A stretch of 64,000 bases of DNA from Halorhabdus rudnickae (GTDB lineage: Archaea > Halobacteriota > Halobacteria > Halobacteriales > Haloarculaceae): contig NZ_CAAHFB010000001.1 of the NCBI RefSeq assembly GCF_900880625.1, positions 682,001 through 746,000 of the forward strand. The letters run 5' to 3'. Of the stretch, positions 1-64,000 are shown piece by piece. The translations under genes and the position numbers were made by a program. Under the pieces are notes generated by a model. That model did not search any database. It was given only the letters and a program-made list of their open reading frames with translations, and was not told the DNA's origin. Position 1 is the first letter of the stretch, and each line of letters begins with the position of its first letter.

Positions 1-903
1 GTCGTCCGCGAAAACGACCTCCAGGGCGTTGCGCACGCGACCGGCCTTTGCACCGCCACCGATGTCCAGGAAGTTCGCCGGGGCACCGCCGTAGTGATCG
101 ACCATGTCCAGGGTCGTCATCACGAGTCCTGCGCCGTTGCCGATGACGCCGACGTTGCCAGACAGTCGGACGTAGTCGAAGCCGTACTCACTCGCCATCG
201 CCTCCAGGTCGTCGCCGGTCGTCTCGCCCTCCAGTTGGGCGATCTCGGACTGGCGAAACAGGGCATCGTCGTCGACGTTGAAAACGGCGTCGGCGGCAAC
301 GACCTCGCCACCGTCGGTGATCATCACGGGATTGATCTCGGCGTCGCTGCCGTCTTTCTCGTCCCAGAGATCGTACAGCGTCGAGAGAATCGAGGCCACG
401 TCGCCGGCCACCTCGCGGTCGACGCCGGCGTCGTAGACGGCCTTGCGAGCCTGGTAGGGATGGAGACCGAAGGCGGGGTCGACGTGTTCCCGGGCGATGG
501 CGTCGGGGTCCTCCTCGGCGACCTCTTCGATGTTGACTCCGCCCTTCCTCGAGACCATCGCGACCGGTTTGCCAGCACCGCGGTCCATGGTCACGCCGAC
601 GTACAACTCGTTCACGAAGTCGACGGCCGCCTCGACGAGGACGCGATCGACCTCGTAGCCCTTCAGGTCCATGCCGATGATCTCCTCGGCGGCAGCGCGG
701 GCCTCCGCGGCGTCGGCCGCGAGTTTGATCCCACCGGCCTTCCCACGCCCGCCGACGTGAACCTGCGCCTTGACCGCGACGGGGTAGCCGATCGATTCGG
801 CCGCCGTGACCGCCGCTTCGACATCGCTCGCCAACTCGGCCTCGGGGGTCGGAATCCCGGCGTCAGCAAAGAGCCGCTTGGCCTGATACTCGTGGAGTCG
901 CAT
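1..903 (-). CDS. sucC: Succinyl-CoA synthetase (ADP-forming) subunit beta, partial
   Basis: ATP-grasp beta subunit of succinyl-CoA ligase, the TCA-cycle enzyme that makes ATP from succinyl-CoA in the cytoplasm. Translating the minus strand from the ATG at 903 gives MRLHEYQAKRLFADAGIPTP, the classic SucC N-terminus, followed by GYPVAVKAQVHVGGRGKAGG (ATP-grasp lysine and glycine loop). The nucleotide/Mg region contains EINPVM, and the GNGAGLVM and FLDIGGGA motifs come later. About 301 residues are present, and the C-terminal quarter lies beyond the left edge. sucD normally lies next to it and would be outside the window. A TATA-like gatttaatgc about 27 nt upstream of the ATG suggests a leaderless transcript. 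The family assignment is secure. Confidence 0.95.
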   Translation of the reverse strand, partial: MRLHEYQAKRLFADAGIPTPEAELASDVEAAVTAAESIGYPVAVKAQVHVGGRGKAGGIKLAADAAEARAAAEEIIGMDLKGYEVDRVLVEAAVDFVNELYVGVTMDRGAGKPVAMVSRKGGVNIEEVAEEDPDAIAREHVDPAFGLHPYQARKAVYDAGVDREVAGDVASILSTLYDLWDEKDGSDAEINPVMITDGGEVVAADAVFNVDDDALFRQSEIAQLEGETTGDDLEAMASEYGFDYVRLSGNVGVIGNGAGLVMTTLDMVDHYGGAPANFLDIGGGAKAGRVRNALEVVFADD

Positions 904-1054
904 GTACCCACCGTGGGGTGCGGGGACGCATTAAATCCCGCCTTTTGCTACCGCTTGGCAAACTCCCGGACGATACTGCCGCTTGTCCTGGGTCGTGGAT
1001 CCGCGTCGGGTCCGAGGGTAAATCAAAAGCCGACAGCGCGTAAAACGAAAGTGC

Positions 1055-1477
1055 TCACAGTTCGACGCTGCCGGGAATGAGGCTGCAGGTCCGCAGGAGA
1101 CGCCCGTCGCCGTCGTAGACCAGCAGCGTCCGCTTCTGGACCGACCAGGCCTCCTCGGCGCCCGTAATCTCGATCCGGTAGCGACCGTCGCCGTCTTCGG
1201 CGGCCGAGACGACATCGGTGACGCGGTCGGCGTCAGCATCGACCTCGCAGACGAACGCGCCAGTGAGTCGATCGGAAATGCTCAAGACGCCACGCTGTTC
1301 GTCCTGCAGACGGAACGCGACATCGACATCCTCACCCCTCCGGCGATCCCCTTCCGGCGTCGAAAGCCGTTGCAGAAGCGTCTCACTCGATCCGTCGTAG
1401 GTAATCTCGATGGTTGGTGGCTGACTGCTGTCGGTCGGGGCTGGGTCGGCGTTTAGGCTGAACTGTTCACGCTTCAT
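1055..1477 (-). CDS. DUF5793 family protein (haloarchaeal, unknown function)
   Basis: A 140-residue acidic protein starting MKREQFSLNAD. The pattern ITYDGSSETLLQRL, DVDVAFRLQ, GVLSISDRLTGAFVCEVDAD and LLVYDGDGRLLRTCSLIPGS fits what I recall of the haloarchaeal DUF5793 family, which ends in a conserved SLIPSGVE-like tail. A longer reading frame runs 24 codons further upstream, but the ATG at 1477 matches the usual family N-terminus. No membrane segment or catalytic motif is visible and function is unknown. It is transcribed divergently from the pilus ATPase gene, across a roughly 200-bp promoter region. Confidence 0.8.
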   Translation of the reverse strand: MKREQFSLNADPAPTDSSQPPTIEITYDGSSETLLQRLSTPEGDRRRGEDVDVAFRLQDEQRGVLSISDRLTGAFVCEVDADADRVTDVVSAAEDGDGRYRIEITGAEEAWSVQKRTLLVYDGDGRLLRTCSLIPGSVEL

Positions 1478-1686
1478 CCGGTAGATAATGGTATGTGTTC
1501 GATTGGCATGAAGGTGACGGCAACGGAGGGAACGGCCGCCAGCCGTCACGCGCCGGCGAGGTTGTCATACCGCTGTTCCGATCGCGTTCTCGCCATTGAT
1601 GATCGGCGGTTCGAATTTAAGTACCTGGACTCGCAATCCGCAATACGAAACGGATACGGTCGGCGTCGTATCCCGGGTGACCCAGA

Positions 1687-3336
1687 ATGGCAGACACCAC
1701 CGAGACCGTCGAGGACGGGGCGTCGTCGGGAGCGAGTCGATCAAGCGGGACCGGTCGCGTGACTGGCCTCATGAACTGGTTCGAGCGGGTCAGTCGGGTA
1801 TTCGCCGGTTCACAAGTCGTTCTCGAGGAGTACGATCCGGCCCGACACGGACGGCTGGTCGCTACCGAGGGGCGTCCGGGGATGGAAGAAGTCGAACGCT
1901 ACTGGCTGAATGCCCCCTACGCCTTTGCCTCGATCAATCACGATCGAGAACGGGACGAACACTACTACTACGTCGCCGAACCGGATCTCGACGCGTTCCA
2001 GCGGGAGTTGCTCGAACGTCTCTTCGAGGACGTCCGCGGGCCGCTTTTGTATCGCGACGCCGTCGACGAGAATCCCGAGACAGCCATCCTCGAAGAACTG
2101 CGGGCGCGTTTAGAGGAGTACGGCGTCGACGTAGGGCCAGAAACGGTCCACCGGCTGTTCTACTACCTCTACCGGGAGTTTCAGGGGTACGGGAAAATCG
2201 ATCCCCTGATGCACGACCCCGCGATCGAGGACGTCTCCTGTGACGGCGTCGATCTACCGATCTTTGCCTACCACGATCGCTATACCGACATCGAGACGAA
2301 CGTCACCTTCTCAGAAGACGAACTCGAGGACGCGGTAATCCAGTTGGCCCAGCGCTCGGGGCGACACATCAGCGTTGCCGACCCGATGGTTTCGACGACG
2401 CTGCCCGACGGGTCTCGAATCGAACTCGCACTGGGGACGGAAGTGACTCCGCACGGATCGGCGTTTACGATCCGGAAGTACGCCGAAGACCCCTTCACGC
2501 CGATCGACCTGCTCGAGTACGGCACCTTCAGCCTCGAGATGCTCGCCTATCTCTGGCTGGCGATCGAACACAACAAGTCGCTCCTCTTTGCCGGCGGGAC
2601 GGCCGCCGGCAAGACCACCTCGATGAACGCCGTCTCGATGTTCATCCCACCCCGGGCGAAAGTCCTCACGATCGAGGACACCCGCGAACTGTCGCTATAT
2701 CACGACAACTGGCTCTCCAGCGTGACCAGAGAGCGCTTCGACGAGGACGACATCACGATGTACGACCTGTTGCGCTCGGCGCTGCGACACCGTCCGGAGT
2801 ACATCGTCGTCGGCGAGGTACGTGGCGAGGAGGCCATCACGCTGTTTCAGGCGATGAACACCGGCCATACGACCTTCTCGACGATGCACGCCGACTCGGT
2901 CCAGACGGTCATCAATCGCTTAGAGAACGAACCCATCAACGTCCCCCGGCAGATGGTCCAGAGCCTGGACGTGCTCGCCGTCCAGGTCCTGGCCCGTCGG
3001 GGTGACGAACGCGTGCGTCGCGCGAAGGTCTTAGCCGAGATCGAAGGCATCGACCAGCGGACGGGCGAACTCGACTACGCCAACGTCTACGAGTGGAACC
3101 CCACCGGGGACGCATTCGCCGAGCACGGGTCCTCGTTGCTCGAGGAAATCCGCGACGAGCGGGGCTGGAGTCAGGCCGAGCTGCTAGGGGAACTGCGCGA
3201 CCGCCAGCAATTCCTCGCGGCACTGAGAGAGGAAGGCGTCACGGACTACCGACGGTTCACCGCCCACGTCAACCGATACTACGCCGATAAGGCGGCCGCC
3301 CTCGGGACGCTTGACGTCGAGGTGAGCGGCGTCTGA
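1687..3336 (+). CDS. Type IV pilus / type II secretion ATPase (PilB/TadA-like)
   Basis: A 549-residue cytoplasmic motor ATPase that would power assembly of an archaeal type IV pilus-like structure. Residues 304-311 are the Walker A motif GTAAGKTT. The Asp box EDTREL follows, then the Walker B-like YIVVGEVRGEE near 371-382, and the His-box region GHTTFSTMHADS. The N-terminal domain has the YYLYREFQGYGKIDPLM signature of archaeal GspE/PilB proteins. An upstream TATA-like tttaagtac at about 1616-1624 fits a promoter. The stop is 1 bp before the start of the TadC-like gene, so the two form an operon. No pilin gene or prepilin peptidase is visible nearby, so substrate pilins are encoded elsewhere. 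An archaellum (ArlI) role is less likely because no other arl genes are present. Confidence 0.93.
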   Translation: MADTTETVEDGASSGASRSSGTGRVTGLMNWFERVSRVFAGSQVVLEEYDPARHGRLVATEGRPGMEEVERYWLNAPYAFASINHDRERDEHYYYVAEPDLDAFQRELLERLFEDVRGPLLYRDAVDENPETAILEELRARLEEYGVDVGPETVHRLFYYLYREFQGYGKIDPLMHDPAIEDVSCDGVDLPIFAYHDRYTDIETNVTFSEDELEDAVIQLAQRSGRHISVADPMVSTTLPDGSRIELALGTEVTPHGSAFTIRKYAEDPFTPIDLLEYGTFSLEMLAYLWLAIEHNKSLLFAGGTAAGKTTSMNAVSMFIPPRAKVLTIEDTRELSLYHDNWLSSVTRERFDEDDITMYDLLRSALRHRPEYIVVGEVRGEEAITLFQAMNTGHTTFSTMHADSVQTVINRLENEPINVPRQMVQSLDVLAVQVLARRGDERVRRAKVLAEIEGIDQRTGELDYANVYEWNPTGDAFAEHGSSLLEEIRDERGWSQAELLGELRDRQQFLAALREEGVTDYRRFTAHVNRYYADKAAALGTLDVEVSGV

Positions 3337-3337
3337 T

Positions 3338-5761
3338 ATGAACGCCGCAGGACTGGTGCCGCTGGTCGTTGCACTCGTCGTCGCCGCGGCAGTCTCGCTG
3401 ACGGGCGTTAGCCCGCGCCTCGATCGACTGTTCAGCCGGACGGCCCGGCGGTACTTCAGCCGATACGTCGAACCTTCCCCCACCAGGGAACGCCGACTCG
3501 AGGCCGCGTACATCGGGACGACCTACCGTGTCTACGCCGCAAAGACGTACCTCTATACGGCGCTTGCCGCACTGATCGGCGGAGTCGTCGGCGTCTACCT
3601 TCTGGCCGGGACGTTGCTGGCGTTGCCGACGGTGCTTGCCCTCCTCGCCGATCTCCCCTCGGTCATGGGGGATGTCCTGGGTCGCCGGGACTTCGAAATC
3701 GTCCTCGGATCCGGACAGCTCACCGCGTTGCTGACGGCCGGTGGCGTGGTGGTCGGGCTGGTAGCCGCGGGAGTGACCTACGTCGCGCGCTGGCAACTCC
3801 CGGCCAGCCACGCAGAGGTGCGTCGACGGGGGATCAACGAGGCCCTGCCGCGGACAGTCGCGTTCACCTACGCGCTGTCCCGTGGCGGTCTCGCGTTCCC
3901 GGAAGTGATGCGTGCGCTGGGCCGCAATCGGGACATCTACGGCGACGCTGCCGACGAGATGGGTGTCGCCGTCCGGGAGATGGATCTGTTCGGCCGAGAC
4001 ATGCTCTCGGCGATCCGGCGGATGGCCTATCGCTCGCCTAGCGACTCCTTTCGAACGTTCGGAGAGAATCTTGCGAGCGTTCTCGCGAGCGGCCAAAAGA
4101 TCCCGGCGTTTCTCGAAAGCCAGTACGAGCGCTTTCAGGAAGAGGCCGAACAGCGACAGGCAGAGGTTCTCGAACTCTTGGCAACGATCGCCGAGGCCTA
4201 CGTCACGACGCTTATCGCGGGAATGCTCTTCCTGTTTACAATCTTGCTGGTCTTCGGGCTGACGATCACCGACACACTCCCGATCCTCCAGTTGCTCGCG
4301 TACCTGGTCGTCCCGCTGGCGAACGCGCTGTTCGTGGTCTATCTGGACGGGAAGCTCGACGAACTCGGGATCGCCCGTGAGAGTGGCCTTGCGGCACTCG
4401 AGCGCGGGCGAGATCGAAGTACGACGGCGCCCGAGACGCCGACCGCCAGCACCGACGGCGGCATGGCCGCCCGCTCGGTCGCCGGTCGTACCCAGCTCCT
4501 GCTGTACGATCGCGTCGAGCGGATCAAGCACATCGTGACCCGTCCCATCCAGACGATCCTCTGGAATCCGACGCGGATCTTCTATCTCACGGTCCCGATC
4601 GCACTGGTGTGGATCGCCTTGCGCGGACCGGCTACGATCACCGAGTACGGGTTCAACCTCCGGCTGGCCGACGACGTGATCGTCCAGGTGGCTATCTTCC
4701 TGATCGGAACCTACGCGATCGTCCGGGAACTCCATTCCCGTCGCATCGACCGGATCGAGGCCGCGACGCCCGAGCTCCTCGAACGGCTGGCCAGCCTGAA
4801 CGAAGCAGGGATGTCCTTCGTCGAGAGCATTGATCGCGTCCGGGACACCGACCTCGGGGTGCTGACCGACGAGGTCGACCGCATCTGGACCGACGTCACC
4901 CTGGGAGCCAACGCGGCGGACGCCCTCCGGCGGTTCGGTCGACGGATCCACACCGCGTCGATCGCCCGCGTGGTCACCCTGTTGACCAACGCCATGCGGG
5001 CCAGCGGTCAGCTCGGCCCGGTGTTGCGGATCGCCGCCAGACAAGCTCGTTCGGATCTCCGGATGCGTCGGGAGCGCCGCCAGCAGATGTTCACCTACCT
5101 CGTCGTCATCTACGTCTCCTTTCTGGTGTTCCTGGTCATCATCTTCGCCGTCGAGGAAGTGCTCGTCCCGAGCCTTCCAGACAGCGTCCCGGTACCCAAC
5201 TCGAACCGACTGGGCGTCGACGTCACCGCCTTTGCCCGGCTCGGAGAGGTCAACAAACCCGCATACACGCTGATCTTCCTGCACGCGGCGCTCATCCAGG
5301 GTGCACTCTCGGGGTTCGTCGCCGGCCAACTGGGCGAAGGAACGCTCAGGGACGGCGCCAAACACGCCGCGATCCTGTTGACGATCGCCTACCTCGCGAT
5401 CGTGCTCGTCGCCTCGCCCGTCGCCTCCCTGACCTTCCAGGACCAGGTCGTCGTCGAACGCACAGTCACGGTCGATTCGGTCTCGACCTCCGAGGGCGGG
5501 TTCGTCGTGATCCACGAGGGGTCGGCGGACGGTCCGGTCGTCGGCCACTCGGCGTACCTGCCGCCGGGCCAATACGACGAGGTCCGGATCGAACTCGACC
5601 GGTCGATATCGAGTCGGACGAGACTGATTGCCGTCCCGCATCTGGATTCCAACGGCGACAGACAGTTCACCATCGGGAACGGGAATCGTGATCGCCCATA
5701 CACGTCCGGTGGACCCGTCTCGGTCGAGGCCACGGTCAGGCCCCTCGAAACGACGTCCTGA
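3338..5761 (+). CDS. TadC/PilC-like pilus assembly membrane protein with C-terminal DUF7282-like domain
   Basis: An 807-residue polytopic membrane platform protein, partner of the ATPase that ends 1 bp upstream. It carries two type II secretion F domains. The first (about residues 165-320) has RTVAFTYALSRGGLAFPEVM and FGENLASVLASGQKIPAFL. The second (about 475-610) has LLERLASLNEAGMSFVESI and a following cytoplasmic helix bundle. Hydrophobic segments surround both. After the last hydrophobic segments, residues about 700-807 form a soluble tail beginning VERTVTVDSVSTSEGG, with VGHSAYLPPGQYDEV and LIAVPHLDSNGD. That resembles the haloarchaeal surface domain DUF7282. A single F domain would be usual for bacterial TadC, whereas duplication is common in archaea. 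The extracellular tail is my inference from topology. Confidence 0.9.
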   Translation: MNAAGLVPLVVALVVAAAVSLTGVSPRLDRLFSRTARRYFSRYVEPSPTRERRLEAAYIGTTYRVYAAKTYLYTALAALIGGVVGVYLLAGTLLALPTVLALLADLPSVMGDVLGRRDFEIVLGSGQLTALLTAGGVVVGLVAAGVTYVARWQLPASHAEVRRRGINEALPRTVAFTYALSRGGLAFPEVMRALGRNRDIYGDAADEMGVAVREMDLFGRDMLSAIRRMAYRSPSDSFRTFGENLASVLASGQKIPAFLESQYERFQEEAEQRQAEVLELLATIAEAYVTTLIAGMLFLFTILLVFGLTITDTLPILQLLAYLVVPLANALFVVYLDGKLDELGIARESGLAALERGRDRSTTAPETPTASTDGGMAARSVAGRTQLLLYDRVERIKHIVTRPIQTILWNPTRIFYLTVPIALVWIALRGPATITEYGFNLRLADDVIVQVAIFLIGTYAIVRELHSRRIDRIEAATPELLERLASLNEAGMSFVESIDRVRDTDLGVLTDEVDRIWTDVTLGANAADALRRFGRRIHTASIARVVTLLTNAMRASGQLGPVLRIAARQARSDLRMRRERRQQMFTYLVVIYVSFLVFLVIIFAVEEVLVPSLPDSVPVPNSNRLGVDVTAFARLGEVNKPAYTLIFLHAALIQGALSGFVAGQLGEGTLRDGAKHAAILLTIAYLAIVLVASPVASLTFQDQVVVERTVTVDSVSTSEGGFVVIHEGSADGPVVGHSAYLPPGQYDEVRIELDRSISSRTRLIAVPHLDSNGDRQFTIGNGNRDRPYTSGGPVSVEATVRPLETTS

Positions 5762-5911
5762 TCGGCGTCTCGTCGTGCCGCTGGGCTGTCGGACTCCGTA
5801 TATTCCTCACAGATGTCCCGTGACGCGAACCGATCCCGGAATGTGTGGGACTGCCACCCGCTGTCGATTCGATTGGGAACGTTTTAGCCGACTGTTGCCC
5901 GTTTCTCGCCA

Positions 5912-7099
5912 ATGAGCTATACGATCGGACTCGTGGGCAAGCCCTCCGTCGGGAAGTCCACGTTTTTCAATGCGGCGACGATGAACGACGTGCCTGAAGG
6001 CGCCTATCCGTTCACGACGATCGATCCGTCGGTGGGTGAAGCCTACGTCCGCGTCGAGTGTGCGGCACCCGAATTCGACCACACCTGTACCCCGAACCAC
6101 GGCTACTGTGAGGATGGCATCCGCTTCGTGCCGACCAAACTGGTCGACGTTGCCGGACTGGTCCCCGGCGCTCACGAAGGGAAGGGGCTCGGGAATCAGT
6201 TCCTCACGGACTTGAACGAAGCTGACGTGCTGGTCCACGTTGTCGATTTCACCGGTGAGACGGATCTCGAAGGGGAACCGACGACGGATCACGACCCACG
6301 CGAGGACATCGACTTCCTGGAGAACGAACTCGACATGTGGTATCTCGACATCTTCGAGAAGGGTATCGAACGGTACCGTTCGGGCTACGATGGGGAGGAC
6401 AGCGATGTCGAGGCCGATCTCGCCGAGCAGCTCTCGGCCTTCGGGATCGGCGAAGACGAGATCAAACAGGTCATCCTCGGCGAGGGCCTCGAACTCGATC
6501 CCGCGACGTGGGACGAAGAAGATCGCGAAGCTCTCGCCTGTGAGATCAGGATGCGAACCAAGCCGATCGTCATCGCCGCCAACAAGATGGACACCGAGGC
6601 CGCCCAAGACAACTGGGAGGCTGTGACGACTGATCCCGACTACGAGCACCTGACGTTCGTTCCCGTCTCCGCTCACGCCGAGAAGGCACTGAAAAACGGC
6701 GACGAGCAAGGCGTGCTGGACTATCGACCCGGCGATGAGGACTTCGAAGTGACGGGCGATCTCTCCGAGGCAAAAGCGGCCGGACTCGAAGAGATCCGTG
6801 AGTTCATCGGAGCCTACGGCGGGACGGGTGTCCAGAACGTCATCGAAACGGCGCTGTTCGACGTGCTCGGTGCTATCGCTGTCTTCCCCGGCGCACGAAA
6901 ACCACAGGACGACGGCACGTTCCTGCAGGACTGTTTCGTGCTGCCGGACGGCTCGACGGCCGAGGACTTCGCGTACTTCCTGCATACGGACATCGGCGAG
7001 GGGTTCCTCCACGCCCACGACGTGCGCTCGGAACGCCAGGTCGGCGCCGAGACAAAACTCGACCATCGTGATGTTGTCGAGATCACGACGACGAACTGA
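5912..7099 (+). CDS. ychF: Redox-regulated ATPase/GTPase YchF (Obg family)
   Basis: A 395-residue Obg/YchF-type P-loop NTPase that associates with ribosomes or translation factors. G1 is GKPSVGKST near residue 9, G3 is DVAGLVPGAHEGKGLGNQF, and G4 is AANKMD. A helical insertion domain lies between about 130 and 220. The C-terminal TGS domain ends GFLHAHDVRSERQVG...VVEITTTN. The CX4-type cysteine pair around CTPNHGYCEDG is typical of the archaeal branch. The TATA-like cgttttagcc lies about 25 nt before the ATG. The gene is convergent with top6A in the inferred ancestral order. Its last ~90 codons are duplicated at 12618-12894. Confidence 0.92.
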   Translation: MSYTIGLVGKPSVGKSTFFNAATMNDVPEGAYPFTTIDPSVGEAYVRVECAAPEFDHTCTPNHGYCEDGIRFVPTKLVDVAGLVPGAHEGKGLGNQFLTDLNEADVLVHVVDFTGETDLEGEPTTDHDPREDIDFLENELDMWYLDIFEKGIERYRSGYDGEDSDVEADLAEQLSAFGIGEDEIKQVILGEGLELDPATWDEEDREALACEIRMRTKPIVIAANKMDTEAAQDNWEAVTTDPDYEHLTFVPVSAHAEKALKNGDEQGVLDYRPGDEDFEVTGDLSEAKAAGLEEIREFIGAYGGTGVQNVIETALFDVLGAIAVFPGARKPQDDGTFLQDCFVLPDGSTAEDFAYFLHTDIGEGFLHAHDVRSERQVGAETKLDHRDVVEITTTN

Positions 7100-7632
7100 C
7101 TCAGTGGAGACGGATTTCTGCACAGAGAACGCGCGGTATAGCACCATACACAGCCGATTTAGGGCGGTGTAGCTGGAATGGGTAGAAACTGCTGGGATGG
7201 ACACTGCTTCAGCAAGCAGTCCAAGCTACAGAACCTCTGTTCAGCATACCACCAGTCGATTGGAGGGGTTATGACGAATTGCTCAATCTCTACAATTTTG
7301 GAAATCAATTTGGGGATTGGTTTGAGTGTTTCCGTCGTGTCTCGAAGAATGTTCATGAGATACGGAAGACATTCTAGAAAAAGCTGCTGCCAATTATGAA
7401 TCTATTCAGCTTGACCACCTCTGGACTATAATGGGAGGTTTAGTTCATTTTTGACTCCAAGGTTTCAACAGAGGGGCCATTTATCTACATTGGACTCTGC
7501 TTCAGCGATAATCGTTCTTGGGATGGCGAATATGTGAGTTGAATCAACCACGGATGATTGTAGTTCCGGACATTCTGACTGTGTCGTCGGGATAAGAATA
7601 AACATTAAGCGTCCGGATGCGGATTTGTTTAT
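7100..7632 (+). other. Gene-poor AT-rich stretch after ychF
   Basis: The first ~115 bp (7100-7215) are similar to the sequence after the duplicated ychF 3' end at 12895-13015, including actcagtggagacgg and gctgggatggaca, so they belong to the old ychF 3' flank. From about 7220 the DNA becomes AT-rich. I see only short overlapping frames without family resemblance, probably debris. A TATA-like aataaacatt around 7594-7604 could serve the gene starting at 7633. Confidence 0.6.
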
Positions 7633-8493
7633 GTGGCCCGACTCCTACCCTATCATCTCGAGGAGGGTAATGGGGTTGTTTTGTCGCTCCAATTTGCAAA
7701 CCCGGACTTGGAAGTTGTTGAACAACGGCTACGGAACGAGCGAGAAGGCTCCTCGCCCGGTATTAACGATTTCTATGCAGAGATCAAGAGCTGCTCTTTC
7801 GATCAGGAGATTCACGCTCTCTATACCGCAAAAGTCCACCCTCGAAGCTTTGACGGATATGAAGAGATCTCTGAAGCGGGCAACGAGGTTCTGATAGACA
7901 CTGTTATCGAAGGCTTCCATCAAATTGAAAAAGAATGTCGGGATAATGGCAACCCACTTCGGTGGTATAAACAGCCAGAGCTTGCTGAAATTGTTGAGGC
8001 AATCAACCAAACTAACTGGCGTCAGCGAATCCCGAATGTCGCTGGCTGCCTCCTTTCGAATCTTATTACAACTCACGGACTTCCAAACGCGAATCACCGA
8101 ACAGCGCTGAGCTTCGTGCAGGTGTACCTGCGTACTTACGCGCCTGAGTTTGAAATTCCGGAAACGGGGATGCCCGGGGAATGGTATGAGTGGGCAGAAG
8201 AGTTTGTCCGAGAGTCAAAGCGACTTCTCACGCTCTCACGGAAAATCTTAGTATTCCGATACCTTGACCAATGGGGCTGCGATGGAGTTATCCGAAAGAA
8301 CGATTCAAAACTGCGCTTTAAGAACTATGACTTGGCTGTGGAAGAGCCCCTTACGTATTTCCGACGCCAGCATAAGGAACTCAGCATGGAGTTCATTTAC
8401 GAGACCCTCGAACGAACAGAGCAAAACTCTCTCATTGGTAAGGAAGACCTGGGACGGAGTGTATTTATCGAGCGACTGAAAAGCAATCAGTAG
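7633..8493 (+). CDS. Fic/Doc-like protein with degenerate catalytic motif
   Basis: A 286-residue protein with a GTG start. Residues 148-158 read HGLPNANHRTA. This aligns one-to-one with the Doc/Fic active-site loop HxFxDANKRTA: the catalytic His, the NAN turn and the Arg are kept, the acidic residue becomes Asn and the Lys becomes His. It is followed by a hydrophobic helix as in Doc. Fic/Doc enzymes transfer AMP or phosphate from nucleotides to proteins such as EF-Tu. Whether this variant is active is unknown. The remaining ~125 residues C-terminal to the loop have no recognisable motif. Codon use and base composition are more AT-rich than ychF, consistent with transfer. No small antitoxin gene is seen immediately upstream. 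Fold assignment is by motif only. Confidence 0.55.
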   Translation: MARLLPYHLEEGNGVVLSLQFANPDLEVVEQRLRNEREGSSPGINDFYAEIKSCSFDQEIHALYTAKVHPRSFDGYEEISEAGNEVLIDTVIEGFHQIEKECRDNGNPLRWYKQPELAEIVEAINQTNWRQRIPNVAGCLLSNLITTHGLPNANHRTALSFVQVYLRTYAPEFEIPETGMPGEWYEWAEEFVRESKRLLTLSRKILVFRYLDQWGCDGVIRKNDSKLRFKNYDLAVEEPLTYFRRQHKELSMEFIYETLERTEQNSLIGKEDLGRSVFIERLKSNQ

Positions 8494-8683
8494 TCCGGTA
8501 GACGCGACATTGACCGTGCGATATGACGGATATCCCGGCTGACTTCCGAGCGGTTCTTCGTACGCTCGTTAACCCGCCGATATACTTGGTCAGCGTCCAT
8601 ATCGATTCACACCTAATCTATGGCCTTAGTGTTGATGATTCTTACGGTGCCATATATCCGGTACTCTGCCGGATATCAACGCG

Positions 8684-9160
8684 TCAGATGACATCACCTC
8701 GTTCCAGTTGATCGACGATAATTTGTAAAGCTTCATAATCTACGTCCTTTTCGGTGACAGTTCGCTTGATGGCGGTTTGAATCCGCTTTTGCTTCGGTTG
8801 ATAAGATGGGGCTCGACGGAAGAACTCACGGAAAGTCGCCGCGTATTCAAGCCACTGAGCATCTTTATCACCAACAAGATTAGCAAAGGCCTCTGCATTG
8901 AACCCAGAAAGAGCATTTGAACTTGCAGATATTTCGTTGAGATTGGAGTAGTAGTCCTCAGCGAGTGGTGGTGAATACGGTCCTCGAAGGTGCATTCCGT
9001 AACGATACCCATGATCAAAGCCGAAGTCTTCAGCGAGGAGAACATACTTTTGCAGCCGGAATCGGTCCTCAAAAGACTCCAAATCGAAAGTACAATTCAG
9101 ATGAGACTCAATAGCATCTAGAAATGCCTTGAGTTCATCGACGTTGGACTGGTTGTTCAT
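8684..9160 (-). CDS. YwgA-like / Panacea-like fold protein
   Basis: A 158-residue acidic protein. The segment FEDRFRLQKYVLLAEDFGFD, followed by YRYGMHLRGPYSPPLAEDYY, resembles YwgA-type proteins and the KLQK-core of the DUF4065/Panacea superfamily, whose members often act as antitoxins. The RLQKYV helix, the hydrophobic LLAE stretch and the GPYSPPLA turn are the recognisable parts. The C-terminal half is helical with no clear motif. It is convergent with the Fic-like gene, 190 bp away, and AT-rich like it. An antitoxin or sensor role is inference only. A TATA-like acctaaatgc lies about 35 nt upstream of the ATG on the minus strand. Confidence 0.6.
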   Translation of the reverse strand: MNNQSNVDELKAFLDAIESHLNCTFDLESFEDRFRLQKYVLLAEDFGFDHGYRYGMHLRGPYSPPLAEDYYSNLNEISASSNALSGFNAEAFANLVGDKDAQWLEYAATFREFFRRAPSYQPKQKRIQTAIKRTVTEKDVDYEALQIIVDQLERGDVI

Positions 9161-9356
9161 GTAGCTAGGTCAGGGTTGAGCATGCATTTAGGTATTGCCT
9201 CTATCTAGCAGCTAGAGAAAAGAGCCGGCTGAACAGCAGACGGCTGTCGCCGGTCACCTTTCAGGTTCCGTCCCACAACGCTGGATTCGACAGCGCGGAT
9301 GCCAAAGCGTACTTATCGGGTGTTCGAATATGTGACTAGTACGCAGTAGCATAGAT

Positions 9357-10691
9357 ATGCGTGTGATAATCGCTGGCGCTGGGCAGGTCGGCCGAAGAGT
9401 TGCAGCCAAACTCGATGGGGCTCACGATGTCGTTGTGATCGATACTGATGCAGACCGGATCGATAGCCTTGGCTACGAACTAGATGTCCTCACGGCTCTC
9501 GGTGACAGTTCGACGATCGAAACACTGGAGGAAGCCGGTATCGCGGACGCTGATCTGCTCATCGCGAGTACAGACAGCGACGAAATCAATATCCTGACGT
9601 GTGAGACGGCGAAAGCACTGAGTGACGTCACGACCGTCGCACGCGTCAGACAACTCAAATATATCGAAACGTGGGATCGTGCAGACGACGTGTTCGGTGT
9701 TGACTTCATGGTCGGGACGAATCTGTTGACTATCGGGGCAGCCGTCGGCGGGACGGGCCTGGAAGCAGCGAACAGCTTCGATGTCTTCGCCGGCGGGACC
9801 GTCCACGTAGCCGAATTCGAGGTCGATCCAGGGGGTTCGCTCGTCGGGCTCACGGTCGAGGAAGCCGACACGTTCGAGGGATTGACCTTCGGCGCTCTCG
9901 TCCGATCGGGAACGACCATCGTTCCGACTGGTTCGACCCAGATCGAAGCAGGCGACGGTATCATCGTCATGGGAAAGCCCGAATCAGTCCATACGCTTGG
10001 CACCCAACTCAGTCAGGAGAAACCAGCCACGCAAAACGTCCTGATTGTCGGTGGGAGTGATATCGGATATCACACTGCGCGACTGCTTGAGGAACGGGGG
10101 CTTCGCCCGCACCTGCTGGAGAGGGACCCTGACCGCGCACGCGAACTGTCCGAACGGCTCTCGGCGACGACTGTCCGCAACACGGACCCGACAACTCGGG
10201 ACTTTCTGGAGACCGAGCGAGCCGCAGACATCGACGTTGTTGTTGCGGCACTCGATCAGGATAGCGAAGCGAACCTCCTTGCAGCGCTCCGGGCAAAACG
10301 GATGGGTGTCGATCGTTCGGTCGCAATCGTCGATCACGGTGACTACGTAGACCTGTTCGAGACGGCCGGTGTTGACGTTGCGGTAAACCCGCGGCGAGCG
10401 ACTGCCGAAGAAATCATCGAATTTGCCCGGGATCAGGATACGCAGAACGTTGCCTTGCTGGAGGACAATCACGCCGAGGTGATCGAAATACGGATCGACA
10501 CGGAGAGTGCCCTCGCAGGGCGTCCGATCGCGGAGGCGATCGCCGATTTCCCACCTGGTGTCGTGATCGGTGCGATCACTCGCCACGGGAGCTTTCTGAG
10601 GCCCCGTGGCGATACGGTCGTCAAACCGGGAGATCATGTCGTCGTTCTCGCTGACAGTGATGGCATCGAAGACGTAATGCAGCGCCTATGA
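9357..10691 (+). CDS. trkA: Trk potassium uptake regulatory subunit TrkA
   Basis: A 444-residue peripheral NAD-binding regulator of the Trk K+ channel. It has two tandem modules, each a Rossmann RCK-N domain plus an RCK-C domain. The first Rossmann loop is VIIAGAGQVGRRVA (residues 2-15), followed by VIDTDADR. The second is VLIVGGSDIGYHTARLL near 223. RCK-C portions are EVDPGGSLVGLTVEEAD and RIDTESALAGRPIAEA, the latter followed by GDHVVVLADSDGIEDV. This is the normal length for the family. TATA-like tacttatc lies near 9308. It is followed by trkH, and the pair would import K+ for salt-in osmoadaptation. Confidence 0.93.
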   Translation: MRVIIAGAGQVGRRVAAKLDGAHDVVVIDTDADRIDSLGYELDVLTALGDSSTIETLEEAGIADADLLIASTDSDEINILTCETAKALSDVTTVARVRQLKYIETWDRADDVFGVDFMVGTNLLTIGAAVGGTGLEAANSFDVFAGGTVHVAEFEVDPGGSLVGLTVEEADTFEGLTFGALVRSGTTIVPTGSTQIEAGDGIIVMGKPESVHTLGTQLSQEKPATQNVLIVGGSDIGYHTARLLEERGLRPHLLERDPDRARELSERLSATTVRNTDPTTRDFLETERAADIDVVVAALDQDSEANLLAALRAKRMGVDRSVAIVDHGDYVDLFETAGVDVAVNPRRATAEEIIEFARDQDTQNVALLEDNHAEVIEIRIDTESALAGRPIAEAIADFPPGVVIGAITRHGSFLRPRGDTVVKPGDHVVVLADSDGIEDVMQRL

Positions 10692-10764
10692 GCGGACCTG
10701 CCTCTCGGTGTGGCCGACTGTCTCCCACTCAACCTGCTCTCAGACAGGATGTGGAGGTGACCTG

Positions 10765-12333
10765 ATGCATCTGAATGTTAACTGGCGACAGAGCTGTGCG
10801 CTCGTCGGGACTGTCCTCAAGTATCTCGCCGTCACGATGCTCATTCCGCTCTTCGTCGCGGTCATCTATGGGAACGACGTGGATGTGTTTCTTGCATCGG
10901 TCGTGATTACTGCTGGACTCGGTGTGTCACTGGAACGGAGTGCCGACGTTGACGACCTCGGAGCGGAGGAGGCGCTCTTGTTCGTGACGCTCGCCTGGGT
11001 CGGCGTGTCCGTCGGTGGGGCCGTGCCATATTTGCTGGAAGGCCTCGGGACGGCATCGACGGTCGGACTCTCCCTCGAATCGCCGGGCGCACTGGTCGCC
11101 TCGATCGTCAACGCTCTGTTCGAATCGACATCAGGATTTACAACGACAGGGGCGACTGTGCTCGGCGATATATCGTTCGAGCGACATTCACACGCCCTGC
11201 TCATGTATCGGCAACTGACACAGTGGCTCGGTGGGATGGGCATCATCGTCCTCATGGTCGCAATCTTGCCCGAACTGGCGGTCAACGGCGCACAGCTGAT
11301 CGACGCAGAGGCGCCGGGCCCGGAACTGAAGAAACTCACCCCACAGATCGCCGAAACGGCACGCATCCTCTGGCTCGTGTACGCCGGATTCACCGCCCTG
11401 TTGATCTGTTTGCTCTACGCGCTCCATCTGCTCGGCGCTGCCCCAGAGATGAATCTGTACAACGCGATCGCGCACGGATTCACGACGCTCCCGACCGGTG
11501 GGTTCTCCCCGCAGGCCAAGAGTATCGCATTCTTCTCGCCGGCCGTACAGTGGCTCGTCATCCCGTTTATCGTCATCGCAGGGACGAACTTCGCGCTCTT
11601 TTATTTCGTTCTCAAGGGGCAGTTCGTCGAGGTGTTCCAGAATCGGGAATTCCAGGGGTACATCGGTGCAATCGTCGGTGTCGCGCTCGTTCTCTGGGCG
11701 CTGTTGTTCAATGGCGCTGCACCCGCGCTCGAACTGGGTGGGGTTACTGGGGGTGTTGTCGAGAATTCACTGCGACAGGCCCTGTTCCAGACCGTGACCC
11801 TGCTCAATTCCACCGGCTTCGCGACGAGTGACTTCGCCCAATGGAACGAAGCGGGCCAGTTCCTCCTCCTGGCAGTGATGTTCATCGGCGGGTCGGCAGG
11901 GTCGACGGGTGGCGGTGTCAAGGTGATCCGCTGGCTGGTCATCTTCAAAGCCGCACGCCGACAGCTCTCGTCGACAGTGTATCCCGATGTCGTGGAGCCA
12001 GTCCGTCTCGGCGGACAGGTCATCGACGAGAAGGTCGTGCGGGGGATCTTCGCATTCACCTTCCTCTATCTGTTCATCTTTGCCGTCTCCGCGGTGGTCA
12101 TCGCGCTCGATTCGGGGCGTGTGGGGCTTGATTTGACGACGATCGAGGCACTCAGTGCGAGTATCGCGACCATCGGGAACATCGGCCCTGGCTTCGGGAT
12201 GCTCGGGCCGTTCGGGAGCTATCTGGAGTTTCCCGAGACGTCGAAACTCCTCATGATCGTGCTGATGTGGCTTGGACGACTCGAAGTGGTTCCAGTGCTC
12301 GTGTTGTTCACTCGCTCGTTCTGGGAGTGGTGA
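10765..12333 (+). CDS. trkH: Trk potassium uptake channel subunit TrkH
   Basis: A 522-residue integral membrane K+ translocating subunit. Four P-loop repeats typical of the SKT superfamily are visible: FESTSGFTTTGATVL, HGFTTLPTGGFSPQA, LNSTGFATSDF and SIATIGNIGPGFGM. GGSAGSTGGGVKVIRW is the conserved TrkH loop, and about ten hydrophobic segments alternate with these. I chose the ATG at 10765 because ggaggtga lies 5 nt upstream (10753-10760). An in-frame alternative 19 codons earlier lacks such a site. It lies 73 bp after trkA in the same direction. Confidence 0.93.
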   Translation: MHLNVNWRQSCALVGTVLKYLAVTMLIPLFVAVIYGNDVDVFLASVVITAGLGVSLERSADVDDLGAEEALLFVTLAWVGVSVGGAVPYLLEGLGTASTVGLSLESPGALVASIVNALFESTSGFTTTGATVLGDISFERHSHALLMYRQLTQWLGGMGIIVLMVAILPELAVNGAQLIDAEAPGPELKKLTPQIAETARILWLVYAGFTALLICLLYALHLLGAAPEMNLYNAIAHGFTTLPTGGFSPQAKSIAFFSPAVQWLVIPFIVIAGTNFALFYFVLKGQFVEVFQNREFQGYIGAIVGVALVLWALLFNGAAPALELGGVTGGVVENSLRQALFQTVTLLNSTGFATSDFAQWNEAGQFLLLAVMFIGGSAGSTGGGVKVIRWLVIFKAARRQLSSTVYPDVVEPVRLGGQVIDEKVVRGIFAFTFLYLFIFAVSAVVIALDSGRVGLDLTTIEALSASIATIGNIGPGFGMLGPFGSYLEFPETSKLLMIVLMWLGRLEVVPVLVLFTRSFWEW

Positions 12334-12345
12334 AACCGTCGCGCT

Positions 12346-12365
12346 CGGTCTGAGGACCGACTCCT
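12346..12365 (+). terminator. Possible terminator after trkH
   Basis: CGGTC-TGAG-GACCG forms a 5-bp stem with a 4-nt loop 13 bp after the trkH stop, followed by pyrimidine-rich actcctttccc. Archaeal termination relies mainly on T-tracts, so this is only suggestive. Confidence 0.3.
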
Positions 12366-12495
12366 TTCCCGCCATCCGAACTGTGTAATGGTCTTCCGAT
12401 AATGCCCGACAAGCGCCCTGTCTTTTCCACATGAGTCTTGACAATCCCTGGACAGACAGGCCAATAGAATCCGTCTAAAACGCGCTCAAGAGCCG

Positions 12496-12617
12496 CTATA
12501 TGATGCCCATCTCGTCGAGTCGCTCGGGCAGATACGTATCAGTCACGGAGTCAAGCCCGTAGGAGGCCAAAGCCTGCTGTTCGGACTCCAGCGCGTTGAT
12601 GTCTGAATCCGCGAGGG
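12496..12617 (-). pseudogene. 3' fragment of top6A (topoisomerase VI subunit A)
   Basis: A diverged copy of the last ~65 codons of top6A, including the stop codon (CTA on plus at 12496-12498) and about 60 bp of 3' flank (from about 12434, matching 15495 onward). Relative to the intact gene it lacks 78 bp, removed exactly between two TTCGGA repeats (15642-15647 and 15720-15725). This keeps the frame but deletes 26 codons. The copy ends abruptly at cggtcggcag, where it joins the ychF fragment. It cannot make a functional protein. Confidence 0.9.
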
Positions 12618-12894
12618 GAACGGTCGGCAGAAAATCATCGAAACCGCGCTGTTCGACGTGCTGGACGCGATTTCCGTCTTCCCCGGGTCCGGCGCTCCAA
12701 AGGACGACGGCACCTTCCTGCAGGACTGTTTCGTCCTCCCCGACGGCTCAACGGCCGAGGACTTCGCGTACTGCCTGCATACGGACATCGGCGAGGGGTT
12801 CCTCCACGCCCACGACGCCCGTTCGGAACGCCAGGTCGGCGCGGAGACGGAACTCGATCATTGTGATGTTGTCGAGATCACGACGGCGAACTGA
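12618..12894 (+). pseudogene. 3' fragment of ychF
   Basis: A diverged copy of the C-terminal ~90 codons of ychF (TGS domain). It encodes [19 protein letters not shown] and GEGFLHAHDARSERQVGAET, ending at a TGA at 12892-12894. Protein identity to the intact gene is high (roughly 85% by eye), with changes such as C for F and A for V. The homology continues about 120 bp past the stop. The 5' edge is fused to the top6A fragment around a shared CAG. Confidence 0.92.
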
Positions 12895-13096
12895 CTCAGT
12901 GGAGACGGGTTTCTGCATATAGGAAGCGTGGGATAGAACCATTTACGGCCAATTTCGACGATGCAACTAGGGAGGGGAGAAACGGCTGGGATGGACATAG
13001 CTCTAGAAAGCAGTGTAAGAGACAGCGCATGGGTTCACCAGTATGCACCCATCTTTCTTCGTTGAACGGCTGAACTAGCTGTTAGGCAGCAGCCAC

Positions 13097-13831
13097 TTAG
13101 TTACTATCTTCACTGGAGTATGGAGTGAAAACTGGAAGGGGTCGATCAGGGTCGTTACGCTCTATGTTGGATAGGAATTGCTGAGTTTTGTTGACCAAGT
13201 CCGCTCTTGTTTCGAATTCGATTGTGTCAATCTTGAAAGTAGACGGAATTTCATCGATACTGGCGCTACTGAACCCTTCAGTCTTGAAAATCCGAAATCG
13301 CTCCCGGGGCTTGCGAACGGGTTCTTGATTCCCTCTTCGGAGGTGAAATTCACCAAGTATGGTCCCGACCTCTGCACCAACACCTGTCGTAAGACCAGCA
13401 TCTGAAAAGACGAACACTACAGCATCACTCACTGCCGCGAAGGCAACCGATTGATCAAGGACAGACATCGCTTCCTCATCGTCACTTGCTTCTGCGTCAG
13501 TTGGGATGGTAACGTCTGTCGCAAGAAAAGCATGTACTCCGAATCGGTCGCGATAGGCCTGGCAGAGATCTTCGAGAGCTAATTTGAAGCTTCCACGCTC
13601 ATCAGCAGTGATGTGACTCTCAGGTTCGAACAAGGGGTCGTTGATGAACGGCGATTGAAGCTGGTCTCCGTCTGAATAGGCGTACGTGGCATCAAATGCG
13701 GTGTACGGTCCCATCACGAATACGTAGAAATCATCCTCAAGTTTCGATGAGTCTGGTTGGGGGACATCCTGTTGTATCCGTGAAAAAACAGACTCACTTT
13801 CAAACGTGAATCCGTAATTCCGGCTATTCAT
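13097..13831 (-). CDS. Nucleoside deoxyribosyltransferase-like protein (DUF7509-like)
   Basis: A 244-residue acidic protein from the ATG at 13831, with a GTG alternative five codons upstream. Features recall Rossmann-like nucleoside deoxyribosyltransferase/TIR-related folds: a first strand with YVFVMGPYTAFDA, a central HAFLATDVTIP strand, and SDAVVFVFSDAGLTTGVGAE followed by VGTIL. There the Glu of GAEVG sits where the catalytic Glu of deoxyribosyltransferases lies. I believe this corresponds to haloarchaeal DUF7509, from memory. The likely chemistry is N-glycosidic cleavage or transfer on a nucleotide, which is inference. It is divergent from the winged-helix regulator across a palindrome-rich spacer. 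A minus-strand TATA (acttatac, 13858-13865) lies about 30 nt before the ATG, supporting a leaderless start. The gene is more AT-rich than the core. Confidence 0.55.
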   Translation of the reverse strand: MNSRNYGFTFESESVFSRIQQDVPQPDSSKLEDDFYVFVMGPYTAFDATYAYSDGDQLQSPFINDPLFEPESHITADERGSFKLALEDLCQAYRDRFGVHAFLATDVTIPTDAEASDDEEAMSVLDQSVAFAAVSDAVVFVFSDAGLTTGVGAEVGTILGEFHLRRGNQEPVRKPRERFRIFKTEGFSSASIDEIPSTFKIDTIEFETRADLVNKTQQFLSNIERNDPDRPLPVFTPYSSEDSN

Positions 13832-13855
13832 TGTCACTGCGTTCACCCGGAAAAC

Positions 13856-13944
13856 CCGTATAAGTGTTGTTTCGACGTAAAGGTAAGTTAGTTTAGTTAA
13901 TAACCGTTAACCTAATTAGGGAAGACAACGTACATCAGACTGTG
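13856..13944. promoter_or_regulatory. Divergent promoter/operator region with nested palindromes
   Basis: This 100-bp AT-rich spacer separates two diverging genes. It contains the perfect 10-bp palindrome CCTAATTAGG (13911-13920), GTTAAC (13906-13911), the near-palindrome GTTAATAAC (13896-13904) and repeated gtta/ttag units, plus TATA-like elements for both directions. This is the pattern expected of an operator for a dimeric winged-helix protein such as the one starting at 13945. Binding itself is inferred. Confidence 0.5.
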
Positions 13945-14511
13945 ATGACAGGGACCCTAGAGCAAAAACTTTTCACCGAACTGGATGAGGGAAATGTAAT
14001 TCAATACGTCGAGCAGCGACTTTTCGGTGAGAAAATCGATTCTCTAACCCCACATATTGAGCGGAAAAAGGCACTCGCGGAACCGACACGATATAGTATC
14101 GTATACTTGCTGTACGAATACGGAGAGATATCCAGGAAACGTCTCGCCGCAGAAACCGGCCGCGACAGTAATGACTTACAGCACCATCTCAACGACCTCC
14201 TTGACACGAACCTGATCGCAGAGATTCCGGCTCCAGAGGACGCTGATGGGCGACAAACGTACTACCGTATCACGACCCTTGGGAAGCAAGAAATTGCCAG
14301 TGATATCGAGCATATCGTTGGAGGCCTCGCTCACGAAAACCGGTTTAGGGCTCTAGGAGACCCAGAGTTGGTTGATGAGCGGTCTGACAGCGGGGATAGA
14401 AGACGAGCACTCGTGGCAGCTACCGAGGAGGGAGTGGAGGAACTGGATAATCGCCGTAGAGACCTCCGGTCCCGGTGGAAAGATTTCCAACAAGTGGCCA
14501 GTCAGGAGTGA
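13945..14511 (+). CDS. Winged helix-turn-helix transcriptional regulator
   Basis: A 188-residue regulator. The DNA-binding domain spans about residues 40-110: KKALAEPTRYSIVYLLYEYG, ISRKRLAAETGRDSNDLQHH (recognition helix) and LNDLLDTNLI, with the wing around DGRQTYYRITTLGKQEI. This is the ArsR-like haloarchaeal arrangement. The C-terminal ~70 residues are charged and probably helical. The ATG at 13945 is preferred over the GTG immediately upstream. The stop lies 9 bp before the ATG of the HAD gene, so the two are co-transcribed. Autoregulation through the palindromes upstream is likely but unproven. Confidence 0.8.
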   Translation: MTGTLEQKLFTELDEGNVIQYVEQRLFGEKIDSLTPHIERKKALAEPTRYSIVYLLYEYGEISRKRLAAETGRDSNDLQHHLNDLLDTNLIAEIPAPEDADGRQTYYRITTLGKQEIASDIEHIVGGLAHENRFRALGDPELVDERSDSGDRRRALVAATEEGVEELDNRRRDLRSRWKDFQQVASQE

Positions 14512-14520
14512 TTGAAACGC

Positions 14521-15384
14521 ATGACTACGAATATCGGCTTGATATTCGATTTTGACGATACACTTGCTCCAGACTCAACTACGCAACTACTGAAAGAATA
14601 CGGGGTTGATCCAGAAGAATTCTGGTTTTCAGAATTTCAATCGCGTGTGAGGGAAGGATACGACCCAACTGTCGCGTATCTATCCTTATTGGTCGATAAG
14701 GTCGGCGATGACCAGCCGTTTGGAGAACTGACTATTGAGGACCTCGAAGCGTTTGGTGCGGATATATCTAAGACACTCTATTCGGGGATTCCTCGACTCT
14801 TTGACGACATCGATTCCATTGCAGACGAATACGAGGAGGTCACTATTGACTACTATATCCTCTCAGAGGGACTCGAACCGATAATCCAAGGTACTGAGAT
14901 CGCGGATCGATGCGAGGCAGTGTATGCCTCTCAGCTAGATGCTAATTCTGAAGGCATCATTCAACGCATCCAACGACCAATATCGTTCACTGATAAGACG
15001 CGGTATCTCTACGAAATCAATAAAGGAATCACTCCTGAAGATGCCAAAGATAATCCGTACGAAGTCAATACCCTCGTAGATCCTGAGGAGCGACGGGTCC
15101 CGTTTGAGAACATGATATATATTGGCGATGGAATTACCGATATTCCGTGCTTCTCGTTGGTAAAGGATCGTGGAGGTCGCGTCTTTGGCGTAATTAACAG
15201 CGATGGCGAAGGTGAGGAAGGATCAGCGAAACAACGTGCTATCAGAGATATTGGATCACCGAGGAGAGCCGGGAATCTGAACGATCCGATGTATGGCGAA
15301 AGTGGTCGATTGGGTTCACTACTCCGGTTGACTATCGAAGGGATATGTACTGATCGGACGATCGATGAACTTGAGGCTCTCTGA
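14521..15384 (+). CDS. HAD superfamily hydrolase
   Basis: A 287-residue HAD phosphatase. Motif I is LIFDFDDTLAPD (nucleophile and acid/base Asp at about residues 11 and 13). Motif II is the Ser of YYILSEG, motif III a Lys around FTDKTRYLY, and motif IV IGDGITDIPCF. A long helical cap follows motif I. Catalytic residues are intact, so the enzyme should be active on a small phosphorylated molecule, but the substrate cannot be told. It is preferred from the ATG at 14521, 9 bp after the regulator stop; a TTG three codons earlier is also possible. In context with the deoxyribosyltransferase-like gene, it could act on nucleotides. Confidence 0.82.
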   Translation: MTTNIGLIFDFDDTLAPDSTTQLLKEYGVDPEEFWFSEFQSRVREGYDPTVAYLSLLVDKVGDDQPFGELTIEDLEAFGADISKTLYSGIPRLFDDIDSIADEYEEVTIDYYILSEGLEPIIQGTEIADRCEAVYASQLDANSEGIIQRIQRPISFTDKTRYLYEINKGITPEDAKDNPYEVNTLVDPEERRVPFENMIYIGDGITDIPCFSLVKDRGGRVFGVINSDGEGEEGSAKQRAIRDIGSPRRAGNLNDPMYGESGRLGSLLRLTIEGICTDRTIDELEAL

Positions 15385-15557
15385 GAGTGCTTTGGCCCAC
15401 TATTTGTTTGTCAATTAGTCCTCATTTGACCTTCCTAATCACTTCCGATGGCGACTGACCGTTTGTCAATACGCGCCCTGGTCTCTTCCTCACGACTCTT
15501 GCAATTCTTCTGTATAGACAGACCAACAGAATCCCTCTCAAACACGCCCAAGAGCCG

Positions 15558-16670
15558 CTATATAATGCCCATCTCGTCGAGTCGCTCGGGCAGATACGTG
15601 TCGGTCACGAAGTCCAAGCCATACGAAGCCAGGGCCTGCTGTTCGGATTTCTTCTCGATGTCGAGCTGGAGTTCGATCTGTTCCTCCCAGTAGTCGGTCT
15701 GGAAGCGCGGGTCCTCGAGTTCGGACTCCAGGGCGTTGATGTCCGAGTCCGCGAGTGGATCGGTCGGCAGGTCGTACTCGACGATGTCCTCGGGCTGGAC
15801 GCCGATGAACTGCGCTTCGGGCGTCGCGAGGTATTTCGAGAGGTGGGCCGACTTGATCGATCCATACGCAACGGAGCCGTAGATTCGATACGACCAGGGG
15901 TCACCGTCAGTGAACACCGTCACCGGCAAGTCGAGTTCGTCGTGCAGTCGCTTGGTCAGCCGCCGGGTCGCACGGGCGGGCTGGCCGCCCAGGTGGACGA
16001 CGATGGCGTCGTGCTCGTCGTCGAATCCGTTCTCGACGAGCCGATCGCGCATCCCGCCGGTCTCGACACAGAGGACGAACTCCGCATCGTTGTCCAGAAA
16101 CTCGATGGTGTCTGGGTCGTTGGGGATCTGGTAGCCGCCCTGCCCGACATCGTGCTGGCAGTGGATCTCTCTGTCCCCACGGTTGGTCTGCTCGCGGAGG
16201 CGCAACGGCCCCATCACCTTCGCGCCGGATTCCTCGGGGCGCATGTGGAATTCCTCGCGACGCACGTCTGAGACGATCTCTAAGTCCTCGATGAGTTGAT
16301 TTGACTCGTCTTGGCTGTTGAACTGGGCCTCGTCCAGGTCCCAGGACTCGCTGAGGTAGTACAGTTCACGCAACGTCGAGGAACGGTCTTCTTCGAGCTG
16401 ATTGGCGAGGAAATCGATCGAATAGATGACCTTCAGGAGTTTCTGGGCACCCCGGACGCTGTTGGCCGAGCGGGTACTCTTCCGATCGCCGTAGACCCAG
16501 ACTTTCTGTTCGGGATCGTACTCGATGTTGCTCTTCGTCCGCGTGGGGACATCCATGTGTGGGACGTCGCCCTGGTCGAATTGGTCGTAGAACTGCGCCG
16601 CCAGCGCGAGCAACCGCTCACGTGCGTCCCCTTCTGTCGCCGCTCCCGTCTCGTCTGTGTCAGTACTCAT
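15558..16670 (-). CDS. top6A: DNA topoisomerase VI subunit A
   Basis: The 370-residue Spo11-like catalytic subunit of the type IIB topoisomerase, which relaxes and decatenates DNA. The winged-helix CAP domain holds the catalytic Tyr within [11 protein letters not shown] (Tyr 104/105). The Toprim domain shows [12 protein letters not shown] and the metal-binding [20 protein letters not shown]. The C-terminus is [11 protein letters not shown] with a TAG stop. It overlaps the end of top6B by 4 bp (ATGA), so the subunits are translationally coupled. Its 3' end has been partly duplicated at 12496. Confidence 0.96.
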
Positions 16671-19102
16671 GGTTCACCGTCCACGGTCAGTTTTGCGCTC
16701 TCGATCCCATCCACCGACACGTCGAAGTCCGCCTCGCCGTCGATCTCGTAGGTCAGCGCCGCCGCCTCGCCGCTGGAAACGGTCGGCGACCACTTGAGGA
16801 ACCACTCGCCGTCCATCTCGACGACGCGGGCGTCGTCGCCCTCGGCTTTCACGTCCGCCGGCTCGAGGGTCACGATGTCGGTGATCTCCGGTTCGGCGTT
16901 CGTCGAGTCGTTGTTCTCGACGACCAACCGAACCGTCCCGTCTTCGACCTCGCGTTCGACCAGGACGTTGTTCATGATCCGGGCCAGCGAGTCGTCGATG
17001 TCCAGTGCCTTGCGGCCGGTCACCGACGACAGTTTACTCGCCATTTCGGGCAGGATCGTGCCGAGTTTGTCCTGTTTCTCCCGGCGCTGGCGCATCGACC
17101 GGCGCTTGTTCAGGAAGGACTTGAGTTCGCGGGCAGCTTCCCGAATGGCGAGTTCGATTTCGTCTTCGATCTCGGGAACGTTCGCGATCGCGTCCTTCGA
17201 TTCGCTGGTAAATGGCACGTTCGTCGAGGCGACGTGGACCATTACTACTGCCGGGCCGTTGGGCAGGCCCGACCCGCCTGGCTGGTCGAGGCCGTAGTTG
17301 CGCCAGTTGATCGTCTTGACGACGTCTGTCGTCGCACACGCGCCGCGCTGGTAGACCAGCGGGACGCGATTGGCAAAGCGCATCACGTCGACTGGGCCAC
17401 CTTCGTCCAGAGCGCCGCCGTAGGCGATTCCGGCCTCGACGATGAACGGATCGCCGCCGTGGACCGAGGCGTCTCGAGTCGCCGCCGCGTAGAAGTCGGC
17501 GTCGAACTCTTTGCGCAACCCCTCCTCGACCAGGCGCTCGGTGATCGGCGCGAGACAGTCTGTCGGCGGCGAGATGATGTCCGTTTCCCGCATCGCCTCG
17601 AGCAACTCCGAGGCGGCGTCCCGGTCGTCGGCGACCGTGGAAACGTTCGGCGGATCGTCGGGAACGGTCACCATCGCGTTCCAGATTTCCTCGAGGACGT
17701 TCTCGCGGGCCGTTTCGCCGATCGTCGCGTCGTCGTATTCCTCGGTATTCTCGGCGGCCCGCTGGACGTAGTCCGCGAGTTCGCTCCGAGTACAGCAATG
17801 TCGTTCGTCTTCGCTGTCCAGGAACTTCGCGGCGATCCGGTCAGCCAGCCCTGAGAGCGTCGCATCATCTTTCCGGGAGCTGGTCGCGTCGTCGACCAAC
17901 CCGTAGAGATCCGAAGCGAGCGTCTCGCGGGGATCGCCGTCGTCGGTGTTGCCCGTGATCTCGGCCCAGGCTGCGGCCGTTGCCTTCTCTCGGACTGTCG
18001 CTCCGAAAGTCGTCCCGAAGCCTTCGGCCGCCTGCTCGCCAGCCTCGTCGACGATTTCCCGGAGTTCGTGATGGGCGATCCGGTCGCGTTCGGCGACGGC
18101 GTCGGCAACCTCGCGGGCGAAAGACTTCGTGGCGTCTTTGCCCTTGTTGGCGACCGCGGCCCGGACGGCCACTTCGACGTCACCTTCGTGGGCCTGTGGC
18201 GGTCGCCAGGCCATCCCGCGACCGAAGTGTCTATCACGAAAGTTGTTCAGGACCTTCTCGGCGGTCGTCGAGCCGACACGAGTGAGTTCCCCCTGGAGGA
18301 ACCCCGAAATGGAGTACGAATCGGTTGCCTCGAGCATCTTCAGTAGCGTCCCGAGTTCGACGCCGTGGGGATGAGGTCTGATCTCCTCGGTTTCGGCCGG
18401 CAACTCCGCACCCTCGGCGCGCTCGAACTTTGCGGCCTCGTCCATCTTCGGATCGCTGAACTCGATGCGGGCGTGGGGATTGACGACCGCGGTGTGCTTG
18501 ATGTAATCGTGGAGTTGCTGGCGAGCCCGGAGGTTTGCCTCCATCTCGATCTCGATGCGCGTCCCATGGGGGCGGTCCCACGTCGTCGTCTCGTCGACGC
18601 TAATCTCCGGCTCGTTGTCGTCGGTGTCGATGATCAACTCGAAATAGTGGGCCTCCTCGCTGCCCTTCGTCCGGGAGGTTATCTTTGCGGGCTTCCCGCT
18701 GGTCAATTGCGAGTACAGAACGGCCGCACTAATCCCGATCCCCTGTTGGCCGCGAGACTGCTGGCGCTTGTGGAACCGGCTGCCGTACAGCAGCTTCCCG
18801 AACACTTTCGGGAGTTGCTCTTTCGTGATGCCGGGGCCGTTGTCCTCGATGACGAGCCGATAATAGTCGCCGAGATCCTCGATCTCGACGTAGATGTCGG
18901 GGAAGATGTCGGCTTCCTCGCAGGCGTCGAGACTGTTGTCGACCCCCTCTTTGACGGCCGTGACCAGCCCTCGGGCACCCGAGTCGAACCCGAGCATGTG
19001 CTTGTTCTTCTCGAAGAACTCGGCGATGGAGATCTGGCGCTGGCTCTCGGCCAGCTCCTCGGCGATCCCCTCCTCACCGAGCGTCGACTGCCTTCCTGCC
19101 AT
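16667..19102 (-). CDS. top6B: DNA topoisomerase VI subunit B
   Basis: The 811-residue ATPase subunit. GHKL motifs are [16 protein letters not shown] (N box), [11 protein letters not shown] (G1) and [17 protein letters not shown] (G2). The H2TH and transducer domains follow, with the transducer Lys in [20 protein letters not shown]-terminal Ig-like extension ends [20 protein letters not shown]. The start [20 protein letters not shown] at 19102 is chosen over a frame 5 codons longer because it matches the family N-terminus. The ATGA overlap with top6A makes a two-gene operon. It is longer than crenarchaeal Top6B mainly because of a halophile-type helical insertion in the middle. Confidence 0.95.
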
Positions 19103-19192
19103 CCTTAGAGTGAGCAACCGTCCCGCGGTTAAAGGCTTCCCGGTGGCGCCCAGACGGCGTTTCGCTACGGCACTGATAGAAAACCCGACCCG

Positions 19193-20266
19193 CTATCCGT
19201 CAGTCAACTCGAGCGTGACGCTCCGTGCCTGATACTCCTCTAAGAACGCACCCACCCCACCGACAGTCACGTCTCCGTCGTCAGTGTCGAGAACGAACGA
19301 GTGTTCGATGGGGAACTCGTTGTTGATCGGGTCGACGATGCCCTGCCGAGTGTCGACGACACGCCCCGTGATCGTCTCGGTCGATTCGTCACCGTCGTTA
19401 GGCAAGGCGTCGACGCGGGCGGTGACCTCGTCGCCGTTGCGCAGCCGTAACGTCGCTTCGAAGACGGCCTGTTCGAAGCTACTGTAAGTCCGGGGCAGCG
19501 GTGCCGGATCGACCACCTGAAGCTGGTCGGCCGACAGCCAGAAGTTCGCCATGAACGAGCCGTACAGCGTCGGAACGATCCGCTCTTGAACCAGTGAGAT
19601 CGCCTGCTCGTCGCTGTTGGCGGTCGACATCATCTCCGAGGAGGAGATGATCCCCAGATCGCGATCGACGCTCAGTATCACCGGGATAGACTCGTTCCAG
19701 GACTGGACGACGCTGGCTATCGGGCGGTCGTACCCGGCGAATTCTTCGGCGTCGGGTTCGCCGTCAGTCACCAGCAACAACACGAGAACGCCCCGATCGA
19801 CGGCGTCTTGCAAGGCCTCGGCCACGCGTTCGAGGTGTGAATAGGGGATCGACAGCGCAACTCGGTGGTCGGCTTCATCGATGAACTCGTTGATCCGCTT
19901 GAGAACAGTGACCCGGGACTTGATGACATCGAAGCGCTGCGGTCGACTCTCGGCCGCCGAGTAACGCCGCTGGAGCGCCGGCTCGATCTCCTCGAGGCGC
20001 TGGGAGAGGAGTTCGATGACTTCCTCTGGCGGCTTTGCCCTGATCTTCGTCGGAACCACGTGATCGTTGACTTCGACGAACCCCTGGTCTTCCAGTTCTT
20101 CACAGACGCTGTATACGTAGCGTTTGGAGACGCCCGTGGCATCGGCGATCGTACTTGCCTTCGCCTCGCCGCTCTCCAGGACAGCGAGGTATGTCCGGAT
20201 CTCCGTATCCGAGAGGCCGAACCGCTTCAACTGGGGAGCCAGCGTCGAATCGTCGAAGTCACTCAT
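19193..20266 (-). CDS. trmB: TrmB family sugar-sensing transcriptional regulator
   Basis: A 357-residue regulator. The N-terminal winged helix (about residues 5-80) reads LKRFGLSDTEIRTYLAVLES, then ASTIADATGVSKRYVYSVCE. A coiled-coil segment follows (EEVIELLSQRLEEIEPALQRR). The C-terminal TrmB ligand-binding domain contains VALSIPYSHLERVAEAL and DRDLGIISSSEMMSTANSDEQAI. This matches the haloarchaeal TrmB that controls gluconeogenesis and sugar metabolism genes, so the global metabolic role is by family. The start at 20266 (MSDFDDST) is preferred to a 16-codon longer frame. It is monocistronic between top6BA and gyrBA. Confidence 0.85.
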   Translation of the reverse strand: MSDFDDSTLAPQLKRFGLSDTEIRTYLAVLESGEAKASTIADATGVSKRYVYSVCEELEDQGFVEVNDHVVPTKIRAKPPEEVIELLSQRLEEIEPALQRRYSAAESRPQRFDVIKSRVTVLKRINEFIDEADHRVALSIPYSHLERVAEALQDAVDRGVLVLLLVTDGEPDAEEFAGYDRPIASVVQSWNESIPVILSVDRDLGIISSSEMMSTANSDEQAISLVQERIVPTLYGSFMANFWLSADQLQVVDPAPLPRTYSSFEQAVFEATLRLRNGDEVTARVDALPNDGDESTETITGRVVDTRQGIVDPINNEFPIEHSFVLDTDDGDVTVGGVGAFLEEYQARSVTLELTDG

Positions 20267-20448
20267 CGGGCACTCCCCCGACAATCGCCTGTCGACGACA
20301 GCGACCCGACCCACCCTGAACCAGGAGGTTGATTACAGACAGACCCATACTACGGGCACTGCCAATATTCCCGTGCTCGCGAGGTAACATACGTATCGCT
20401 AGTCGCCCCTGACTGATAAATTGTTTGAATTATTTCTTCACAATGTGC

Positions 20449-24885
<4,437 letters not shown>

Positions 24886-25509
24886 GAGTACACACAGGGT
24901 TCGACTGACGGGCTCTGGTCTGCCCGGAGTAGAGAACCGACGTTGTGCACACCGTGACGCCGAACCCAAGCGATGTGACCGCCCAGCCGACACGCCGACC
25001 CGAATCCCAAGATACCCCGTCGATCGAGTTCTTCCCGCAGGGGAGCCGGTGGCGAAGCCGCCGGTCGATCACACGCCACACTGGAACGGCAAAAGCGAGG
25101 CTACCAGCGAGGAACCGATAGAACTGAGTCTCGCGTGACTACCACGCCGACGACAGCCCGACCCCAGTGAGCAAAAAAAAACAGAAGTCACTAGTAGTGT
25201 CTCGTCCGGAGTCGGACGCTCGTGACTCGCTGTGAGGAGAATTACCAAGAGACTCCTTGTTGCCTGTCAGCTCATGACGAACCGAACGGCAGCCGAGGTC
25301 CCGTGGGCCGGCAGGTAGGCACAAACACTCGAACCGGACCAATATATCGTCTGACTCAGGGGTCAATTCCGATATCGTTTATCACAATCAGCTATGGCCG
25401 TTCTGGCCGGATTCAAGCCAGGTTCGGCCACTTGGACCCCGTGAGAGAGTGAGTATCGTGGGGTCACATCACCGTCGCTTTTAATACTGGGTATCACGAA
25501 AAATGGCTC
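24886..25509. other. Long intergenic region, no gene recognised
   Basis: Overlapping minus-strand frames exist (for example 24866-25081), but none resembles a known family or shows the acidic composition of halophile proteins. A run of nine A at about 25173-25181 would be a T-tract terminator for minus-strand transcription. ctcgtccggagtcggacg around 25200-25217 is a small imperfect hairpin. TATA-like cttttaatac near 25478-25487 serves the next gene. Confidence 0.5.
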
Positions 25510-26043
25510 ATGTCATCAATCGAACTGACGCCCAGTCAAAAAAACATCCTGCAGGAACTCGTCAACCTCTATCGTGACACAGAGAACGCCGTCAAGGGTG
25601 AGGAGATCGCCGAGAAGGTAAACCGCAATCCTGGAACGATCCGCAACCAGATGCAGTCGCTGAAAGCACTCCAGCTCGTCGAGGGGGTCCCGGGGCCGAA
25701 AGGCGGATACAAACCGACTGCGACGGCCTACGACGCTCTCCAGATCCAGGACATGGACCACGCTGCGGAGGTCCCGCTGTTTCACAACGGCGAACGCATC
25801 GAGGAGGCCAACGTCGCCGAGATCAATCTCGCCAGCGTCCATCACCCCGAGAACTGTCGGGCAGAAGTGTCGTTGCAAGGCTCGCTCGCCGATTACAAAG
25901 AGGGCGACAGCGTGACGGTCGGTCCGACCCCCCTCTCGAAGCTCCAGATCGTCGGCACCCTCGACGGTAAGGACGACACCAGCAACAAACTCATTCTGAC
26001 GATCGACGACATGGTAGCGCCGGCTGAGGCGCCCGAGCACTGA
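25510..26043 (+). CDS. HTH transcriptional regulator (Rrf2/TrmB-like haloarchaeal family)
   Basis: A 177-residue protein. The N-terminal winged helix at about residues 6-75 reads LTPSQKNILQELVNLYRD, GEEIAEKVNRNPGTIRNQMQ (recognition helix), SLKALQLVEGVPGPKGGYKP. The C-terminal ~90 residues form a predominantly beta domain (EVSLQGSLADYKEGDSVTVG, LQIVGTLDGKDD) that may sense a ligand. Homologues in haloarchaea are usually annotated as Rrf2-type regulators, but no Cys cluster for Fe-S is present. The leaderless-like start with TATA at -28 supports the ATG at 25510. It is monocistronic. Confidence 0.78.
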   Translation: MSSIELTPSQKNILQELVNLYRDTENAVKGEEIAEKVNRNPGTIRNQMQSLKALQLVEGVPGPKGGYKPTATAYDALQIQDMDHAAEVPLFHNGERIEEANVAEINLASVHHPENCRAEVSLQGSLADYKEGDSVTVGPTPLSKLQIVGTLDGKDDTSNKLILTIDDMVAPAEAPEH

Positions 26044-26127
26044 TCGGCTGTCGACGGGGAACGATCAGTCGAAGTCACGGTACCGTCTCGCGAAGAATCG
26101 GGTTGGGATTTCAAAGGCTTTGTATCC

Positions 26128-26148
26128 ACCCCTCACTGAGGGAGGGGT
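26128..26148 (+). promoter_or_regulatory. Hairpin enclosing the ribosome binding site of the flavoprotein gene
   Basis: ACCCCTC (26128-26134) and GAGGGGT (26142-26148) are a perfect 7-bp inverted repeat with a 7-nt loop. The right arm holds the GGAGGGG Shine-Dalgarno-like sequence directly before the ATG at 26149. If transcribed, folding would hide the ribosome binding site. Confidence 0.45.
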
Positions 26149-27312
26149 ATGACTGAGACGGTGGTCGTCCTCGGGTCCGGATACGCGGGCGCAGGGGCGA
26201 TCAAGCGCCTCGAATCGGAACTTGGCGCTGACGTCGATCTCACCTGGATCTCCGAGCAACCGTATCATCTCGTCCTGCACGAGGTTCATCGCTGTATCCG
26301 TGATCCGAGCGTCCGAGATGACATCACGATCCCGATCGAAGAGATCAAGTCGCCGACGACGACTTTCCGCGAAGGGCTCGTCGAGACGGTCGATACCGAC
26401 GCGAGGACAGTACACCTTGCCGACGGTGAGTCGATCGACTACGACTACCTGCTCGTCGCCGTCGGCAGTCAAACGGCATTCTTCGGCATCGACGGCCTCG
26501 AAGAACACGCACTGACACTGAAGTGTCTCGATGACGCACTGGCGATCCACGACGAGATCGGTACCGCCGCCCGGGACGCGTCGGACGATGAGCCGGCACG
26601 GGTCCTCGTCGGTGGTGCTGGCCAGACGGGCGTCCAGGTCGCCGGCGAGATCGCAGCCTACCGCGACGAACACGACGCGCCGATCGAGATTCTCCTCGTC
26701 GAAGGGATGGATGCAGTCGTGCCGGGCAACGAGCGCCCCTTCCAGAAGGCGATCAGAGAGCGTCTCGACGAACGAGGCGTGATCGTCCGCACGGGACAGT
26801 TCATCGACGATGTCGACGCGGAGACGATCTACCTCGAGGACGGAGAGGAGATCCCCTACGACGTGCTGATCTGGACCGGCGGGATCACTGGCCAACAGGA
26901 GATGAACGACGTCTCGATCTCCAAGGATCGGGAAAGCAACCGGTTGAAGGCGACGACAACCTTCCAGACCGACGGCGAGCGCGTCTTCGCGATCGGTGAC
27001 GCGGCTCTCGTCGAACAACCCGGGGACGAACCCGCACCCCCGACGGCACAGGCTGCCTGGCAAGCCGCGGACGTTGCCGCCGAGAACATCGCCCGGGCCA
27101 TCCGCGGCCAGCCCCTCAAAGAGTGGCGTTTCGAGGACAAGGGAACCGTCGTCTCGGTCGGTGACGACGCCGTCGCCACGGACGTACTGTACTCGCCGAT
27201 AAAGACGTTCAACGGCATGCCCGCAGAACTACTGAAGAAGGTCATCGCCACCCGCTGGATCGCAGACGTCTCCTCGCTCTCCCGGGCTATCTCTGCCTGG
27301 GGGCGGATGTGA
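26149..27312 (+). CDS. NAD(P)/FAD-dependent oxidoreductase (type II NADH dehydrogenase-like)
   Basis: A 387-residue flavoprotein. The FAD-binding Rossmann loop is VVLGSGYAGAGAIKRL at residues 5-20. A second dinucleotide loop is VLVGGAGQTGVQVAGEIAAY near 153. ATG-type strand YDYLLVAVGSQTAFF and the C-terminal FAD contact VFAIGDAALVEQPGDEPAPP are present. Homologues transfer electrons from NADH to membrane quinone without pumping protons, or reduce sulfide or persulfide. The substrate here is not decided. No transmembrane helix is seen, but an amphipathic C-terminus (LKKVIATRWIADVSSL) may anchor it to the membrane. Confidence 0.85.
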   Translation: MTETVVVLGSGYAGAGAIKRLESELGADVDLTWISEQPYHLVLHEVHRCIRDPSVRDDITIPIEEIKSPTTTFREGLVETVDTDARTVHLADGESIDYDYLLVAVGSQTAFFGIDGLEEHALTLKCLDDALAIHDEIGTAARDASDDEPARVLVGGAGQTGVQVAGEIAAYRDEHDAPIEILLVEGMDAVVPGNERPFQKAIRERLDERGVIVRTGQFIDDVDAETIYLEDGEEIPYDVLIWTGGITGQQEMNDVSISKDRESNRLKATTTFQTDGERVFAIGDAALVEQPGDEPAPPTAQAAWQAADVAAENIARAIRGQPLKEWRFEDKGTVVSVGDDAVATDVLYSPIKTFNGMPAELLKKVIATRWIADVSSLSRAISAWGRM

Positions 27313-27374
27313 TCGCTCGTCAGAAACTGTCTTCTGGCCCTTGCTCTGGGTAGTCAGGTGTCGTCCCCCGGTCG

Positions 27375-28106
27375 TCACTCGAGTCCGTCGAAGTCGGGGT
27401 AGTCCTCGATCTCGACGCCGCCCTCGGTGATCTGGGCGACGTACAGCCCGTTCCCGGAACCGGTGTCCCGCTCCGCGGCCGCTCGGACCGCCGCGGCGGC
27501 TACATCGATGGCCTCGTCGTTGCTCATGTCCGGTTCGTAACGATCCTCCAGAGTGCCGTAGGCGACGGTGAGTCCCGAACCAGTGACAGTGTAGTCGTCT
27601 TCCATGACGCCGCCGGCAGGATCGATCGAGTAAACGTGGTGGCCGTCGTCGTCGACGCCGCCGAGGATCGGGTTGATCGCCAAGAAGGGACCGCCCCTGG
27701 CGAAGTTGCCGGCCAACGTCGAGAGGGCCTGCATACTCATGTTCCGGCCGCGGCGCGCCTCGTAGAGGTTGACCTCGGCCCGGAGTGTCCGAATGAACGA
27801 TTGGGCACCACCGACGCTACCCACGAGCGTCAGGGCCGCAGTCGGGTGGATCTGTTCGACCTTCTGGACGCGCTTATTCGAGACGAACCGGCCGCCGAGG
27901 CTGGCGCGCATATCCGTCGCAATCACGACGCCCTCTGCCGTCGTGATTCCAATTGTCGTCGTCCCGGTCTCCGTGACCTCCCGGTCAGTCCCCGAGTCCG
28001 GAAGCGAACCGAGTTCTGGTTCGTACACCGGCGAGCCACCGTCATCTAGGGAGCCGACGCCCGACTGTCCGGGCGAGAGATCACTATCAAAGTGATGGTC
28101 GAACAT
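27375..28106 (-). CDS. psmB: Proteasome subunit beta
   Basis: The 243-residue catalytic subunit of the 20S proteasome. A 48-residue acidic propeptide ends in TETG. Autocleavage would expose Thr49 (TTTIGITT) as the N-terminal nucleophile. Catalytic Asp and Lys equivalents are in VVIATDMRASLGG and KRVQKVEQI, and SGLTVAYGTLEDRYEPDMS contains the conserved Ser-Gly region. It degrades proteins unfolded by PAN ATPases in the cytoplasm. The haloarchaeal propeptide is longer than in Thermoplasma. It stands alone between two convergent or divergent neighbours. Confidence 0.95.
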   Translation of the reverse strand: MFDHHFDSDLSPGQSGVGSLDDGGSPVYEPELGSLPDSGTDREVTETGTTTIGITTAEGVVIATDMRASLGGRFVSNKRVQKVEQIHPTAALTLVGSVGGAQSFIRTLRAEVNLYEARRGRNMSMQALSTLAGNFARGGPFLAINPILGGVDDDGHHVYSIDPAGGVMEDDYTVTGSGLTVAYGTLEDRYEPDMSNDEAIDVAAAAVRAAAERDTGSGNGLYVAQITEGGVEIEDYPDFDGLE

Positions 28107-28181
28107 TAGCGCCCGCTACTGGCCCGGCGAAGATAAATCCACGTATCGACGGCGTGTATCGACCGCGCTTGCGACGTCCGA

Positions 28182-28355
28182 TCACGCTTCAGCGGCTGTC
28201 CGGTCGTACGCTTCACCGAGACGTGCGACGGCTCGGTGGATCGGCAACGAGAGCCCGGCCCGGCGAAGGCCGAGTGCGATCGGCAACAGCAGGATGCCGA
28301 CGAGCAGGCTCAACTGGTACAGCACGAACAGGCTGGCACGGTGCAGTGCGTCCAT
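28182..28355 (-). CDS. Small membrane protein, 57 aa
   Basis: A frame from the ATG at 28355 to the TGA at 28182-28184 encodes MDALHRASLFVLYQLSLLVG followed by ILLLPIALGLRRAGLSLP and a charged tail RLGEAYDRTAAEA. One strong transmembrane helix (about residues 8-30) is clear. A minus-strand TATA (gcttatatac, about 28384-28393) sits about 30 nt upstream, which supports expression of a near-leaderless mRNA. Similar tiny proteins occur upstream of psmB in haloarchaea to my recollection, but function is unknown. Confidence 0.7.
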   Translation of the reverse strand: MDALHRASLFVLYQLSLLVGILLLPIALGLRRAGLSLPIHRAVARLGEAYDRTAAEA

Positions 28356-28631
28356 TGTCTTCGATGAGAGATGGCCCGAGAAAAGTATATAAGCATTACT
28401 GAAATATAACTGGGGGCTTTACAAATAATGAAGGATAGAACGTCCGCTGTCTTGCGATTAAAGTTCATTTGCACTTCACCCAACTAATCGAGGATAGCCC
28501 GGCACAAACACATAAGAGGGGCGTTGGAACAGCGGCACGTAGCCATAAGTTATGGCCATTATCGGGATGACATGCGCTCGCCCCGTCGGGAAATCAAAAA
28601 GCACGAATAGGCGCGCGGGCTGGGTTTGAAC

Positions 28632-29006
28632 ATGAACTACCTCGTGGCGATGGAAGCGGCCTGGTTGGTTCGTGACGTCGAAAACATCGACGACGCCATC
28701 GGCGTCGCGGTTAGCGAAGCCGGCAAGCGGCTCAACGACAAGGATATGGACTACGTGGAGGTTGAGGTCGGCGCCACGACCTGTCCGGCCTGTGGCGAAC
28801 CGTTCGACTCGGCGTTCATCTCGGCCGACACCGCCCTCGTCGGGCTCGTACTAGAAATGAAGGTGTTCAACGCCGAGAGCGTCGAACACGCCCAACGGAT
28901 CGCCAAAAGTGAGATCGGCGGTGCCCTCCGGGACGTTCCTCTGAAGGTGATCGAGACAGTCGAGTTCGCGGAGGACGAGGAGCCACCCACTGAAAACGTG
29001 GAGTAA
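28632..29006 (+). CDS. UPF0212 (DUF555) family protein
   Basis: A 124-residue conserved archaeal protein starting [20 protein letters not shown]. It has the family core [33 protein letters not shown] (CPAC, likely metal or redox site), [20 protein letters not shown] and [20 protein letters not shown]. Function is unknown; conservation across Euryarchaeota suggests a core role. The ATG at 28632 is chosen over a TTG two codons earlier. A TATA-like aatcaaaaag about 26 nt upstream fits a leaderless start. Confidence 0.9.
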
Positions 29007-29016
29007 ACTACTCCAC
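28998..29016 (+). terminator. Hairpin overlapping the UPF0212 stop codon
   Basis: GTGGAGTA-AAC-TACTCCAC is a perfect 8-bp inverted repeat with a 3-nt loop that includes the TAA stop (29004-29006). No T-run follows, so it may protect the mRNA 3' end rather than terminate. The GC-rich ggggcaatggcccc hairpin follows at about 29030-29043. 29017-29248 holds no recognisable gene. Confidence 0.4.
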
Positions 29017-29278
29017 CCTACTTCGCTCGGGGGCAATGGCCCCGCTCGCTCGTTGAGGGTGGGGCCTCCGCCTCGAATCAGGTGAAACTGTCGGCTGTAC
29101 GTTCGTAAAGATATTCGCCACCACCGTGGTGGCCAATTCCTTGAGTTTGTTACAGCCGGTAGTATGGGCACTGGTCGATTCGACGTGAGTGGCGACACCA
29201 GGGTAAAGCGCCGTGCCGCTCGCCAGAAACATGAGGACACCCGGTGGCTTTTTGTATAACCCATAGTTATCCAGCGGT

Positions 29279-29821
29279 ATGGAACTCCCCACGCCCCAGG
29301 ATCTCCGCGAACGCCGAAACGACCTCGAACTCACCCAGAGCGAACTCGCCGAGCGTGCAGACGTCTCCCAGCCGCTGATCGCCCGGATCGAAGGTGGCGA
29401 CGTAGACCCGCGCCTCTCGACGCTGAGGCGTATCGTGGATGCACTCGAGGAAGCCGAAGGTGGCATCCTCAGGGCAGGGGACCTGATGCACAGCCCCGTG
29501 GTCAGCGTTGCCCCAGACGACAGCGTCCGGCAGGCCAAGGAATTGATGGACAGCGAGGGATACTCTCAGGTGCCCGTCGTCCGGGACGGTCGGCCCGAAG
29601 GGCTGATCGGTAACGTCGACATCCGCCAGCGGGAGGCGGACAACGTCGGTGAACTGCCCGTCGCCGAAGTGATGCACGAGTCGATCACGACCGTCGAACG
29701 TGACGCAACCGTCGACGAGGTCGATACCTATCTGGACCACCACGCCGCCGTCCTGGTCGTCGAGAGCGGCGAGACGATCGGCATCATCACCGACGCCGAC
29801 ATCGCCACCCACGTCAGCTGA
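29279..29821 (+). CDS. HTH and CBS-pair domain regulator
   Basis: A 180-residue protein. The N-terminal XRE-type HTH (residues 8-60) is LRERRNDLELTQSELAERAD, VSQPLIARIEGGDVDPRLST. Two CBS domains follow: DLMHSPVVSVAPDDSVRQAK with GYSQVPVVRDGRPEGLIGNV, and EVMHESITTVERDATVDEVD with HAAVLVVESGETIGIITDAD. CBS pairs bind adenine nucleotides or related ligands, so this is probably a nucleotide-sensing regulator. This fusion is widespread in Euryarchaeota. TATA ttttgtataac (29248-29258) lies about 26 nt before the ATG. Confidence 0.88.
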   Translation: MELPTPQDLRERRNDLELTQSELAERADVSQPLIARIEGGDVDPRLSTLRRIVDALEEAEGGILRAGDLMHSPVVSVAPDDSVRQAKELMDSEGYSQVPVVRDGRPEGLIGNVDIRQREADNVGELPVAEVMHESITTVERDATVDEVDTYLDHHAAVLVVESGETIGIITDADIATHVS

Positions 29822-29859
29822 TCTGCCTGGCTAGTGGCGCGCCGCCCGCAGATCCGTCG

Positions 29860-30888
29860 TCAAGACAGATCGAGTCCCCGGATCGAGACGCCTTCCGCCC
29901 CGTCGGCGACGCGCCCGATGATCCGTCCGTCAGCCGACGATTCGACGATCTGCATGGCGTCGTCCGGATCGAGCGCAGTGACGAACCCCGTTCCCATGTT
30001 GAACGTCCGGTGCATCTCCACGTCGTCGATGGCCCCCTGTTCCTGAACGAACCTGAAGATTGGCTGTGGATCGAACGGTTCCTCGATCACGTACCGGAAC
30101 GGCCCCATCCGCGTGAGGTTCGTCCAGCCACCGCCAGTCACGTGGGCTGCGGCGTGGGCGCCGTGTTCCCGGAGGGCACCGAGTACGTCGGTATAGATCC
30201 GGGTCGGCTCTAGCAACTCCTCGCCGATCGTCTTCGAAGGATTCGGCGGGAAGGGATCGACGTAGTCGTGTTCGCGGGTGACGGCCTCGCGGGCGAGGGT
30301 CAGACCGTTGGAATGGATACCACTGGAGGGCCAGCCGACGATCGCGTCGCCTACTTCTGCCTCGCCTGGAAACAGCCCGTCTTTCGGTGCCAGACCGGCT
30401 GCGGTCCCGGCGATGTCCAGCCCGTCGATCACGTCCGGCATGACCGCCGTTTCGCCGCCCACCAGCGCGACGTCGGCGAGTTCGGCACCGATCGCCAGTC
30501 CCTCACCGACCTGCTCGCTTGTCTCCGGGTCAGGTTCCTCGACGGCGAGGTAGTCGACGAATGCGACCGGTTCGATGCCGGCAGCGACCAGGTCGTTGAC
30601 GTTCATCGCGATGCAATCGATGCCGACCGTCGAGTAATCATTGAGTGCCTCAGCGACGAGCAACTTCGTCCCCACGCCGTCGGTCGCCAGCGCCAGGTAC
30701 CGGTCACCGATGTCGACCAGGCCGGCGAAGTCACCTTCGAATCCCTCGGTCGCACCCACCAACGCCGCCGTGGCGGCATCGCTCTCGTCGATGTCGACGC
30801 CCGTCTCTGCGTAGGTCAATCCGTCCTCATCTGTTTGCGATTCAGCGCCGGCTGAACCGCCCTCGGCGTTCGGATCCCTGTCGGTCAT
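29860..30888 (-). CDS. purM: Phosphoribosylformylglycinamidine cyclo-ligase
   Basis: The 342-residue AIR synthetase (step 5 of purine biosynthesis), converting FGAM and ATP to AIR. It has LTYAETGVDIDESDAATAAL, the ATP-binding ALATDGVGTKLLVAEAL, GIDCIAMNVNDLVAAGIEPV, AIVGWPSSGIHSNGLTLAR and HVTGGGWTNLTRM motifs. Length is normal. The start at 30888 (MTDRDPN) is preferred to one 9 codons earlier in the intergenic DNA. It stands 29 bp downstream of the next minus-strand gene's stop and may be weakly linked to it. Confidence 0.95.
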   Translation of the reverse strand: MTDRDPNAEGGSAGAESQTDEDGLTYAETGVDIDESDAATAALVGATEGFEGDFAGLVDIGDRYLALATDGVGTKLLVAEALNDYSTVGIDCIAMNVNDLVAAGIEPVAFVDYLAVEEPDPETSEQVGEGLAIGAELADVALVGGETAVMPDVIDGLDIAGTAAGLAPKDGLFPGEAEVGDAIVGWPSSGIHSNGLTLAREAVTREHDYVDPFPPNPSKTIGEELLEPTRIYTDVLGALREHGAHAAAHVTGGGWTNLTRMGPFRYVIEEPFDPQPIFRFVQEQGAIDDVEMHRTFNMGTGFVTALDPDDAMQIVESSADGRIIGRVADGAEGVSIRGLDLS

Positions 30889-30934
30889 ACCCGTGTGACC
30901 GCGCGGTGCGGGCAAAAGCCCACCGCTCTACCGG

Positions 30935-32128
30935 TCAGAAGAACTCCCGCAAGAACACCCGTTCAGTCGGGAACAGCCGGTCGAATCGCCTGCTGACATC
31001 CGGACTGTCGACCGCCAGACCGCCCTGACGGGTCGCCGCCGTAGCGTCGAAACTCCCGACGACAAGTCCCGAGAGGGTGCCCACATCCAGCCGGGCGTTG
31101 CGATCAACCGCCGCCTCTGGATCCTCGTCCCGCACCGGCTCAACATCGCCCGTACCGCCTGCAACCCGGAGGCGGAACGTCCCGTCGATTCCCGTCGCGA
31201 GCGGATCGTGAACGTCGAACGTTACTGTCTCCTCGAGGTCGTCCGGATACGGTACTGCCTCCAGAGCCGTTTCCACGTCGGTAATCCGGATCATCGCCCC
31301 TGGCTCGACCGTACACTTGACGGCGTCGGGATCCGCCACGAGGGCGAACAGCTCGGACGCCTCTGGCCGCTCGAAGATAACCCGGTCGGTCTGTGCCCCG
31401 TGCTCGCCAAGAAACCCGAGGAGTTCGCGGTAGGCGTCGTGATCGACGCCGGCCATGTACGCGACTTCGAGGCGTTCGTCATCGAATGAGTGGGTGACGT
31501 AACCTGCGGGCTCGCCGTCTCGGTCGTACCGATAGACGTGACGCCGTCGGTCGCCCCACTCGCTGAAGATCCGACGGCGCCACCAGGCCTCGCTCCGACG
31601 GAGCGACAGCGTCTCTCCCTCACCGGCTGTGAGGTGCACTGCCCGGAGTGAACGCCAGTCTGTGGGTTCGACGGGCTGGAATCGCCCCTCGCCGTCGCCG
31701 ACCCCGACCAACGTGTGTGGCTCGCACTCGTAAGTGCTGACGCGGTTGGCAGTCGTCCAGCCGAACTGCCGATAGAACGCCGTTTCGAACGGCCAAAGGG
31801 CGACGAGCGGGATCGACTCTGCCGCGTACGACTGGACGGTATCGCGAAGCAGTCGACGGGCATAACCGGTGTGACGGTGTTCCGGCGGCGTCGCGACCGT
31901 TCCGAGCCCGCCGAGGGTGATCCACTTGCCCCGCAGTCGGGCGTCGAACGTGTACTGCCGACAGATGCTCCGGAGTTGTCCCTCCTCGAACAGCCCGTAG
32001 CGTTCGCCGGGACTGGACTGCTCGACGGTGTCGTCGGTCCGGGGGCCGTCCTCGGGATGGAAGGCGTACTGCCTGATGCGCTCGTACTCGTCGGCTTCCG
32101 ACGGCGAGACGCGGCGATAGTCGACCAT
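30935..32128 (-). CDS. GNAT family N-acetyltransferase, Eis-like
   Basis: A 397-residue protein with the three-part layout of enhanced-intracellular-survival (Eis) acetyltransferases. The first GNAT domain has ITLGGLGTVATPPEHRHTGYA then RRLLRDTVQSYAAESIPLVA (acetyl-CoA loop). A second GNAT-like domain is present around RHVYRYDRDGEPAGYVTHSF. The C-terminal SCP2-like domain has VTFDVHDPLATGIDGTFRLRV and LDVGTLSGLVVGSF. The C-terminal carboxylate that acts as catalytic base in Eis is near LFPTERVFLREFF. The substrate is unknown. Confidence 0.85.
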   Translation of the reverse strand: MVDYRRVSPSEADEYERIRQYAFHPEDGPRTDDTVEQSSPGERYGLFEEGQLRSICRQYTFDARLRGKWITLGGLGTVATPPEHRHTGYARRLLRDTVQSYAAESIPLVALWPFETAFYRQFGWTTANRVSTYECEPHTLVGVGDGEGRFQPVEPTDWRSLRAVHLTAGEGETLSLRRSEAWWRRRIFSEWGDRRRHVYRYDRDGEPAGYVTHSFDDERLEVAYMAGVDHDAYRELLGFLGEHGAQTDRVIFERPEASELFALVADPDAVKCTVEPGAMIRITDVETALEAVPYPDDLEETVTFDVHDPLATGIDGTFRLRVAGGTGDVEPVRDEDPEAAVDRNARLDVGTLSGLVVGSFDATAATRQGGLAVDSPDVSRRFDRLFPTERVFLREFF

Positions 32129-32204
32129 GGTGCGTGATCTCGCGGCGCCAAAAAGAGCCTACCGTTCACGCTCCGGGAAACGGACTTGGTTCCCGTGGTC
32201 CCGT

Positions 32205-32834
32205 TCACAGCCCGGGGCCGAACAGGGCGGCGACCGCGAGGACGATCGAGGGGATGGCGACGCCAGCGTAGACACGACGATCCCAGCGGAGAACGGTCTT
32301 CCCGTCGAGTGGCCCGACGGGGAGCATGTTGAACCCGGCCAGTAGAAGATTGATCGTGACGCCGAATGTGGCGACGGCGCTTGCCGTCGAGGCCGCCAAC
32401 AGCGCTACCGGGAGGAATGCGGCCGCGAGTGCCAGATTCGTCACTGGGCCGGCCAGCGCGATCAATCCGGACTCCCGAGGCGTGATCCGACCCCGGTGGA
32501 CGACCGCACCGGGAGCGGCGAAGATGAACCCGGCCAGCGCCGAAACGACGGCCAGAAAGAGCATGCCGTAGTCGGCCCGGAACGCGGCCACCTGGCCGAA
32601 TCGGACAGCAACGACCTTGTGGGCGAGTTCGTGGAGGACGAACGCAACGCCGACCGTCCCCAGGCTCATCAGAAGCTCGCGAGCGAACGCCCAAAAAACA
32701 TCCTCGATTGGCGCGACAGTGGCCCCTTCCAGCAGGTACGGATTCAAGAAGAGCGTGAACGCGACGCTCAACGCGATCCAGGCGGCAAACAGATCGAGTA
32801 TCTCACGTCGACCAAAGCGGATCCGCATAGTCAC
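32205..32834 (-). CDS. Site-2 protease-like M50 metalloprotease
   Basis: A 209-residue polytopic membrane zinc protease that would cut within the membrane. The HExxH motif is VAFVLHELAHKVVAVRFG (about residues 63-80). The second metal motif is LAGFNMLPVGPLDG near 170-185. FRADYGMLFLAVVSALAGF is a further hydrophobic segment, and five to six hydrophobic segments are visible. It overlaps the TraB gene stop by 4 bp (GTGA), hence the GTG start at 32834. An ATG two codons in (32828) is equally possible. No PDZ or CBS domain. Confidence 0.88.
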   Translation of the reverse strand: MTMRIRFGRREILDLFAAWIALSVAFTLFLNPYLLEGATVAPIEDVFWAFARELLMSLGTVGVAFVLHELAHKVVAVRFGQVAAFRADYGMLFLAVVSALAGFIFAAPGAVVHRGRITPRESGLIALAGPVTNLALAAAFLPVALLAASTASAVATFGVTINLLLAGFNMLPVGPLDGKTVLRWDRRVYAGVAIPSIVLAVAALFGPGL

Positions 32835-34336
32835 GACAAGAGTCCCCAGAGCAGTTGCGCGCCGTTGCGGGCCCCCTCAAGCATGTGTGCTGTGACCTGA
32901 TCGATGCCGCCGACTTCCGCGAACATGACCGGGAGAACCGTCGTCGCAAAGAGCACGCTGGCGATGAAGCTCCCAACGTTCGTCAGGGCGACGACGAGGA
33001 TCAATCGGAACAGCGGTACCTCCCGCATCTGTCTGAGCAGTTCCGGGATCGGGAGTTCCTGATCGTCGAGTAGTTCGTTGAGTTTGCTGATATCACCGAT
33101 GTTGACATCAAGATAACGCAGTTCGACGTAGCCGGCGAACCAGCCCGGCGCGAGTAGGGGGTTGACGCTGGTCAACCACGCGACCGCGCCGCCGACCCCC
33201 GCGCTGGTCCAGTGAGCGCCGGCCAGTCGGGCCAGCCCGGCAGCGATGATGCCGTTGACGATGAACCACAGGGCAAACATCCGAAGCAACCAACCCTGCT
33301 CGGCGCCGCCGAGCAACAACAGCACGAAAAAGGTGGCGAACCCGAGCGTGAAGAGGTATCCAAAGAGCTTGTATACTGAAAAGCGTCGCCCGGAGATGGT
33401 CCCGGTCAGTTCAGCCATCGGCGGCAGCGTCTCCGGGTCCTTGAGGTATTGTTCGATCCCCTCGCGGTGACCCGCGCCGACGACGGCCACGACCGACGCC
33501 CCCGCCTCACGGAGGGAGAGCAGTTTGTGGGCGATGTAGGCGTCCCGTTCATCGATCAGTGCCTCGGCTCCACCCGGCGAGAACCGCCGAAACTCCTCCA
33601 TCATTGCTGTGACGGCGTCGGTGTCAGTCAACTCCTCGATGTCGAACTCCTCGACGTCCTCGACGTCGTCCCCGGCAGTCCGGGCAAGCGCGAACGCGAG
33701 CGGGATGGCGATGACCGCGCCGATGCCCAGCGCCATCCCAAAGACGTCGATGACACTCGCCAGCGGCCCGAGGGCACCGATCCCGCCGACCAGGGAGACG
33801 CCGCCCAGGACGGTAGCGATGACGGCCACGAACAGGCCGACAGTCAGACCGATCGTCCAGGCAGCCGTCCAGGGCCCGGCGACACCGACGAGCATCCCGC
33901 CGAAGAGCTTTAATTTCTCTATGCCAGTGAGGCGTCGCCAGAACCGCTGGATCGTCGTCTGGATGTTCCGGTCGACCAGTGCGACGTCGATTCCGTTCTG
34001 TTCGGCCGTTTCGACGCCCGCCATCATGTCTGCGCCGGGTGTCACGTCGAAGCGGTCACCCAGCCGCGCCTGGACGTACGAGAGCATCCAGTAGGCCAGA
34101 AACTGGAAGACGGTATTTCCCTCTAGCAGGTCGCTGGGTTCGATATCGTCAGGGGACTCTCCCTTGAGCTGTCGATACCGGCCCTCGTCGAGTTCGACGG
34201 CCACCATATCCGGTTGTTCCGCCTCAATCGTCTCCCTGACGCGCTCGGCGCTCTCCTCGGAGACGTGGGCGGTCCCGACCAAGTTGATCGAACCCGCCCC
34301 CGAGGCGCCAGGCGATTCACCGACTGGATCGCTCAT
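32831..34336 (-). CDS. TraB family protein (PrgY-like)
   Basis: A 501-residue protein. The N-terminal TraB/Tiki-like domain has INLVGTAHVSEESAERVRET (GX2H motif) and PDMVAVELDEGRYRQLKG, plus VVAVVGAGHREGIEQYLKD (second GX2H), which together form a putative metalloprotease site. The C-terminal ~220 residues are a multi-helix membrane domain (FATFFVLLLLGGAEQGWLLR and others). An extra hydrophobic block interrupts the N-terminal domain around residues 150-215. In bacteria PrgY limits pheromone signalling; the archaeal role is unknown. It is translationally coupled to the M50 protease, suggesting joint membrane proteolysis. Confidence 0.9.
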   Translation of the reverse strand: MSDPVGESPGASGAGSINLVGTAHVSEESAERVRETIEAEQPDMVAVELDEGRYRQLKGESPDDIEPSDLLEGNTVFQFLAYWMLSYVQARLGDRFDVTPGADMMAGVETAEQNGIDVALVDRNIQTTIQRFWRRLTGIEKLKLFGGMLVGVAGPWTAAWTIGLTVGLFVAVIATVLGGVSLVGGIGALGPLASVIDVFGMALGIGAVIAIPLAFALARTAGDDVEDVEEFDIEELTDTDAVTAMMEEFRRFSPGGAEALIDERDAYIAHKLLSLREAGASVVAVVGAGHREGIEQYLKDPETLPPMAELTGTISGRRFSVYKLFGYLFTLGFATFFVLLLLGGAEQGWLLRMFALWFIVNGIIAAGLARLAGAHWTSAGVGGAVAWLTSVNPLLAPGWFAGYVELRYLDVNIGDISKLNELLDDQELPIPELLRQMREVPLFRLILVVALTNVGSFIASVLFATTVLPVMFAEVGGIDQVTAHMLEGARNGAQLLWGLLS

Positions 34337-34362
34337 CGTCCGTTCTACCAGTCCCGAGTTCC

Positions 34363-34950
34363 TTACGATTGTCGGGTTGGCTCCGCGGCGTTTCGGGCAG
34401 CGACCACGAGCGTCTCCCGACGATCCGCGACACGATCGACGTCGAATCCGTGATCTTCAAAGTGTCTGCCGACGGTTTCGGCGTCGTAGCGCTCGGACAG
34501 TGGCGGCCCACGATCGCCAGCCCCGGACGCCGACCAGTCTGCGATCACGATCCGCCCATCATTTTCGAGTAGCCGACCCAGTTCCGCCAGGGCCGCGTCA
34601 CTGGCGAACTCGTGGTAGGTCATCGTCGAGTAGGCCCCGGCGAGTGCGTCCGTCCGGACGGGCACCGCACCGATCGTGGCCGTCACCCGGTGGACGTTCG
34701 CAGGAACGCCGTATTCTCCGAACGCCGCATGCATCGTCGGCTGGAGATCGACCGCGAGGATCCGGCCGACGTGCGGGGCGATCGAACGGGTGTAAAAGCC
34801 CGTGCCACTACCCAGGTCGGCAACCGGATCATCGGCCCCTGGATCTAACGCGCCGAGCAGTTCGTCCACCGAGAGATAGGCGTACCGGGACTCGTCTTCC
34901 AGCCGTTCGGCACCGTCAGCGTCGAACGTGTGGTGGCCCATGTCCGCCAT
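34363..34950 (-). CDS. Class I SAM-dependent methyltransferase
   Basis: A 195-residue methyltransferase. Motif I is VADLGSGTGFYTRSIAPHVG at about residue 43. The acidic residue after beta2 is in ILAVDLQPTMH, motif IV is around GAYSTMTYHEFASD, and NDGRIVIADWSASGAGDRGP is the typical motif-V area. The ATG at 34950 (MADMGHHTFDADGAERLEDE) is chosen over a longer non-acidic extension. The substrate is unknown; the HTFD start resembles small UbiE/Arsenite-type methyltransferases in haloarchaea. Confidence 0.88.
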   Translation of the reverse strand: MADMGHHTFDADGAERLEDESRYAYLSVDELLGALDPGADDPVADLGSGTGFYTRSIAPHVGRILAVDLQPTMHAAFGEYGVPANVHRVTATIGAVPVRTDALAGAYSTMTYHEFASDAALAELGRLLENDGRIVIADWSASGAGDRGPPLSERYDAETVGRHFEDHGFDVDRVADRRETLVVAARNAAEPTRQS

Positions 34951-35139
34951 CGGAACTCTGTGGGGAAAAACGGCCGGACGATGGTGACTGTCGTCGTCGA
35001 TAACGCGCCTTCGTGCCGACCGACTGCACGTCCGGCTGGTCTGAGGAGGGCGACTGTTCCCCACTGTGATCGAGGCTCCGAGAGAGACGTTCGGTCGAAC
35101 GTGGGGCCGCTACCCGTCTGAGGCGTCGGTGACCGCCAA

Positions 35140-35697
35140 TCAGCGATCGTACGTCGCTGCTAACGTGGTCTCCCCCAGGCGCATTCCATCCATCGCAGGC
35201 CGCACGGAAGATCGTCTGGCACCCGGTTCGACCGACAGCGTCGATTCGAGTGCGGTCATCGTGAAGCGATACGTGTGTGGACCGTCGTCTGCCGGCGGAG
35301 CGGGTCCACGATAGCCGACAGTCCCGAAGTCGTTCGTCCCCTGTCGTGCCCCACCAATCTCCGGTAGCGTCCCGGAAACAGGGAGCCCCGCCGGGATCTC
35401 CCGTCGTGCCCCCGGGACGTCCCAGAGCAACCAGTGAACGAAGTCGTCCGCGTCCGGGTCCTCGACGATCAACACCACAGTTTCGGTCCCATCCGGGACG
35501 GACTCGATCATTAGCGGTGGCGAACGATTCGGTCCGTCGGTTGTGTATCGTTCCGGAATCGAACCGCCGTCTTCGAACGCCGGGGAACCGAACGCAAGGT
35601 CGTTTCTCGGCACCGTCGTCGTTCCCTCCTGGCAGCCGACGACCCCGAGTGTACTCGCCAGGCCGATCCGCCGGAGCCACGTTCGGCGAGTCTCCAT
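35140..35697 (-). CDS. YbhB/YbcL (PEBP) family lipoprotein
   Basis: A 185-residue phosphatidylethanolamine-binding-like protein. The N-terminus METRRTWLRRIGLASTLGVV ending in GC gives a twin-arginine-like signal and a lipobox, so it is probably a Tat-exported lipoprotein. The PEBP core shows FEDGGSIPERYTTDGPNRSP, LIVEDPDADDFVHWLLWDVP (DPD and HW motifs) and GTVGYRGPAPPADDGPHTYR. Function of archaeal YbhB proteins is unclear. Confidence 0.88.
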   Translation of the reverse strand: METRRTWLRRIGLASTLGVVGCQEGTTTVPRNDLAFGSPAFEDGGSIPERYTTDGPNRSPPLMIESVPDGTETVVLIVEDPDADDFVHWLLWDVPGARREIPAGLPVSGTLPEIGGARQGTNDFGTVGYRGPAPPADDGPHTYRFTMTALESTLSVEPGARRSSVRPAMDGMRLGETTLAATYDR

Positions 35698-35771
35698 ACT
35701 TGCGGGTTCGAGGGCCGCCGGAAAAGGTCTGTCCCGCGGGCTTGATATAGATCGGTGAACATGGTGCTACT

Positions 35772-35951
35772 ATGATCGACATCGAGCCACCGAGCGATCG
35801 AGAGTGTGAGCGTTGTGGGCGGACGGAAGTCTGGAACGACGAACTGGGCGTCTGGCGTGTACCCGACGATGGCGACGTGACGCGGGGCCGCCCGCATTGT
35901 CTCCACGAGTGGGACATCAACGGAACCTACAATCCCGTCGCTGATGTCTGA
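35772..35951 (+). CDS. HEWD family protein, 59 aa
   Basis: A small protein with CERCGRTEVWNDELGVWRV, then GRPHCLHEWDINGTYNPVADV. The CERC pair, a third Cys and HEWD form a likely zinc site, and the HEWDINGTY segment names the haloarchaeal HEWD family. TATA-like gatatag lies about 26 nt before the ATG at 35772, giving a leaderless transcript. Function unknown; such zinc microproteins are common in haloarchaea. Confidence 0.85.
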   Translation: MIDIEPPSDRECERCGRTEVWNDELGVWRVPDDGDVTRGRPHCLHEWDINGTYNPVADV

Positions 35952-36024
35952 AATGGCTGTCGCTCCGGCGTGAGGACCCATCTAGTAAATACAATTATAT
36001 CCCCAGAAGTTATTTCTATGCGTT

Positions 36025-36201
36025 ATGGCACCGAAGTGCAAGCTCTGCCGACGGCGACTCGACCCGTCGGACAGTGAACGGTGTGTGTCTGTGGGCGGAC
36101 GATAGACGAAAACCTGCCGTGATCGCCACGTGTCGTGGTATCCACGCGGGTCCGGCGACCGCTGGATCGGCGACGAAGAATACTGCTTATCTCATCGATA
36201 G
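36025..36201 (+). pseudogene. Zinc-ribbon microprotein frame with an in-frame TAG
   Basis: From the ATG at 36025 the frame encodes MAPKCKLCRRRLDPSDSERC then VSVGGR and a TAG (36103-36105). The same frame continues TKTCRDRHVSWYPRGSGDRW then IGDEEYCLSHR and a TAG at 36199-36201. The second half is clearly protein-like (CxxH/CxxH zinc pattern, acidic GDEEY). The interior TAG is therefore either a nonsense mutation in a 58-residue zinc protein, or readthrough, or the first 26 residues alone are the product. TATA aattatatcc lies about 28 nt upstream of the ATG. Confidence 0.5.
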
Positions 36202-36264
36202 CTGTCGAAACGGTGAGAGCGTGGCCGGACCAATCTCGGGCCGAGACGGGAACTTATTTCTCGA

Positions 36265-37287
36265 TCACAGGGCGGGGATCAGTCCCTGCTCGAAGACCCC
36301 GACTGTGGTCAACAGGCCGATCAGCAACGTCGTGAGGACGATCGCGACCGCCGGCGGGTCGACGTGCGTATCGGCGTGAGCGTACAGCACCCGTCCGGCG
36401 AGTTCGCCGGCGAGTCCGCTCACGACGCCGAAGACGGCGCCAGCGAGCAGCGCGAGTTGTGTATTTGCACCCGGAAGCGACAGGGCGGCGATACTCGCGG
36501 GGAGAGCGAGGTGGTAGACGATCGGGAACCGTCGCTCCCCGACGACCAGAAACGCCAGCGACGCCGCGGCGATCCCGAACGCCAGGTAGTAGCTCTCGGT
36601 GAGGACCGCCACGTACGCCGAAAACACCCCGACCACCAGGCCCAGTATCGCCTGCTGCTGCCAGCCGTACTGCTGGGTCGCCCAGGGTTCGACCGCTGGA
36701 CGAGGGGTGCCCTCGCTCTCTTCGTCACCCGACAGGGCGGTCCTGATCGCACCGCGCTCGTAGGACGACATGTCGAGCAGGCCGGCGGAGAGCCGACCCA
36801 CAAGCGGGTAGCCGAAAGCGACACGGGCCAGCAGTCCCGTCACGACGACGCTCGTCATGACCGGGTCGACGGGCAATCCGACAGTCCAGACGAGCGTCGC
36901 GATCCAGTATCCCAGTACGCCGAAGGCACCGCCGGCCAGCATCGCGTCCGGCCGGACGCCGATCGCCCGGTAAATGTCCTTAGCATTGTGATACGGGAAC
37001 GCCGAGTCGGGACGTTCCCGACGGCCGACGTAGGCCGCCGCCGCGACACCACCCGCGAAGGCGACGTGCGGACCGAGTGCCGGACCGTAGCCGATCAGGG
37101 CCGTCAGGCCGGTTGCGGCCGGGTCACCGGGTGTGGCAGCGACCAGGTAGTTACCTACTTCGCCCACGACGATCGTGAGGCCGGCGAGACTCAGGGCAGC
37201 GGTCCCGCCGACCGCAGCGCCGATCGCACCGCCAGCGAAAGCCACGACCAACAGTTCGACGGCGAAAAACCCCGCCTCAGCGACCAT
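36265..37287 (-). CDS. Polytopic membrane protein of unknown function
   Basis: A 340-residue protein with about nine hydrophobic segments, Gly/Ala-rich (FAGGAIGAAVGGTAALSLAG, GYGPALGPHVAFAGGVAAAA, LALLAGAVFGVVSGLAGELA). A hydrophilic loop in the middle reads SGDEESEGTPRPAVEPWATQ. A conserved-looking RPDSAFPYHNAKDIYRAIGV segment lies between helices. I do not recognise a named family with certainty. Haloarchaeal homologues are usually called hypothetical. It neighbours the glycosylation locus but no functional link is visible. Confidence 0.75.
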   Translation of the reverse strand: MVAEAGFFAVELLVVAFAGGAIGAAVGGTAALSLAGLTIVVGEVGNYLVAATPGDPAATGLTALIGYGPALGPHVAFAGGVAAAAYVGRRERPDSAFPYHNAKDIYRAIGVRPDAMLAGGAFGVLGYWIATLVWTVGLPVDPVMTSVVVTGLLARVAFGYPLVGRLSAGLLDMSSYERGAIRTALSGDEESEGTPRPAVEPWATQQYGWQQQAILGLVVGVFSAYVAVLTESYYLAFGIAAASLAFLVVGERRFPIVYHLALPASIAALSLPGANTQLALLAGAVFGVVSGLAGELAGRVLYAHADTHVDPPAVAIVLTTLLIGLLTTVGVFEQGLIPAL

Positions 37288-37375
37288 CGCGTCTCACCCC
37301 GCGGACGCGCACGGAGGGCTGTACCAGGACCATGACTGTCTTCATCGGTAGTTACCTCTGTCCCAGGGGGTGTAG

Positions 37376-38288
37376 TTAGTAGTGACTATCTCGAGACACG
37401 GCACCGTGCCGTCCGCCGAAACGTTCACCGTGATCGGCACACACGACGACAGCCGTCTTCTCCCATTGGCCCGCCTCTTGTGACCACTCGAACAGGTGCC
37501 CGACGTGGTGTTCCATGTAGGCGATCTCGGCGTCGTACAGCGACTGAATCGCTTCCAGCTCCTCTCGTCGATTTCGTAGGCCCCCGTGTTGTACAGTTTC
37601 GTGTCCTGACAGACCTCGTTAGGATCGACGCCAGGCGCGAATGGCTCGCGGTACTCTTCGGGTGAGTGATACGGCAGGTGGGCGTCCATCAGGTTGACGA
37701 ACGGGAAGAACTCGTCGTCAGCGTCGTCGATAAAATCCTTCGTCTTCTCGATCGCATTCGGTGTCTTCGAGTCATCACCCTCGCTCTCGAAGGACTTATG
37801 CAAGGAGTTGCCCACGTTGGTCAGGCCGGCGACGGATTTCCGGAGGACGGCGTAGTCGTTCAACGCTTTCCAGGCCCGGGCAAGCGGCCCCAAGAGGAAC
37901 TCTCCCGGCAACAACTCGAAGCAGTGGACCTGGCCGTCGAAACCATCCGATAGATGGGCGAATGGTATTATCCAAGCGTTAGAGGAGTAACAGGCCGTCT
38001 CGTAGCCGGAACCAGACAGCACCTCCGCGCGCGTCGTCTCCCTTTCGAGATACGGGTTCTCCTGGGTTGTGCCGTGTTGGCTGGGGCACGACCCGTGAAC
38101 ATCGACCTGTGAGACGGAACGGTCGAAGGTGCCGGCGCGACGGCCTGCTCATAGACGCGTGCGTCCTCGACAAAATCGACCAGATTCGGGGTCGTCAGCG
38201 TGTCGTGCCCGTAGAGAGAAGGGCGGTCTTTCCGAACCGTATCCAGCACCACGAACAGCACGTTACTTGGGGACCGATCGCCGCTCAT
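37376..38288 (-). pseudogene. Decayed sulfatase/alkaline phosphatase-superfamily gene
   Basis: The N-terminus is typical of archaeal sulfatases: SNVLFVVLDTVRKDRPSLYG, then PSTVPSHRSMFTG. At about 38097 the frame shifts, and translation in the next frame continues CPSQHGTTQENPYLERE, LSGSGYETACYSSNAWIIPF and FVNLMDAHLPYHSPEEYREP. A second shift near 37565 leads to EAIQSLYDAEIAYMEHHVG, AVVVCADHGERFGG and a stop at 37376. The C-terminal third is missing. The metal-binding first motif is retained as LDTVRKD. At least two frameshifts plus truncation make it non-functional. Sulfatase-like genes often accompany agl glycosylation clusters. Confidence 0.88.
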
Positions 38289-38377
38289 TGATCGCCGGAA
38301 CGGGGAACGAAACTTGATATCCGCGATACGTGTACTGTGGGGCCGGACTCTTTCGACGAGAACCCGCCCGTCAGAAG

Positions 38378-39448
38378 TCAGACCGTCGTCGGATCGTCGC
38401 CCTCAAGCAGGGTTTCGTAGATATCGACCAGTTGCGTACCGACGCGGTCGAGACTGTGCGTCTCGGCAGTCTCGCGTGCGTTCTCGCCGAGGCGCTCCCG
38501 GAGGTCGGGGTTCTCGGCCAATCGCTCGACAGCCGCGCGGAACTCGGCGTCGGTCTCAGCCTTCAGGCAGTCCTCGCCGTCGGTGAAGAACTCATCGAAA
38601 ACCGGAATGTCCCGGATGACGACCGCCTTCTCGGCGGCCATTGCTTCCAGGACGGCGATGCCCTGATTCTCGGTCTTCGTCGGGAAGAGGTAGATGTCGC
38701 CTGCGCCGAACGCTTCCCTGATGTCCTCGACCCAGCCGGTGAAGGTGACGTTCTCCGGCGGATTTTCGGTCCAGTGCTTGACCGTCGAGGAAGCCAGCGG
38801 GGTCGTGCTGTAGGGACCGAACCACGCGAACTCGTAGGGAGTCTGCTGAGCGACCCGACAGAACGTCGAGAGTCCCTTCCGCTCGAAGACCTGGCCAACC
38901 GCGAAAACCACGACGCCATCGAGGTCGTGTTTCTCGCGGGCAGAGGCGCGAAACTTCTCGTAGCCCTCGAGACCCGACAGATCGACGCCGTTGGTTATCG
39001 GTCGAATCGGCGCGGTGACTGGATAGGACTCCAGAACGCGCTCGGTGTATTCACTGGGGCAGAGCACGAGGTCAGCCTGGGAGTAGAACCATCGGAGGTA
39101 CGTCCCCAGCGGCTTCGAGGCGAGGTTCGACCCGCGGAAACTCTCTTGGAAGTCCTCGCGGGTGACGTGGGCGTGTAAGATCAGCGGGATGTCCTGCCGC
39201 TTTGCGTACTTCGCGACGGCGACCGACCCCGGGCCGACGGTATTGCAGTGAGCGACGTCGAAGTCCGCCCACAGTGACCCGTCTCCGAGATTAGAGACGG
39301 CGGCAGTCACCGGGTTCCGACCGTTCCAGGGCGAGGTTTCGACCGTAACCCCCTGGCCAGCCAGGGCAGTCCGCTGTTGGCTGGCCGCGGTCCGAATGCC
39401 GCTGGGGCCGAGATACCGCTCGAAGTCGAGATAGTTCAGCACGCGCAT
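38378..39448 (-). CDS. Glycosyltransferase family 4
   Basis: A 356-residue GT-B glycosyltransferase, cytoplasmic or peripheral. The N-terminal domain has MRVLNYLDFERYLGPSGIRT and PLILHAHVTREDFQESF. The C-terminal Rossmann domain has VVVFAVGQVFERKGLSTFCR, then FTGWVEDIREAFGAGDIYLFPTKTE in pieces and the GT4 signature ENQGIAVLEAMAAEKAVVIR with the EX7E acidic pair. The start at 39448 is preferred to a frame 17 codons longer. It is placed with aglB and so probably adds a sugar to the dolichol-linked glycan used for N-glycosylation. Sugar specificity cannot be told. Confidence 0.9.
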   Translation of the reverse strand: MRVLNYLDFERYLGPSGIRTAASQQRTALAGQGVTVETSPWNGRNPVTAAVSNLGDGSLWADFDVAHCNTVGPGSVAVAKYAKRQDIPLILHAHVTREDFQESFRGSNLASKPLGTYLRWFYSQADLVLCPSEYTERVLESYPVTAPIRPITNGVDLSGLEGYEKFRASAREKHDLDGVVVFAVGQVFERKGLSTFCRVAQQTPYEFAWFGPYSTTPLASSTVKHWTENPPENVTFTGWVEDIREAFGAGDIYLFPTKTENQGIAVLEAMAAEKAVVIRDIPVFDEFFTDGEDCLKAETDAEFRAAVERLAENPDLRERLGENARETAETHSLDRVGTQLVDIYETLLEGDDPTTV

Positions 39449-39598
39449 GTCCTCCCGCAGGCGGAGTGGCGGGAAAACGCTACCGACTCGGCTCGCCATC
39501 GGTCCGACGGAAACACGCGGGAAGGGACTGTTCGATCAGCCCCAGTCGTTTCTGAGAAGACGGCAAAGCGCCGGTGCCACCGTGCATTGGCCGGGCCA

Positions 39599-40561
39599 TC
39601 AGTAGGCTAGTGTCTGTGTGTACCGATCCAACAGGAGTACGGCGAGCGCACCAATCCCCCCAGCGAGGAGGGTTGCGACGGTCGTCGTCGTCGTCCAGAC
39701 GCTTGTGTGATCGAGTACTTCGATCACTGGCAGGCGCAGGGCACCGACCATCAAACTCACGAGGAAGGTCAACGTCGCTGCCCGGTAGTGGGCCAGCGCC
39801 CACTGGACGACGCGTGCGAACGCGAGCAAGCCGAGAATCGCTCCGATCCCGAACGTCAGCACGGTCGTTCCGAGTTCGATCACTTCGGCGATAGCCGGAT
39901 CGCCGGTCACAAGGCCGACGAGACGATCGACGAATCGCTTGAGGACCGACGTCAAGTGGTCATATTGGCCGAACAAGACGAGGAAGAACGCTCCGGAGAC
40001 GCCCGGGAGAATCATCGCAGTGATCGCAATCGCTCCCGCGACGAAGATGATCGGAAGCGCATGGGACGCCTCCGTACCGGCCGAGACGCCCGAGACGTAG
40101 AACGCGATCGCGAACCCGGCGATCGCGGCGGCGATCCGCCCGCCGGTCCGGACCGAGACGTGCTCGTACAGCACGACGGCCGATGCCCCGATCAGCCCGA
40201 AGAAGAACGCGAACGTCAGCGCCCGCGCCTCGGCGAGGGCCACGTGCATCACCCGCGAGACGAGGATCAATGCCGTCAGGACTCCGGAGCCCAACACGAC
40301 GAGGAACGGAACGTCCATCGCACAGAGACGGCTCTTCAGCGCTCGCCGTCCGCTAGTCCGGTGAACGCGAAGCAGATGCCTCGCCGCCCGTGGGTCCAGT
40401 GTGGCGATCGCACCGATCAACCGCTCGTAGATGCCGGTGATCAGTGCGATCGTCCCGCCCGAGACGCCCGGAACCGAGTCGGCGGCCCCCATCGCGACGC
40501 CTTTCAGGTAGACGACGAGCCACGCCCGAACGCCCGGTCGATCCCGCTGTCGGTCTGTCAC
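39599..40561 (-). CDS. DUF368 domain membrane protein
   Basis: A 320-residue polytopic protein with the DUF368 hallmark near the N-terminus, VAMGAADSVPGVSGGTIALI, repeated as AITAMILPGVSGAFFLVLFG in the second half (internal duplication). About nine hydrophobic segments. DUF368/PopT-type proteins have been proposed to recycle polyprenyl phosphate carriers across the membrane. That would suit a neighbour of an oligosaccharyltransferase, since it would return dolichyl phosphate after glycan transfer. It overlaps aglB by 4 bp (GTGA), so coupling to aglB is strong. Confidence 0.92.
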   Translation of the reverse strand: MTDRQRDRPGVRAWLVVYLKGVAMGAADSVPGVSGGTIALITGIYERLIGAIATLDPRAARHLLRVHRTSGRRALKSRLCAMDVPFLVVLGSGVLTALILVSRVMHVALAEARALTFAFFFGLIGASAVVLYEHVSVRTGGRIAAAIAGFAIAFYVSGVSAGTEASHALPIIFVAGAIAITAMILPGVSGAFFLVLFGQYDHLTSVLKRFVDRLVGLVTGDPAIAEVIELGTTVLTFGIGAILGLLAFARVVQWALAHYRAATLTFLVSLMVGALRLPVIEVLDHTSVWTTTTTVATLLAGGIGALAVLLLDRYTQTLAY

Positions 40562-43500
40562 GGTTCAATCGCGTCGGCCCCGCTCGGTGAGGTCTTGACT
40601 GATCGACGATCGTCCACTGTCGCCGACGGATCGACGGAAAGTGACTCCGCCCCGTTCGTAGTGTTCCCACCCGCGTCAGTGGAACTGTCACTGTCCCCCG
40701 TATCGCTGCCGTCGTTTTCATCGTTGCTGCCGATCTGGCCGATTTGCTGGCGTTCCAGCTGGACTGTCACGGGGGACTCGTCCGTACCGATCACCTGTGA
40801 CTCAGTGACGTTCGCCTGTGCAGTGTGCTGGATCAGGTAGCCGCTCTCGTTGATGCCGCCGCCGGCGGTGAACTGATACGGGCCCGTCGCGCGGACGCTG
40901 ACGTTCGTGTAGCCGTTCTCCGGCCCCCAGTTCTCGTAGCCTGCAGTCGAGTAGGGCAGCGTCATCGAGAACTCGCCATCAGGGCCGGTCTCGGCCTGTT
41001 GCCGGTAGGTAAACGTCTGGTTGGCGTTGGGCATCTCCATATTGACGGACGCCGTGACGTTCACATTCGCCGGCCCGTTGCCCTCGACGGTCGCTCCAGG
41101 GACGCGTTCGAAGACCTTTGTCCACGAGGAGTACGGCTCCGCGAAGCTGGCGAGTTGCTGGGTGTTCACGCCCGACTGGAGTCGCTGGTTGCGGGCGAAC
41201 TGGGCCAGGCCGGGCTGGCTCGCGGTGAACGGGTTCTGGCTCAGGTTGTCGGCCTGGACGAGACGGTAGTGCTCCAGGGCGGGCACCGGCTCGCTGGGGA
41301 TCTTTCCGAGTCCGCCAATCTGAGCCGTACCGTCTTGCTCGACGAACTGCTCGGCGGCAGTCCGATTATCGAACAGTCGCAATGCCTGTGCGGAACCATT
41401 CTGGTTTCTCGCTGGTATGTGCCAGGTTGGTTGGGACCCATCGGTCAGAGTCACTTGCGTATCCGCCCAGTCGACGACCGGAATCTGGCCATTCGGCAGC
41501 GTCGCGCCCATCGCGTTGGTCGTCGACGCCGCGCTTCCGTGATATCGGTACAGGCGGACGGCCATCGACTCGTAGTAGGCCTGTTTTTGAACGGTGAAGT
41601 ACCGGCCAATGATCGAGGTCCCTCGCTGGGTCTGAGCGAGGCCACGGACTTTCCGATAGTACGTCGACTCGTCGACGCCGTCGACGAAGTTCGGCGGTGC
41701 GAAGAACTTTCCACCGAAGGCCCCGTTTGCAGAAGCCATCTTCCAGTCGACCATCACGTATCGGGTTTCAGCATCGGTTTCGTCCTCGCTCACCACGTCG
41801 AGAGCGTCGTTGGCAGCAGATTCGTTCTGTGCGACGAGGAACGACGCGGCTTCCGGTGCGTTCTGCTGGAACGGATTGGCCACTGGGACTCGTTCACCTT
41901 CCTGGGTGATCCAATGGCCGTAGTCCCACCAAGACATGACGCCGTAGGCACCATCGGGATACTCGAAGTCGTCCGTGCGCTCGTAGGTGCCATAGAAGTC
42001 CATTTGATCGGCGTTGCCGGCCCCGCCGTAGTTGCCGACTGCCGGCGTTTCAGTCTCCATATAGTCGAGGCTGCTCTGCCACCCCTGGACCCCGCCTGGG
42101 GCGTTCTGGCTGGAGCGGTCGATCGCAGTCGGGGCGAGAAAGACCATGGGGACAACAAGGGCTACGATCACGCTGCCGACGACAAGCAACTGGTACGTTT
42201 CGACATCGTCTGTTTTGCTGAACGAGCGCAGATAGCGGTACAGCCGTGTGACGACGATGGCCGTCATGACTGCCGCCGGGACGGTCAGATAATAGGCGAA
42301 GCGCTGCTGGGTGAACGTCGCAGCGACGAAGAAGACGAACCACAAGGCGACGAACAGGTACGCCGGGTCGAGTTCGTCTGCGACGTACTGGTGGGCGAGT
42401 GAGAGAACGACGCCGATACCTGCGATCAGTGGTGTGATCCCGAGCCAGGAGATCAACGTGTCGGCCTGCCCAATCGGGAGCGGCTGGACCTCTCCGATTG
42501 TGACGGCTGATTCCGTATGGGGGTTGAACGCGAACCCGACGAAGCGCAAGACTTGCCTAAGAAAGTACTTGAAGAAGTCTGGGAGCAAGAGAGCGACGAG
42601 CAGAACCGCGACGACGAGGCTGCCGAAAACGACGACCGGATACTGCCAGGTTGCGAGTTCGCGTTCGTCCCACGTCCTCGCCAACCACGAGAGGACGCCG
42701 ACCCAAACGGCTCCCGCAAGGGCCAAACCTGGTTGGGAGAGGGAGCGCTTGATCATGCCGAAGCCAACGCTGTCCAGCGAAGCCAGTGAAAGGACAGCCG
42801 AGACGAGAAAGATCACTGCAGCGACGATTGCGAGGTGTTCGGGACTCTCCCCACGGAGATACGTGATCGGGAGCTGGATCGTCACGTAGACGCCGAGGAT
42901 ACCGACCAAGAGGACACCTGGCGGCCAAACGGACATGTAGAGCGCGAGCGCGATCCCTGCGATGATGCCCCAACCCAGCGGACGACGCAACGCAGCCCAG
43001 TCACGATCGACGAACAGTTCGTAGATCGGTTTCTCCTTCTGTGCGACGCGGAACGCGAGGAGGATCACGAGAACGGCCACGACTTGGAAGAACACCTCCG
43101 CGACCTGGTGGTCGGAAAAGCCAACGAGGCTCCGTCGCAGGAACTCACCACCCGAAAGCGCGACCAAGACGGCGGCGATCACCCCGCCGGTACGGTCGCC
43201 GACCTGCTTGCCGAGATAGTACGTTGGGATGACGACTGCAGCACCGATCAGTGCGGGGAAAAGCAGGTGGACGAGACGCACGAGATGATCACTCGGATTC
43301 CCGAGCCCGACGATCAGCGCTGTCGTGGCGATAACCTGATCGTAGAGGGTCCCGAACTGGGTGACTGTCGTACCCGCCGGGAATCGTGTCCAGGCCTCAA
43401 ACGGCATCGTATTCGGCCAGTTCGCGACCGTGTATGCGACTTCGCGGAGTTCATACCACGCGTCGTTGCCGCTGAAGAGGATGTCTCCATTGACGACGAA

Positions 43501-43641
43501 ATTCCCCCACGTCCGCGCCCGCAACCAGAACATGAACCCGAACAGTCCGGCGACGACGAAAACGTGATACCACGCTGTCAGCCAGCCGAGAGCGCGACCA
43601 GGTACCGAATCGTCGTCCGGCCATGCTTCAAGAGCACTCAT
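40558..43641 (-). CDS. aglB: Oligosaccharyltransferase AglB
   Basis: A 1027-residue STT3-type enzyme that transfers glycans from a dolichol carrier to Asn in N-X-S/T sequons of exported proteins such as the S-layer. A dozen or so transmembrane helices occupy the first ~520 residues, with the GNDAWYELREVAYTV DxD-like loop and the second acidic motif region around GGEFLRRSLVGFSDHQVAEV. The C-terminal exterior domain has the WWDYGHWI catalytic signature (YGVMSWWDYGHWITQEG), then a beta-rich end and an S/T/D-rich tail. The start at 43641 (MSALEAWPDDD) is preferred to one 18 codons upstream, with ggagg 11 nt before it. It is followed by DUF368 with overlap. Confidence 0.95.
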   Translation of the reverse strand: MSALEAWPDDDSVPGRALGWLTAWYHVFVVAGLFGFMFWLRARTWGNFVVNGDILFSGNDAWYELREVAYTVANWPNTMPFEAWTRFPAGTTVTQFGTLYDQVIATTALIVGLGNPSDHLVRLVHLLFPALIGAAVVIPTYYLGKQVGDRTGGVIAAVLVALSGGEFLRRSLVGFSDHQVAEVFFQVVAVLVILLAFRVAQKEKPIYELFVDRDWAALRRPLGWGIIAGIALALYMSVWPPGVLLVGILGVYVTIQLPITYLRGESPEHLAIVAAVIFLVSAVLSLASLDSVGFGMIKRSLSQPGLALAGAVWVGVLSWLARTWDERELATWQYPVVVFGSLVVAVLLVALLLPDFFKYFLRQVLRFVGFAFNPHTESAVTIGEVQPLPIGQADTLISWLGITPLIAGIGVVLSLAHQYVADELDPAYLFVALWFVFFVAATFTQQRFAYYLTVPAAVMTAIVVTRLYRYLRSFSKTDDVETYQLLVVGSVIVALVVPMVFLAPTAIDRSSQNAPGGVQGWQSSLDYMETETPAVGNYGGAGNADQMDFYGTYERTDDFEYPDGAYGVMSWWDYGHWITQEGERVPVANPFQQNAPEAASFLVAQNESAANDALDVVSEDETDAETRYVMVDWKMASANGAFGGKFFAPPNFVDGVDESTYYRKVRGLAQTQRGTSIIGRYFTVQKQAYYESMAVRLYRYHGSAASTTNAMGATLPNGQIPVVDWADTQVTLTDGSQPTWHIPARNQNGSAQALRLFDNRTAAEQFVEQDGTAQIGGLGKIPSEPVPALEHYRLVQADNLSQNPFTASQPGLAQFARNQRLQSGVNTQQLASFAEPYSSWTKVFERVPGATVEGNGPANVNVTASVNMEMPNANQTFTYRQQAETGPDGEFSMTLPYSTAGYENWGPENGYTNVSVRATGPYQFTAGGGINESGYLIQHTAQANVTESQVIGTDESPVTVQLERQQIGQIGSNDENDGSDTGDSDSSTDAGGNTTNGAESLSVDPSATVDDRRSVKTSPSGADAIEP

Positions 43642-43749
43642 GCGACAAGGAACCTCCGTGAACTCATTGGACGGAGAAACTGGCAACGCGCGCATAAGCC
43701 TTATGAAATGCGTTGCTTCCTGGAGTATTCACAGATCCTCAAGTATGCT

Positions 43750-44952
43750 TCAAAAAGGTCCGACGGCCTCTATAATCGACTTTCTCAGAAATCTTGATGA
43801 TTCCTCCCACGTGTAGTTCTCGGCTGCAACCTCCCGTCCTTTTCGGCCGATACTCTTGCGCCGGTCTCTAGCAGTCCGTAGCTCTTCGATCGCAGTTGGA
43901 AATTTAGATAGTTCTGCCACTGCCACTGCTTCTCTGTCAATATTGAGTCCTCGTATGCCAAATGGCGTCGAAATGACTGGCAAACTCCGCGCAAAGTAAT
44001 CAATAAGTTTGATGTTAGTGCCACCACCCGACTGCATTGGATTCAACGCGATGTCACTTGCGTCAAAGTGGGCTTCAAACCCGTCTTCTACGTATCCAGT
44101 TATGGTGAGGTTCTCGGGTGTATCCGCCGATGTAAGTGCCTTCCCGACACTTCCCATTATAATAAACTGCACTTGTTCGCCCCCGAATCCTCGCGACAAC
44201 TCTATAATGGACTTGGCTGCTTCGATATTTGGCTTGTAGTTACTCCCCATAAAGAGACAGACTGTCGCCTTCTGTGGTATATCGTAATCGGATCGAACCC
44301 GTTTGGCTTGCTTCGAATCCGGACGATGGTCTCGTAAGCTTTCTTTATACGTCCCGTTAGGTGCGATGAAAATCGGGCCGCCAGGATCGTACCGGTCGCG
44401 ATAGATTTCGGCATCTCGTTCGCTCGTGCAGACTATTGCATCGCTCCCCTCTACTGAGCGCTTTTCCATTTGCTCAACGCGTGACTCGACCCAGTTCTCG
44501 AATAGTGGCTGTCGAATGTCTCCAAATCGTTCCGCCTCAACGTTGTGGCTGGACAAGATTACCGGCGTGTCTTGATCAATTTGCTCAAGCACGTACGGTG
44601 TCTGCCAGGGTTCGCGAGCGAGGACGACGTCAGCTCGCTCAAGCATGTCGTCAAGGCCGTCACTGGCAATTTTCAGAACATGACCCTGAAATAGATTGGG
44701 GTATCCTACTAACATCGGGGCTTTTAGTATTTCGTGAAACGGATGTAGGTGGCGAAATTCTGTATATCTCTTAGAGATCGTGACTTGGCGTCGGAAATCC
44801 AGCGACTTGTACATCGCCGGTGACCCCCCTTGACAGAACCGTTCAACCGTATCGCCGAACTGCGGGAATTCCTTTACCAGTCCGTGTGTGCGATGGTCGC
44901 CTCCCAACCGCGGTGGATACGAAACGTATGGAGCAACCTGGGTGAGGTGCAT
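43750..44952 (-). CDS. Glycosyltransferase (GT4-like)
   Basis: A 400-residue GT-B glycosyltransferase. It starts MHLTQVAPYVSYPPRLGGDH (donor-domain loop). ILSSHNVEAERFG, VCTSERDAEIYRDRYDPGGP and IFIAPNGTYKESL are linker features. The C-terminal Rossmann has VCLFMGSNYKPNIEAAKSII, DASDIALNPMQSGGGTNIKL and YFARSLPVISTPFGIRGLNI. Its base composition is visibly more AT-rich than aglB, suggesting recent acquisition, as is common for variable agl cluster genes. The sugar donor is unknown. Confidence 0.88.
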   Translation of the reverse strand: MHLTQVAPYVSYPPRLGGDHRTHGLVKEFPQFGDTVERFCQGGSPAMYKSLDFRRQVTISKRYTEFRHLHPFHEILKAPMLVGYPNLFQGHVLKIASDGLDDMLERADVVLAREPWQTPYVLEQIDQDTPVILSSHNVEAERFGDIRQPLFENWVESRVEQMEKRSVEGSDAIVCTSERDAEIYRDRYDPGGPIFIAPNGTYKESLRDHRPDSKQAKRVRSDYDIPQKATVCLFMGSNYKPNIEAAKSIIELSRGFGGEQVQFIIMGSVGKALTSADTPENLTITGYVEDGFEAHFDASDIALNPMQSGGGTNIKLIDYFARSLPVISTPFGIRGLNIDREAVAVAELSKFPTAIEELRTARDRRKSIGRKGREVAAENYTWEESSRFLRKSIIEAVGPF

Positions 44953-45229
44953 TATTGGAAGACGTTCGATCCAATGCCTATATTATGTCGGTTCCGTGTC
45001 GAACGATACACGAAGTGACACTCTTGATCTTTCTCTGGAAACATAGTTATGCTGGTTACTGTCGGACTCGCTTGCCACTCGAATTACCATGTATTTTGAT
45101 ATAGGATGAGTGTCATTCGGAGTAACCACAGAGCCCACAACTATTCTAGATGGTCGTGTGGTAATTATTGTGCTGGAGAATTTCTGATTTTCCCAGCATT
45201 CAAGACCGGACTCTTCTTATTCCGCTCTA

Positions 45230-46696
45230 ATGGCGGGTCCCGAGCAAGAGACAGATTCTGATCAATTCATAAACATACGGAACCAGGCTTCTCTCTCTCT
45301 TGCAGGAAATCTAGTGGACACTGCTATTAGCTTTCTCGGCCTCATTCTGTTCGCGAACGTTCTCGGAGCAGGTGGTCTCGGAAAATTCTATGTCGTCCTC
45401 GCAATCGTAAAAGTTGCACTCTTCCCTATCGCGGGAATCGGCCAGTCAGTGATGAAACGGGGCAGTGAGCGTAACCTCGATTCGGCAGCCTTCCTGGGCG
45501 GGGGGCTTACTATGGGTCTGGCCTATGCGTCGATCGTCGGGTTCTTTCTCACTGTCGCTTTTCTCACTGTCCCTGAGCTACTCCAGTACTCGTTCGCCGT
45601 CATCACCAGTGCGTTCACCGTTTTCCTCAGCCGCATATTCTACATGCTTTTGCTCGATACATATCGGAGTCATGGAAAGACTGGATTCGCAACTTTGACT
45701 GACAACGCCCATGGTGTGATTGAGACTGGAGCGCAGGTGGCGCTTCTACTAGCTGGCTTTCAAGTCGCTGGCTTACTGGTTGGGACGGCAATGACAACCA
45801 TTGGAGTAAGTATCGTTCTTTTCTTCTTCACAGACATCACAATTTCACGCCCGGCTGCGGATACCCTTCGATCTATTGTCGAGTTCGCACGATGGAGTGT
45901 TCTCACATCAGGGCTCGGAACAGTTTATGACAGGCTTCCCGTCTTGGTACTCGGTGTTATCCTCGGGAATGCCGCTGCGGGGTACTACACTTCTGCAATG
46001 CGTCTTCTAATGCTCGGCAGTTACGTCGGCGGTAGTATCGCTCCAGCACTCATGGTCCGTGTGAGCGCAACTGAGGAGTCCTCTGAAGCAACGCAGCTTG
46101 ATAGCCTCCAAATGTCGCTTAATTACGCCGCAGTCCTTTCGATTCCGATGATGTTCGGTAGTTTCGCCATTCCGGACGCACTCATGGAGACTGTCTTTGG
46201 CCCGACATTTTCGACCGCCGGTCCGATACTGATGGGCCTTAGTATCTACCACATTATAAATACCTTTAGTACGGTAACGTATTCGTTCTTTGACGGGATT
46301 GGTCGGCCCGCGTATGCAACCAAAGCGACCGCTCTCTCATTGGTTGTTCGCATAGCTATGTTGCCCCTTCTGGTATGGTTCGGTGTATTGGGAGTTGTTG
46401 GATCAGTCGTCGTCTCTCACGCATTTCATCTAGCTGTGGCTCAACGGTTCATGCGTTTGGAGTTCGGTCAGGTCATTGTTCCAAATCAAGTTGTCTGGCA
46501 GTTTATGAGCGGCCTTATTATATTGGCTATAGTCGTAGGTCTTTCAATAGTTCTTCCTATCGTGAATTGGCTTACGCTGCTCACTGTTGTCGCAGTTGGG
46601 GCTGTATCCTATGTCAGCCTTCTTGGCCTCTTTGATGGGTATTTGCGGGGGATGATCCGCCAACTCTTACGAGAAACTATCTCGACATCCCTATGA
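45230..46696 (+). CDS. Oligosaccharide flippase (Wzx/AglR-like, MOP superfamily)
   Basis: A 488-residue polytopic membrane protein with about 12-14 hydrophobic segments. LAGNLVDTAISFLGLILFAN, VLGAGGLGKFYVVLAIVKVA and FARWSVLTSGLGTVYDRLPV fit RfbX/Wzx-type polysaccharide exporters. It would flip lipid-linked glycans to the outer face for AglB. It is AT-rich like the neighbouring glycosyltransferase and diverges from it across a 277-bp spacer (44953-45229) that contains only promoter-like AT-rich DNA. TATA-like cttattcc lies close upstream. Confidence 0.87.
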   Translation: MAGPEQETDSDQFINIRNQASLSLAGNLVDTAISFLGLILFANVLGAGGLGKFYVVLAIVKVALFPIAGIGQSVMKRGSERNLDSAAFLGGGLTMGLAYASIVGFFLTVAFLTVPELLQYSFAVITSAFTVFLSRIFYMLLLDTYRSHGKTGFATLTDNAHGVIETGAQVALLLAGFQVAGLLVGTAMTTIGVSIVLFFFTDITISRPAADTLRSIVEFARWSVLTSGLGTVYDRLPVLVLGVILGNAAAGYYTSAMRLLMLGSYVGGSIAPALMVRVSATEESSEATQLDSLQMSLNYAAVLSIPMMFGSFAIPDALMETVFGPTFSTAGPILMGLSIYHIINTFSTVTYSFFDGIGRPAYATKATALSLVVRIAMLPLLVWFGVLGVVGSVVVSHAFHLAVAQRFMRLEFGQVIVPNQVVWQFMSGLIILAIVVGLSIVLPIVNWLTLLTVVAVGAVSYVSLLGLFDGYLRGMIRQLLRETISTSL

Positions 46697-46839
46697 TATA
46701 TGGGCCTATTTTGTTGATGGGGTCGCCTTGATATACTCCGTAGTGCCAGGCATCGTTTCTAGCGAGTTTACATCCATCCCGTGATCGGCTAGGAAGTCGG
46801 CAATATACTTCAACGCTCTTGCGTAGCACATTGTTGATT

Positions 46840-47000
46840 TCACAGCGTTGCTTTGATGGCGTGTTTGAGCGCGTCTCGTCCCGGTTTTCGATATAACTCT
46901 CGGCGGAGCTGGAACGCTCTGAGATACTGCGTCAACTTGTCCTTGGAGATGCCTCGATGGGGCGAGAGCCACGCGTCGCTGGAGACCACCACCAGATTTT
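46840..47000 (-). pseudogene. C-terminal relic of an IS1595-type transposase
   Basis: The minus frame ending at the TGA 46840-46842 reads NLVVVSSDAWLSPHRGISKD followed by KLTQYLRAFQLRRELYRKPG and RDALKHAIKATL. This is the C-terminal end of haloarchaeal IS1595-family transposases as I remember them. Only about 50 codons remain. The downstream part (46706-46840) is protein-like in another frame but unidentified. The relic overlaps the promoter region of the lipoprotein gene. Confidence 0.6.
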
Positions 47001-47025
47001 TCCGGACTTGTACTTACTGTTTCAC

Positions 47026-48195
47026 ATGCATATACCCTCCATCACCCGATTTCGATTACTCCTCCTTCTGTCGATTGCAGCCCTAGTGCCCCTCACAGGA
47101 TGTGCAGCATTGGAGAACCAGCAGTCAGACCTTCCGACGGCGGAGGGGATCGAAGGGACGCTCGCGGATCTTGAAGCAATGAACGCGACAGTTGTGTCCT
47201 CCCTGAACGGGACACGGATATCGGAACGGCAAACAGTGTTCGAGATCGGAACCCAACGAAGACGATCGACGACACAGACCGGCGAGACAGAGTCACTGGT
47301 CGTTGCAAACGACTCTTTGACGTGGCGGTACGATCGAGCCGCGAACACCGTTCGAGTGACTCGACTAGTCGACGGGAGCCAACAGTCAAACACCACCATT
47401 GAGAGTTCGGTGACCTCAATCTTCGGGAGATTGAACGGAGTATCTGACGATTCCGAACAGAACGCGGCACTCGATCCGCTCATCTTGCCCTCTGCCGGTG
47501 GAGGTGGCCCACAGCCGTTCACCGGGCGGGTCGAGAGTTTCGAGAACGCCTCGCTGACCTACGAGGGGACCGAGGCGGTGGACGGTCGCGAGACGTACGT
47601 CGTGACTGCCGTCCCACCGGAGGACGCCAACACGGCCAGCATCACGATGTGGATCGACCAGGAGTGGTACTATCCGCTCAAATGGAACTCGACGATCGTC
47701 GTCGATGAAGAGCGACAGACCGTCACGACTGCCTACCGAAACGTCACGTTCAACCCCGCGCTCTCGGCAGACACGTTTACGTTCGAACCGCCAGCGAACG
47801 CGACGGTCGTCGAACGGACGGTCGTCCGTCGGTCTTTCGGGACCAGGGCCGAACTGGTCACCGCGAGCGAAATGGCGATCCCCGATCCAAACGTGCCCGA
47901 ACCCCTGACGTTCGATTCCGCGCGGTATTTCGATAACAACGGGACAGTCCGCACGTCACTCCAGTATACGAACGGGTCGGAAACGCTGCGCGTGACGAAG
48001 TCCGACCCATGGGGCGAGAGTACTGGGCTCCCCGAGGGTGATCGAATCGAAATCAACGACCACGAGGCCGTCCTTCAGTCGTTCGACAGCAGGACGTCGC
48101 TCGTCTGGTCATGCGAAGGGTATCGCTACACAGTCTTCGGCGACGTTTCGTCGGAGACTGTACGCGCCGTTGGCGAATCGATCGACTGCGGTTGA
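47026..48195 (+). CDS. Lipoprotein with LolA-like fold
   Basis: A 389-residue predicted secreted lipoprotein. The signal peptide FRLLLLLSIAALVPLTGC has a lipobox LTGC, so Cys at about residue 22 would be lipidated. The body is beta-rich and resembles LolA/DUF2092-type haloarchaeal proteins: RTVFEIG-like strands, TGETESLVVANDSLTWRYDR, YEGTEAVDGRETYVVTAVPP, SITMWIDQEWYYPLKWNSTI. Members may bind lipids at the cell surface. The start at 47026 is chosen because it begins the signal peptide; the longer frame adds relic transposon sequence. Confidence 0.82.
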   Translation: MHIPSITRFRLLLLLSIAALVPLTGCAALENQQSDLPTAEGIEGTLADLEAMNATVVSSLNGTRISERQTVFEIGTQRRRSTTQTGETESLVVANDSLTWRYDRAANTVRVTRLVDGSQQSNTTIESSVTSIFGRLNGVSDDSEQNAALDPLILPSAGGGGPQPFTGRVESFENASLTYEGTEAVDGRETYVVTAVPPEDANTASITMWIDQEWYYPLKWNSTIVVDEERQTVTTAYRNVTFNPALSADTFTFEPPANATVVERTVVRRSFGTRAELVTASEMAIPDPNVPEPLTFDSARYFDNNGTVRTSLQYTNGSETLRVTKSDPWGESTGLPEGDRIEINDHEAVLQSFDSRTSLVWSCEGYRYTVFGDVSSETVRAVGESIDCG

Positions 48196-48272
48196 TCAGA
48201 CGGGTCTTTCCGGATGAGGAGTACGTGACGAGGTTCGGTGGCTGGATCGAAACCAAAACTCCCGAACGCCGG

Positions 48273-48371
48273 TTACTCGGATGGGTCAGTTCCGCGTCGC
48301 ACTTTGAGTGCGGCAACAGTGGCGGTCGTTACCAGTACGATACCAGCGATGAGTTTCCCTTTCGAACTCAT
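48273..48371 (-). CDS. Possible 32-aa membrane microprotein
   Basis: The frame from the ATG at 48371 encodes MSSKGKLIAGIVLVTTATVA then ALKVRRGTDPSE and a TAA. One hydrophobic helix is flanked by Lys/Arg on both sides. Its promoter would fall in the inserted tnpB element's end, so expression is uncertain. Confidence 0.4.
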   Translation of the reverse strand: MSSKGKLIAGIVLVTTATVAALKVRRGTDPSE

Positions 48372-48395
48372 GTATCAACCATGGGTGGAGAGACA

Positions 48396-48430
48396 CTTGA
48401 CATCCACCCCGCGCTGAAGCGCGAGGATTC
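48396..48430 (-). repeat. End of an IS200/IS605-group (IS1341-type) element
   Basis: On the minus strand, AATCCTCGCGCTTCAGCGCG then GGGTGGATGTCAA is the hairpin-bearing end (CGCGCTTCAGCGCG stem) found after many haloarchaeal tnpB genes. It lies about 40 bp after the tnpB stop, marking the right boundary of the relic element. Confidence 0.65.
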
Positions 48431-48640
48431 CCGACCGCCGTTGGGATATTGTGATTTACGACGTAACCTATTCTTGAGGTGCGAATGCACCCGTTTCTTT
48501 GTCAAATAGGAACATCGATGGCTGTACCAACCAGCCGTTACTCCTATCACCGTCATCATAGGCGAAGACTCGGAGATACTTTCTGTCGAATGTTCTCAGC
48601 ACCGTTCACATCCGAGTTTGCTACCGTATTACACGAATTG

Positions 48641-49619
48641 GGTCTTGTTTAGACGCCTAAATTCATACGTTTGAGCGGTCGAGCGCTAGTTCGACGTTTC
48701 TGACGGCACATTTCAACACGAGCTCGCGGAACTGACCAAACCAGGTTCGAGCGCGCACGATCTCGCCGTATTTTCGCCGGAGCGCGAAAAACGTCGATTC
48801 GATATTCGAGCGTTGGTGGTAGGTTTTATCATCGAGCAAAACATTGTTTGCGACGCCGTGCCAGCCGAATTCACGGTGCTTGATTACCGGTTTAACGCCC
48901 TCTGAACGGAGTCTTCGACGAAGTATCTCCCAGTCGTAGCCTTTGTCTGCGGTCAAAATACTCAGTTTATCTAGGTTACGCATGAGTAGCTGCCACGCAA
49001 TCTGTGTATCGTGCGGTTGTTTCATCGAGCAATGTATATCTAGAATCGCACTAGTTTTGCAGTCAATCAACGCGGTAGTTTTCACCGCTCTGAACGTGTA
49101 ATTCGTTCGTTTAGCGTAGTGCTGGCTCGCCGCGACGCGATCCATGCCGGTGGCGTCGATGGCCTGGATTTTGCCGGTTTCGTGCAATTGTGCCGACAGC
49201 CGAAGTAGGTCGCGCCAGAGCGGCATTTTCAGTTCCTGCATGCGCGCACAGACGGTAGTGAAATCAGGCAGCGTACGCGGTTCTAGGTCGAGAATTCCAC
49301 AAATACGCGGCATCTCGTACAGGACGTCGAGCAGTCGGCGGTAGGGGTGGTTGAGATACGTTTTGAGTGCATGAATCGAGACGATTACCCAGTCGGCGTA
49401 GCCGCTGAAACCCTTCTGAACGGCTAGTTTCGGTGTTCCAACGACGGCTTTTTGAGCGAGTGTTACGACTTTGTTCGTGAAGCGGGCTAACTTCGTGTGC
49501 ACAGCAAAGCTAACCCGCTTCACTCCCTAGTAAGTTAGACATTTAGGGAGAGCTACTAGGAAAACGAGACTGATTCAGGAGCCGTTCAACCTCGTGGTTT
49601 CGAGCGTCTAAACAAGGCC
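48641..49619 (-). mobile_element. IS5-family insertion sequence, complete, with 8-bp target duplication
   Basis: A 979-bp element. The left end GGTCTTGTTTAGACGCC (48641-48657) and the right end GGCCTTGTTTAGACGCT (read on minus from 49619) match except at two positions. It is flanked by the direct repeat acgaattg (48633-48640 and 49620-49627), an intact 8-bp target duplication. It carries one transposase gene and is inserted in tnpB. Confidence 0.9.
48663..49523 (-). CDS. IS5-family transposase
   Basis: A 286-residue DDE transposase with a GTG start. DDE residues are in IQAIDATGMDRVAA (first Asp), LSILTADKGYDWEILRRRL (second Asp) and HQRSNIESTFFALRRKYGEI (Glu). The N-terminal domain contains YADWVIVSIHALKTYLNHPY and RTLPDFTTVCARMQ. 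The frame is intact and fills the element almost end to end, so the element may be active. The N-terminal MKRVSFAVHTKLARFTNKVV helix would bind the inverted repeats. Confidence 0.92.
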   Translation of the reverse strand: MKRVSFAVHTKLARFTNKVVTLAQKAVVGTPKLAVQKGFSGYADWVIVSIHALKTYLNHPYRRLLDVLYEMPRICGILDLEPRTLPDFTTVCARMQELKMPLWRDLLRLSAQLHETGKIQAIDATGMDRVAASQHYAKRTNYTFRAVKTTALIDCKTSAILDIHCSMKQPHDTQIAWQLLMRNLDKLSILTADKGYDWEILRRRLRSEGVKPVIKHREFGWHGVANNVLLDDKTYHQRSNIESTFFALRRKYGEIVRARTWFGQFRELVLKCAVRNVELALDRSNV

Positions 49620-49821
49620 ACGAATTGTAGACGTACAGCCCACGCTCAACACGGTTTGGGTCACGCTTCCGACCACAGCACGAACACGACTTCGACGTAT
49701 CCCGCTCAGATACTTCTTCAACCGAGATGCCTTCTATCTCGGCGGCTCTGGTGAATCGTTGGACAGCATCGGTCTCCACCGCTAGAACTAGGAATATGAA
49801 GCGGGAAACCGCCGATGGTCT

Positions 49822-50129
49822 ATGTCGAAAATTTCCCGCTTCACGAGCAACGTCGTTCAGTTAGCTAAAATGCTGTTGGTGGGCGGGGCGAAGTCGCCGG
49901 CCCCGAAGGGGGGTGGCGGCTTCGCCGAGTGTGCGGTGGTGTCGCTGCATTGTCTGCGGGTTTACCCGGAAAAGTCCTACCGGGAAGCGCTTGATTTGCT
50001 GAGCGAGATGCCACAAATACTCGGGGAGATCGGCCTCGACGCGGCCGATCTCCCCGATCACTCCACGCTAGTGAAGTGATTTGACAGAATCAAGACAGCG
50101 CTCTGGCGAGTACTGCTGCGCCTGTCGGC
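49822..50129 (+). pseudogene. 5' fragment of another IS5-family transposase
   Basis: The frame begins MSKISRFTSNVVQLAKMLLV, then GGFAECAVVSLHCLRVYPEK, SYREALDLLSEMPQILGEIG and LDAADLPDHSTLVK. A TGA stands where homologues have Trp (K-W-FDR), after which FDRIKTALWRVLLRLSA continues in frame up to the edge of the IS6 element at 50129. It is different from the complete IS5 copy next door. About two thirds of the gene is gone. Confidence 0.85.
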
Positions 50130-50826
50130 GGTAGTGTTCAGATAAGCTGGTTCCATGCAAATGCGAAAGATCTGAGCCAGTCGTCAGCTGTTTCCGCAGC
50201 GGCGTGACTGAAACAGTTTGAAAACGAAGATGTTCTACGTTTTACCTCACGAAAGACACGTTCGACGCTGTTCCGATTTCCAGCGCGTTCGTATCTGAAA
50301 TCGAGGCCGTGTCGGTTGCAAGCGTCTTTCAAGGAGTGCGACCCATCGATGAGAAACATCGCGTCGTCAAGATCGTGTTTCTCGCGGAGTTCGCGAAAGA
50401 ACGCGTGAGCAAGAGCTGAATTTGTAGTTGGTTCAAGCGTTGTATGGAGCAATTCGTTTGTATCGGGATCGACGGCAGCGTACAGCCAGTATCGCTCGTT
50501 GTCGAGTCGGATCACGGTTTCGTCAACCGCAACGTGATCCGGGCTCCGTCCAGTTTCGGGCTGTAGATCGGCCTTGTGAACCCAGTTGTGGACGGTTGAA
50601 CGAGCGCGTTGGACACCGAATACCTCAAGAATTGAAACAGTATTCGAAAGCGATAGTCCAGCAAGATGCAACTGAATACTGAGCTTCATCAAAAATCGCG
50701 GTGTCGCTTCTCGCTCCACAAACTCTAAGTCGATCTGGTCGATACTACCGCTGAGGCGTGCGTTTTCGGGCATAGACACTTTGAAAACGCCACGCCTCAT
50801 CCTTCAATCCTTATCTGAACACTACC
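50130..50826 (-). mobile_element. IS6-family insertion sequence (ISH15-like)
   Basis: A 697-bp element. The left end GGTAGTGTTCAGATAAG (50130-50146) and the right end, the exact reverse complement (50810-50826), form 17-bp perfect inverted repeats. Flanks are ctgtcggc on the left and gctgagca on the right, so there is no target duplication. One side lies in an IS5 fragment and the other in a PAS gene, showing a deletion or recombination after insertion. Confidence 0.88.
50138..50773 (-). CDS. IS6-family transposase
   Basis: An intact 211-residue DDE transposase starting MPENARLSGSIDQIDLEFVE. DDE residues are in VAVDETVIRLDNERYWLYAA, DAMFLIDGSHSLKDACNRHG and NRNSVERVFREVKRRTSSFS. It occupies the whole element, so transposition by replicative cointegration is plausible. 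It is related to, but clearly distinct from, the copy at 60453. Confidence 0.92.
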   Translation of the reverse strand: MPENARLSGSIDQIDLEFVEREATPRFLMKLSIQLHLAGLSLSNTVSILEVFGVQRARSTVHNWVHKADLQPETGRSPDHVAVDETVIRLDNERYWLYAAVDPDTNELLHTTLEPTTNSALAHAFFRELREKHDLDDAMFLIDGSHSLKDACNRHGLDFRYERAGNRNSVERVFREVKRRTSSFSNCFSHAAAETADDWLRSFAFAWNQLI

Positions 50827-51510
50827 GCTGAGCACCCATATCGTGTCGCCGTCGTCCCGGATCATTCGGAACTCGGCTTCGAAGGTCTCGTCCGCTTCCA
50901 GAGCGTCTGCTAACGCGCGTTCGGCCCTGGAAACCGCGTTCGGATGAAGATACTCGGCGTGCGCCTCGTAGGTTCCCTCGAAGGTCCGCGGCTCGATACC
51001 GACCAGCCGCTCTAGGGCGTCGTTCCACACCACCTCGTCAGTCTCCATGTTCCATTCCCAGACGCCCGTCTCGGTCGCTTCAAGAGCCAAATCGAGTCGT
51101 TTTCTCGCCCTGCGGAGCGCCTCTTCTCGTGCCTTCTGCTCCGTGATGTCGCGTGCGATACCAACAATCTGAACGACTTCTTTGTCTCTGATCACGGGGG
51201 AGAGCTTCGTTTGCCAATGGATCGTCCCCGCAGGCATTTCTAGCACCTCCTCGTAGGAGATCATCTCTCGCAGGTCGACACACTTGCGCAGGTTTGCTGT
51301 CACCTCGGCACCCTGTTCGTCGCCTAGAACTTCACGAGGAGATGCGCCGCGGCAGTCCTCGAACGAAAGCCCACTGATAGCTTCGAGTGAGGGGTTTACC
51401 CGACGGAATTCGAACTCGTATCCCGAACTAGTTTCGGTAACATCACACAGGAAGATTGCATCCTCTGCGGCGTTGAAAATCGTTTCATATTCGGGGAGAC
51501 TCTGCGGCAT
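50827..51510 (-). pseudogene. PAS-domain sensor protein, truncated by an IS
   Basis: About 228 codons from the ATG at 51510. PAS 1 is YETIFNAAEDAIFLCDVTET, VNPSLEAISGLSFEDCRGAS, with PAC WQTKLSPVIRDKEVVQIVGI then ARDITEQKAREEA. PAS 2 is LALEATETGVWEWNMETDEV, AEFRMIRDDGDTIWVLS. The frame then enters the IS6 inverted repeat. The missing C-terminus would have carried a histidine kinase or bacterio-opsin activator-type HTH, so no output domain remains. A minus TATA-like gatttaagtc lies near 51557-51566. Confidence 0.85.
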
Positions 51511-51908
51511 TGCGAGTTCTATTTGGAACTAACTGCGCTCGAACTTCACCGTCTTGGACTTAAATCCGCATTTCTTGGTTCGGCTAGGCAAGTAGATTCC
51601 AGTGGTTAGCTGCGGTATCGATCATCGCTGCAACGTCAGCATTGTCCGTATGGTCGGTAGGAACCAAATGTACCGTACCAGGCACGACAAGAACTCGAAA
51701 CGGTACGAGGGGGCGGCAAGGGAATACGTCGATGCGATGTTACGGTAACTAGTTACAGGCACTGGTATGGACGGAATCTTGTAGACGAATCTGACGGGAA
51801 CTCAGTCAGGGGAGTCTCGAAGAGTTCATTCGAACTCTTCTCTGATTCGAAACGAATGTGCTCCGCTAAATCACAACAGTTAACGAAAAAATCCGCTGAT
51901 AAGTAAAT
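51511..51908. other. Intergenic region with possible 32-codon frame
   Basis: The PAS promoter is on the minus side. A plus frame at 51650-51748 ends KRYEGAAREYVDAMLR and may be the tail of a lost gene. gaagagttcattcgaactcttc (51819-51840) is an inverted repeat with 9-bp arms. TATA-like gataagtaaa lies just before the GTG at 51909. Confidence 0.4.
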
Positions 51909-53264
51909 GTGACCGCTACTACTAGAGACGACAGTCCCCCTCGGACGGTCGGGTTGCGCGATCTCCTCTTGTTGAGTGTCGGCGGCATGATGGGCTCGTC
52001 GATATTCTTCTTTCCTGCGTTCACTGGCCAATGGATCGGTCCTGCAGCGATTTTTGCGTGGTTGTTCGCAGGGCTCGGGATGATTAGTATCGCGCTTTGC
52101 TACACCGAACTCGCGACGGTCTTTCCCGAGTCAGGCGGGCCGGCCGTATTTCCTGCTAAGACACTCGGTGCAAACCCATCAGTCCGTAGATTCGCCTCGT
52201 ACATGGAGGGGACGTCCTACGCGCTAGGTTGGGCGTTCGGCGTCGCCGTCTCGGCGTGGTACGTCGCGAACTATCTCGGCGCGATTCCCGAACTTGCGGG
52301 GGTCCGGAGCCACACGGTCGCATTCGGACTGTTCGCAATTCTTGTGAGCCTCGCCATCACGCTCGCCGGCATCGATGTCACCAAACGCACGAACCTCATC
52401 CTCACGGCGTTCATCCTCGCCGTTCTCACCGTCGTCGCCGGTCTCGGCCTCGCGAACGGCGATCCGTCAAACGCTACCCCATTCGTTACGGGACGCGCGA
52501 CACAGTTTTTCGCCGCCGTCGGCGTCGCCATCACTGGCTACGGCGCGTGGACGGTCGTCCCGGCTGCCGCCGGGGAAGTGAAGAACCCGCACTGGACGAT
52601 TCCGCGCGCCATCGTCGGCAGCCTCTTACTGACGACGGCCTTCTACACCGTCATCGTCCTCGCGCTCCATCTCACGGTCGATTCGAGCACGTTCCAGCGC
52701 GACAACCTCGTGATGGTCGCGCCTCTCTCAGCCGTCGTCGTCGACGCTGGCCTTCCGTTGTTCGCGAACTACTTGCTCCCCGTCGCCGCACTCGTCGCTA
52801 TCTTTACCACGATGCTTGTCGGAATGACCAGTGCCTCCCGCGTCCTCGCAGCCCTCGCCGAACGCAACCTCTTCCCGAGTGCGTTTGCCGCCACTAGCGA
52901 CCAGACGAACGCTCCGTACGTCGCACTCTGTAGCGTTGCCGTCGCTGCCGCCGCCGTCGTCGTCGGCAAACAGGTCATCGGGGGGATCGTCCTTGCAGCG
53001 CTCGTTGGGACAGTTCTCCCTTACGCCATCAACATCGCGTCCTTCGTGGGCCTACGCGTGTACCGCGATGACCTCTCGGCGCCATTTCGTGCGCCCGGTG
53101 GCCTCGTGACTGCCGCTGTCGCGTTCGGATTTCTCGCGCTTCTCGCCGTTGGGCTATCGGTCGATTATCCAGGCGCGACGCTCCTCGCTGTCGTCGCGTT
53201 GCTCGCGGGCTATGCACTCCAGTACACGCTCGGTGACGAGCCGACTGTCGACCACACAACGTGA
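51909..53264 (+). CDS. APC family amino acid permease
   Basis: A 451-residue transporter with 12 hydrophobic segments. TM1 has LLLLSVGGMMGSSIFFFPAF with the unwound G-S/G motif. AGLGMISIALCYTELATVFP and ESGGPAVFPAK are the APC consensus motif (E-x-P-x-x-GG). ALGWAFGVAVSAWYVANYLG follows. The GTG start at 51909 is the only one close to the conserved N-terminus. It probably imports an amino acid or amine, substrate not deducible. It lies between IS debris on both sides, so it may have arrived with them. Confidence 0.88.
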   Translation: MTATTRDDSPPRTVGLRDLLLLSVGGMMGSSIFFFPAFTGQWIGPAAIFAWLFAGLGMISIALCYTELATVFPESGGPAVFPAKTLGANPSVRRFASYMEGTSYALGWAFGVAVSAWYVANYLGAIPELAGVRSHTVAFGLFAILVSLAITLAGIDVTKRTNLILTAFILAVLTVVAGLGLANGDPSNATPFVTGRATQFFAAVGVAITGYGAWTVVPAAAGEVKNPHWTIPRAIVGSLLLTTAFYTVIVLALHLTVDSSTFQRDNLVMVAPLSAVVVDAGLPLFANYLLPVAALVAIFTTMLVGMTSASRVLAALAERNLFPSAFAATSDQTNAPYVALCSVAVAAAAVVVGKQVIGGIVLAALVGTVLPYAINIASFVGLRVYRDDLSAPFRAPGGLVTAAVAFGFLALLAVGLSVDYPGATLLAVVALLAGYALQYTLGDEPTVDHTT

Positions 53265-53722
53265 ATGTTGGTCCCTCTCGAGGCCTTGTTGATGTATCTC
53301 ACGTGTCTTCACTCTGCCGACGCAAGCCCTGCAGGGCGCGCAGTGCCCGAAGCACACTGCGAGTCGCGGGACCGAAACTGTCGAGGGCGTTCAGAACAAT
53401 CCAACCCGATTCAATTCCGTATCTGAACACTACCAGAGCGCTGTACCCTACCGCAATTTTCGAAATGCCAAACGTAGCCATACGCGACTCGAAAACCAGT
53501 TTATGTTGCCGGTAACTATGCCCCGAGATATAGTCGGTGATTTGAAAACGAAGACATTACCCAGGAATCGGAATCACGTATCCAACTTATCCACAGTATA
53601 GATTACTATACGCCAAGTAACTCGCGATAAATTTGCATTTGGGCGGAGTATAGCGTATCGGAGATACACGCACATACTGGCGGGGCGGTGGGGCTATAGT
53701 AGTCCGACCGGTTCTGTAGAAT
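53265..53722. other. Debris with a solitary IS6 end
   Basis: tatctgaacactacc (53420-53434) is identical to 15 bp of the right inverted repeat of the IS6 element at 50130-50826, in the same orientation, with a weakly similar ttcaatt just before it. No transposase remains. A minus frame (53299-53481, ending LRALRALQGLRRQSEDT) is protein-like but unidentified. tttgaaaacgaaga (53552-53565) recurs inside the IS6 genes (near 50217 and 60532). Confidence 0.5.
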
Positions 53723-55027
53723 ATGGCAGCAATCACGAGTCGCTTGTGGCGTCAGTATCGATCGATTTCACTCATCTGGCGGATCTTCGTCGCCTTCTTG
53801 CTGGGGTCTGCCGCTGGCATCGCATTCGGTGATCAGATGGCTGTTGTACAGCCGGTGGGTGATCTATTTCTTCGGCTGCTCAATATGTTGGTCATCCCGA
53901 TCATCGTCTTTACGCTTCTCACCGGGATACGACAGCTTTCGCCAGCGAAGCTTGGACGAATCGGTGGTGCAACGGTTGGCCTCTACGCCGTGACGACGAC
54001 ATTTGCAGGGATTATCGGTCTTCTCGTTGCGAACGTTCTGCAACCCGGCAAAGGAGTTGAGTTCGTCAGTGGCGAGCCCCAATCGCAGGCACCACCGTCG
54101 TTGATGGATGTCATTCTCGGAATCGTCCCGAATAATCCCGTCGCAGCGCTTGCAGAAGGGAACTTGCTCGCGACAGTCTTCTTCGTCATCGTCTTCGGTA
54201 TCGCACTGACCTACGTCCGCTCACAGCAAGAGCAGTACGCGGATGCGGTTGATTCGGTGTTCGAAGCGTTCGAGGTCGGGGCTGAGGCGATGTTCGTGAT
54301 CGTTCGCGGTGTCCTTGAATTCGGTGTGCTCGGTATCTTTGCGTTGATGGCGTCTGGAATCGGAACTGAGGGCATCGGCGTGTTTACCTCGCTGGGTGAA
54401 CTCGTGCTGGCAATCGCTATCGCAATCGTCGTTCACATCGTGTTCACCTACCTCATCGTCCTCATGGGCTTGGTCGTCGACGTGTCCCCGATTGCGTTTC
54501 TCAGCGGGGCCAAAGATGCGATGGTGACGGCGTTCGCGACGCGGTCTTCGACCGGCACGCTGCCTGTCACGATGCGCAACGCGGAAGAAGATCTCCGAAT
54601 TGCCGAGCGAATCTATTCGTTCACGCTCCCAGTCGGTGCGACGGCGAACATGGACGGCGCTGCGATCCGGCAAGCGATTACCGTCATGTTCGCCGCGAAC
54701 GTCGTCGGACAGCCACTCGCACTGACGGAACAAGTCTTCGTCTTGCTCGTCGCTGTCCTCATTAGTATCGGGACCGCGGGCGTTCCAGGCGCTGGAATCG
54801 TCATGCTTACCGTAATCCTCACACAGGTTGGACTCCCGCTGGAAGTCGTCGGATTCGTCGCCGGTGTCGATCCGATTCTCGGACGGATCGCGACGATGAA
54901 CAACGTGACTGGTGACCTTGCCGTTTCGACGGTCATCGGAAAGTGGAACGACGGTCTTGATCTCGACGACGGGGTCTGGTCAAAGGACCTCGGCGGCGTC
55001 GCCAACGTCGTTCCAGGTGACGATTAG
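53723..55027 (+). CDS. Dicarboxylate/amino acid:cation symporter (DAACS family)
   Basis: A 434-residue membrane transporter of the glutamate/aspartate (GltP) type using Na+ or H+. It shows LLNMLVIPIIVFTLLTGIRQ, then AFATRSSTGTLPVTM (HP1 serine-rich loop), SFTLPVGATANMDGAAIRQA (TM7 NMDG motif), TAGVPGAGIVMLTVILTQVG (HP2) and PILGRIATMNNVTGDLAVST (TM8 substrate-binding D/N residues). Catalytic and ion-binding residues are intact. Length is normal. It lies among IS remnants and decayed genes but is itself whole. Confidence 0.93.
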   Translation: MAAITSRLWRQYRSISLIWRIFVAFLLGSAAGIAFGDQMAVVQPVGDLFLRLLNMLVIPIIVFTLLTGIRQLSPAKLGRIGGATVGLYAVTTTFAGIIGLLVANVLQPGKGVEFVSGEPQSQAPPSLMDVILGIVPNNPVAALAEGNLLATVFFVIVFGIALTYVRSQQEQYADAVDSVFEAFEVGAEAMFVIVRGVLEFGVLGIFALMASGIGTEGIGVFTSLGELVLAIAIAIVVHIVFTYLIVLMGLVVDVSPIAFLSGAKDAMVTAFATRSSTGTLPVTMRNAEEDLRIAERIYSFTLPVGATANMDGAAIRQAITVMFAANVVGQPLALTEQVFVLLVAVLISIGTAGVPGAGIVMLTVILTQVGLPLEVVGFVAGVDPILGRIATMNNVTGDLAVSTVIGKWNDGLDLDDGVWSKDLGGVANVVPGDD

Positions 55028-55451
55028 GGAGATCGACGTTCCGTATCTACCGAGTTGCTATCATAGACGTCTTCCCCTCGTCTGCCTAGTCGTATTCAGG
55101 AGGACATCTCGGCGCCTCCACTACTACGTTCAACGGAGGGGCATATCAGGTCGAATCCGAGTCGTTGTCATCCGCGGGCGGCGGCTGTGATAGGCTATCG
55201 AACCGACGCTGGGCCCGCTCCGAACGGCTTTCAGTTTCATCTACCTCGTAGGGATCTCCTGAGCCTCGCCGTCGACGAGAGTGACTGTCAGTACTGCATC
55301 GACCTGTCGATCAATCCGACTCGGGACAGTTGAACAGGTGGACCTTGTGCAGCCGCGTCTGGTCGGTGTCGAAGACGGCTGTTTCGATCTCCTCAACTGG
55401 GATGGTGTGAAGTAAACGAGTGTGTTGTCCTCGGACCCGTCTCCGCAGAGA
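55028..55451. other. Degraded coding debris
   Basis: Minus frames contain protein-like stretches: IPVEEIETAVFDTDQTRLHK then VHLFNCPESD with a stop near 55311, and GSGDPYEVDETESRSERAQR ending in PPPADDNDSDST near 55151. They are in different frames and lack starts, so they look like tails of two lost genes. I cannot identify either. Confidence 0.4.
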
Positions 55452-56312
55452 CTACAGAGACGACAGGTCGTTCCGAATTCGAACTTCGATCTCGTCGGGA
55501 TCGTGGACGACAATACCAGCATCCGTATCGGTGACTGGAATCTCACGGCCCCGTAGTCGCGATCGAACTGCCTCGAGTGATTCGTCGTCTGGGAGGAGCA
55601 CCTCGAACCACGACAATCCACGTCCGCTGACCGATCCCGTTCTGTGGTTCCACGTGTTCGCTCCGAGATGGTGATGGTAGCCGCCAGCACCGACGAAGAG
55701 TGCGGCTGGCACTTCTGTTTGGACCTCGAACCCGAGGGTGTCCACATAGAAGTCACGGAACGCCTCCAGCGAGGACACTTCGAGGTGAACGTGGCCCACG
55801 TCCGTTTCGGGGGGCAGACCTGACACGCCTGTGGCAGCGGCTTCCAACGGGCCGAGATCGAGGGGATACGTGCCCATACGGATGCGCCCGTTGTCGGCGC
55901 GTGGCCAGTCCTCACGAGGCTAATCGCGGTAGATCTAGATGCCGTTGCCCTCCGGGTCGGTCAGGTACAGCGCCTCACTGACGCCGTGGTCAGACGCGCC
56001 GCCGAGCTGCCAGTGCTCCCGAATGCGGGCTAACGCGTCGCCTAATGCCGCACGCGAGGGGACTCTGAACGCGTTGTGAAAGAGGCCCGCTCCCGATCGG
56101 TGTCGTCCGAGTGCATCTGCATCACTCTCCAAGACGAGGAGCGGCGTGTTCTCGACACCTAGTTCGGACCTGGTGTCGGATCGCCGAAGTTCGTTGAGGC
56201 CAACGACATCCCGGTAGAACCCGGTCAGCTCGTCGAGGTCGTTGACCCGGAGTGCGGTCCGTCCAATGTGTGCTTCTTGGGGGAGTTCGTCTGGATCTGT
56301 TTGTGTGGTCAT
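55452..56312 (-). pseudogene. VOC-family dioxygenase (CatE-like) with two in-frame TAG codons
   Basis: The frame from the ATG at 56312 encodes two VOC halves: HIGRTALRVNDLDELTGFYR to YLTDPEGNGI, and TDVGHVHLEVSSLEAFRDFY to IVVHDPDEIEVRIRNDLSSL. Between them one uninterrupted frame reads GNGI-TAG-IYRD-TAG-PREDWPRADNGRIRMG. The TAGs are at 55935-55937 and 55920-55922, five codons apart. Homologues read GNGIEIYRDYPREDW there, so the TAGs replace Glu and an aromatic residue, and there is no frameshift. The first TAG removes the metal-binding Glu of the N-terminal half. The protein would be an extradiol-type catechol dioxygenase. The gene is probably dead, unless the TAGs are read through. Confidence 0.85.
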
Positions 56313-56322
56313 GGGAGACATC

Positions 56323-56742
56323 TCAGATCCCGATGTTGAGCGCGTACGGCCAGGCGGTGCCACTAATCGCGATGAAGACGAGCGCAGCGCTAAAGAACGT
56401 GGCGTTTTTCAGGAAGTCGGTCATTTCGGCCTGTCGCTGTTCGGGGTCCTCGACCGTCCAGAAGTCGTGCATGACCGGCGTCACTCCAAGAAAGAACAGC
56501 GCGATAACCGCTGCTCCGACCAGTGGATAGACCCCAAGCGCGATAGCAAGTCCGCCCGCGATGAGCATGAAGCCGGACAAGATGACGGCGAACTGCGGGG
56601 CGGGAACGCCCTTGGCTTCGGCGTAGCCGCTCATTCCGTCGAGTCCCGTGAAATGACTCAGGCCCATGAACCCGAGTAGGACGCCGAAGACGACGCGACC
56701 CACCAGAAAGGCGAGCCCACCAGCTGCAGTCTCCAGTGCCAT
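56323..56742 (-). CDS. DoxX family membrane protein
   Basis: A 139-residue protein with four hydrophobic segments. It starts MALETAAGGLAFLVGRVVFG, then FMGLSHFTGLDGMSGYAEAK, ILSGFMLIAGGLAIALGVYP and LFFLGVTPVMHDFWTVEDPE. DoxX proteins are quinone- or redox-associated membrane components whose function is poorly defined. The start at 56742 overlaps the stop of the SDR remnant upstream (ATGA), so they formed an operon with the VOC gene 11 bp downstream. Confidence 0.88.
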   Translation of the reverse strand: MALETAAGGLAFLVGRVVFGVLLGFMGLSHFTGLDGMSGYAEAKGVPAPQFAVILSGFMLIAGGLAIALGVYPLVGAAVIALFFLGVTPVMHDFWTVEDPEQRQAEMTDFLKNATFFSAALVFIAISGTAWPYALNIGI

Positions 56743-57030
56743 CAGTCCTCGACCTCCGGCTGTCCACCGATCAGCTGGACGATCTGGCCCGTGACGCCTG
56801 CGTTCGTGAGCAGGTGAACAACTTCGTCGACGACGGCCTCCGGTGCCGTCCACTCGGAGAAGTCGGCCTCAGACATCGCTTCGCGGTTCCCCGGCACGTC
56901 GATGAGGAACGGAGCCACGGCGTTGACGCGGGCATCGAGTTCGACATCGAGCGACTCGGTCAGCGTTCGAACCGCACCCTTGCCGACGTCGTACGCGAGC
57001 GTCCCGCCGCCGGGGGTGATGGCCGGTCGA
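56742..57030 (-). pseudogene. Short-chain dehydrogenase, C-terminal half only
   Basis: The minus frame ending at the TGA 56742-56744 reads PAITPGGGTLAYDVGKGAVR then TLTESLDVELDARVNAVAPF, LIDVPGNREAMSEADFSEWT and VTGQIVQLIGGQPEVED. This is the SDR catalytic Y-x3-K region (YDVGK) and C-terminus. The NAD-binding Rossmann half is absent: the frame degenerates at about 57030. Confidence 0.85.
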
Positions 57031-57158
57031 GCTTTTGGAGGACTGTTCTGACACGCTCAAACCTTCAGATTTATCATACAACTATCTTCTCCACCGTGTC
57101 ACAGTCAGCACTCCACCTGACCGAGCAAAATAGGAGGTATACTTTAGGGAGTTATACA

Positions 57159-57809
57159 ATGGTTCTCATGGCCGTCCTTCTCTATCGATTCGCTCAGTGC
57201 AAAGGAAGGAGTGACCGACAGGGGAGGCTATCTAAGGGGAAAATCGGGTATCTTCCGGCTGATCCGCCAGTTTTCGACGAACTCACCGCCTGGGAGCACC
57301 TGCGTCACGTCACCCGCCTGCAGGGGATGGCCGACGATCGGGCCGATGAACGCATCGAGAAACTCCTCAAGCGCTTCGACCTTCTCGGCGACGCCGACAG
57401 GCGTATCGAGACCTACTCGACGGGAATGACCAAGAAGGTCGGTATCATCGCGGCGCTGATTCACGACCCGGAGGTGGTCTTTCTCGACGAACCCACGCGC
57501 GGTCTCGATCCGCGCGCTGCTCGCACTGTGCGGGACACGATCGGCGATCTTGTCACCCGAAAAATGACTGTCTTCCTCTCGACGCACATTTTGCCGGTCG
57601 TCGAGGAGTTGGCCGACACCGTTGGCGTCATCGACGACGGGACTCTCGTCGCCGAGGCTCCGCCCATAGAATTGAAGCAGCGGTCCGAGGCGTCGCCCGA
57701 TCTCGAAACGGCTTTCCTCGAAGTCACCGATGAGCAGGATGGATCACCTGCCGACCAACTGTTATCGTCCAATCCGGCACCCACCGACGGAGGCAGGACG
57801 GATGGCTAA
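57159..57809 (+). pseudogene. ABC transporter ATPase lacking Walker A
   Basis: The frame from the ATG at 57159 (216 codons) starts with about 30 unrelated residues. It then becomes a good ABC ATPase: KIGYLPADPPVFDELTAWEH, LLGDADRRIETYSTGMTKKV (signature), DPEVVFLDEPTRGLDPRAAR (Walker B and D-loop) and VFLSTHILPVVEELADTVGV (switch His). The first ~80 residues with Walker A (GxxGxGKT) and most of the Q-loop are gone, so it cannot bind ATP normally. It overlaps the next gene by 8 bp. Confidence 0.88.
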
Positions 57810-58170
57810 AGAGTCGCCCCTCCTGTCACGATCTTCGACGAGTGCGTCGAGTGACCGCGGCGGCCGCTCGGCGTCAGGCAGGCTAGACTCACTCTCGCCA
57901 GCCCCATCCCGGAGCTTGGAGGTCGCCCGGATCGACCTGCTGCGGGGGTATCGCTGGGTCAGACATCAGGATCTCTGGTTCGCATTTACTGCAGTGGTTG
58001 GCGTGATGGGTGCGTTCTTCCTCGCCCAGACGTACTCGATCACGAGCGACATCGGCACCGCGATCGAACGCAACCGATACGATCCGTCACTGGAACTCGC
58101 CTTTGCCCTGGCGGAGCACTTCGAGTGCGCCATCGAGGATATCTTCGATCCCGTCGAGATCGACCCGTGA
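57802..58170 (+). pseudogene. ABC permease N-terminus fused in frame to the tail of an XRE regulator
   Basis: The frame from the ATG at 57802 encodes 122 residues. Residues 1-88 are the start of an ABC-2-like permease: SLEVARIDLLRGYRWVRHQD, LWFAFTAVVGVMGAFFLAQT (TM1). Residues 89-122, ERNRYDPSLELAFALAEHFE then CAIEDIFDPVEIDP, are the C-terminal part of the YozG/XRE-type HTH regulators common in archaea. The join is near 58059. A deletion evidently removed the rest of the permease and the regulator's HTH. Confidence 0.82.
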
Positions 58171-58244
58171 GTATCGGGCGTTCGACCTCCGTCGATACGC
58201 ACGACCGATAAATCGAAATAGATTCGCGACCGTGACCCCGATAC

Positions 58245-59567
58245 GTGCATTCCTCGTCCATCACCTTCGATTCATTACCTACTCCCGCATGGCTCCGTGA
58301 TCTTCCCGTCCTCGTGGGCAACCTCGTCCCGATCACGGGCATCCTCTTCTTCGGGTGGTCGCCGGCGGCTCTGTTGTTGATCTACCAGGCCGAACTGGCT
58401 GCCATCTGCGTCTGGACCGTGGTCAAGATCCCCTTCGCCCACAAGCGACCCAACAACGCCATCGACAACCACTTCAAACTGTTGGGCCCACTCCAGCAGA
58501 AACGTGGGTCTATCGGGTTGCCAGGGCCGCTCCTGTCAGTGTACCCGCGAAACGTCCCGACGCTTGTCTTCGCAGTCGTCCTCACGCCCATGGTCGTGGG
58601 GCTGGCGTTTGTCCCGTTTGCCCTGACGCGACCGACAGTCACCGAGGCTGATGCAGCTGCGTTCCTCCTCGGCGGGGCTGCGGTCTTTCTCACCCGCGAG
58701 ATTGAGACCTATCGCGAGTACTTCCGTGGGGGTGGGTATCGCGAGCACTCTCCACGTTCTTTGCTTCTCGTTCCCTTCAAGTATCTCTGTATCGTCGGCC
58801 TTCTGTTCATGGCCTTTCTCGGCCTCGAATCGACCGTCGGGACGACGGCGTTCCTCGATCCCGAGCGATCGGTGCTCGGTCTCGCGATCGGGAAACTCGC
58901 CTACGACGTCCGGGCCAGCCGATTAGCGCGCGACGACGACCGCCGGAGCATATTCTCACTACTCTACGGGAGCAAACGGACCGAGATCGAACCCGAACCC
59001 GTCGAGACGCCGGACGGGGAGCCGAAGCTCCGAACGTCGATGGGTCAGACAGCGACGATCGGTGACGCCCTGCTTCACGGACTCGCCTATCTGGCGGGCG
59101 CGATCGGTTTCGTCACTGTTCTGATCGTCGGTTTTGGTGTACTCGCGTCCAGTCTCGGGATCGTCTTTTTCGGCCTCGGCCTGGGTGGATTCTTCGTTGC
59201 ACTGCGAGCGATCACGCGCTACGTCCGGTACGGCACGCTCGAATACCAGTGCTACGGCGACGTTCTGGTGGCATACGACCGGCTTCTCGACGAACCACAG
59301 GCAAAAGTAGAGAATTACGCCGTCACCGAGATTGCTCTCTCGGAGGGACTGCTCGATCGCCTGCTCGGCACCGAAACGATCGAATTCGACGTCTATTCGG
59401 ACGCGGATACGACGGTGGAGCTGTTCGTCCCGGTCCCCGACAGCGTCGATACCGACGATACTGCCAACGAGAGTGTTGCGATGACTGTTCCCCACCTCGA
59501 TGCTCCGCGGTCGATCACAGAGGCGCTTGGACTCTCGTGGCATCTCGACGACAGCGCGCGTGATTGA
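58245..59567 (+). CDS. DUF6498-type membrane protein
   Basis: A 440-residue protein with a GTG start. Five or six hydrophobic segments occupy residues 20-220: LVGNLVPITGILFFGWSPAA, LLLIYQAELAAICVWTVVKI. The FFGWxxxxLLxxYxxE pattern is that of the DUF6498 family as I know it. A charged loop SKRTEIEPEPVETPDGEPKL is followed by two further helices and a C-terminal soluble PH-like domain (TIEFDVYSDADTTVELFVPV). Function unknown. GC content is core-like. Confidence 0.75.
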   Translation: MHSSSITFDSLPTPAWLRDLPVLVGNLVPITGILFFGWSPAALLLIYQAELAAICVWTVVKIPFAHKRPNNAIDNHFKLLGPLQQKRGSIGLPGPLLSVYPRNVPTLVFAVVLTPMVVGLAFVPFALTRPTVTEADAAAFLLGGAAVFLTREIETYREYFRGGGYREHSPRSLLLVPFKYLCIVGLLFMAFLGLESTVGTTAFLDPERSVLGLAIGKLAYDVRASRLARDDDRRSIFSLLYGSKRTEIEPEPVETPDGEPKLRTSMGQTATIGDALLHGLAYLAGAIGFVTVLIVGFGVLASSLGIVFFGLGLGGFFVALRAITRYVRYGTLEYQCYGDVLVAYDRLLDEPQAKVENYAVTEIALSEGLLDRLLGTETIEFDVYSDADTTVELFVPVPDSVDTDDTANESVAMTVPHLDAPRSITEALGLSWHLDDSARD

Positions 59568-59689
59568 GGGATGTTGTGCCGTTCTCTGGACCCATCCCAT
59601 CAGTCGGCGAATGCGGTTCAAACGCTCGTTTGACCTTCTGTCAGGTATATACTTGTGTATCCGCTACTGTGACACGCGGAGGTGTCACA

Positions 59690-59788
59690 ATGGCGCTCCT
59701 GAAATGTTCCAACTGTCCCCGACGGTTCGATACGCTCTCAGAAATGAGCGAGCACGCCGCAAGCGACCACGAACAGAACACGCACTAG
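59690..59788 (+). CDS. C2H2 zinc-finger microprotein, 32 aa
   Basis: MALLKCSNCPRRFDTLSEMS followed by EHAASDHEQNTH. The spacing C-x2-C-x12-H-x4-H is a classical C2H2 finger. ggaggtg lies 5 nt before the ATG and TATA-like ggtatatac (59644-59652) about 40 nt upstream. These signals support a real gene with a short leader. The stop is TAG. Single-finger proteins of this kind are frequent in haloarchaea and may bind nucleic acid or protein. Confidence 0.75.
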   Translation: MALLKCSNCPRRFDTLSEMSEHAASDHEQNTH

Positions 59789-60028
59789 TGCAAGAGACAC
59801 TGTTGTTCCCATCTCTCGAAGGACGTTTCCGGAGGGATCCTGACACAGCTGTCCTGACTGTTTCCCGTCTGGAAACGCTGGCCACTGCCTGATGATTCAT
59901 CACCACGTAGCCGTCCGTGCCCGCCCAGGTCAGAGGCGGGGTACAAATATCTGACCCCGGCTTGTCTACCGGTCGTCGCGTTCCACCCCAACCGTCCCCC
60001 TGTTTTTCCGTTCTGCTGGCGAAGCGAG

Positions 60029-60331
60029 TCAGCTGCTTTCGGGCGCGATATCGTCGAAGGTGTCGAACGGACCAGTCGCTTCTCCGAGGAGTCGACGGGT
60101 GCGCTGCTCCAGTTGCTGAGACTGCTTTTGTTGGCGTTGATATGCCTCGTGCGACTCTCGCTGCTCGGCCGGGTATTCAGACGCGGATAAGTGCTTGTGG
60201 ACAGGAACAACACTAGGTGACAACGATGCCAACTCCCAACCCATCAACCCATTCTGGCGGCCACAGTAGATACCACCACCCGAAGTCCCCTGGGTATCGA
60301 TGCGTGCGCCGAATATTGATTGCCATGACAT
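60029..60331 (-). CDS. Hypothetical protein, ~100 aa
   Basis: From the ATG at 60331 the frame encodes MSWQSIFGARIDTQGTSGGG then IYCGRQNGLMGWELASLSPS and a charged C-terminus YQRQQKQSQQLEQRTRRLLG ending PFDTFDDIAPESS. The acidic tail and Gln-rich helix look like real coding. A GTG at 60421 would extend it by 30 codons. No family is recognised. The IS6 element starts about 110 bp upstream (60444) and may have removed its promoter. Confidence 0.45.
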   Translation of the reverse strand: MSWQSIFGARIDTQGTSGGGIYCGRQNGLMGWELASLSPSVVPVHKHLSASEYPAEQRESHEAYQRQQKQSQQLEQRTRRLLGEATGPFDTFDDIAPESS

Positions 60332-60443
60332 TCCTTTCCTGCATAAGGTCACTCCTTCGCGACCCTGGACAAAGGAGCGGATGACAGGAGTGTTACCAGG
60401 TTCTTCGATTGTCTCTATCACTTATTAATGGCGTCGGGACAAA

Positions 60444-61142
60444 GGGTCGTGTTTAGTTTAGCGAGTTCCACCATGTTGCGAAACTCTGGAGCCACTTTTC
60501 GGCTATTTCCAGTTCAGCGTGACTGAAACAGTTTGAAAACGAAGAGGTGCGGCGTTTTACCTCACGAAAGACACGTTCGATGCTGTTCCGATTTCCGCTG
60601 CGTTCAACCTGAAATCGGAGCCCTGCTCGTTGCAGCGCAGTTTGGAGATGTCGAGCCCCATCGACGAGAAACACAGCGTTTTCGACATCGTGTTTCTCGC
60701 GGAGTTCCTGCAGGAACAGTTGAGTTAACGCAGTCGTAGTCGTCGAATACAGCCGAATATGCAGTAATTCGTTCGTTTCTGGATTTGCTGCGGCGTACAG
60801 CCAATACTGCTGATCGTTGATTCGAATCACTGTTTCGTCGAGTGCGATCTGATTCGGGGCTTTGCCGCCGACTGGCTGTAGATCGGCTTTTTGTACCCAA
60901 TCGTGGATTGCTTTCCGCGAGCGTTGGACACCAGACTTCTCAAGTTCCGGAACAGTATTCGAAAGCGATAGTCCAGCAAGATGCAGGTGAATACTGAGTT
61001 TCATCAGCAATCGCGATGTCGCTTCGCGCTCCACAAAGTCTACGTCGATCTGGTCGATACTACCGCTGAGGCGGGTGATTCTGGCCATGAAACATTCGAA
61101 AATTACCACGCCTCACTGTTCACGTTTAACTAAACACTGCCC
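60444..61142 (-). mobile_element. IS6-family insertion sequence, second type
   Basis: The left end GGGTCGTGTTTAGTTTAGCG (60444-60463) and the right end GGGCAGTGTTTAGTTAAACG (minus, from 61142) are imperfect inverted repeats. They differ from those at 50130, so this is another IS6 subtype. Flanks gggacaaa and aatggaag show no target duplication. Confidence 0.8.
60453..61088 (-). CDS. IS6-family transposase
   Basis: An intact 211-residue DDE transposase starting MARITRLSGSIDQIDVDFVE. DDE residues are in IALDETVIRINDQQYWLYAA, ENAVFLVDGARHLQTALQRA and NRNSIERVFREVKRRTSSFS. It is about two-thirds identical to the copy at 50138 by eye. The ATG at 61088 is favoured over a GTG-type extension of 7 codons because it matches the N-terminus of the sister gene. 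Confidence 0.92.
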   Translation of the reverse strand: MARITRLSGSIDQIDVDFVEREATSRLLMKLSIHLHLAGLSLSNTVPELEKSGVQRSRKAIHDWVQKADLQPVGGKAPNQIALDETVIRINDQQYWLYAAANPETNELLHIRLYSTTTTALTQLFLQELREKHDVENAVFLVDGARHLQTALQRAGLRFQVERSGNRNSIERVFREVKRRTSSFSNCFSHAELEIAEKWLQSFATWWNSLN

Positions 61143-61379
61143 AATGGAAGGCAGTAACGGGTCTGAGTCTCTCCATTGGGCGCATGCTGGTCCTGTTAGA
61201 GATACCAATGAAACCCCGCTAAAAGCTGAGATTCGACATGTACCGACGAAACCAGGAAGAGTAGTTTAAACTGAACCATCCTGCTGCAATATAGAGAAGT
61301 GTGCCTTTCTGATTGATCTCGACCGGAACACCGCTAAGAACCGTTACACTCGTTAGTTAGCGGGGTCTTGCGTGTATCA
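61143..61379. other. Spacer between IS6 and rdfA
   Basis: A plus frame 61144-61269 (ending KAEIRHVPTKPGRVV) may be the tail of a gene cut by the IS. No family is recognised. The rest is AT-rich promoter-like DNA with cgttagttagcgg just upstream of rdfA. Confidence 0.4.
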
Positions 61380-61982
61380 ATGAAGTCTGAAGAGGCCCAA
61401 CCTTGTTGTAAAATCGCCCGCGTTGCTGACGATTACAACATTTCAGAGATAGACGCGAAGCTGATTAAGCGACGGGAGCAGGGCGATAGCCTTCGAGACC
61501 TGGCCACATATTTGAACAAACAGATTCTCTCGGAATCTCTCAATACCGGGACGCGAGAAGTGGTCGGTGATGCAGATAGTATCTATAAGGTCCTGAGGGG
61601 GAATGATGTTAGTCGAAGTCGTCAGGTGGAACTGCGATCGAAACTCGACAGAAACGGAATCGATATCGAGGCAGTTGAGCGCGACTTCGTCTCTCATCAG
61701 ACGGTTCGGAACCATCTCCACGACTGCAAAGCAATCGATACCGGGCGAAAATCAACGGTCGATGTTGATGATGCTCAAAAAACCATTGAATGGGCTCAAG
61801 CGCGGTCAGAAGGGGTGATCGAGCAGACCCTCAAACGTCTTCGAAACGCAGGGAACGTGGCGGATACCCCGACCGAGGTCACCCTGTCAGTTCGGGTAGG
61901 GTGTTCCGCTTGCGGACGAACACATCGGATCGAAGATTACCTCGAACAGGGGGGATGCAACTGTCAGACCGATCCAAAATGA
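61380..61982 (+). CDS. rdfA: Rod-determining factor RdfA
   Basis: A 200-residue cytoplasmic protein of the RdfA family, shown in Haloferax volcanii to be needed for rod-shaped cells. Family features seen: KIARVADDYNISEIDAKLIK, DSLRDLATYLNKQILSESLN, then ADSIYKVLRGNDVSRSRQVE, IDIEAVERDFVSHQTVRNHL and the C-terminal zinc ribbon CSACGRTHRIEDYLEQGGCN with CNC. The start at 61380 fits better than one 4 codons earlier. It is followed 60 bp downstream by an sph gene, as in the known rdfA-sph arrangement. Confidence 0.85.
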   Translation: MKSEEAQPCCKIARVADDYNISEIDAKLIKRREQGDSLRDLATYLNKQILSESLNTGTREVVGDADSIYKVLRGNDVSRSRQVELRSKLDRNGIDIEAVERDFVSHQTVRNHLHDCKAIDTGRKSTVDVDDAQKTIEWAQARSEGVIEQTLKRLRNAGNVADTPTEVTLSVRVGCSACGRTHRIEDYLEQGGCNCQTDPK

Positions 61983-62042
61983 ACCAGCGGGACGGAGACG
62001 AATGCCGTGGCGCTTATCTACCGCTGTCGAGAAAGGGAAGCT

Positions 62043-63995
62043 ATGAGCCAACATAACACGGAAGGGCGTATTTCTGTATACGCCGAGAATATCGGCGGTA
62101 TCTCGCAGTGTGACGTGACGTTTGAATCTGGAGTAACCGTCTTACGAGGGCGGAACGCCACAGGTAGAACGTCACTCCTCAACGGCCTCGCTGGTGTGCT
62201 TGGAGGCACTGCTCCCACACTCAAGGGGGACGAACAAGAGGGGGAGGTCCGACTCGAGTTCAATGGGACCACGTACAACCAGCAGTATACACGCAAGGAT
62301 GGGACAGTACAAACTGCTGGCCAGCCCGTCACAGAGCGAAGTGATTTGGTCGATCTGTTCGTTTGTTTGACTGCGGAGAACCCTGCCCGCCGGGCAATCG
62401 TTCAGGACGGAAACTTACGAGACGTGATTATGCGGTCTGTCGACACTGATTCAATCCAGCGCCGCATCGAGGAGCTCCAGAGTGAGCGGAACCGAATCGG
62501 ACAGCGGATCAGAGCGATTGAAAGCGACCTCGAACAACGCACGACGGTCACAAGCCGAAAAACCACGTTGGAGGGTGAGCTAGAAGAGTGTGACCAAGAG
62601 ATCGATGAGTTACGCAACCAACTCGAACAGTTTGACGCCGACCCGGAAGAAGCAGAGAAAGTCGAAGAGGCACTGACGTCATTGGAAGAACGAAAGCAGG
62701 AGCTCGAATCGATCACAAATCGAATTCGAACCCAGGAAGACACACGCGAGGCCCTGCGAGACGAGCAAAGTGAGCTCCAAACAGAACGAGAGTCCATTGA
62801 AACCTCAGAGGAAGAACTGAAGCGGATCGAAACGAGGCTGTCTGAACTCACCTCTCGTGAGCGTTCGCTTGCAACGACAATTAATGACCTCTCTGCCATT
62901 GTCGATTTCAACGAAGATCTGGTTTCGAACGCTGATTCAGACCTTCTTCGTTCTGGAGAAGCAGCAGAGTCACCGGTCTCGAAACTCAACCCAATGTCGG
63001 AGACCGTCGAATGTTGGACATGCGGGACGCAAGTCGAACGAAATCAGATTGCTGGTCGATTGGACGAACTCCGCGATCTAGTTGATGAGAAACGGACAGA
63101 ACGGACCGAGGTGCAAACAGAGATCGAGAAACTGCGTGAATCACAGCAAGAGTTACAGGAGGTGATCGACCGACGGGATGAAATCGAGCAGCGTCTTGAC
63201 GAGATTTCATCGGAAATTGCACAGCGAGATCAGGCCCTCGACTCACTGAGAGAAGAACGCGAAGACGTCCACCAACGACTCTCTGAACTCGAAGAATTCG
63301 TCTCGGAACGAGAAGCTCTCCAAGAGAGCGAACTCACCGAGCAGTACCAGCAGCTTAGTGAACTCGAATACCGGCGGGGACAACTCGAGGAGGAGTTATC
63401 TTCTGTTCGAGAAGAGCTTGCGGAGTTGGACCGACTTGAAAACGAACGTGACCAACTACAGGCACAGCAGGATGAGGTTCAAGAGGAATTAGCGAGTCAA
63501 CGAACCCAAATTCGGGATCTCGAGGAGAGCGCAATCACCGCATTCAATGACCACATGGAAGAGATCCTGGATGTACTTCGCTACAAGAACATTGCCCGTG
63601 TCTGGATAGAACGGAAAGAGGGAGCAGAATTCAATTCGAGCCACGGGGGATATCGAGGGGGATCTGCGACCAAGTTTGAGTTACATGTTGTGCGAGAAAC
63701 TGATGAAGGACACGGATACGAAGATACTGTCCAGAGCCTCAGTGAGAGTGAACGGGAAGTAGTGGGACTGGTAGTCGCGTTAGCTGGCTATCTCGTGCAT
63801 GATGTCCACGAGATCGTTCCGATGATGTTGTTGGATTCATTGGAGGCAATCGACGCCGAGCGGATTGCTGCGCTGGTTGATTACTTCGCAGATTATGCGA
63901 CCTATTTGGTTGTAGCTCTCCTTCCCGAGGACGCAGACGCCCTCGGTGACGACCAGGCCGCTGTTGTCTCCGCGAATTTCGCCTCGGAGGAGTGA
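62043..63995 (+). CDS. sph: Archaea-specific SMC-related protein (Sph)
   Basis: A 650-residue Rad50/SMC-like protein. The N-terminal P-loop is VTVLRGRNATGRTSLLNGLA (about residues 29-48), with Arg where Walker A normally has Lys, as in other Sph proteins. Two long coiled coils (about 135-290 and 325-500, rich in E/R/Q heptads) flank a central zinc hook with ECWTCGTQVERNQI (CxxC). The C-terminal ATPase half has VQSLSESEREVVGLVVALAG (signature) and IVPMMLLDSLEAIDAERIAA (Walker B-like). It is complete, ending with TGA 5 bp before the window edge. Haloferax Sph3 acts with RdfA in cell shape. Which Sph paralogue this is cannot be settled. Confidence 0.88.
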   Translation: MSQHNTEGRISVYAENIGGISQCDVTFESGVTVLRGRNATGRTSLLNGLAGVLGGTAPTLKGDEQEGEVRLEFNGTTYNQQYTRKDGTVQTAGQPVTERSDLVDLFVCLTAENPARRAIVQDGNLRDVIMRSVDTDSIQRRIEELQSERNRIGQRIRAIESDLEQRTTVTSRKTTLEGELEECDQEIDELRNQLEQFDADPEEAEKVEEALTSLEERKQELESITNRIRTQEDTREALRDEQSELQTERESIETSEEELKRIETRLSELTSRERSLATTINDLSAIVDFNEDLVSNADSDLLRSGEAAESPVSKLNPMSETVECWTCGTQVERNQIAGRLDELRDLVDEKRTERTEVQTEIEKLRESQQELQEVIDRRDEIEQRLDEISSEIAQRDQALDSLREEREDVHQRLSELEEFVSEREALQESELTEQYQQLSELEYRRGQLEEELSSVREELAELDRLENERDQLQAQQDEVQEELASQRTQIRDLEESAITAFNDHMEEILDVLRYKNIARVWIERKEGAEFNSSHGGYRGGSATKFELHVVRETDEGHGYEDTVQSLSESEREVVGLVVALAGYLVHDVHEIVPMMLLDSLEAIDAERIAALVDYFADYATYLVVALLPEDADALGDDQAAVVSANFASEE

Positions 63996-64000
63996 TCGAT

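Follow-up and report, generated by a model that had tools for sequence, protein, structure and literature searches.

The DNA analysed here, termed the window, is a stretch of 64,000 nucleotides from Halorhabdus rudnickae. Between its core genes ychF and top6A lies a group of three genes, referred to below as the trio. A gene for a DUF7509 protein is divergent from two genes that encode a winged-helix regulator and a HAD phosphatase. The features of the locus are as follows.

5912..7099, plus strand: ychF (OBG-type GTPase), named from sequence; core gene, left border of the hotspot
12413..13025, no strand: scar, formed by the fused copies of two 3′ ends (top6A and ychF); left-hand boundary of the trio island
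13097..13831, minus strand: DUF7509 protein gene, 244 aa; PF24349 E 4.2e-43, weak PF05014 match (0.014); putative N-glycosidic-bond enzyme
13832..13944, no strand: shared intergenic region between the divergent genes, which probably contains both promoters
13896..13916, plus strand: putative operator, GTTAATAACCGTTAACCTAAT; dyad GTTAAY-N4-GTTAAC, conserved in 7/7 trio loci, weaker in three
13945..14511, plus strand: winged-helix (ArsR/HTH_20-like) regulator, 188 aa
14521..15384, plus strand: HAD phosphatase, 287 aa; phosphoserine phosphatase/cytosolic 5′-nucleotidase III fold; PADLOC PDC-S34 1.2e-58
15558..16670, minus strand: top6A (topoisomerase VI subunit A); core gene that bounds the hotspot on the right

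Gene arrangement and insertion site

Comparison with relatives points to ATG codons at 13831, 13945 and 14521 as the likely starts of the three genes. The regulator and HAD genes are separated by 9 nt, and this gap has the same length in two relatives. When compared with two relatives, all three genes show differences of 0.53–0.64 at third codon positions and of 0.08–0.18 at second positions. Because differences at the third position far exceed those at the second, all three open reading frames are considered to be protein genes under purifying selection. A first-pass annotation of the window had described these open reading frames, with the DUF7509 gene divergent from the other two, and had given the DUF7509 protein a length of 244 aa; both points are correct.

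The island has a GC content of 0.48, compared with 0.59 for the window. In four of six congeners (G140, G079, G089 and G050; loci L275, L277, L278 and L279), ychF and top6A converge directly on each other with ∼28–45 bp between them, while in the window they are separated by 8,458 bp. The low GC content and the four empty sites bear out the earlier placement of the trio in a hotspot island. The inserted DNA consists of two islands in tandem. The first, at ∼7100–12412, carries trkA and trkH; the second is the trio island, which extends from the scar to ∼15473. Within the scar the two gene-end copies are joined through an 11-base shared stretch, ACGGTCGGCAG, and are 83–87% alike to the intact genes. 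No integrase was seen at the ychF–top6A site. The structure is compatible with repeated insertion at one hotspot through recombination within the core genes on either side, or else with a tandem duplication and subsequent exchange. The first island also has two low-GC genes, one at 7633–8493 that has no Pfam or PADLOC match, and one at 8684–9160 with none above cut-off.

The trio and the parent pair in haloarchaea

The HAD gene is rare in haloarchaea. A profile search with the PDC-S34 model finds it in 5 of 391 haloarchaeal genomes, and overlapping family-level searches, one of 170 and one of 125 genomes, add two more carriers. In all seven genomes, which represent three families, the DUF7509, regulator and HAD genes are adjacent and in an identical divergent order. 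The carriers are the window genome (G000), G074 (plasmid pCBA1230-01 of Halolamina sp. CBA1230), G174, G271, G345, G534 and G558; an eighth record, a Haladaptatus plasmid, has a HAD fragment only. The pairwise identities of the three trio proteins correlate, with r 0.72–0.83 over 21 pairs that are mutually non-independent. The first description of the locus had made its module depend on conserved neighbours, and the genome-neighbourhood survey found the trio kept in every HAD carrier. The trio is conserved beyond chance and is a fixed module. This three-gene module is real, moves horizontally and is undescribed in the literature searched. A search of viral contigs and phage records revealed no relatives. 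On the Halolamina plasmid, the trio (L198) is near genes for an ADP-ribosylglycohydrolase, a HEAT-repeat protein and TnpB.

DUF7509 itself is found in 213 of the 391 haloarchaeal genomes. In a phylum-wide sample of 120 genomes there are five carriers, all belonging to the order of the window genome. A regulator homologue is divergent to DUF7509 in 30/30 best-scoring loci, and among 20 sampled loci of the wider core subfamily, both DUF7509 and the divergent winged-helix protein are present in every one. No other gene cluster is common to four or more of these 20 loci within ∼8 kb, except for shadow open reading frames of the same two genes. Since DUF7509 is accompanied by the regulator in all of these loci and no further neighbour is shared, the pair is a self-contained unit in changing surroundings. 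The trio appears to be a rarer derivative that grew from this parent pair, and the pair presumably works without a HAD in most haloarchaea that carry DUF7509 and the regulator. A 490-aa gene that follows the regulator in G104 was considered as a substitute for the third gene and was rejected; it encodes an ATP-dependent DNA ligase and occurs once.

The trio intergenic region contains the dyad GTTAA[C/T]-N4-GTTAACCTAAT, which is built from a pair of GTTAAC half-sites. All seven trio loci have it, with weaker half-sites in G345, G534 and G558; in the 3.36 Mb window genome it is unique at ≤3 mismatches (G000:C1:695896-695916). The dyad is putatively the operator of the winged-helix regulator. Regulators of the trio have a C-terminal extension of ∼45 residues that is lacking in those of the pair, and the GTTAAC dyad is absent from the intergenic regions of core pairs. 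By eye, eight core pairs (e.g. L201–L208) from several families share an intergenic stretch near GGCTTGA[C/G]AA..CTAAG, which is unlike the trio dyad and is likely to be a subfamily-specific operator or promoter element.

A self-contained pair that moves as a unit, with a dyad confined to the shared intergenic region, is reminiscent of toxin-antitoxin modules. DUF7509 would then be a toxic N-glycosidase kept in check transcriptionally by the winged-helix protein, and in the trio the HAD would detoxify the product. However, the DUF7509 and regulator genes point away from each other in every locus examined and do not form one operon, and the pair regulator is a plain winged helix in which no toxin-neutralising domain is visible. 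A toxin-antitoxin role is regarded as improbable.

The DUF7509 protein and the HAD phosphatase

The DUF7509 protein of the window matches PF24349 (DUF7509) with 147.7 bits, against a curated cut-off of 27. It also shows a match to PF05014, the nucleoside 2-deoxyribosyltransferase (NDT) family, which includes DNPH1/RCL-type dNMP hydrolases. This match, at 16 bits (E 0.014), is below the curated cut-off of 28.8, and 3 of 19 DUF7509 members match PF05014 at all. A literature search found no paper on DUF7509. Among 33 non-redundant members, the motifs GPY (46–48) and GVGxExG (155–161, with Glu159) are nearly or fully invariant; the first-pass annotation had picked out a GPY...GAEVG pattern in the window protein. 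Residue numbering counts from GTG 13846. Residues invariant in 33/33 members are MGPY (45–48), F51, D111, Q132, S133, G155, G157, E159, G161, R183 and S194.

The motifs resemble those of NDTs in that a GP-aromatic motif and a strand are followed, in the same order, by G-x-x-x-E-x-G. The archaeal deoxyribosyltransferases used for comparison read YLAGPLF... and ...DSGTAWEIGYA, and profile alignments bring the Glu motifs into register, with E159 falling on the Glu of the second stretch. In known deoxyribosyltransferases, the Glu of that motif is the catalytic residue. DUF7509 proteins differ from PF05014 NDTs in being ∼244 aa instead of ∼150 aa in length, with a longer stretch between the motifs, in being haloarchaea-specific in the sample and in being paired with a winged-helix gene. 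The sequence case for the flavodoxin-like NDT fold is weak. The best profile-profile score is 26, for one template; the template used for the shuffle control scores 20, which is at the upper edge of the shuffles (95th percentile 18, maximum 22). In a decoy set, five of the 18 top matches to the NDT profile were DUF7509 proteins, which make up 28 of the 1641 members, and those five are mutually related. A PDB sequence search with the DUF7509 protein gave no match, and a single-sequence AF2 prediction, made with no alignment, has a pLDDT of 33, too low for a reliable structure. The DUF7509 protein is likely to be an N-glycosidic enzyme. The earlier suggestion of a deoxyribosyltransferase-like protein holds with respect to motif order and the invariant Glu, but not with respect to the Pfam match, whose E of 0.014 is below cut-off. 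For the suggested TIR relationship no sequence support was found: the protein matches no TIR model in Pfam, PADLOC or NCBIfam, but TIR domains diverge widely in sequence.

The conserved residues also bear on whether the DUF7509 protein is an enzyme at all. It might instead be a non-catalytic sensor, binding a nucleotide and exerting control over the regulator. DUF7509 and the regulator pair strictly one to one in 20/20 core loci, which would be in keeping with such a role, as would a change of SDA to SNA beside the motif in the core subfamily. However, the invariance of Glu159, GPY, Asp111 and Gln132-Ser133 in 33/33 members exceeds what a mere binding pocket would be expected to need, and a purely sensory protein is considered unlikely.

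The HAD protein of the window is matched over its full length by PDC-S34 (PDLC05002, 196.8 bits, residues 5–287). Its active-site residues D13, D15, T17, S118, K162, D206 and D210 are intact and are invariant among 40 relatives. It had been annotated as an intact HAD phosphatase, and all catalytic motifs are indeed kept. An AF2 model built with 40 sequences has a pLDDT of 92. The model resembles phosphoserine phosphatase SerB (Z 17.8, rmsd 2.7, 201 residues) and cytosolic 5′-nucleotidase III (Foldseek rank 1, E 1.2e-8; Z 14.2). Together, model and motifs display the HAD superfamily features DxDxT, S/T, K, D-x3-D and a Rossmannoid fold with a C1 cap. The fold and all four motifs are thus those of HAD-I phosphatases of the phosphoserine phosphatase/cytosolic 5′-nucleotidase III type, but sequence identity to these is ∼15–20%. 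Matches to TIGR01488 (HAD-IB; 27.1 bits, cut-off 45) and PF12710 (24, cut-off 27) are both below threshold, and a PDB sequence search gave only chance-level or weak phosphatase matches. Not all trio HADs have a complete active site. The nucleophile Asp is replaced by Gly in G534, where FDFDDT reads FGFDDV (L237 9052–9909) and the trio layout is retained, and in G174 and G345 Asn takes the place of the first motif IV Asp.

The HAD family is broad in bacteria, with 128 relatives among pattern matches. In the loci examined, bacterial relatives are mostly found beside ordinary genes, and for several of them these read as muropeptide ligase, KdsA and YbeY. On three alphaproteobacterial plasmids (L193, L194 and L195), a related HAD is inside a type I restriction operon, twice next to Shedu. 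These operons, of the order S-M-RhuM-S-[Shedu]-HAD-HsdR-SprT, resemble the trio in having a HAD of the same family (34–37% identity) in an anti-phage locus, but DUF7509 and the divergent winged-helix gene are absent among their annotated neighbours. The idea that all HADs derive from BREX or restriction-modification operons was rejected, as such loci account for only a minority of relatives.

Possible functions

Perhaps the trio is a horizontally moving, autoregulated nucleotide-processing cassette, possibly with an anti-viral role. This is the preferred reading, adopted tentatively and at somewhat less than even confidence. In the proposed working, a dimer of the winged-helix protein would bind the dyad and repress both promoters, and a trigger, either a metabolite or an infection signal, would release the repressor. 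With Glu159 as nucleophile, the DUF7509 enzyme might then cleave the N-glycosidic bond of a nucleoside, a nucleotide or an NAD-type compound, and the HAD might take phosphate off the same substrate or the product. The most likely benefit would be to limit viruses or plasmids through an altered nucleotide pool. The trio may have gained the HAD together with the C-terminal extension of the regulator. In favour of this reading are the complete trio in 7/7 HAD carriers, the correlated protein identities, the unique dyad, the divergent parent pair, the invariant DUF7509 residues, the HAD fold and active site, the BREX and helicase-nuclease contexts and the hotspot with its empty sites. Against it are the statistical weakness of the NDT relationship, the unenriched flanks of the parent pair and the lost nucleophile Asp in the G534 HAD.

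Two trio loci have a defence context. In G271 a BREX locus that also has brxC and brxL encloses the trio between its pglX and pglZ genes, and in G558 two genes precede the HAD gene on the same strand, one for a UvrD helicase-nuclease and the other for a further PD-(D/E)XK protein. A partial scan of the remaining trio loci showed no recognisable defence gene. PDC-S34 is itself a published PADLOC phage-defence candidate (PDLC05000-05002), to which the HAD has a whole-length match (1.2e-58). PADLOC lists it as a single-gene candidate, whereas in every haloarchaeal carrier found it forms the third member of the trio; a literature search found no paper on PDC-S34. PADLOC PDC families were found through their embedding in defence systems (PMC12988326; PMC10855318). 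A defence role of the trio, in line with the immune or stress system first proposed for it, is plausible, and the case, with few loci behind it, is suggestive only. The trio is a good candidate for a new defence or stress module.

For the parent pair, enrichment in defence islands was rejected by comparison with matched control regions. Within 4 kb of 20 parent pairs, two PADLOC families were matched among 75 proteins and in the control regions 30 families among 104 proteins, counts in which several families can match one protein. Because two families compare with 30 in the controls, there is no enrichment of defence genes around the pair.

This raises the question of whether the genes serve metabolism. 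The DUF7509 enzyme and the HAD could recycle damaged or scarce nucleosides, with the winged-helix protein sensing a nucleoside and derepressing the genes; mobility would then reflect niche adaptation and not immunity. The unenriched flanks of the pair and the ordinary neighbours (muropeptide ligase, KdsA, YbeY) of several bacterial HAD relatives are consistent with this, as is the gene arrangement: a regulator gene placed divergently to an enzyme gene is typical of catabolic functions that respond to a ligand. However, the patchy distribution, changing flanks, low-GC hotspot insertion and BREX embedding are unusual for housekeeping genes, and a salvage function is considered somewhat unlikely.

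A mobile nucleotide-processing cassette remains the preferred reading. A more specific form of it is a haloarchaeal immune system in which DUF7509, as a new glycosidase family silenced by its own regulator, would destroy or remodel a nucleotide pool once infection occurs; the trio form would include a dedicated phosphatase. This version is doubtful and on balance unlikely. If it were true, a role would be given to an enzyme family that so far has none assigned and that over half of the sampled haloarchaea carry. Through the trio, PDC-S34, published as a single-gene defence candidate, acquires two fixed partners, and the haloarchaeal phosphatase should be tested with these partners and not alone. 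As the pair is conserved without another shared neighbour, its role is testable in Haloferax volcanii, where a DUF7509 gene is present.

Further copies of these genes were observed. The window genome has a second DUF7509 gene fragment (profile positions 143–205) on a 149-kb contig (L002, G000:C2:89331-89519). The same genome carries a core-type winged-helix homologue (G000:C1:1513549-1513866) with no DUF7509 match reported beside it, possibly a solo regulator. In the congener G140 (L014), a DUF7509 gene has an internal TAG and is a decaying copy.
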